Shown here piece after piece: positions 1 to 27,559 of a stretch of DNA of 27,559 bases. Position numbers and translations under genes: made by a program. Position 1 is the stretch's first letter, and each line of letters begins with the position of its first letter. The notes below the pieces were generated by a model. The model was not told the DNA's origin. It saw only the letters and a program-made list of their open reading frames with translations, and made no database searches. Origin of the DNA: a virus. Where the stretch lies: the IMG/VR virus record IMGVR_UViG_3300032116_001077, positions 1 to 27,559 of that record; one strand, given 5' to 3'.

Positions 1-669
1 ATTATGTTGATGCCTGCTGCTCATAAAAAAGAATATCATAACGCATTCCCAGGAGGATATGTTGAACATGTAAATCGAGTTATTAAAGCTGCTCTTGAAT
101 TACATAATGTTTGGGAAAAATTTGGAGTTGATACTTCTACATATACAGTTGAAGAATTAGTGTTTTCAGCAATGAATCATGATCTAGGTAAGATGGGTGA
201 TACTGAAAATGAAGCATATATTCCCCAGACTGATCAGTGGCGTAAAGAAAAACTCGGTGAAGATTATAAATTCAACGATCGTTTAGAATTCATGTCAGTA
301 CCAGATCGTGGTTTACATTTACTTATGTCTCATGGTATTCAGTTTTCTAAAAATGAATGGTTAGCTATTAAATTACATGATGGGTTATATGATGATGCTA
401 ATAAGCCATACTTAATGTCTTGGAACCCAGAAACTAAACCTCGTACTTCACTTATCTATATTATTCATCAGGCTGATCTTTTAGCCGCCAGAATTGAATT
501 TGAAAAAGAATGGTTACCAAAACTTAAAGGTAACTTGCCTCCAGCAGAGAAAAATTTTACATTAGGGAATAAATCTCAACCTAAAAAAATATCAACTAAA
601 ACTAAAGCTTTAGGAAGTGTTAAGAGTGAAGGATTAAAAAATGTAATGGATGACTTTTTTAAAGACTAA
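1..669 (+). CDS. HD-domain phosphohydrolase, 5' end outside the window
   Basis: This looks like a metal-dependent HD-superfamily hydrolase, probably acting on nucleotides or phosphodiesters; the substrate cannot be read from the sequence. Counting from the first Met at base 4, the expected ligands are H22 in an EHVNR helix, the H59-D60 doublet in NHDLGK, H110 in LMSHG and D158 in HQADLL. The frame is open to base 1, and the first visible residues (LMPAAHKKEYH, then PGGYVEH) are the region that usually follows a longer N-terminal part in this family, so the gene is probably truncated by the window. The last 45 or so residues are Lys-rich and look disordered. A strong terminator follows at once, so the transcript from upstream ends here. 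HD-fold assignment is firm; the biological role is not. Confidence 0.8.
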   Translation: MMLMPAAHKKEYHNAFPGGYVEHVNRVIKAALELHNVWEKFGVDTSTYTVEELVFSAMNHDLGKMGDTENEAYIPQTDQWRKEKLGEDYKFNDRLEFMSVPDRGLHLLMSHGIQFSKNEWLAIKLHDGLYDDANKPYLMSWNPETKPRTSLIYIIHQADLLAARIEFEKEWLPKLKGNLPPAEKNFTLGNKSQPKKISTKTKALGSVKSEGLKNVMDDFFKD

Positions 670-688
670 TTAATAACAAATTAAAAAT

Positions 689-720
689 AAGGGTTGTGAC
701 ATTAAAATCACAACCTTTTT
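689..720 (+). terminator. Rho-independent terminator after the HD hydrolase
   Basis: The 8-bp perfect stem GGTTGTGA / TCACAACC (692-699 with 708-715) encloses an 8-base A/T loop. It can be extended by weaker G-T and A-T pairs and is followed by TTTTT at 716-720. It sits 20 bases after the stop codon and before the next start at 733, which suits intrinsic termination of + strand transcription. This is the clearest terminator in the window. Confidence 0.85.
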
Positions 721-732
721 CTATTCAAAACT

Positions 733-1002
733 ATGGTAACAATAATTATTATTCTATCTTTAATTGTGGTGGTATTAGGATTCACTACTTACAATTTACT
801 TAAGAAAAATGAAAAATGTGAAGACATTATTAGTTCATATGAAATATATATGAAGAATATGTCTGATACTATTGAATTTTCTAATAAGAAATTAAAAGAA
901 ATTGACGCTAAAGGATCATTTGAAAGTGATGATGAAATAGGTTTCTTCTTTAAAGAAGTGAAAGTTCTACAAGAAATGTTAAATGACTTTAAATTAAAAT
1001 AA
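733..1002 (+). CDS. Small single-pass membrane protein, unknown function
   Basis: An 89-residue protein with one strongly hydrophobic segment at about residues 2-22 (Val/Ile/Leu-rich), followed by Lys-Lys-Asn, as for an N-terminal membrane anchor with the rest in the cytoplasm. The remainder is charged and predicted helical (about 30-89), rich in Glu and Lys, possibly a short coiled coil. It starts 13 bases after the terminator hairpin and ends one base before the late sigma gene, so the two are probably co-transcribed. I do not recognise the family. Its position before the sigma factor does not by itself give a function. Confidence 0.65.
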   Translation: MVTIIIILSLIVVVLGFTTYNLLKKNEKCEDIISSYEIYMKNMSDTIEFSNKKLKEIDAKGSFESDDEIGFFFKEVKVLQEMLNDFKLK

Positions 1003-1003
1003 C

Positions 1004-1708
1004 ATGTCTAAAAATTATTTCACTCAAGAAACTGAAGACGCTATTATAGCTTATAATATCAGTGTAGATCCAATTGAAAGAAGCAAAATATATAACGATA
1101 AAATACATTATGCTTTCTTTAAACTAACTCAGAATATTATCCATACTTTTAAATTCTACCACACAGAAGTTGAAAATATAGAAGATTTACAACATGAAAT
1201 CATAACATTTCTATTAAGTAAGATTCATCTATTTGATGCTTCTAAAGGAACTAAAGCCTATTCTTATTTTGGTACTATTGTTAAACGATGGTTAATCTTA
1301 TATAATGATAAGAATTATAAGAAAAAAGTAGCTTCAACACCTATTTTAGCTTTAGAAGATGACCCAGCTATAGGTTACACTATTGAAGAAAATAACTCAC
1401 CTAGTGATAAATTATCACATAATGATAAAATAGCTTTATTTATGGATTTATATGTGGAATATTGTACTAACAATATTTATACTTTATTTCCAAAAGAAAA
1501 TGATGCTAAAATAGCAGATGCTATTCTTGAATTATTTAGGAAACGAGAAAATTTAGATGTATTTAATAAAAAAGCACTTTACATATATATCAGAGAGATC
1601 ATAGATGTTAAAACACCTAAAATTACTAAAATAGCTGATAAACTCTATGACATATTTAAACGGAATTATATATTCTATTTAGAAAGTGGATATATAAAAT
1701 TCCATTAA
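1004..1708 (+). CDS. gp55: Late-transcription sigma factor, T4 gp55-like
   Basis: The protein resembles the divergent sigma-70-family factor that directs host RNA polymerase to phage late promoters. The region-2-like core is at about residues 60-110: an acidic DLQHE helix, then FDASKGTKAYSYFGTIVKRW, then a basic NDKNYKKK stretch. This is the arrangement seen in T4 gp55 and in sigma region 2 (a helix contacting core polymerase, then the aromatic -10-recognition helix). At 234 residues it is longer than T4 gp55 (185). The extra C-terminal part (about 175-225) is helical and could hold a helix-turn-helix around the TPKITKIADKLYDIF stretch. There is no classical region 4. In T4, gp55 works with the coactivator gp33 and the sliding clamp gp45; neither is visible here. 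It is the natural reader of the repeated AATATTTATAA motif. Confidence 0.75.
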   Translation: MSKNYFTQETEDAIIAYNISVDPIERSKIYNDKIHYAFFKLTQNIIHTFKFYHTEVENIEDLQHEIITFLLSKIHLFDASKGTKAYSYFGTIVKRWLILYNDKNYKKKVASTPILALEDDPAIGYTIEENNSPSDKLSHNDKIALFMDLYVEYCTNNIYTLFPKENDAKIADAILELFRKRENLDVFNKKALYIYIREIIDVKTPKITKIADKLYDIFKRNYIFYLESGYIKFH

Positions 1709-1712
1709 TGTT

Positions 1713-1734
1713 ATATTTATGATAAAATAAATAT
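1713..1734. promoter_or_regulatory. Perfect inverted repeat ATATTTAT-N6-ATAAATAT, candidate promoter or operator
   Basis: Two 8-base arms (1713-1720 and 1727-1734) are exact reverse complements around GATAAA, filling the gap between the sigma-factor stop (1708) and the next ATG (1736). The right arm contains the T4-like late promoter core ATAAATA on the + strand; the left arm contains the TATTTAT core of the motif repeated elsewhere. It could be a late promoter for the baseplate operon, a divergent promoter pair, or a protein-binding palindrome. An RNA hairpin of only A-U pairs would be weak. Confidence 0.4.
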
Positions 1735-1735
1735 C

Positions 1736-2092
1736 ATGGATAATTTAGATTCTAACATTTTTGGTGACAAAAAGCTCAAAGATTTATTTGAGGAAATATA
1801 TGGGAACCAAAAGAAAAAAGAAAAACAGATTTCCACTTTAATAGGAGAGTTAAAAGGTCTCATCAATGATATAGGTGATGCCACTCTTATTGTTCCGTTA
1901 ATTAAAGAATATCTAGAAATTGGCGTTAAAAACGACGAACAACTCATTAAAATGGCTACTATCATCCAGCGTTGTATTGCGGCAGGAAGTAGTACTAGTT
2001 CTGAAAGCGGTTTTTCTATATCTGAAGAAGAAAAAGCTCAACTATTAGGTGAAATAAATAAGTTAGGTGAAAATTTAAAATCTAAAGAGTAA
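1736..2092 (+). CDS. Conserved helical protein at the head of the baseplate operon
   Basis: A 118-residue, almost wholly helical protein. Residues about 9-45 are charged and amphipathic (KLKDLFEEIY, then Lys-rich). The centre (about 46-80) carries GDATLIVPLIKEYLEIGVKND, followed by a helix ending in IIQRCIAAG. A Ser-rich linker (about 83-92) leads to a short C-terminal coiled-coil-like helix. I recall similar small proteins in T4-like marine phages, without a known function. It overlaps the spike gene by one base (TAATG), so translation is probably coupled and the product is likely needed in tail or baseplate assembly. A structural or chaperone role is inference from position. Confidence 0.6.
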   Translation: MDNLDSNIFGDKKLKDLFEEIYGNQKKKEKQISTLIGELKGLINDIGDATLIVPLIKEYLEIGVKNDEQLIKMATIIQRCIAAGSSTSSESGFSISEEEKAQLLGEINKLGENLKSKE

Positions 2093-3363
2093 TGGCTTAC
2101 GGATTTAGTGGTGTTAATAAAACTTTTAATTCTAGGCAATCAAACAATACTAACTTACTTAAAATTTCTAATTTAGAAAATTTAATAGTAGCTGTTAGGG
2201 TAAAGAATATAGTTTTAAATGAATCTCATCCTAGATTTAAAGAATTAGGTGAATGGAATTCTTTAGGTGTGATTGAATATGAAGTAGTTACATCTGTGAA
2301 AGATAAAACTAATAATGAATCACTCTCTAAAAATTATTCATTAGCCTATCCTTTAAATCCTAACCTAAAGAATTTTCCTTTAATTAATGAAATTGTTTAT
2401 GTTTTAACTTTACCTGATACAAACATAGGTATATCTAATACATCTGTGAGACAATATTATATTAATAATGTATCACTTTGGAATCATCCTCATCATAACG
2501 CATATCCAACTCAGCCTAATACTTTACCGCCTTCACAACAGAAAGATTATATTCAAACCCAAGCTGGAAGTGTAAGAAGAGTTACAGATAATGCAACTGA
2601 AATATTTTTAGGAAATACTTTTAAAGAACGTGCTAATATACATCCTTTATTACCTTTTGAAGGAGATATTATTCATGAAGGTAGATGGGGTAATTCAATA
2701 CGTTTAGGTAGTACTGTTAAAAATACAAATAACAATTGGTCTTCAACAGGTACAGATGGTGATCCTATCACTATTATTAGAAATGGTCAAGGTACTCAAA
2801 GTGATGAAGGTTGGATTCCTGTTGTAGAAAATATAAATAATAGTGAGTCTTCTATTTATTTAGCTAGTACTCAAGCAATACCTTTAAATGCCTCTAGTAC
2901 AAGTTATATCAGTTACTCAACTAATCCACCAACATCTCCTAACAAGTATGCTGGGAAGCAAATAATGTTAAACTCAGGAAGATTAGTATTTAACGCTAAT
3001 GAGGATCATATATTATTAAGTTCTGCTAAATCTATAAATCTAAATTCTCAAGAATCTGTTAATATAGATACTAAAAAATTTGTAACTCAAGCTGACCAAA
3101 TATTTTTAGGTAAAGAAGATCTAGCTACTCAACCTTTAATGTTAGGAACTAACACAGTTAATCTACTTAAAGATCTAGTTTCTGTAGTCAAAGAACTAAC
3201 TAACACATTAAAAACATTAGAATCTGCTCCTGTAGCTCCAGGCAGTCCAGCTATATTTCCTACTTTATTGGCTCCTATGTCTCAATTAAATATCACTTTA
3301 GAGACTTTAGAAAATCAATTAGATAAAGGAGTATTAACTTCACAACGTAATTTTACTCTATAA
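2092..3363 (+). CDS. gp5: Baseplate central spike protein, gp5-like, without a lysozyme domain
   Basis: This is the likely baseplate hub/spike protein that pierces the outer membrane. The N-terminal part (about 25-135) fits an OB-fold-type domain; the segment with EGDIIHEGRWGNSIRLGS (about 190-206) is typical of T4-superfamily spike proteins. From about 300 come short repeated beta strands (HILLSSAKSINLNSQESVNI, then QADQIFLG), like the start of a gp5-type beta-helix. The end (about 350-423) is helical. T4 gp5 has a lysozyme domain between OB fold and helix; here the intervening sequence is Asn/Ser/Thr-rich and shows no lysozyme signature, so cell-wall hydrolysis must come from another protein. 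It is linked by TAATG overlaps to both neighbours. At 423 residues it is shorter than T4 gp5 (575). Confidence 0.72.
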   Translation: MAYGFSGVNKTFNSRQSNNTNLLKISNLENLIVAVRVKNIVLNESHPRFKELGEWNSLGVIEYEVVTSVKDKTNNESLSKNYSLAYPLNPNLKNFPLINEIVYVLTLPDTNIGISNTSVRQYYINNVSLWNHPHHNAYPTQPNTLPPSQQKDYIQTQAGSVRRVTDNATEIFLGNTFKERANIHPLLPFEGDIIHEGRWGNSIRLGSTVKNTNNNWSSTGTDGDPITIIRNGQGTQSDEGWIPVVENINNSESSIYLASTQAIPLNASSTSYISYSTNPPTSPNKYAGKQIMLNSGRLVFNANEDHILLSSAKSINLNSQESVNIDTKKFVTQADQIFLGKEDLATQPLMLGTNTVNLLKDLVSVVKELTNTLKTLESAPVAPGSPAIFPTLLAPMSQLNITLETLENQLDKGVLTSQRNFTL

Positions 3364-4001
3364 TGCCTGCTCCATTTACAATAACTCCTACTAAGTCTAG
3401 AGATAATTTTACTTTTGAAGAGTATTATAAACTTCTTGAAGAGATAAAACAAACTTATGGAGTTATTGATCCAACATTAAATCCTTCAAGTCCTACTTAT
3501 GTTAATGATGTTAGGCAAGCTTATGGTCAACCTACTAAACCTGATATAGTTAAAAAATTTGAAGATTTATTATCTGCTGATGTGACTAAAATTACCAGAG
3601 AATATATTGGATTATTAAGAGGATTTCTAGTTCAAAAATACCCAAGATTAGCTCCAGCTATTCAAAATGTATCTCAAATAGATAATAGAATTCAAAGAGA
3701 ATTTTTAAGTATTCCTGAAATGCAGAGATATTTAACATTAAATGGATATAATTCATATGTTCAATATTGGCAAGCTTATCAAGATTATAGAGCTATAACT
3801 CCTAAATTGCCTTTAAGAGGAACAATAGGAACTGAAGAACAAAATAATCCTATAGTTTTTGGATATAGAAATGCTAATTTATTTGCTCCTTACATAATAA
3901 CACCTACAGTCACTCCTAATCCAACACAAATAAATAGGCAAACTGCTCAACAGCAACAGCAAAATCAACTACAACAACAAAGAACTAATTTAACAAAATA
4001 A
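3363..4001 (+). CDS. Baseplate-region protein with a Gln-rich tail, unknown function
   Basis: A 212-residue protein I cannot assign to a family. The first part (about 14-155) is helical and rich in Tyr and Gln, including EEYYKLLEEIKQTYG and YNSYVQYWQAYQDYRA. The middle is Pro-rich. The last 25 or so residues are low-complexity Gln/Asn (runs such as QQQQQ), which is usually disordered. It lies between the spike gene and another helical protein with TAATG overlaps on both sides, so a role in hub or tail-tube assembly is plausible, but that rests on position alone. Confidence 0.6.
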   Translation: MPAPFTITPTKSRDNFTFEEYYKLLEEIKQTYGVIDPTLNPSSPTYVNDVRQAYGQPTKPDIVKKFEDLLSADVTKITREYIGLLRGFLVQKYPRLAPAIQNVSQIDNRIQREFLSIPEMQRYLTLNGYNSYVQYWQAYQDYRAITPKLPLRGTIGTEEQNNPIVFGYRNANLFAPYIITPTVTPNPTQINRQTAQQQQQNQLQQQRTNLTK

Positions 4002-4840
4002 TGAATAGTAAAATACCTCTTTTGATAGTTAATAAAGGACAGGAATTAGTCAAACAACTGATTCCTCAGGTTATTGACATTGCTAGTCAAACAGGTATTC
4101 AAAATATAGGAACATCTAATGTTCAATTACCTGATACATGTTTAGTATCTGATGAATTACAAAGAATCCTAAACTTAAGAAATACATTAGTTGATAGACT
4201 AAATACTACTGTGGATTTTATAGAAAAATTATCAAAACCATTAGATACATTAGTCCCATTAGTAAATTCATTATCTACATCTAATCAAAGACTTAATAAT
4301 ATCAAAACTTTGTCTCAATTAAATATACCTTTTTTACCAACTTCTCCTCCTGGAGCTCCATCTCCATCTCAAGCAGCTTTAGTTGGTTTAGGTATTGTAG
4401 AAAATTTATTAAAAGATTATTTAAGCCCCGCTATTATTAATAATAAAAATATTATAACAACTATCCAATCAGCTTTAGATTATGTAAATAACATATTAAC
4501 TAAACTTATTAATATATTTAAATCTATAGACCAATATTTAACTAATTGTGGAGCTGTTTCTGAAACAACTCCTTTAACATCTCTAAACCCATACTTACAA
4601 CAACTGGACCAACAACAAACCGCAGTAGATGCTGCTCCTATAAATCAAGTTTATAGAGGATTTGTTTTAGAAGTGAGAGAGGAACAATTTTCACCTACTG
4701 TTAATAGAAGAAGAGCTGTAGCTTTAAATCCTCAAGGTATTATTTTATTACAAACTCCATTATCTTTTACATCTACACCTGAAGTTTTGATACAACAACT
4801 TAAACTAATTATTGACAATAGTAATTTAAAAGCTGAATAA
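4001..4840 (+). CDS. Helical tail/baseplate protein with a C-terminal beta module, unknown function
   Basis: A 279-residue protein. Residues about 1-190 are predicted helical and hydrophobic-heptad-like (for example NLRNTLVDRLNTTVDFIEKL and a later YVNNILTKLINIFKSI), broken by a Pro-rich stretch PTSPPGAPSPS near 112-122. The C-terminal 65 residues form a separate compact unit beginning about YRGFVLEVREEQF and containing NPQGIILLQ, which I have a sense of having seen in other marine myophage baseplate operons. There is no signal peptide. It is the last gene before a promoter-like motif at 4844. A tape-measure-like or hub role is possible but not shown. Confidence 0.6.
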   Translation: MNSKIPLLIVNKGQELVKQLIPQVIDIASQTGIQNIGTSNVQLPDTCLVSDELQRILNLRNTLVDRLNTTVDFIEKLSKPLDTLVPLVNSLSTSNQRLNNIKTLSQLNIPFLPTSPPGAPSPSQAALVGLGIVENLLKDYLSPAIINNKNIITTIQSALDYVNNILTKLINIFKSIDQYLTNCGAVSETTPLTSLNPYLQQLDQQQTAVDAAPINQVYRGFVLEVREEQFSPTVNRRRAVALNPQGIILLQTPLSFTSTPEVLIQQLKLIIDNSNLKAE

Positions 4841-4843
4841 TTT

Positions 4844-4854
4844 AATATTTATAA
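4844..4854 (+). promoter_or_regulatory. Candidate late promoter motif AATATTTATAA, copy 1
   Basis: An exact copy of the recurring 11-mer in the 17-base gap between stop 4840 and ATG 4858; only CAG separates it from the ATG. If it works as a -10 box with T4-like spacing, the message would be leaderless or nearly so. The downstream product carries a capsid-targeting-like N-terminus. Confidence 0.6.
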
Positions 4855-4857
4855 CAG

Positions 4858-5214
4858 ATGAAAACTGATATTTTAAAGAAACTCATTAAAGAAGCAGTAA
4901 AAGAAGTATTTCAAGAAGAAATGAAAGACATTCTTTTAGAGGCAGTTCGTGGTAATAAACAATCAATAACTGAATCTGAAATGAAAACTTTTAGTTTCAA
5001 CACTAACTCTATTCCTCACCAGCAACCAAAACCTAATATTAATACTAAACAAGCATATATGGACATTTTAGGTGAAATGGCTCAAGGACCTAAATCAGGA
5101 TTTGATGGTGATTTTAAAGTAAATGGTCCAGTAAATACTATGTCTGAAGGAAGTTCTTTACCTGAAGGACAATTAGGTTTAGATCAAATAATGGGATTAA
5201 TGAAAGGTAGATAA
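4858..5214 (+). CDS. Small protein with a capsid-targeting-like N-terminus
   Basis: A 118-residue protein of unknown function. The N-terminus is a long amphipathic Lys/Glu helix with two candidate prohead-protease sites of the T4 type (L/I)-x-E: I10-K11-E12 before A13, and L26-L27-E28 before A29. The rest is Gly/Gln/Ser-rich and low in hydrophobic residues, so probably flexible, ending in LDQIMGLMKGR. It is the first gene after the promoter-like motif and overlaps the gp25 gene by one base. It may be an internal head protein placed in the baseplate operon, or a baseplate-associated protein whose helix only resembles the tag. The ATG at 4858 is the only start that keeps the helix. Confidence 0.6.
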   Translation: MKTDILKKLIKEAVKEVFQEEMKDILLEAVRGNKQSITESEMKTFSFNTNSIPHQQPKPNINTKQAYMDILGEMAQGPKSGFDGDFKVNGPVNTMSEGSSLPEGQLGLDQIMGLMKGR

Positions 5215-5621
5215 TGGCATTTGGAGCAAAAAGAATATTTCCTCTTGATCAGAAACCAGGAACAGCAGTTGGTATAGCTATACCTTTTAATGCTCCTGCT
5301 GTTTTCTTTTCAACCTATACTACTCAAGATGCAATTAGAAATAATTTATTAAATTTTTTCTTAACTAACCAAACTGAAAGATACTTAAATAATCAATTTG
5401 GAGCTAATTTAAGAGCGTTTATTTTTGAACAAATTACTAATGACAATTTAGATGGATTAAAAGAAAATATTCAATCTCTTATAGCTCAATATTTTACTAA
5501 TATAAGAGTTGATAGTTTAAATATTTTCCAACAACCAGACTATAATGAAATAACTGTTGATTTAAAATATAGTATAATTAATACTGGTATAACTGATCAA
5601 GTTGAAATATCCTTTACATAA
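5214..5621 (+). CDS. gp25: Baseplate wedge protein gp25
   Basis: A confident member of the gp25/GpW family that forms part of the inner baseplate and helps start sheath assembly. The diagnostic region is at about 35-75: TTQDAIRNNLLNFFLTNQTE, then RYLNNQFGANLRAFIFEQ. The family core of a helix, N-Q-T-E-R-x-x-x-x-x-x-F-G and a second helix is intact. The C-terminal beta part (about 98-135) contains the expected strand pattern ending in EISFT. Its 135 residues match T4 gp25 (132). TAATG overlaps link it to the small protein before and gp6 after; gp25 next to gp6 is a common order in contractile-tail phages. Confidence 0.9.
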   Translation: MAFGAKRIFPLDQKPGTAVGIAIPFNAPAVFFSTYTTQDAIRNNLLNFFLTNQTERYLNNQFGANLRAFIFEQITNDNLDGLKENIQSLIAQYFTNIRVDSLNIFQQPDYNEITVDLKYSIINTGITDQVEISFT

Positions 5622-7468
5622 TGGCTGCTAATAAGAATATAAAATATATAAATAAAGATTTTACTGAGTTTAGAGCTAGTTTAATAGACTATGCTAAAAC
5701 TTATTTCCCAACTACATATAATGACTTCAGTCCTGCTTCACCAGGAATGATGTTTATGGAAATGGCAGCCTATGTAGGTGATGTTTTATCATTTTATTTA
5801 GATAATCAGGTACAAGAAAACTATTTGCAATTTGCTCGCCAGTCAAATAACTTATTTGAATTAGCATACATGTTTGGTTATAAACCAAATGTGACGGGTG
5901 TAGCTACTACAACTGTAGATTTTTATCAACAAGTCCCTGCTAAATTAGCAGGTTCAACTTATGTTCCTGATTTTGACTACGCTTTATTTATTCCTGGGAA
6001 CTCAACAGTATCATCAACAAATGCCGTTTCATTCTTAATTTCTGACCCAGTAGATTTTTCAGTTTCTAGCTCAGGTGATCCTACTGAAGTCACAGTATAT
6101 CAAATCTCAGCAGGTAATCCAACATATTTCCTATTGAAAAAATCTCGTAGAGCTATCTCATCTACTATTAATACAACAACTTTTTCATTTACTACTCCTA
6201 TTAAATTTAATACAGTAGAAATTTCAACTACTAATTTAGTAGGAATATTAGATTGTACTGATAGTGAAGGAAATATTTGGTATGAAGTAGATCATTTAGG
6301 TCAAGAAATGGTATTTGATTCAATCAAGAATACTAATACTAATGATCCTAATTTCTATCAAGATAATGATGCTCCTTATCTTTTAAAATTAAAGAAAGTA
6401 CAATACAGATTTACTACACGTTTTAGAAATTCTACTACATTACAAATTCAATTTGGAGCAGGAACAACTTCTGACTCAGATGAAAATATAATTCCTAATC
6501 CAGATAATGTTGGTATAGGATTACCATTTGAACAAACTAAACTTACAACAGCATATTCACCAACCAATTTCTTATTTACTAAGACTTATGGAATAGCTCC
6601 TTCAAATACTACTTTAACATTTAGATATTTGACAGGCGGAGGAGTATCTGCTAATGTGGGAGCTAATACTTTAACTAGATTAAATAGCACCCCAGTATTT
6701 TTAAATAGTAATCTTAACAATACTACAGCTAATGCTATATTTGGTTCATTAGCAGTTACAAACCCAGAAGCAGCTAATGGAGGAGGAGACGGAGATTCAA
6801 TCGAAGAAATCAGACAGAATTCTTCTGCTAATTTTGCTTCTCAGTTACGGAATGTAACTCAAGATGATTATTTAGTAAGAGCTTTAAGTATGCCTCCTAA
6901 ATATGGTGAGGTAGCTAAAGCATACATTGAACCAACTAAAGTTAAAAATCTTTCAGTTGGTGAGTCTAATAGTATTTTAGACTTATATGTTTTAACTTAT
7001 GATATAAATAGAAAATTAACAACTGCTTCTTTAGCCTTAAAACAGAATTTAGTGACATATCTATCTCAATATAGAATGGTAAATGATGCTGTTAATATTA
7101 AGGATGCTTTTGTTGTTAATATTGGAGTAGATTTTGACATTATAGTATTACCTAACTATGTAAACAATGATGTATTATCAAGATGCATCACAGCTTTACA
7201 AACATATTTTGCTATTTCTAATTGGCAAATCAATCAACCAATTATTTTAAGAGACATCTATGTATTATTAGATAGAATTGAAGGTGTACAAACTGTTAAA
7301 AATATTAGCATAACAAATAAAGTAGGAACTAATATAGGATATTCACAGTGGGCTTATGATATCTCAGGAGCCACACAAAATAATGTTATTTATCCTTCAT
7401 TAGATCCTATGATTTTTGAAGTGAAGTATCCATCAACAGACATTCAAGGTAGAGTAGTATCATTATAA
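5621..7468 (+). CDS. gp6: Baseplate wedge protein gp6 (gpJ-like)
   Basis: The core wedge protein that dimerises to form the baseplate ring. The N-terminus (about 9-88) has the typical series: NKDFTEFRASLIDYAKTYFP, then a SPASPGMMFMEMAAYVGD stretch, then FYLDNQVQENYLQFARQ and a hydrophobic helix ending in GYKP. The gpJ-like region lies at about 388-445: a Gly-rich loop, then DSIEEIRQNSSANFASQLRN and TQDDYLVRAL. The C-terminal domain (about 450-615) includes DIYVLLDRIEGVQTVKNI, as usual for the family. At 615 residues it is close to T4 gp6 (660). It begins on the gp25 stop (TAATG) and ends 8 bases before the next gene. Confidence 0.88.
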   Translation: MAANKNIKYINKDFTEFRASLIDYAKTYFPTTYNDFSPASPGMMFMEMAAYVGDVLSFYLDNQVQENYLQFARQSNNLFELAYMFGYKPNVTGVATTTVDFYQQVPAKLAGSTYVPDFDYALFIPGNSTVSSTNAVSFLISDPVDFSVSSSGDPTEVTVYQISAGNPTYFLLKKSRRAISSTINTTTFSFTTPIKFNTVEISTTNLVGILDCTDSEGNIWYEVDHLGQEMVFDSIKNTNTNDPNFYQDNDAPYLLKLKKVQYRFTTRFRNSTTLQIQFGAGTTSDSDENIIPNPDNVGIGLPFEQTKLTTAYSPTNFLFTKTYGIAPSNTTLTFRYLTGGGVSANVGANTLTRLNSTPVFLNSNLNNTTANAIFGSLAVTNPEAANGGGDGDSIEEIRQNSSANFASQLRNVTQDDYLVRALSMPPKYGEVAKAYIEPTKVKNLSVGESNSILDLYVLTYDINRKLTTASLALKQNLVTYLSQYRMVNDAVNIKDAFVVNIGVDFDIIVLPNYVNNDVLSRCITALQTYFAISNWQINQPIILRDIYVLLDRIEGVQTVKNISITNKVGTNIGYSQWAYDISGATQNNVIYPSLDPMIFEVKYPSTDIQGRVVSL

Positions 7469-7476
7469 AATAAACC

Positions 7477-8583
7477 ATGGCAGTATATAAAATATTTCCA
7501 ATTCAAGACGCTACATTATACTCTATGGATCCTGAAATGAACACAGGATTAGATGAGATTATTGAAGCATCTTTGACTGTAGGAGCCCTAGACACACCTG
7601 CACCCCAGGCAAGTCGTTTCTTAATTCAATTTTCTTCTGATGAAATTGATGATATTATTAATAATAAAATTTCTAGTTCTGCTTGGCAGTCAAATTTAAG
7701 ATGTTTTGTTGCTGATGTTACTGCTTTAAACGCTACTACTACTTTAGAAATTTATCCTGTATCTCAATCTTGGGATATGGGAACCGGAAAATATTTAAAT
7801 GTACCTGAAACACAAAATGGTACTAGTTGGATCTGGAGAAATTATCAAGGAGGAATCATATGGACTACTAGTTCTTTCGCAGCTAATTCTACAGGATCAT
7901 ATTCTTCATCAGTTAGCCCAGGTGGTGGAACTTGGTATACAAATTACTCAAGTTCACAACAGTTTGATTTTTACTCAGATAAAGATGTAAATGTTGATGT
8001 AACAAACATAGTTTCAGCTTGGTATAGTGCTTCTATTTCTAATGATGGATTTATAGTTAAACAACAAACTGAATTTGTTGATGATGAAAATGTTCAACCT
8101 AAAATTAAATATTTCTCAGTTGATACTCATACTATATATCCTCCTTGTTTAGAATTTAGATGGGATGATTGTATTATTAATACTGGATCTTCTACAACTA
8201 CAACTTTAAATACTTATCCATTTGTAGTAACTGTAGGAAATAATCCTGGATATTTCTATTCTGAAAGTATAAACAAATTTAGAGTATACTCAAGACCAGA
8301 ATATCCTGCTAGAACATTTATAACTTCATCATACTATACTCAAAACTATTATTTACCAACAGAATCATATTATGCTATTAAAGACTTAGATACAAATGAG
8401 TTTGTAGTTGATTTTGATTCTACATATACTAAATTAAGTCAAGATAGTGTAAGTAGTTATTTTACTCTTTATATGAATGGTTTACAACCTGAAAGATACT
8501 ATAAAGTCTTAATTCAAACTACAGTTGATGGAAGTACTGTAGTAATGGATAATAATTATTTCTTTAAAGTAATTAATGGATAA
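7477..8583 (+). CDS. Baseplate/tail protein with a DNRLRE-like beta domain
   Basis: A 368-residue beta-rich protein. Residues about 8-215 show the layout of DNRLRE-type domains, which are beta sandwiches found in bacterial surface and carbohydrate-associated proteins: DATLYS near the start, an N-x-G-x(n)-L-x-V-G strand, RFLIQF, LEIYPVSQSWDMGTGKY, then DVTNIVSAWY and NDGFIVKQ. The C-terminal part (about 245-368) is a further Tyr/Ser-rich beta region. It follows gp6 where T4 has gp7, gp8 and gp9 genes, so it is most likely an outer wedge or peripheral baseplate protein; binding of a surface glycan is a guess from the fold. Only AT-rich sequence precedes the ATG; no Shine-Dalgarno is visible. 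Confidence 0.65.
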   Translation: MAVYKIFPIQDATLYSMDPEMNTGLDEIIEASLTVGALDTPAPQASRFLIQFSSDEIDDIINNKISSSAWQSNLRCFVADVTALNATTTLEIYPVSQSWDMGTGKYLNVPETQNGTSWIWRNYQGGIIWTTSSFAANSTGSYSSSVSPGGGTWYTNYSSSQQFDFYSDKDVNVDVTNIVSAWYSASISNDGFIVKQQTEFVDDENVQPKIKYFSVDTHTIYPPCLEFRWDDCIINTGSSTTTTLNTYPFVVTVGNNPGYFYSESINKFRVYSRPEYPARTFITSSYYTQNYYLPTESYYAIKDLDTNEFVVDFDSTYTKLSQDSVSSYFTLYMNGLQPERYYKVLIQTTVDGSTVVMDNNYFFKVING

Positions 8584-8948
8584 TGGAACAACTAAATCTA
8601 AATAAAAGAGTTTACGCTAAAAACCAATATGAGAGAGTTATTGACACTAAATTCTCTCAACTAGCTACTTCTCCTTCAGATATTGCTCCACCATCCACTC
8701 CAACAATTTCTGTTGATGAATTTTTCCAAAACTACACAGATTTATTTTTTCAAATTCCAAAATTTGGAGAAGTAAACTCACATGAGTATCTTATAAAAAC
8801 AAGCACTGACTATATAGGTTCTACTGCTATTAGTAATGATATTCAAGCTTTAATTGATGAAATCAATTTATTACAAGCTCAAAATTTAGAATTAAACCAA
8901 AAATTAGTTGAAGTTCAATTATCAGGAAGTAACGCACTTAATATTTAA
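8583..8948 (+). CDS. Small conserved baseplate-operon protein
   Basis: A 121-residue protein. It starts with a basic segment (LNKRVYAKNQYERVIDTKFSQL), has a Pro/Ser-rich linker at about 30-43, then a more conserved-looking block (about 45-80) with VDEFFQNYTDLFFQIP and NSHEYLIKTS, and ends in a coiled-coil-like helix (about 85-112) rich in Leu, Asn and Gln. Short proteins with this order occur beside the large wedge protein in related marine phages as far as I recall, but I cannot name a function. TAATG overlaps on both sides suggest it is made in step with the 1052-residue protein that follows and may be a trimerising or connector subunit. Confidence 0.6.
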   Translation: MEQLNLNKRVYAKNQYERVIDTKFSQLATSPSDIAPPSTPTISVDEFFQNYTDLFFQIPKFGEVNSHEYLIKTSTDYIGSTAISNDIQALIDEINLLQAQNLELNQKLVEVQLSGSNALNI

Positions 8949-11900
8949 TGGACAAAATAGTTAATATCCAATCAGTAGATCCAAATACTCTTCAGTTACA
9001 AAATTACAATACTGAAGATGAATCTCTTATATCTAATTTTGAAACAGATGTAACTTTTGATCCTAATCAAGACTATTTAGAGTATTTTATTTTAGATTTA
9101 AACCAAAATATTCTTTATAGCAATGTTGCTGGATACCCTGGTTACCAAATTCGTGATAATAATATAGTTATTGACCCTCAAAAAGATTTAGAATCTTTAG
9201 GATACACAGAAGGTCAATATTATACAATATATAATTTCTTAAAAAGAAAATTATCTTCCTCAGTTAACAGTACTTTTTATATTCAAGATATAAGTCCTGA
9301 TAGAACTGAGTTAAGATTAAATACAACCCAAATCCCAAATATTGAGATTACTAGCTTAACACCTCAGTTTGCTCTTGACATAGCTAATGCTCAAGGATCT
9401 TATAAAGATTTTTATCTTAATTTTGGTGGTAATCAATTAGTTATAGCTGTTAATATAGCGTTAGATAATACTAACCCTAATGATCCTACAGTTCTAATTA
9501 AATTGTATGAACCATTACCTGATAATTTTACTTTTAATTCTCAATGTTGGGTTGTTGAACAAATTGCTGAATCAGTTGCTTATCAAATTGAATTAACAAC
9601 AGTTTTTACTCTTGATGAACAATTAAATTACATTAGTGGACCTAATTTTAATATTAATCTTCAAGATCAAATTAATAATTCTACTCCTTATTTTAACCAA
9701 AATACTCTACAACTAAATTCATCCATCAATGGTTCAGGTAGTTTACTCTACCAATTGAATAGTATTTTAGCTGAAAAAGGAATTGAAATAAACATTGACT
9801 ATTCAGATTATTCTGAATTTGTTCATTTTTCATCTGCTCAAACAAGACTAGAAAATTTTTATTATAAATTAGCTTTAATTGAAGAGTACACAGTAAGTAG
9901 CAGTTACTCAGCTAACACTACACCTAACTATTATGTTACTTCAAGTCAAAATATTTGGGATAATAAAATAAATGAACTTATAACTAATTTTGATGGTTAT
10001 GAGTATTATCTTTATTTTAATTCTGAAAGCCATGCTTGGCCTAAAACTAACTCTACTGCTCCATATATAAATGCCCCAGTGAGTAGTGCTACAGCTATAA
10101 CTTGGTTTGCTACTCAGTCTTTATCTGCGTCATTATATGACTCAGAAAATAATGATGCTTTAGTAAATACTATTCCTACTTATTTAAGAGAGGATGATAC
10201 AAATGAACCTTACTTTTTGTTCACTCAAATGATTGGACAAAACTTTGATAATGTATGGGTTTATTTAAAAGATATTACTAATAAGTTTGATGCTGACAAT
10301 AGATTAAACTATGGTATTTCTAAAGATCTTGTTGCCCAAGCAATTCGAGATTTAGGTGTAAAAATATACCAAAATAATTTCTCAGAAGCAGACATATATT
10401 CAGCCTTATTAGGTTTAACTCCTTCAGGTAGTACATTACTTTTACCTTACACTACAGGTTCTTTACCTACACCAACAGGATATGAGTATATAAACACATA
10501 TATTACTGCTTCTGATTCAAGTTCTATTTTATCATTAAATGATACTAATAAAGAAATTTATAAACGTATCTACCATAACTTACCTGTTCTTTTAAAGAAA
10601 AAAGGTACAACTGAAGGTTTAAGATTATTAGTAAATATATATGGTATTCCTGACACTATAATTCGCATTAATGAATTTGGAGGTAAGTCTAAAACTACTT
10701 CTAATAATTTTGATAACTTTCAAGATACATTTAATTATGCTTTCCAAACTGAAGGAAATGGTTGGGTACAAACTACATTTACTTCTTCACAACTGCAAAT
10801 AGTTAACGAAGGTACTAATGAATTTAGATTCAAAACAGATGGCATTCCTTCAACTAGTCCTTATTATCAGATTTTATCATATAATGATACTTATGCTATA
10901 ACATTAGAATATACTGGATCAGGAAATACTAGTGGATCATATTCTGGATCAATAGTAGATCCATATAATACTTATGGTACTTTAAAATATGTAAGACTAT
11001 CTACTGGAGTTTCAGCTAGTGTATATTTACCTTTCTTTGACGGAGGATGGTGGTCAGTAATGTATACTAGAAAAGTAGGAGGTATTAATACAATATATGC
11101 CGCTAATAACATATATGATGGTTATGATGGTAGTGATATAGGATTCTCAGGTTCAGCTTCAGTAACTGTGGCTTCTGGAACTGTAACAGGTTCAGTTTAT
11201 CTTTCATATACATCTAGCGCTACTATTGGAGGAAATACTCACTATCCATTCTCTGGTTCATTTCAAGAATGGAGATTTTATTCATATGCTCTTTCACAAT
11301 CAATATTTGATGATTATGTAATGAATCCTTATTCAATTGAAGGAAATCAATTAGAAGGAGCCCAATCATCACCTAATTCATTATATTTTAGAGCACCTTT
11401 AGGTTCAGTATTAGATAATGATGTTACTCAAACAACAAGAACTTCAGTACATCCAGGTATATCTCAATACCCAGTTACTCAATCATTCATAACTGGAGAT
11501 AGTTTCTACTATTTATCTGGTTCATTTAGTTTTGAATCTAATTATGAAACAGTATATCAAGATCAATTTGCTGCAGGTGTAAAGAACGCTGTATCTGAAA
11601 AAATTAAAATTGTAAGTTCATCTTACCCTTCAGGAAATACATTATCACAATATATTTCAATTCAGCAGACATCTTATTCTGTAGAAAACTTTACTAAAGA
11701 TGTAGATTATGTTGAAGCAGCTTTTTCACCTCAAGATGAAGTTAATGATGATATTATATCTCAACTTGGAAATTTCAATATAGGTGATTATATTGGTGAC
11801 CCGAGACAAGTTTCATCTTCATTAACTTATTATCCTGATTTTAATAGGTTAAGAGATGAATACTTTTCTAAATATACTCATAATTATGATTTGTGGGATT

Positions 11901-12106
11901 ATATAAGACTTATCAAATTTTATGATAATTCATTGTTTAAAATGATTCAAGACTTCACACCAGCAAGAACAGGTCTAGCTTCAGGTATTGTGATAAAACC
12001 AACTTTATTAGAAAGATGTAAATATCCATTACCTCAAGCTACATCAAATAGTACTATTGCTTATGTAGGTAGTCCAACAACTAAACAAATTAATATAGGA
12101 TACTAA
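8948..12106 (+). CDS. Large baseplate wedge protein (gp7 position) with tail-protein-I-like and LamG-like parts
   Basis: At 1052 residues this is the largest protein in the window and close to T4 gp7 (1032), whose position after gp6 it shares. Three parts can be seen. The first 500 or so residues are Asn/Asp/Tyr-rich beta sequence. At about 537-568 lies a helix with YKRIYHNLPVLLKKKGTTEG followed by LRLLVNIYGIPD, the signature of tail protein I-type baseplate proteins. From about 598 to 785 a concanavalin/LamG-like beta sandwich is likely (strands with WVQTTF, then FFDGGWWSVMYTRK and FQEWRFYSYALSQ near the end). The C-terminus (about 950-1052) is helical, with DYIRLIKFYDNSLFKMIQDF. A carbohydrate-binding-type fold inside a wedge protein could contact the cell surface. 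I do not claim direct homology to gp7. Confidence 0.65.
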   Translation: MDKIVNIQSVDPNTLQLQNYNTEDESLISNFETDVTFDPNQDYLEYFILDLNQNILYSNVAGYPGYQIRDNNIVIDPQKDLESLGYTEGQYYTIYNFLKRKLSSSVNSTFYIQDISPDRTELRLNTTQIPNIEITSLTPQFALDIANAQGSYKDFYLNFGGNQLVIAVNIALDNTNPNDPTVLIKLYEPLPDNFTFNSQCWVVEQIAESVAYQIELTTVFTLDEQLNYISGPNFNINLQDQINNSTPYFNQNTLQLNSSINGSGSLLYQLNSILAEKGIEINIDYSDYSEFVHFSSAQTRLENFYYKLALIEEYTVSSSYSANTTPNYYVTSSQNIWDNKINELITNFDGYEYYLYFNSESHAWPKTNSTAPYINAPVSSATAITWFATQSLSASLYDSENNDALVNTIPTYLREDDTNEPYFLFTQMIGQNFDNVWVYLKDITNKFDADNRLNYGISKDLVAQAIRDLGVKIYQNNFSEADIYSALLGLTPSGSTLLLPYTTGSLPTPTGYEYINTYITASDSSSILSLNDTNKEIYKRIYHNLPVLLKKKGTTEGLRLLVNIYGIPDTIIRINEFGGKSKTTSNNFDNFQDTFNYAFQTEGNGWVQTTFTSSQLQIVNEGTNEFRFKTDGIPSTSPYYQILSYNDTYAITLEYTGSGNTSGSYSGSIVDPYNTYGTLKYVRLSTGVSASVYLPFFDGGWWSVMYTRKVGGINTIYAANNIYDGYDGSDIGFSGSASVTVASGTVTGSVYLSYTSSATIGGNTHYPFSGSFQEWRFYSYALSQSIFDDYVMNPYSIEGNQLEGAQSSPNSLYFRAPLGSVLDNDVTQTTRTSVHPGISQYPVTQSFITGDSFYYLSGSFSFESNYETVYQDQFAAGVKNAVSEKIKIVSSSYPSGNTLSQYISIQQTSYSVENFTKDVDYVEAAFSPQDEVNDDIISQLGNFNIGDYIGDPRQVSSSLTYYPDFNRLRDEYFSKYTHNYDLWDYIRLIKFYDNSLFKMIQDFTPARTGLASGIVIKPTLLERCKYPLPQATSNSTIAYVGSPTTKQINIGY

Positions 12107-12654
12107 TGTCATTAAAAGATATAACAATAACAGGATCTATAAATAGTCTTCCATCCTTATCATATGGACAGAAGACATATATAGCTTCAACTGATGAACA
12201 GTCATTTCCTATAGAACATATTACTGGAAGTGCAGGTGGTGCTACTCCTGATTTTGATGGAAAAGTATATACTACTAATTTATTTGTAAATATTACTCAA
12301 TCTTGGAGTGGATCAAATAATACACCAGCAGGTGTAGTTCCATTTGTTCATGATACTGAAGAAGAATTTATAAACGGAGAATACAGTGGTTCATTTATTC
12401 AAGTAACTGATCAAAGATTAATAGATCCAGATTGTATCCAATTTTTAGAAGTAAATACAACTGAGGTAAATTATTCTGTTTTCTTTTATAAATCATCAGG
12501 ATCATTTAGAGATATAGCTTTAGGTGACTTTTTAGACCCTAACACAACACCAAACAATGGAGAAATTTACGTATATTGGTTATATGACCCTATAGTATAT
12601 ATTCCCGGCAACCCAGTCCAACAAAATCTTAATCCTTATATTCCAACTGAATAA
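12106..12654 (+). CDS. Tail/baseplate protein, unknown
   Basis: A 182-residue, Ser/Thr/Tyr-rich protein, predicted mostly beta. It contains TQSWSGSNNTPAGVVPFVHD in the middle and DPDCIQFLEVNTTEVNYSVF further on, and ends in a Pro-rich YIPGNPVQQNLNPYIPTE. No catalytic motif, signal peptide or membrane segment. The TAATG overlap with the large wedge gene and its composition, like its neighbours, point to a virion structural protein. I do not recognise the family. Confidence 0.55.
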   Translation: MSLKDITITGSINSLPSLSYGQKTYIASTDEQSFPIEHITGSAGGATPDFDGKVYTTNLFVNITQSWSGSNNTPAGVVPFVHDTEEEFINGEYSGSFIQVTDQRLIDPDCIQFLEVNTTEVNYSVFFYKSSGSFRDIALGDFLDPNTTPNNGEIYVYWLYDPIVYIPGNPVQQNLNPYIPTE

Positions 12655-12656
12655 AT

Positions 12657-14570
12657 ATGCCTGTATCAATAGGACCTACATTATCTAGAAATAACCAACA
12701 GCCTGTCTTTTTAGCACAGGGTAATGGAGTTATTTATATTAAAATAGCCCGAAAAGATAATCAGGGTAATGATAATACATTATCACTTCAAGAATTAAAT
12801 AACATAAGACTAAAATTCTCAGATGCAGGAATTGTAGATTATCCTATCGCCAATATTACTGAATACCCAGACTATTATCTATACCAAATATTTAGAACTA
12901 ATATTACTTCATCAGCAGATGATAATATTAGAAATTATAGATTTAGTGCTTCAGCTTTGCTTTCTCCATTTTCTCAACTTGTGAGTGGAGATTCTTCAGT
13001 TGATATAGATTCCTACACTTCTGAACCTTTTGATTATTTAAACTACTTTAACACATCCTCAGGAATATATACTTTTGGAGACACTCCTAATGTTAAAATT
13101 ATATATACAGCTTCTATTTTGGTATCTACAGGAGGTACTAGAACTGTAGGTTTTAGTTTAACTCCACCAACTGGATCTGCTATAGCTAGTACTTCAACCA
13201 ATGTAAATGGAACTGCTACTTTAACTATACAAGGTACAGCATCTTTTTTAGAAAATACTCAACTACTATTAAGATTCGCTAATGACTCAGCTCCTGGACA
13301 AGATGCTACTATAAGCAATATTCAGTGGCAATTTACTCAATCCTTTGCTCCAAACTCATCTTCTAATTTAACAATTTTAGAACCATATTTAGAAAGCGAA
13401 TTTGAATATAGTGATTGTAATGTTTTATTAAATAATGCTGATCAAAACCAAATTGGTAGTTTCTTTAGAAGAGTACTATATGATGATGGTTCAATTATAC
13501 CTTCAAACTTCCAAGAAATTTTATCTCAATCTGCTGAATACGCAGAAGTTAAAGACTATAACTATACAGCTAGAGCTCAGATATATCCTAGATATAATGG
13601 TGTAAAAACAACTAGTCCTGATTTTAATTTAAGAACAATTAATATTAGTACATATGAAGGTACTAGACTAGATTCTATAGCCACAGGAGATCCTAATGCT
13701 CAAATATTAACAGATAAATTTGCTGTATTTGATTGGATGGGAGGGGCCGATCCTGAAATTAGAACAGGAGGAGCAGGAATACATTTAACTCAACTAATTA
13801 ATCCTGATGGTACAATAATAGGACTAACCCCAGAAAATAAAAATTTATTTGCTGTTGAACAGATATTTAAACCTGGATCTTCAGCTTCTGTTTATTTTTT
13901 AACAACTACTAATACTAATGTTCCTAATTTCCAAACATCAATATATGATGCTGGAGCATATTATAACTCATTAATGGCAGTTAGTGGAACATTTGATTTA
14001 TTTTTATATCCACCTTTCAGTAATATCGCGCTCCCACAAACTTCTACTACATCACCTTATTTTATATTATCAGGGAGTACTCAAATTTCCTCTGTTATAA
14101 CTGCTTCTTATGGAAATACTACTTTTACTAGATTATTTATAAGCAATAATCAAAAACCTCCAGGGTTAGGTATCGGAAAATTCTTTATAAGTGAATCAGG
14201 AATGATTAACTCTGAAGATTCTCTATTCCCTACCCAGCAATATGATATTATTAGATTTTATCCTACTAGTTCTATAGACACATATTATGCTCTTCAAGGA
14301 ACCTCAGGTTCAAATGAAGTTATACAAAGAGTTATTATGTCTCAATCTGTTGATGGAAATAATTTTTATTTTTATTTAGACTCTCCAATAAGTGCTAGTC
14401 AATTCCCTAGTGCTAGTAATGATCAAGGATTTAGAATATATCGAAGAATACCAAATGAAACTTTTGTTTATATAAATGATTATCAAGCGGGTAGTGGACT
14501 TTTAATACCTGGGAATTATGATCCAAACTTAGATTATTTACAAATAGCTAGAAGAGCTGGCCTTTTGTAA
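12657..14570 (+). CDS. Large tail/baseplate structural protein, unknown
   Basis: A 637-residue beta-rich protein with high Ser, Thr, Asn and Tyr content. The N-terminus (about 1-55) has PVSIGPTLSRNNQQPVFLAQ, a segment resembling the start of assembly-anchoring domains. A beta-sandwich-like region lies at about 130-230 (ASILVSTGGTRTVGFSLTPP and IQGTASFLENTQLLLRF). A more helical block follows at about 255-310 (NNADQNQIGSFFRRVLYDDG). The C-terminus is again beta and ends in LQIARRAGLL. Its place after the wedge genes suggests an outer baseplate protein or a fibre-attachment protein, as with T4 gp10, but no diagnostic motif supports a precise name. The ATG follows stop 12654 by two bases in AATAAATATG, with no Shine-Dalgarno. 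Confidence 0.55.
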   Translation: MPVSIGPTLSRNNQQPVFLAQGNGVIYIKIARKDNQGNDNTLSLQELNNIRLKFSDAGIVDYPIANITEYPDYYLYQIFRTNITSSADDNIRNYRFSASALLSPFSQLVSGDSSVDIDSYTSEPFDYLNYFNTSSGIYTFGDTPNVKIIYTASILVSTGGTRTVGFSLTPPTGSAIASTSTNVNGTATLTIQGTASFLENTQLLLRFANDSAPGQDATISNIQWQFTQSFAPNSSSNLTILEPYLESEFEYSDCNVLLNNADQNQIGSFFRRVLYDDGSIIPSNFQEILSQSAEYAEVKDYNYTARAQIYPRYNGVKTTSPDFNLRTINISTYEGTRLDSIATGDPNAQILTDKFAVFDWMGGADPEIRTGGAGIHLTQLINPDGTIIGLTPENKNLFAVEQIFKPGSSASVYFLTTTNTNVPNFQTSIYDAGAYYNSLMAVSGTFDLFLYPPFSNIALPQTSTTSPYFILSGSTQISSVITASYGNTTFTRLFISNNQKPPGLGIGKFFISESGMINSEDSLFPTQQYDIIRFYPTSSIDTYYALQGTSGSNEVIQRVIMSQSVDGNNFYFYLDSPISASQFPSASNDQGFRIYRRIPNETFVYINDYQAGSGLLIPGNYDPNLDYLQIARRAGLL

Positions 14571-14586
14571 ACATTTTTATAATATT

Positions 14587-14597
14587 AATATTTATAA
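14587..14597 (+). promoter_or_regulatory. Candidate late promoter motif AATATTTATAA, copy 2
   Basis: An exact copy in the 45-base gap between stop 14570 and ATG 14616. Exactly 18 bases separate it from the ATG, the same as for copy 4, and both leaders begin CAAAA. The matching leaders support a functional 5' element rather than chance AT sequence. Confidence 0.65.
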
Positions 14598-14615
14598 CAA
14601 AACACTTAATATACA

Positions 14616-15269
14616 ATGGGATATTTAAATAATAGCGTAATAACAGTAGATGCTATCTTAACAACCAAAGGAAGACAATTGCTAGCTCAAAATGATGGCT
14701 CTTTTCGAATCACTCAATTTGCTTTAGCTGATGATGAAGTAAACTATACCTTATATAACCCTGATCATCCTTCAGGATCTGCTTATTATGGTGAGGCAAT
14801 TGTGAATATGCCTTTATTAGAGGCATTTCCTTTAGAAACCCAAATCATGAAATATAAACTTGTGACTCTTCCTAGAGGAACAGCTAAAATGCCTATTCTT
14901 GATCTTGGATATACTGCTATTGTAATTAAACAAGGAGCTTCATTAGCAATTACACCTCAAACTTTAAATTATTTTGGTGGTAATACTTTTGAAAGTTCTG
15001 GATACACATTCACAATTTCAGATGTTCGATTATTCAATACATTTGAAGGTGTAGGTATTAACACTCCATCTGCTCAAGCATTAAATACTACAACTACATT
15101 AGGAACTAATGTTTCTAAAACTGTTGTTGGCACAACATTAAATTTAAGAGCAACTACTGTGAACACATTATTTGGTTCAAACACTCAATTACAAGCTACC
15201 TTAATGGTTGAAGGTAGAGATAGTGGTGCCCGTTTAACAATTCCTGTAACTGTAACAAAAATATCATAA
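14616..15269 (+). CDS. Conserved tail structural protein
   Basis: A 217-residue protein whose N-terminal block, LTTKGRQLLAQNDGSFRITQ followed by FALADDEVNYTLYNPDHPSG, I recognise as recurring in marine myophages, always uncharacterised. Then come NMPLLEAFPLETQIMKYKL and a beta-rich second half (about 100-217) that resembles an Ig-like or tail-tube-type sandwich, ending in a VTVTKIS strand. It has its own promoter-like motif 18 bases upstream, which suggests high late expression and fits an abundant virion protein. It leads a group with the two paralogous proteins downstream. The exact virion location is unknown. Confidence 0.62.
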   Translation: MGYLNNSVITVDAILTTKGRQLLAQNDGSFRITQFALADDEVNYTLYNPDHPSGSAYYGEAIVNMPLLEAFPLETQIMKYKLVTLPRGTAKMPILDLGYTAIVIKQGASLAITPQTLNYFGGNTFESSGYTFTISDVRLFNTFEGVGINTPSAQALNTTTTLGTNVSKTVVGTTLNLRATTVNTLFGSNTQLQATLMVEGRDSGARLTIPVTVTKIS

Positions 15270-15280
15270 AAATATAACTC

Positions 15281-16285
15281 ATGTCTTTTAAACGTTTAGA
15301 TCCTGAAGATTTTGTAATAAGTGCTGACTCTATCACAGCCACATTGTGGTCTGGTGGAACAGTAGCATTAACAAATTTCTATACTTCCTCAGTTCAAGAA
15401 GCTGGTTCTTCTGGTGACTTTTACCTTAACATATATCAAACTGCATCAACTGATACCTCAGCTGCTGTTCAATTCGCTGTAACATATGGTAATGCTTTAG
15501 GAAGTGGAAGTTCATATTATAATAATGTTGTTCCATATGTTTCTCCTACTAAAACTAACTATGGACAATATCAAAACTTAGTATTAGGAGATGAAAACAC
15601 AGATTTTGTATTTGGTAATATTACTTCTTCTGAATTCTGGGCAATTTCTGTAGATAGAACCAGATATAAGGAAACATTATTCCCAGGATCTTTAACTTTA
15701 TATTTATCTGGAAGTGGTGGATCATTATCATTAACAGACAACAGCCAGATTGTACCTACTGTAACTTATACTGACGCAGGTAGAGTATTCCAAATTGTGA
15801 GTGGAGCAGCAGGAAATGTATTCACAGGAGTTAATTCAAATGGATATAGTGCAGCATCAGGATCTTACGGTTGGTTATTGCCTGATATTGGAACAATCTT
15901 ATTAAATCCCAAAGCTATTTCTGCCTCAATTCAAGTAGATGCTAATCGTTCAAATAATTCTGATGGTTTAAACTATAGAAGATTATATAATGCTATTAAT
16001 TTAGGAGGAAATTTTCAAATAAATAGCCAAGAAACTATTTCATCTGATTATATCTTTATTAGAGCAAGAAATGCTGAATTTAACTACTCTGAGAACCCAA
16101 GTTTTATCTCAGGAAGCACAGGTGAGGTTATATACAACAACTTCATTAATAACCCACAAACATTCCCAACCACTATTGGATTATATAATGATAATAATGA
16201 ATTGTTGGCTGTAGCTAAATTATCAAGACCTTTATTAAAAGACTTTACAAAAGAAGCTTTAGTACGAGTTAAGTTAGATTTCTAA
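15281..16285 (+). CDS. Tail structural protein A with a C-terminal module shared with its neighbour
   Basis: A 334-residue Ser/Thr/Gly/Asn-rich protein. The N-terminus reads MSFKRLDPEDFVISADSITA; the middle (about 95-210) is beta-rich with SGS-type turns such as LYLSGSGGSLSL. Residues about 261-334 (RARNAEFNYSENPSFISGS, then TTIGLYNDNNELLAVAKLSR) match the C-terminus of the next gene closely enough to call a shared module. Such a module may be the part that attaches both proteins to the same virion site. No Shine-Dalgarno precedes the ATG; the leader is AT-rich, 11 bases after the previous stop. A role as tail fibre, collar or decoration protein is inferred from composition and context. Confidence 0.6.
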   Translation: MSFKRLDPEDFVISADSITATLWSGGTVALTNFYTSSVQEAGSSGDFYLNIYQTASTDTSAAVQFAVTYGNALGSGSSYYNNVVPYVSPTKTNYGQYQNLVLGDENTDFVFGNITSSEFWAISVDRTRYKETLFPGSLTLYLSGSGGSLSLTDNSQIVPTVTYTDAGRVFQIVSGAAGNVFTGVNSNGYSAASGSYGWLLPDIGTILLNPKAISASIQVDANRSNNSDGLNYRRLYNAINLGGNFQINSQETISSDYIFIRARNAEFNYSENPSFISGSTGEVIYNNFINNPQTFPTTIGLYNDNNELLAVAKLSRPLLKDFTKEALVRVKLDF

Positions 16286-16290
16286 AATGA

Positions 16291-17307
16291 ATGGGAGCTT
16301 ACAAACAATTTTTAGCCTCAGACATAATTGTTACTCCATTTGAAGTTAACAAGACATTTACATTCCAAGGAATAAATGTAGGAGAAGCTTCTTCACCTAT
16401 AGCTCTTAATTACCCAGATGTAGGTATTGATAGACTTTTAGGAAGAAACATAACTGGTTCTTTATTTAACCTCAACTCAGATCCTACAACAGGACTATTA
16501 GGAGTTCAATATCAAAGATTAGTCTACAATTCAGTTTTAGAACTTTACTATTCAAACTACTTAAGTTCTAGCTATGGTGATCCAGTTAGTAGACCAATTC
16601 TAATTCCTGGATTTGACACTCAAGGAGATAGATTAGTAGGTTCATCTTCAAATCAAGCTTACGATAATTATCTTCAAACTACATTAACTTACCCAAAATA
16701 TTTTCCTACAGCATCTGATGCTCTTGTAGGAGTGATTTCTATTCCAGTCCGTTTATTTGGTGACTATATACAACCTAATTCATTTGTATTTTCAAGTACT
16801 ACAACTAGTGGAAGTTTAACAGATGATGGAGAAGGAAATATCTTGTATCAAGGAGATATAGTTGGAAATATATTTTATCCTCATGGTCTTATCATATTAA
16901 CTGGTAATAACTCAAGTTCATTTGGATCTGGTTCTGTATATGGTAGTGCAATTTATGGAACATCCGTTTACGGAGCCTCTACCTCATTCATTGATGAATT
17001 AGAAGCATTTATTACTTCTTCAAATGTAACTTGTTCTTTCTCTAGCTCATATACCATTTATGAATCTCAATATAAATGTACTATTAGAGAAAATGAATTT
17101 AATTTTACATTAAATCCAAGTGCCATCTCAGGAAGTACTGAAGGTACAGTTTATGGATTTGTAACTGAATCTTATTTCTCACCATATATTACTACAGTAG
17201 GTTTATATGATGAAGATCAAAACTTATTAGCTGTAGGAAAATTATCTCAACCGGTACCAACCTCACCAACAACAGATACAACAATATTGATAAACATAGA
17301 TAGATAA
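16291..17307 (+). CDS. Tail structural protein B, paralogue of the upstream gene in its C-terminus
   Basis: A 338-residue protein laid out like the gene before it. The N-terminus (MGAYKQFLASDIIVTPFEVN) differs, the middle is beta-rich, and a short YG repeat (VYGSAIYGTSVYGAS) sits at about 213-228. Residues about 264-338 (TIRENEFNFTLNPSAISGS, then TTVGLYDEDQNLLAVGKLSQ) align with the C-terminus of the upstream protein. Tandem duplication followed by divergence of the N-terminal two thirds fits proteins whose variable part faces outward, for instance receptor-contact proteins. An ATG at 16287 exists in another frame; 16291 is chosen because it is in frame. The stop overlaps the next ATG (TAATG). 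Confidence 0.6.
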   Translation: MGAYKQFLASDIIVTPFEVNKTFTFQGINVGEASSPIALNYPDVGIDRLLGRNITGSLFNLNSDPTTGLLGVQYQRLVYNSVLELYYSNYLSSSYGDPVSRPILIPGFDTQGDRLVGSSSNQAYDNYLQTTLTYPKYFPTASDALVGVISIPVRLFGDYIQPNSFVFSSTTTSGSLTDDGEGNILYQGDIVGNIFYPHGLIILTGNNSSSFGSGSVYGSAIYGTSVYGASTSFIDELEAFITSSNVTCSFSSSYTIYESQYKCTIRENEFNFTLNPSAISGSTEGTVYGFVTESYFSPYITTVGLYDEDQNLLAVGKLSQPVPTSPTTDTTILINIDR

Positions 17308-17747
17308 TGTGGTTATACGAAAATAAAGTTATAGAAAAGATAGAAGATTTCCCTGAAAATACATTTGGTTTTATTTACAAAATTACTAACAACGAAACTG
17401 GAAAGTTTTATATTGGTAAAAAACAACTTATATCTCAAACAAATATTAAACTAGGTAAAAAAGAATTAGCAGCCTTACCAACCCAGCGAGGCAAAAAACC
17501 TACTAAAAAATTAGTTACTAAAGAATCTAATTGGAAAGAATATTGGGGTAGTAATAAGTTCTTATTAGAAGATATAAAAAATTTAGGTTTAGATAAATTC
17601 CAACGAGAAATATTAGTTATATGTCCTAATAAAAAACTTTTAACATATTGGGAACTAGCACTACAGTGTAAGCATGATGTGTTGCAAGTAAATTGCTATA
17701 ATGATAACTTGTTAGGTAAGTTTTATAGAAAGGATTTTGAGGTCTAA
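17307..17747 (+). CDS. GIY-YIG-type endonuclease-like protein
   Basis: A 146-residue protein whose N-terminus has the GIY-YIG fold signature: FGFIYKITN (about 20-28) and, ten or so residues on, FYIGKKQL. A basic insert (about 50-72), then NWKEYWGSN and a later Glu in TYWELALQ (the usual catalytic-metal Glu position) complete the pattern. Proteins like this occur in T4-like phages, some as free-standing homing endonucleases of the Seg type. This one starts on the stop of a tail gene (TAATG), which suggests stable integration into the operon rather than a recent insertion. No SD and no own promoter motif. Whether it is an active nuclease cannot be judged. Confidence 0.65.
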   Translation: MWLYENKVIEKIEDFPENTFGFIYKITNNETGKFYIGKKQLISQTNIKLGKKELAALPTQRGKKPTKKLVTKESNWKEYWGSNKFLLEDIKNLGLDKFQREILVICPNKKLLTYWELALQCKHDVLQVNCYNDNLLGKFYRKDFEV

Positions 17748-17765
17748 AGTTAGGCCTTTCAAAAT
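17734..17765 (+). terminator. Imperfect hairpin at the end of the tail operon, weak terminator candidate
   Basis: ATTTTGA (17734-17740) pairs with TCAAAAT (17759-17765) and GGTCT (17741-17745) with AGGCC (17752-17756, one G-T pair), with two unpaired T on one side and a loop of AAAGTT. The hairpin contains the stop codon of the endonuclease gene. There is no T run after it, so it may act as an RNA 3' end or processing structure rather than a true intrinsic terminator. Confidence 0.35.
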
Positions 17766-17785
17766 ACGCTTGTTATATTAAAATC

Positions 17786-18718
17786 ATGGTTGATAATGCT
17801 TTAGTGTATTTAATGGATTCTGTCTTAGGTAAAGGTAAACCTACATCTAAAGGTAATAGATCCTACCATTGTCCTGAATGTAAACACCATAAACTTAAAT
17901 TAGAAATTAATTTAGAGGAACATTCACCTCATTTCCAGTCTTATCAATGTTGGGTTTGTGGATTCAAAGGTAAAAAATTAACTACATTATTTAAGAAAAT
18001 TGGAGCAGACTCAGATAAAGTAAATGAGTTAAGATTATTAGTTAAATCTACTTCTAAAGAAACTAAAATAACAGTTGAAACTAAAAAGGCAATCCTACCA
18101 GATGAATTTATTTCATTAATAAATCCTCCAACTAGTATCATATCTAAACACGCCTTACATTATTTAAAAAATAGAAATATCACTAGAGAAGATATTATTA
18201 AATATAATATAGGATATTGTGAGTTTGGTAGGTACGCTAATATGATTATAATTCCTTCTTATAATAGTGAAGGAAATCTCAATTATTTCACCGCAAGAAA
18301 CTTCAATAAAAACACCTCAGTCAAGTATCGCAATCCTGATGTAACTCGTGATATCATTGGTTTAGAGCTTTTTATTAATTGGAATACGCCAATTACTTTA
18401 TGTGAAGGTATGTTTGATGCTATTGCTATCAAACGTAATGTTATTCCATTACTAGGTAAAACTTTACAACCTAGTTTAATGAAAAAACTCATTAACTCTT
18501 CAGTTAATAAAATATATATTGCTTTAGATAAAGATGCTATAAAGCAAGCCTTAAATTTTTGTGAACAGCTAATGAATGAGGGTAAAGAAGTTTACTTAGT
18601 AGATCTAAACGAAAAAGATCCTAGTGATATGGGATTTGAAAAATTTACTAACCTTATTCAGAATACTCAACCTTTAACTTTCTCAAACTTACTTGAGAAA
18701 AAACTCCAAATAATATGA
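17786..18718 (+). CDS. DNA primase, TOPRIM type with N-terminal zinc ribbon
   Basis: A DnaG-related primase that lays RNA primers for lagging-strand synthesis, playing the role of T4 gp61. The N-terminal zinc ribbon has C29-x2-C32 (HCPEC) and C55-x2-C58 (CWVCGFKG). The TOPRIM domain shows the conserved Glu in LCEGMFDAIAI (about 205-214) and the DxD in ALDKDA (about 247-252), followed by a GKEVYLVDL strand. At 310 residues it is slightly smaller than gp61 (342). A central segment (about 125-180, with HYLKNRNITREDIIKYNIG) is the usual linker domain. The start lies 38 bases after the previous stop, without a Shine-Dalgarno or late motif, so it may have an early or middle promoter. Its TGA stop overlaps the nuclease ATG. 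Confidence 0.85.
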   Translation: MVDNALVYLMDSVLGKGKPTSKGNRSYHCPECKHHKLKLEINLEEHSPHFQSYQCWVCGFKGKKLTTLFKKIGADSDKVNELRLLVKSTSKETKITVETKKAILPDEFISLINPPTSIISKHALHYLKNRNITREDIIKYNIGYCEFGRYANMIIIPSYNSEGNLNYFTARNFNKNTSVKYRNPDVTRDIIGLELFINWNTPITLCEGMFDAIAIKRNVIPLLGKTLQPSLMKKLINSSVNKIYIALDKDAIKQALNFCEQLMNEGKEVYLVDLNEKDPSDMGFEKFTNLIQNTQPLTFSNLLEKKLQII

Positions 18719-19503
18719 TAGAAAAAGGTCACTCGATACATAAAAAAAGTATCAAACGTCTACTTGAAGTAGATCATGAAAGTAAACAAGTTAATTTTTT
18801 AGATAATAGATTTTACAATCGAAACGGAGAATATTACCCTTCAGTTACTAGTATTTTACAATACTTTCCTAAAGGTAAATTTTTTGAAAATTGGCTCAAA
18901 GATGTAGGACATAACGCTGATGTTATAGCTAAAAAATCTGCTGATGAAGGTACTCAAACTCACAGTTTAATTGAAAGATATTTAACTGGTGAGCAACTTA
19001 ATTGGTTAGATGAAAAAGGTAACGCTAATTGTTCATTAAACGTCTGGCAAATGTTACTTAAATTTGTTGAGTTTTGGGAAACTGAAAAACCTGAATTAAT
19101 TGAAAGTGAGATCCACTTATTCTCAGATACTCATAAGATAGCAGGTACTTGTGACTTAGTTGTTAGAATGAGAGATGAATTATGGATTTTAGATATTAAA
19201 ACCTCAAACAGTGTTCATACAAGTTATGATTTACAATTAGCTGCTTATACAACATGTTGGAATGAAACATTTGAAGAAAAAATAACACGTAATGGTATTA
19301 TTTGGTTAAAATCATCTAAACAAAAAGCAGATTCTAAAGGTAATAAGATTCAAGGCAAAGGGTGGGAAATAGTGACATCATCACGCACTATTGAAGAAAA
19401 TTGGAACTTGTTTACTAAAGTATACGACCTATTCAAATTAGAAAACCCAGATGCTGAACCTATGTTTAACAAGTTTCCAATGTCTGTTAAACTAAAGTCT
19501 TAA
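18715..19503 (+). CDS. PD-(D/E)XK nuclease of the RecB/Cas4-like family
   Basis: A 262-residue exonuclease-type protein. The order of motifs is characteristic: PSVTSILQYFP near the start, EGTQTHSLIE (H83, E86), E132 before the core, GTCDLVV (D147), LDIKTS (D160, K162) and QLAAYTT (Q174). D147, D160 and K162 form the active site of the PD-(D/E)XK fold and Q174 marks the RecB-like motif. It overlaps the primase stop by four bases (ATGA), so the two are translated together and likely share a role in replication, recombination or DNA end processing. No Cys cluster of an Fe-S Cas4 type is visible. It ends just before a promoter-like motif. Confidence 0.82.
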   Translation: MIEKGHSIHKKSIKRLLEVDHESKQVNFLDNRFYNRNGEYYPSVTSILQYFPKGKFFENWLKDVGHNADVIAKKSADEGTQTHSLIERYLTGEQLNWLDEKGNANCSLNVWQMLLKFVEFWETEKPELIESEIHLFSDTHKIAGTCDLVVRMRDELWILDIKTSNSVHTSYDLQLAAYTTCWNETFEEKITRNGIIWLKSSKQKADSKGNKIQGKGWEIVTSSRTIEENWNLFTKVYDLFKLENPDAEPMFNKFPMSVKLKS

Positions 19504-19519
19504 ATTTTCATCATTCTTT

Positions 19520-19530
19520 AATATTTATAA
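19520..19530 (+). promoter_or_regulatory. Candidate late promoter motif AATATTTATAA, copy 3
   Basis: An exact copy 17 bases after the nuclease stop and 40 bases before ATG 19571. It has the longest leader of the six copies, and a stable hairpin begins within its last two bases. It heads the six-gene enzyme cassette. Confidence 0.6.
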
Positions 19531-19556
19531 GGGACTTGGCTTACCCAAGTTCCCTT
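19529..19556 (+). promoter_or_regulatory. Hairpin in the leader of the enzyme cassette
   Basis: AAGGGACTTGG (19529-19539) pairs with CCAAGT-T-CCCTT (19545-19556) through 11 base pairs with one bulged T and a CTTAC loop. It is the most GC-rich stem in the window after the terminator at 689. There is no T run after it, and it lies between the promoter-like motif and ATG 19571, so it would be near the 5' end of the message. It could stabilise the 5' end, regulate translation, or end a transcript from upstream. Confidence 0.5.
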
Positions 19557-19570
19557 CATATATTTAAGAT

Positions 19571-20371
19571 ATGGTAAAACTTATAGACCTATTATTAGAA
19601 GCAACTCAAAAACCTAAAGCCATCATAATGGCTGGAGGAGCTTCAGTAGGTAAATCAACAGTACTAAATCAAATTCAATCTTCATTAAAAGGATTTGAAA
19701 ATTTAAATGCTGACAAATATGTAGAAGATAAGGACTCACCAATGTATGGTAACTTATCAGCTGCTTCTTCTCAAATCAGAAAAAAAGACTTACCTAGTGC
19801 TATCAATAATAAGAAAAATCTTATTTATGATACCACAGCATCTAACTTAAGTACATTACAGCCTATATTAGATGAATTAAAAGACGCAGGGTATGATGTA
19901 ATGATGATCATGGTATACGCTCATCCAATTGTTTCATTCTTAAGAAACTATAAACGTGAACGTAAAGTCCCAGCAGTTGGTGTTTTAGGTACTTGGGCTA
20001 ATGTTTATAATTTAATTGGAGAATATAAAAAAATATTTGGAAATAACTTTATATTAGTTAGTTCACCTGCTTCCACACCTGAAGAATTTAAGGAAATTGA
20101 AAATTTCCAAAACGCATATGATAATGGAAAGTTAAAAGAATACTTTGACAATTTATTATCCACAGGCGAATTTAAATCTACATTTAAAAAATCTGATGTA
20201 GGTTTATCTCCTGAAGAATTAGCTAAAAGAGAAAAACAAAGGGAAGCTACTCGTAAAACTTTAGAAAAAAATATTGATAAAATAGCTGACACTTACGATC
20301 AAATTCAAACCCAATTAGAACCAACCAATATTAAAGAATTACCTAATAAGGTTAACTCATTTATTAGATGA
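19571..20371 (+). CDS. P-loop kinase of zeta-toxin type with a capsid-targeting-like N-terminus
   Basis: A 266-residue P-loop kinase. The Walker A motif is GGASVGKST (residues 22-30); NADKYVE (about 47-53) and YDTTASN (about 80-86) sit where zeta toxins and related small-molecule kinases bind their substrate, and an Arg-rich RNYKRERKVP (about 115-124) fits the lid. Zeta toxins phosphorylate UDP-N-acetylglucosamine; here the substrate is unknown. The N-terminus, MVKLIDLLLE before A11, places L8-L9-E10 exactly like the ten-residue T4 internal-protein tag, and the kinase fold starts right after it. The C-terminal 60 residues are a charged helix. It is the first gene after promoter motif copy 3 and overlaps the next gene by four bases (ATGA). 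Confidence 0.75.
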   Translation: MVKLIDLLLEATQKPKAIIMAGGASVGKSTVLNQIQSSLKGFENLNADKYVEDKDSPMYGNLSAASSQIRKKDLPSAINNKKNLIYDTTASNLSTLQPILDELKDAGYDVMMIMVYAHPIVSFLRNYKRERKVPAVGVLGTWANVYNLIGEYKKIFGNNFILVSSPASTPEEFKEIENFQNAYDNGKLKEYFDNLLSTGEFKSTFKKSDVGLSPEELAKREKQREATRKTLEKNIDKIADTYDQIQTQLEPTNIKELPNKVNSFIR

Positions 20372-21309
20372 ACTCATTAGTCAAAGAACTTATACAACCC
20401 TTATTAGAAGCCACAACTCAAACAGTAGCTTTATATCCAGGTAAATTCAAACCACCTCATAGGGGACATTTTGCTGTAGTCCAACAATTATTAGATAAAG
20501 CTGATAAAGTAATTATAGTTATCTCACCTATCACAGTAGATGGTATAACAGCTCAACAAAGTGAAGCAGTTTGGAATTTATACAAAACTCTACTTGGCGA
20601 TAAAATAGATATTAAAGTAGTAGATAAATCTCCAGTTAAATATGTTTTAGATACTGTAAAAGAAAATCCTGAGGATAATTTTATGGTGGCTTATGGTAAA
20701 GGAGAAGAAGAAAGATATAAATCACTTGTTGGTAAACCTAATGTTCAAATAATTGATGGTGGTACTATAAGTGATAAAGAAGGCAACTTAAACGCTACTG
20801 ACTTTAGAAATGCTCTCCAAACAAACCAAGATATTTCTAGATTCTTACCAGATGGAATAGATTATCAAGATTTTCTTAAAGCAGTAACAAGTGGAACTCT
20901 TGAAGAAAATTGTGGTTGTCAACACTCTCAACCTACAGATTTTAAAAATGCATTAGCATTGTTAACTAAATATATGCTTGATCAAGGTATGAATATTACA
21001 CCTTTACCTAAATTAAGAATAATAAACAATGATGTAAAAAACGCTAAAAATATTTTAGGTAGAACTGCGTATTATGATCCTAATGATTGTTCAATAACTT
21101 TATATACTTTAAATCGCCATCCAAAAGATGTATTACGTTCATATACTCATGAAATGATTCATCGTATTCAAGATAATGAAGGTAGATTAGGAAATGTAAA
21201 TACTACTAACACTAATGAGGATGGTGATTTAGATCAATTGGAACGTGAAGCATATGAACATGGAAATATGACTTTTAGAAACTGGGAAGACTCAATTAAA
21301 AATGTATAA
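20368..21309 (+). CDS. Nucleotidyltransferase (NMNAT-like) fused to an HExxH metallopeptidase-like domain
   Basis: A 313-residue two-domain protein. Residues about 17-165 form a cytidylyltransferase-like fold: LYPGKFKPPHRGHF (with the HxGH-type motif RGH at 32-34), a VIIVISP strand, and NATDFRNAL (about 142-150) in place of the usual ISxTxxR. Such enzymes make NAD or nucleotide-activated sugars and lipids. Residues about 185-313 look like a zinc metallopeptidase: HEMIH (261-265) with E262 as base, and E294 in LEREAYEHGN as likely third ligand. The N-terminus carries L12-L13-E14 before A15, like a capsid-targeting tag. Between the domains, TLEE then NCGC (178-184) offers a second (L/I)-x-E site, so proteolysis could separate them. 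It overlaps both neighbours. Confidence 0.72.
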   Translation: MNSLVKELIQPLLEATTQTVALYPGKFKPPHRGHFAVVQQLLDKADKVIIVISPITVDGITAQQSEAVWNLYKTLLGDKIDIKVVDKSPVKYVLDTVKENPEDNFMVAYGKGEEERYKSLVGKPNVQIIDGGTISDKEGNLNATDFRNALQTNQDISRFLPDGIDYQDFLKAVTSGTLEENCGCQHSQPTDFKNALALLTKYMLDQGMNITPLPKLRIINNDVKNAKNILGRTAYYDPNDCSITLYTLNRHPKDVLRSYTHEMIHRIQDNEGRLGNVNTTNTNEDGDLDQLEREAYEHGNMTFRNWEDSIKNV

Positions 21310-21832
21310 ACTTACAGACTTATATAAACAACTTAAAGAAGAAGAACAAGCAACTCAAGTATCACAATATAAAATATTTTGTGATATGGATGGTGTGTTA
21401 TGTGACTTTGATAGACGTTTTGAACAATTTGGAGGTATGAAACCTAAAGAATATGAATCTAGGTTTGGTACTAAAAAGTTTTGGGAAATTATAGATAAAG
21501 TAGGAGCCCAATATTGGGCTAAAATGCCTTGGATGCCAGATGGTAAAGAATTATGGAACTATATTAGTAAATATAAACCAGCTTTACTCTCAGCACCATC
21601 TATGGATCCCTCATCTCGTTATGGAAAACATTTATGGGTGAATGAAAATCTACCAGGAACTAAACTAATTTTAGCGAGACGAGAAAAGAAAAGAAATTAT
21701 TCTGGTAAGAATAAAATACTTATTGACGACCGCCCTGATAACATTGAAGAATGGGTTTATGAGGGCGGTATTGGTATTTTACATACATCAGCTCAACAAA
21801 CAATTAAAGATTTACAAGAACTAGGACTATGA
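21302..21832 (+). CDS. HAD-family 5'(3')-deoxyribonucleotidase-like enzyme with a tag-like N-terminus
   Basis: A 176-residue HAD phosphatase of the NT5C type, likely removing phosphate from (deoxy)nucleoside monophosphates. Motif I is FCDMDGVLCDF (D28 nucleophile, D30 acid/base), motif II the Ser in LLSAPS (about 95-100), a Lys in LARREKKRNY (about 124-133) for motif III, and motif IV LIDDRPDN (D142, D143). The catalytic set is complete. In front of the fold stand about 20 extra residues, with L11-K12-E13 before E14, a possible prohead-protease site as in its neighbours. The ATG lies inside the previous gene (8-base overlap), and the end overlaps the next gene by four bases, so it is tightly coupled. 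Confidence 0.8.
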   Translation: MYKLTDLYKQLKEEEQATQVSQYKIFCDMDGVLCDFDRRFEQFGGMKPKEYESRFGTKKFWEIIDKVGAQYWAKMPWMPDGKELWNYISKYKPALLSAPSMDPSSRYGKHLWVNENLPGTKLILARREKKRNYSGKNKILIDDRPDNIEEWVYEGGIGILHTSAQQTIKDLQELGL

Positions 21833-22488
21833 GTAAATTTAAATATAAATTAGTAGAACAAGATGAACCTCAAGGAGGTGGAGAAGAAAGTGGATTAAAA
21901 GGTATTAAGGTAGAACAAGAATTAACCTTAACTACTATGAATGATCTAACTTCTGAAAAAGTTCTTGCTATTTTAAAAGATCCTAAGTATCTTGGAGGTG
22001 TTTACACAGCTAAATCTAAAGAGTTATTAGATTTTGAGAAAAAGGTATTTGGTGATAAACCAACTAATCCTACTCAAGCTAAAAACAATAAAAAGATTTA
22101 TGATGAAAATGGCGTTAAATTATATAAAGAAATAGAAACTGCTACTGGTAAAACATTTGAAAGAGGTAAGGATAAATTTGTCTCTAAAAAAGATAATGAC
22201 GGAAAAGAAATGTTTGTTTTTCCTATCAAATCTCCTAAAAACTTGTCTTTAGTACAAGACTATTTAAAAGAAAAAACTAAAACTCAAATTAAACCTAAAG
22301 TAGTTGATGCTAACACTTTAAAATTCCCATCATCAGATAAATCAGATTTAGAAAAGATTTTGAAAAATGCTGAAGATGCTAAAGTTATATCAAGTAAAGA
22401 TTATACATTAGAAAAAACTGATAAACTTGATGAAAATACAATTCGTCAAGCTATTAAAGAACAATTCTCTAAAATATTCAATAAATAA
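21829..22488 (+). CDS. Lys/Glu-rich protein with a tag-like N-terminus, unknown function
   Basis: A 219-residue, highly charged protein that I do not recognise. It begins MSKFKYKLVE before Q11, with L8-V9-E10 as a possible (L/I)-x-E cleavage site, followed by a Gly/Glu-rich loop. There are three Lys-rich middle segments with small beta-like stretches (KEMFVFPIKSPKNLSLVQDY). The C-terminus has an amphipathic helix, ENTIRQAIKEQFSKIFNK. No Cys, signal peptide or membrane segment. It may be a DNA-binding internal protein, in keeping with its charge and tag, but that is inference. It ends five bases before the zinc-finger gene. Confidence 0.55.
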   Translation: MSKFKYKLVEQDEPQGGGEESGLKGIKVEQELTLTTMNDLTSEKVLAILKDPKYLGGVYTAKSKELLDFEKKVFGDKPTNPTQAKNNKKIYDENGVKLYKEIETATGKTFERGKDKFVSKKDNDGKEMFVFPIKSPKNLSLVQDYLKEKTKTQIKPKVVDANTLKFPSSDKSDLEKILKNAEDAKVISSKDYTLEKTDKLDENTIRQAIKEQFSKIFNK

Positions 22489-22493
22489 CAGTT

Positions 22494-23051
22494 ATGTTAA
22501 AAAAAGATTTTAAATCAGCTGATGTTCAACGTTTACGTAATCTGGTAACAGGTAAACAAAGTGAAAGATCTACTGCTGGTGTAGGTTATAGTAAAAAACA
22601 AGAAACTCATGATGAAGGAGATGTGTGGGAAGAAAATGGTCGTACATGGACTATTAAGAACGGAATAAAACAAAACATTACTAAATTAGACAAAGCTAAA
22701 AAAGAGGTAACTCTCCCATTATTTTGTCCTTGTTGTGATCAATTGATGAAGAATAAAAATGATAAGTTATTCTATATCCAATATAAAAGATGCTTTAATT
22801 GTCAGGTAGATTTCGAAACTGATATCCGTAAACGTGGTTTATGGGAAGAATATGAGAAAAATATCATTAATTCAGATATTGATAGTCTAATTCAAGATTA
22901 TAATGTTTGGATTGATGAAATTGTAAATAATTCAAATGAGTCATTCATTACTGAAAATGGTGATGTAGAGCGTTGGGTTGGTTCTAGTAAGAAGAAGTTG
23001 TTGGAAAGTAAGGAAGAAACAATTAAATATTTACAAAGTTTGAAAAAATAA
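22494..23051 (+). CDS. Conserved zinc-finger protein of marine myophages, unknown function
   Basis: A 185-residue protein. A motif-rich N-terminal half includes GYSKKQETHDEGDVWEENGR and TWTIKNGIKQNITKLDKAKK (about 31-70), which I recognise from other marine T4-like phages where it is unassigned. Then a zinc ribbon: C78, C80, C81 (FCPCCDQ) and C100, C103 (RCFNCQ). The C-terminal part (about 115-185) is helical. It lacks the (L/I)-x-E tag of its neighbours. The zinc site suggests nucleic-acid or protein binding. No Shine-Dalgarno in front of the ATG. Confidence 0.65.
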   Translation: MLKKDFKSADVQRLRNLVTGKQSERSTAGVGYSKKQETHDEGDVWEENGRTWTIKNGIKQNITKLDKAKKEVTLPLFCPCCDQLMKNKNDKLFYIQYKRCFNCQVDFETDIRKRGLWEEYEKNIINSDIDSLIQDYNVWIDEIVNNSNESFITENGDVERWVGSSKKKLLESKEETIKYLQSLKK

Positions 23052-23053
23052 CT

Positions 23054-23680
23054 ATGACACTCACTAGTTCAACTTTAACTATTTTAATCGCTTTAATAAC
23101 AGCCATAATTGGTCCTATTGTAGTAGAATGGGCTAAAACTAGATTTTTCAATAGAAAATCTAAAGTAGATGTTTTAGGAGAATCTATCACAACTGATGAA
23201 AAAGTAGATCAACAGTTAGAAATTTTATTAGAAGAATTAAAATGTGATAGAATATGTGTTGCTCAATTCCATAATGGAGGACATTTTTACCCAACAGGTA
23301 AATCTATTAAAAAGTTTAGTATATTTTATGAACGAGTGACTGAAAAAGCATCCTCAATAAAAGAAACATTCCAGAACATTCCAGTATCTTTATTCCCTAA
23401 AGTATTCTCTATTTTATACAAAAATGGAGAAATAGCAATTCCTGAGTGTAAAAACAATACTATTGACTGTGGTTTATTTCCAGTACTAGGAAAAAATTAC
23501 AAAACTAAATCATTTTATATTATAGCTATATCAGATTTAAATGATGATTTTATAGGTACTTTAGCTATATCGTATTATGGTAAAGAACATAAGTTAACAA
23601 CAGATGATTGGATTTTAATTAGACAAAAAATAGGTGCCATAGGTACTATACTTACTGACTATCTACATAACAAAAGGTAA
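23054..23680 (+). CDS. Membrane-anchored GAF-like protein
   Basis: A 208-residue protein with one N-terminal membrane segment (about 6-25, Ile/Leu/Ala-rich, ending in VVEWAKTRFF and a basic NRKSK), which puts the rest in the cytoplasm. The soluble part resembles a GAF-type sensor fold: LEELKCDRICVAQFHNGGHF (about 59-77) followed by FYPTG, a conserved-looking block, then SFYIIAISDLNDDFIGTLAI (about 156-175). The HNGG stretch recurs in marine phage proteins as far as I recall. Ligand unknown. As a late cassette member with a membrane anchor it could act at the host membrane during entry or late infection; this is inference. It is the last gene before promoter motif copy 4. Confidence 0.6.
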   Translation: MTLTSSTLTILIALITAIIGPIVVEWAKTRFFNRKSKVDVLGESITTDEKVDQQLEILLEELKCDRICVAQFHNGGHFYPTGKSIKKFSIFYERVTEKASSIKETFQNIPVSLFPKVFSILYKNGEIAIPECKNNTIDCGLFPVLGKNYKTKSFYIIAISDLNDDFIGTLAISYYGKEHKLTTDDWILIRQKIGAIGTILTDYLHNKR

Positions 23681-23696
23681 AATTTAAGAAAAATTT

Positions 23697-23707
23697 AATA
23701 TTTATAA
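23697..23707 (+). promoter_or_regulatory. Candidate late promoter motif AATATTTATAA, copy 4
   Basis: An exact copy 16 bases after stop 23680 and 18 bases before ATG 23726. The leader CAAAATATTGTG resembles that of copy 2 in both sequence and length. It heads the five-gene cassette that ends at 26344. Confidence 0.65.
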
Positions 23708-23725
23708 CAAAATATTGTGCTAAAA

Positions 23726-24142
23726 ATGAATAATCAATTCACCCATATGCAAAAGTTGGCTTTTGGTAAGCCTCTTACAACTACAGAATCAATTCATGAG
23801 TCTACTCTTAAAGAAAAAATTAAAGAGTTAGTCCATGCTTCTTTAGATGAAGCTAAGAAAAAGAAAAAAGAACCAGAAGATGTAGCTCCTCAAGAAGACG
23901 TAGACATTGATCTTAATATGGAAGAACCACCTGCTGAACCTACTACTGAACCTACAGATACTATGACTCCAACTGATGGAGGCATGGATATTGACCCAAC
24001 TGTTAAATCAATTCAAGATTCATTACAAAAAGCTTATGCCTCTGCTAAGCAGTTAGGTGATGAAAAATTAATGAATCAGATTGGTAATACTATCACTATG
24101 CTTGTTAGAACACAAGTATTAGGTGGTCAGGCTTCTGAATAA
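23726..24142 (+). CDS. Acidic Pro-rich protein, possible internal head or scaffold-like protein
   Basis: A 138-residue protein. The ATG at 23726 is preferred over an in-frame GTG three codons upstream, because it leaves the same 18-base leader as promoter copy 2. Residues about 20-45 form an amphipathic helix with several (L/I)-x-E sites (I23-H24-E25, L28-K29-E30, I32-K33-E34, L40-D41-E42 before A43), followed by KKKKK. The middle is acidic and Pro/Thr-rich and probably disordered, and the end is helical (YASAKQLGDEKLMNQIGNTI). Small acidic proteins with repeated prohead-protease sites recall core proteins of T4 heads such as gp67 and gp68, but no direct homology is claimed. TAATG overlap with the next gene. 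Confidence 0.55.
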   Translation: MNNQFTHMQKLAFGKPLTTTESIHESTLKEKIKELVHASLDEAKKKKKEPEDVAPQEDVDIDLNMEEPPAEPTTEPTDTMTPTDGGMDIDPTVKSIQDSLQKAYASAKQLGDEKLMNQIGNTITMLVRTQVLGGQASE

Positions 24143-24639
24143 TGGCTAGTCCTAGACAAATAGAACTTTTCAATAAGTTTTATTCTCAATATAAGAATAA
24201 GGCTGATGATTTTATTAATAAATATGGAGCTGAAGCTCCTAAAGTAATGTATGGGCGAGCTATGAAATTAGCTAAAAATACTATGGATAAAGAAAACAAA
24301 CAGCGAATTAAAGAAATGGTTAAAACAGCACTTAAAGGTCCTGTTGAAGAAGAAATTAATTCAGCTGAGTTTATTCAAACACGCAACCCAGTAGATGCTG
24401 AGAAAAATCCAATTGATGTAGTTAAAATGGATGTTCCATTATTAATTCGTATGATGGAATATGCTAAAGAAGATGCCGAAACAGATATGGATTTACATGC
24501 TGCTGCTGAAAATATGATTGAATTATCTAAAGAAGATAGAATTCTTAATATGGATGATTACAATACCATAATATCCCCAGACGAAGAAAAACAACTTGAT
24601 GAGTTAGTTAAAACAGTAATGTCTAAATTAAAAAAATAA
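24142..24639 (+). CDS. Conserved helical phage protein, unknown function
   Basis: A 165-residue helical protein. It starts MASPRQIELFNKFYSQYKNK, has a basic stretch (about 40-68) and then a block I recognise as recurring in marine myophage proteins: VVKMDVPLLIRMMEYAKEDA followed by ETDMDLHAAAENMIELSK (about 93-130), then LNMDDYNTIIS. No tag at the very N-terminus, though IKEMVKTAL (about 54-62) is similar in look. No catalytic motif. The TAATG overlaps on both sides place it in the late cassette, so a virion or assembly role is likely but undefined. Confidence 0.58.
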   Translation: MASPRQIELFNKFYSQYKNKADDFINKYGAEAPKVMYGRAMKLAKNTMDKENKQRIKEMVKTALKGPVEEEINSAEFIQTRNPVDAEKNPIDVVKMDVPLLIRMMEYAKEDAETDMDLHAAAENMIELSKEDRILNMDDYNTIISPDEEKQLDELVKTVMSKLKK

Positions 24640-25127
24640 TGACTAAAGACGAATTAGCAGGCAAAATAAAAAGTTTAGTTAAACAGGTATATGCTCAAGT
24701 CAAGTCACCAAAAATTGACCTTGACAACCCACCTACTACTGTGTCTTTAGATACTACTAGATTTCCTGTACTTGCTAAATTTCCTACTCTTAAAGAAACC
24801 ATTATTAAATTATTAACAGATCAGTATGATTTGTTTATTAAAGATATTGAATGGGTTGCTCCTCGTCCTACTACATTTCGTATTATTTTAGCAAATGATC
24901 AACCATTTTATTTAATATACACTGATAGATCATGGATTGCTAAAGTAGAAGGTAAAAAATATTATTTACTTAATTTAAGTGAAGAACAAAATTGTATAGA
25001 AGCAATAGCTAGAATATTAACATATGGAGCTAAACCTTCACCAGAAAAGAGTGAAACATCAATAGAAACTCCTGCACCTGAAGCCCCAGCTGAAGAAGCA
25101 CCGACTGAAGAAACACCTACAACATAA
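24639..25127 (+). CDS. Conserved alpha/beta phage protein with an acidic Pro/Thr tail
   Basis: A 162-residue protein in two parts. Residues about 1-130 contain a helix (DELAGKIKSLVKQVYAQVKS), then FPTLKETIIKLLTDQYDLFI, IEWVAPRPTTFRIIL and FYLIYTDRSWIAKVEGKKYY, which form a compact alpha/beta unit seen in other marine phages without known function. The last 30 residues repeat Pro-Glu-Thr-Ala (EAPAEEAPTEETPTT) and are probably disordered. Such tails often serve as flexible linkers in virion proteins. It sits between two genes by TAATG overlaps. Confidence 0.58.
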   Translation: MTKDELAGKIKSLVKQVYAQVKSPKIDLDNPPTTVSLDTTRFPVLAKFPTLKETIIKLLTDQYDLFIKDIEWVAPRPTTFRIILANDQPFYLIYTDRSWIAKVEGKKYYLLNLSEEQNCIEAIARILTYGAKPSPEKSETSIETPAPEAPAEEAPTEETPTT

Positions 25128-26344
25128 TGGACGTTTTAGATTTATTTTTTAAAAAATTTGCTTATAAATTTCCAAAAGGATATCCTGACATGAATAATGA
25201 ACAGGATATCAATCTTTTAGCTGATTTATTAGAAGGGTTAGGTATAAATCTAAATGAAAATTCTATTATGAATAGTTCAGCTAAAGCAATAGAAAAAATA
25301 ATTAATTCTCCTGAAGGAAAACAATATAATTTTAAATTACAATCTAAAAAAAATAGATTAGGTAATCTAGATAAAATATCTAAAGAAGATTTCTTAAACC
25401 TATTAAATCAAGTATTTCCTGGAGTTAAAGTAACAGTACATGCTCCTAATGAAGGTCCTAATGTAAAACCATTAGGTAGTTCTAAATATAATATGTATGA
25501 ATTCACAACTGAAGATGGAGATGTCAGAATAATACTATCTGGAGGAGCTAACGAAGGAGAAAAATACGAACAAAACTTTATTGATAAATTAAAATCATCA
25601 GCTGGATTACCATTAGATGACATTGAAGATTCCAATATTAAAAAATTATACCAAACATTAAATATAAACCCAGAAAATTTAACTCAAGAAGATATTGATT
25701 TTACTGGTACAGCTGATACAAAACGATCTCTTAATGTTGATAAACCTGAAAATATAGGTCCTAAAATAGCTGATGTTACTATTAAAACAAAGGGTAAAGA
25801 ATATTACATATCATTAAAAAATATAACAGGTCATGTTTTCTATAATGGAGGAAATGTTCCTTTTATAGTATTTGATGAAAATAAAAATGTAGTTTATGAT
25901 CCGTCTAAATTTGATAGAAATGAAATTATAAAGAATATCTTTGAAATTTTTAATATAGATCCTGAAAAAGTAGCCAAAGGGCTAAATGAATATATTGCTG
26001 GTGAAGGAGAAATACCTAACAGTTATGAATCTACTAATATAAGTGAACCTAAAGTTCTCCAAAACTTATTAGCCTCAGGATTTGGTTATGGATACTATTA
26101 TGTTAAAGAAATCAAAAATGGTAGTATAGATATTAAACCTTTATTAACAATAGATGATGCTTATAAAGCTATAGGAAATATATCCTCTGCTCAAATAAAA
26201 TACCCAAATTCTAATACTAAAGCTTTAACAGTAAAATTACCTTTAAAAAGTGATTTATTTGGAGAAGTAAATTGCTATATAGAATTTAGAAATACTTCAG
26301 GATATGTTTTGCCATTAGCTCTTAAAATAAAAACAAGTAAGTAA
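25127..26344 (+). CDS. Unknown protein with PD-(D/E)XK nuclease-like signatures
   Basis: A 405-residue protein. It opens with a helical segment, FFKKFAYKFPKGYPDMNNEQ, which I recognise loosely from marine phage proteins. The centre may be a nuclease fold: GEKYEQNFIDKL (about 144-155, E148), like the N-terminal Glu helix of restriction-type enzymes, then DVTI (D216) and YYISLKN (S229, K231), with Ser where Glu or Asp is usual in (D/E)-x-K. After it comes GHVFYNGGNVPFIVFDENKN. The C-terminal 120 residues are a separate beta-rich domain. If the fold is right, it is a late-expressed, possibly packaged nuclease, but the missing acidic residue means activity is doubtful. It follows its neighbour by TAATG; promoter copy 5 overlaps its stop codon. 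Confidence 0.5.
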   Translation: MDVLDLFFKKFAYKFPKGYPDMNNEQDINLLADLLEGLGINLNENSIMNSSAKAIEKIINSPEGKQYNFKLQSKKNRLGNLDKISKEDFLNLLNQVFPGVKVTVHAPNEGPNVKPLGSSKYNMYEFTTEDGDVRIILSGGANEGEKYEQNFIDKLKSSAGLPLDDIEDSNIKKLYQTLNINPENLTQEDIDFTGTADTKRSLNVDKPENIGPKIADVTIKTKGKEYYISLKNITGHVFYNGGNVPFIVFDENKNVVYDPSKFDRNEIIKNIFEIFNIDPEKVAKGLNEYIAGEGEIPNSYESTNISEPKVLQNLLASGFGYGYYYVKEIKNGSIDIKPLLTIDDAYKAIGNISSAQIKYPNSNTKALTVKLPLKSDLFGEVNCYIEFRNTSGYVLPLALKIKTSK

Positions 26345-26353
26345 TATTTATAA
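26343..26353 (+). promoter_or_regulatory. Candidate late promoter motif AATATTTATAA, copy 5
   Basis: An exact copy overlapping the stop codon at 26342-26344; only CC separates it from ATG 26356. This is the shortest distance of the six and demands a start of transcription inside or just after the motif if it is a promoter. Confidence 0.6.
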
Positions 26354-26355
26354 CC

Positions 26356-27243
26356 ATGGAACAAGCTAGTCTCATAAAACGTTTAATACAAGAAGCACTT
26401 TCTACACCTCCTAAAAAAGAATCATGCAACTGCGGTTGCCATTCTTGTGAGAATGTAGGCAATCCAGGTCCTGTACTTAACGAAAGTCTTAACACTAAAG
26501 TTGTTATGACTGAGAATATGAAATACCATGTTGAGAATAAATTGCCTATCACTGAAAATATGTTTAGATATGGATCTGAAGCATTTTTAGACATGTGGGC
26601 TGAAGCACGTTACTTGTTTTCTCGTAATGCAATTCATGTAAATGATTTTGATAAAGAAATTTTACTTGAAACTAATTTAGGTGAATATGGAATGTATGAA
26701 GGACAAAAAGTACCTTTAGATTTACCTATGTTAGAAGAAGTAGACAAACCTATACTTCCATATAGTGATTTATTAGATCAAATTAAAGCAGACTCAGAAT
26801 TAGCTAAAATGAATTCTGGGAAATTAATGGATCTTTATTTTGAACTAGAACAATCTATTTTTGATGGAAATCTTGATAACGTATCTCGTTTATTAAGAAA
26901 TTATGGAGTATATAATAAATATATTTCAATTCTTCAAAAGAGACTTAATGAAGATGACAAAAAGAAAACACCTGCTTTAAATAAACCTAAACGTGGTGGT
27001 TCTAAGAAATTTTACGTATATGTACGTGACCCAAAATCAAAACGTATTAAAAAAGTAAGCTTTGGAATGGCTGGTGGAGGATTAAGAGCAAAACTTAACA
27101 ATCCTAAAGCACGCCAAGCTTTCTCTAAACGTCATAACTGCCCTCAAAAGAAAGACAAAACTAAAGCATCATACTGGAGTTGTAGATTGCCCCGTATGGC
27201 TAAGCTACTAGGGTTCAAAACCACTTACACAGGGTATTGGTAA
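26356..27243 (+). CDS. Late protein with tag-like N-terminus, Cys cluster and a conserved basic C-terminal domain
   Basis: A 295-residue protein. The N-terminus MEQASLIKRLIQE before A14 offers I11-Q12-E13 as a capsid-type cleavage site. A Cys cluster follows, CNCGCHSC (C24, C26, C28, C31, H29), which could bind zinc or another metal. The middle (about 50-200) is helical and acidic. The C-terminal domain (about 215-295) is basic: KFYVYVRDPKSKRIKKVSFG, then NNPKARQAFSKRHNC and SYWSCRLPRMAKLLG. I recognise this block from many marine T4-like phages; its function is unknown to me, but its charge suits DNA contact in the head. The ATG at 26356 is the only start that keeps the tag; the next Met is near residue 50. 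Confidence 0.62.
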   Translation: MEQASLIKRLIQEALSTPPKKESCNCGCHSCENVGNPGPVLNESLNTKVVMTENMKYHVENKLPITENMFRYGSEAFLDMWAEARYLFSRNAIHVNDFDKEILLETNLGEYGMYEGQKVPLDLPMLEEVDKPILPYSDLLDQIKADSELAKMNSGKLMDLYFELEQSIFDGNLDNVSRLLRNYGVYNKYISILQKRLNEDDKKKTPALNKPKRGGSKKFYVYVRDPKSKRIKKVSFGMAGGGLRAKLNNPKARQAFSKRHNCPQKKDKTKASYWSCRLPRMAKLLGFKTTYTGYW

Positions 27244-27259
27244 GGGAAGCTACACCCCC

Positions 27260-27270
27260 AATATTTATAA
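27260..27270 (+). promoter_or_regulatory. Candidate late promoter motif AATATTTATAA, copy 6
   Basis: An exact copy in the gap between stop 27243 and ATG 27286, preceded by CCCC. Fifteen bases separate it from the ATG of the endonuclease. A late promoter in front of a homing-endonuclease gene is known in T4 (for example, several seg genes carry late promoters). Confidence 0.55.
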
Positions 27271-27276
27271 TAAATT

Positions 27277-27282
27277 GGAGGG
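27277..27282 (+). promoter_or_regulatory. Shine-Dalgarno-like GGAGGG before the endonuclease gene
   Basis: GGAGGG lies 3 bases before ATG 27286. It is the only strong Shine-Dalgarno-like sequence I find in front of a start in the window; the other starts have A/T-rich leaders or stop-start overlaps. The spacing is short, so its use is likely but not certain. Confidence 0.6.
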
Positions 27283-27285
27283 AAT

Positions 27286-27559
27286 ATGGCTTATGTTTAT
27301 CTTATAACTAATGTCATCAACAATAAAAAATATATTGGATCTTCTAGAAAGACTCAAGTTGATGAAAACTATTATGGTAGTGGAAAAGCATTAAAAAATG
27401 CTTTAAAAAAACATGGTAAAGAAAATTTCACTAGAGAAATATTATGGGAAGGTGAGGGAGATGCTCGAGTTATGGAAACATATTATTTGACAAAATTTAA
27501 CGCAGCTGGAAATTCAATGTTTTATAATATGACTAATGATGCTAGAGGAAATAATCTTC
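27286..27559 (+). CDS. GIY-YIG homing endonuclease, 3' end outside the window
   Basis: The first 91 codons of a GIY-YIG nuclease. AYVYLITN (residues 2-9) and KYIGSS (about 15-20) form the two halves of the signature, R21 is at the catalytic Arg position, YYGSGKALKNALKKHGKENF is the usual following helix, and the Glu in VMETYYL (about 63-69) is the metal ligand. The reading frame is intact to the edge, so the protein continues. It stands apart from the rest by having its own promoter-like motif and the only strong Shine-Dalgarno, which fits a mobile free-standing homing gene placed between virion genes. Confidence 0.82.
   Translation, partial: MAYVYLITNVINNKKYIGSSRKTQVDENYYGSGKALKNALKKHGKENFTREILWEGEGDARVMETYYLTKFNAAGNSMFYNMTNDARGNNL

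Follow-up and report, generated by a model that had tools for sequence, protein, structure and literature searches.

Described systems for loading proteins into phage heads

The internal proteins of phage T4 have so far been a small special case; the classic example of an ADP-ribosyltransferase that is injected is T4 Alt. The capsid-targeting sequence (CTS) of T4 IPI–III, Alt and gp24, which is cut by gp21, is an N-terminal peptide of 10–20 residues with hydrophobic residues at positions 4, 7 and 8, a Glu at position 10 and the motif (L/I)xE. In IPIII ten residues are enough for targeting; positions 4 and 7 count for targeting itself and positions 8 and 10 for processing (PMC9026906). Polyvalent proteins, found in phages and conjugative elements, constitute a second described group, in which Zeta-like kinases, zinc peptidases, nucleotidyltransferases and ADP-ribosyltransferases (ARTs) are predicted to be co-injected as one long polypeptide (Iyer et al. 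2017, PMC5512222); the same work proposes that Zeta-like kinases act as injected effectors. The ejection proteins of SPN3US/phiKZ are likewise head proteins that are cut after Glu by the prohead protease and delivered with the DNA; unlike the short CTS, their propeptides mostly exceed 100 residues and end in A-x-E or S-x-E (PMC5694885).

The window analysed here (the whole stretch of 27,559 nucleotides, a 27.6-kb record) is part of an uncultured T4-like phage whose nearest annotated relative is Flavobacterium phage immuto (vB_FspM_immuto, NC_055915). Both phages share the gene order primase, exonuclease, small-gene block, terminase, portal, protease, scaffold and capsid protein. The cultured immuto has the syntenic block, a tagged nucleotidase (MKKVMGNLADLLLE|E) and an S77-type protease; unlike the window phage, no kinase was found in it at that place, and its nucleotidyltransferase is part of a fusion of 907 residues, which has TLAE|A at a domain junction.

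As in the T4 system, N-terminal peptides of CTS layout are common to otherwise unrelated proteins here, and a gp21-family protease is encoded in the genome. In contrast to T4, where three small basic proteins and Alt form the cargo, the tagged proteins range from kinases, nucleotidyltransferase-peptidases and nucleotidases to dozens of further bodies, and their tag has a sequence of its own, MIKLxDLLxE. The enzyme types match those of polyvalent proteins, and immuto gp88 fuses a nucleotidyltransferase-like region with NMNAT-like and peptidase-like domains; unlike polyvalent proteins, the proteins here are mostly separate and small, each with its own removable tag. Several effector domains per polypeptide, which mark polyvalent proteins, do not occur in the window, whose proteins have one or two domains, larger fusions such as gp88 being confined to relatives. 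The locus appears to represent a T4-type capsid-targeting system in a form not described before, its enzyme cargo being far broader than that of T4.

N-terminal tags of the three enzymes

We propose that the N-terminal 10–14 residues of three enzymes, and less surely those of an adjacent Lys-rich protein, are T4-type capsid-targeting propeptides, by which the enzymes would be packed into the head and delivered with the DNA; from the sequence evidence, we estimate the probability of this reading at roughly 0.8. Because their start peptides are built like the head-loading peptide of T4, the enzymes are very probably carried in the particle. The features concerned are the following.

19571..19600, + strand: kinase tag MVKLIDLLLE, predicted cleavage after E10; 83/83 homologues tagged, low pLDDT in the tag
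19601..20371, + strand: Zeta-toxin/polynucleotide-kinase-like P-loop kinase body (PF06414, Foldseek, invariant P-loop residues)
20368..20409, + strand: nucleotidyltransferase-peptidase tag MNSLVKELIQPLLE, followed by A, predicted cleavage after E14; 60/69 homologues tagged
20410..21309, + strand: HxGH nucleotidyltransferase (NMNAT/PPAT-like) and HEMIH zinc-peptidase-like domain (PF01467, Foldseek, invariant residues)
21302..21340, + strand: nucleotidase (NT5C) tag MYKLTDLYKQLKE, followed by E, predicted cleavage after E13; 68/70 homologues tagged
21341..21832, + strand: HAD 5'(3')-deoxyribonucleotidase-like body (phrog_2643, E 7.6e-27)
21829..21858, + strand: N-terminus of the Lys-rich protein, MSKFKYKLVE, then Q; weak candidate tag, similar start in few homologues
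21859..22488, + strand: body of the Lys-rich protein, no known family (0 Pfam and 0 PHROG matches)

The initial annotation had located the motif at L8-L9-E10, L12-L13-E14, L11-K12-E13 and L8-V9-E10 of the four proteins, respectively, and these positions are correct throughout. Its further statement that each tag stands right before a recognisable fold holds for the three enzymes, where 10–14 residues precede folds that begin at about residue 12, at residue 22 and at residues 22–23, but not for the Lys-rich protein. Since the latter has no recognisable fold, the set described as four enzymes becomes three enzymes and one unknown protein. Hydrophobic residues at positions 4 and 7–8 followed by Glu are found in the kinase family; in the other two enzymes the tag is longer and its Glu stands at 13 or 14.

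The kinase matches Zeta_toxin (PF06414) from residue 12 (E 9.5e-16; 58.3 bits, cut-off 22.3), and its profile aligns with Zeta toxin 1gvn starting at column 11. Zeta toxin and polynucleotide kinases are its best Foldseek matches, and the P-loop residues G27 and K28, together with D48, D87, R129 and R131, are invariant in the family. All 83 homologues with a readable start, at identities down to about 30%, carry the tag, which is conserved at L4 (77/83), L/I7 (83/83), L/I8 (83/83) and E10 (79/83, with D in the other 4) and variable at positions 5, 6, 9 and 11–13. The conserved positions are those on which targeting and processing of T4 IPIII depend. In length and layout the tag matches T4 IPII/IPIII (MKTYQEFIAE|A) and gp24 (MAKINELLRE|S; T4 record). 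The AlphaFold model shows the tag as a low-confidence helix (mean pLDDT about 52), most of the body scoring 84–97. As an alternative to a Zeta-like activity such as UDP-GlcNAc phosphorylation, we considered, without preferring either reading, that the kinase, the HAD phosphatase and the nucleotidyltransferase might form an RNA-repair set, as in T4 Pnkp.

The nucleotidyltransferase scores barely above the cut-off against PF01467 (CTP_transf_like), with the fold starting at residue 22, and its Foldseek matches are NMNAT, NadD and PPAT. The HxGH motif lies in GKFKPPHRGH, its first His being replaced by Thr in many relatives, and H261, E262 and H265 are invariant in the peptidase-like HEMIH domain. 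NMNAT and PPAT structures score alike against the protein; a role as a proven NMNAT restoring NAD in counter-defence was dropped, as the fold fails to separate the two. Its tag is modelled as a helix at residues 3–12 (pLDDT 56–65), with a break below 50 at residues 12–14, and solved bacterial adenylyltransferases align with their own residue 2 just past the tag. The 9 homologues that start at the fold occur mostly in contigs with a tagged kinase or nucleotidase, which counts against the capsid-targeting reading; cargo status by this route does not extend to every homologue.

Among the nucleotidases with a scorable N-terminus, only two (L094 and L160) are tagless, starting at the first strand. 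Several different tags (MYKLTDLYKQLKEEE, MIKLTDLLKEVEEQ, MKKSLIDLLEAYPIPE, MKKTPTLLDLYEAI and MGNLADLLLEES) precede this same strand, which begins at residue 22–23 in the window protein. A phmmer search of the nucleotidase against PDB gave no match. Tagless relatives that begin at the fold, which the initial annotation had suggested looking for, thus exist for both nucleotidases and nucleotidyltransferases.

For the Lys-rich protein, a few homologues keep a start resembling [FY]K[YF][KR]L..E. Its K at position 7 misfits the main tag class, and the pattern is alternating rather than helical, so that it is a weak candidate for a capsid-targeting tag.

Head genes and prohead protease

No prohead protease was found within the window record, because the record stops upstream of the head genes. 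The expectation that one would lie beyond it was borne out by contig G001, which overlaps the window over 16,585 bases (16.6 kb) with 2 mismatches and encodes TerL, portal, protease, scaffold and capsid protein. Its protease belongs to Peptidase_S77, the T4 gp21 family (E 9.9e-29), and H74, S127 and D153 are conserved without exception, T4 gp21 being among the aligned sequences. The likely cleavage site in the capsid protein is LVVE|S or IVSE|A, and the exact specificity of the protease is for this reason uncertain.

The N-termini of the protease (MKSLLVE|T) and the capsid protein (MSSINQLLE|S) themselves resemble tags, as does that of T4 gp21 (T4 record). Comparable (L/I)xE peptides begin the scaffold, the protease and the capsid protein in these phages, so the motif by itself is a general mark of core proteins, which favours a reading in which the tags bring proteins into the prohead core merely as assembly helpers that are degraded or lost at maturation and never delivered. 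There is precedent in T4 gp22, gp67 and gp68, which for the most part are broken down or lost from the head as it matures. Cleavage of T4 core proteins into fragments is described in PMC9026906. However, the tagged bodies are globular, mutually unrelated enzymes with conserved catalytic residues, which suits cargo better than scaffold, and T4 proteins bearing such tags on folded bodies (the IPs and Alt) are delivered. We thus regard the assembly-helper role as unlikely.

Enrichment of the motif beside head genes

About 16–21% of composition-shuffled N-termini contain (L/I)xE with the Glu at residues 7–20; a lone motif is therefore weak evidence, and we rejected it as evidence by itself. The chance of four motifs in a row is roughly 0.2^4 = 0.002. 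Glu-rich helices, as a separate observation, arise easily by chance.

The tag reading is instead supported by comparison, namely by conservation across the three enzyme families and by enrichment near head genes. Across five genomes (immuto and four IMG/VR contigs of 155–166 kb), 88/152 proteins (58%) of the exonuclease-to-capsid block carry (L/I)xE, with 32 expected by shuffling, versus 188/879 (21%) outside it, with 143 expected. Tags are thus 2.7-fold commoner in the block (Fisher odds ratio 5.05, p 9e-19), and a stricter form of the motif gives 62/152 versus 86/879 (p 5e-19), these p values being indicative only, as gene calling relied on a simple script and homologues shared among the five genomes are not independent.

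A short amphipathic helix could also work in other ways, and 13/27 strict tag matches lie far from head genes. Both points would suit an N-terminal helix with another cellular role, for example oligomerisation or attachment to the membrane or to a replication complex, the (L/I)xE being incidental. This we consider very unlikely, given a Glu kept precisely at position 10 with the intervening positions free to vary, the likeness between the tags and the starts of the protease and capsid protein that the phage itself encodes, the head-block enrichment and the association with an S77 protease described below.

The same tag on unrelated proteins

A strict form of the tag begins 32 unrelated bodies in the fetched loci, at least one of which (L080) probably matches by chance. 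When IMG/VR was scanned for DNA encoding MIKLxDLLxE, at least 120 stretches were obtained, which are not a random sample; at least 117 distinct proteins (of at least 45 residues), in at least 61 unrelated body clusters, start exactly at this peptide. Among the matches listed, 111/127 have a tag-starting frame with an in-frame stop no more than 20 codons upstream, as expected for real starts, and complete scans with control patterns returned 16 stretches for the scrambled pattern (2 such starts) and 22 for the charge-swapped one (8). One locus (L251) has three adjacent tagged genes. An S77 protease was present in 13/18 long tag-found contigs among the matches listed, compared with 2/9 control contigs, a small sample with many fragments in which both S77-positive controls have T4-size genomes.

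Most tagged bodies gave no match in a Pfam search. Those with a match include an ADP-ribosyltransferase (ART-PolyVal, PF18760, E 2.1e-10; L243), an Acb1-like 2H phosphodiesterase (PF23474, E 1.9e-7, above cut-off; L182), a Fe/Mn superoxide dismutase (L010), a GNAT protein (L205), a nucleotidyltransferase (L064) and a phage lysozyme (L311). The kinase, nucleotidase and nucleotidyltransferase had been described as an unusual effector set, which is fair but understated, since the same type of tag stands on dozens of other proteins. The motif occurs in about a fifth of shuffled N-termini, which would fit plain N-terminal extensions passed down within each enzyme family and matching by chance; this is hardly credible, as one peptide occurs on dozens of unrelated bodies, different peptides occur on the NT5C body and tagless relatives exist.

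Wherever sequence can test it, the T4-like interpretation of the initial annotation is supported: by tag length, position-specific conservation, removability, unrelated carriers, head-gene enrichment and the gp21-family protease. Under the capsid-targeting reading, the amphipathic tag helix, hydrophobic at about positions 4, 7 and 8, would bind the prohead core and thereby bring the enzyme into the assembling prohead. The S77 protease would then cut after the Glu of (L/I)-x-E and free the mature enzyme, which would remain in the head alongside the DNA and enter the next host together with it. A literature search for virion proteomics of Flavobacterium phage or pelagiphage relatives yielded nothing usable; the 'proteomic tree' of PMC5332604 was rejected as a proteomics source, being a genome comparison.

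A second peptide class and fusion junctions

Two further features of the window bear on the range of the tags.

23726..23788, + strand: second class of N-terminal peptide, MNNQFTHMQKLAFGKPLTTTE, resembling the motif FxR(M/W)QxLAGI at the scaffold C-terminus as well as the starts of unrelated proteins
26356..26394, + strand: another candidate tag, MEQASLIKRLIQE|A, at the start of an unrelated protein; related proteins share the start type, e.g. MERIKQLIREVLSTPPKKES

The MQKLAGI matches from the first tag scan begin at an internal Met and were counted as a separate class. We see an even chance that environmental T4-like phages use a broader import code, consisting of MIKLxDLLxE together with another peptide, R(M/W)QxLAGI...TE, which mimics the scaffold C-terminus. 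Dozens of unrelated enzymes, including counter-defence types (the Acb1-like phosphodiesterase and the ADP-ribosyltransferase), would thereby be loaded into the head, some of them as fusions with protease-like junction sites. If the tag is common to many uncultured phages, virion-delivered effectors could be read from sequence, and unannotated 'hypothetical' proteins could be put to the test as first-wave effectors aimed at the defences and metabolism of bacteria. The peptides would also offer new means of targeting proteins for packaging into phage heads.

Junctions between fused domains also often retain tag-like stretches: GLVKELILPLFELESKKTV precedes the nucleotidyltransferase at a fusion junction in L131, TLAE|ALDDGSE stands at a domain junction of immuto gp88, and peptidase-nucleotidase fusions have LKQIYE|VE at their junction. 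In these few and related cases, the position of the stretches suggests that fused proteins are processed into separate enzymes in the prohead.

Enzymes with tag-like N-termini in other phage contigs

Three further enzymes carrying the N-terminal tag, the short peptide ending in (L/I)xE, lie on other contigs:

L182, 6662-7207 (+): Acb1-like 2H phosphodiesterase with HTT and HLT motifs
L243, 4514-4897 (+): ART-PolyVal ADP-ribosyltransferase
L010, 19444-20142 (+): Fe/Mn superoxide dismutase, on a phage contig

The tagged phosphodiesterase of L182 is possibly an anti-CBASS enzyme packaged in the head, and the tagged ADP-ribosyltransferase of L243 is a functional parallel of T4 Alt. In Pelagibacter phage HTVC008M (L222), gp129 and gp134 are homologues of the tagged kinase and nucleotidase of the window, and these proteins bear short N-terminal segments ending in LKE and VQE.

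A scaffold-like peptide and other recurrent N-termini

The scaffold protein ends with the motif FxR(M/W)QxLAGI in contigs G001 (which overlaps the window), G002, G004, G005 and G006 and in Flavobacterium phage immuto, the closest annotated relative:

Window, 23726-23788: N-terminal peptide resembling the motif at these scaffold C-termini

The same motif is also found near the N-terminus of unrelated proteins, where it is frequently followed by (I/L)TE, and may constitute a second core-binding peptide. Furthermore, a MENFDLKKFLVENKLTxNSKxLKE-like N-terminal peptide recurs on different proteins (immuto gp76, gp77 and gp92; G005 142247). Within the tail genes, a small protein (window 4858-5214) displays tag-like stretches, with the N-terminus MKTDILKKLIKEAVKEVF and an internal ILLEAV.

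Annotation of immuto gp100 and the terminase gene

L003, 836-1273: immuto gp100, annotated as 'NAD synthetase'
Window, 17307-17747: homologue of immuto gp100

The window homologue contains YKITNNETGKFYIGKKQ, by which it looks like a GIY-YIG nuclease, and the 'NAD synthetase' label of gp100 may be wrong. The large terminase gene of G001 (reverse complement, 33787-35358) shows a single apparent in-frame stop codon.
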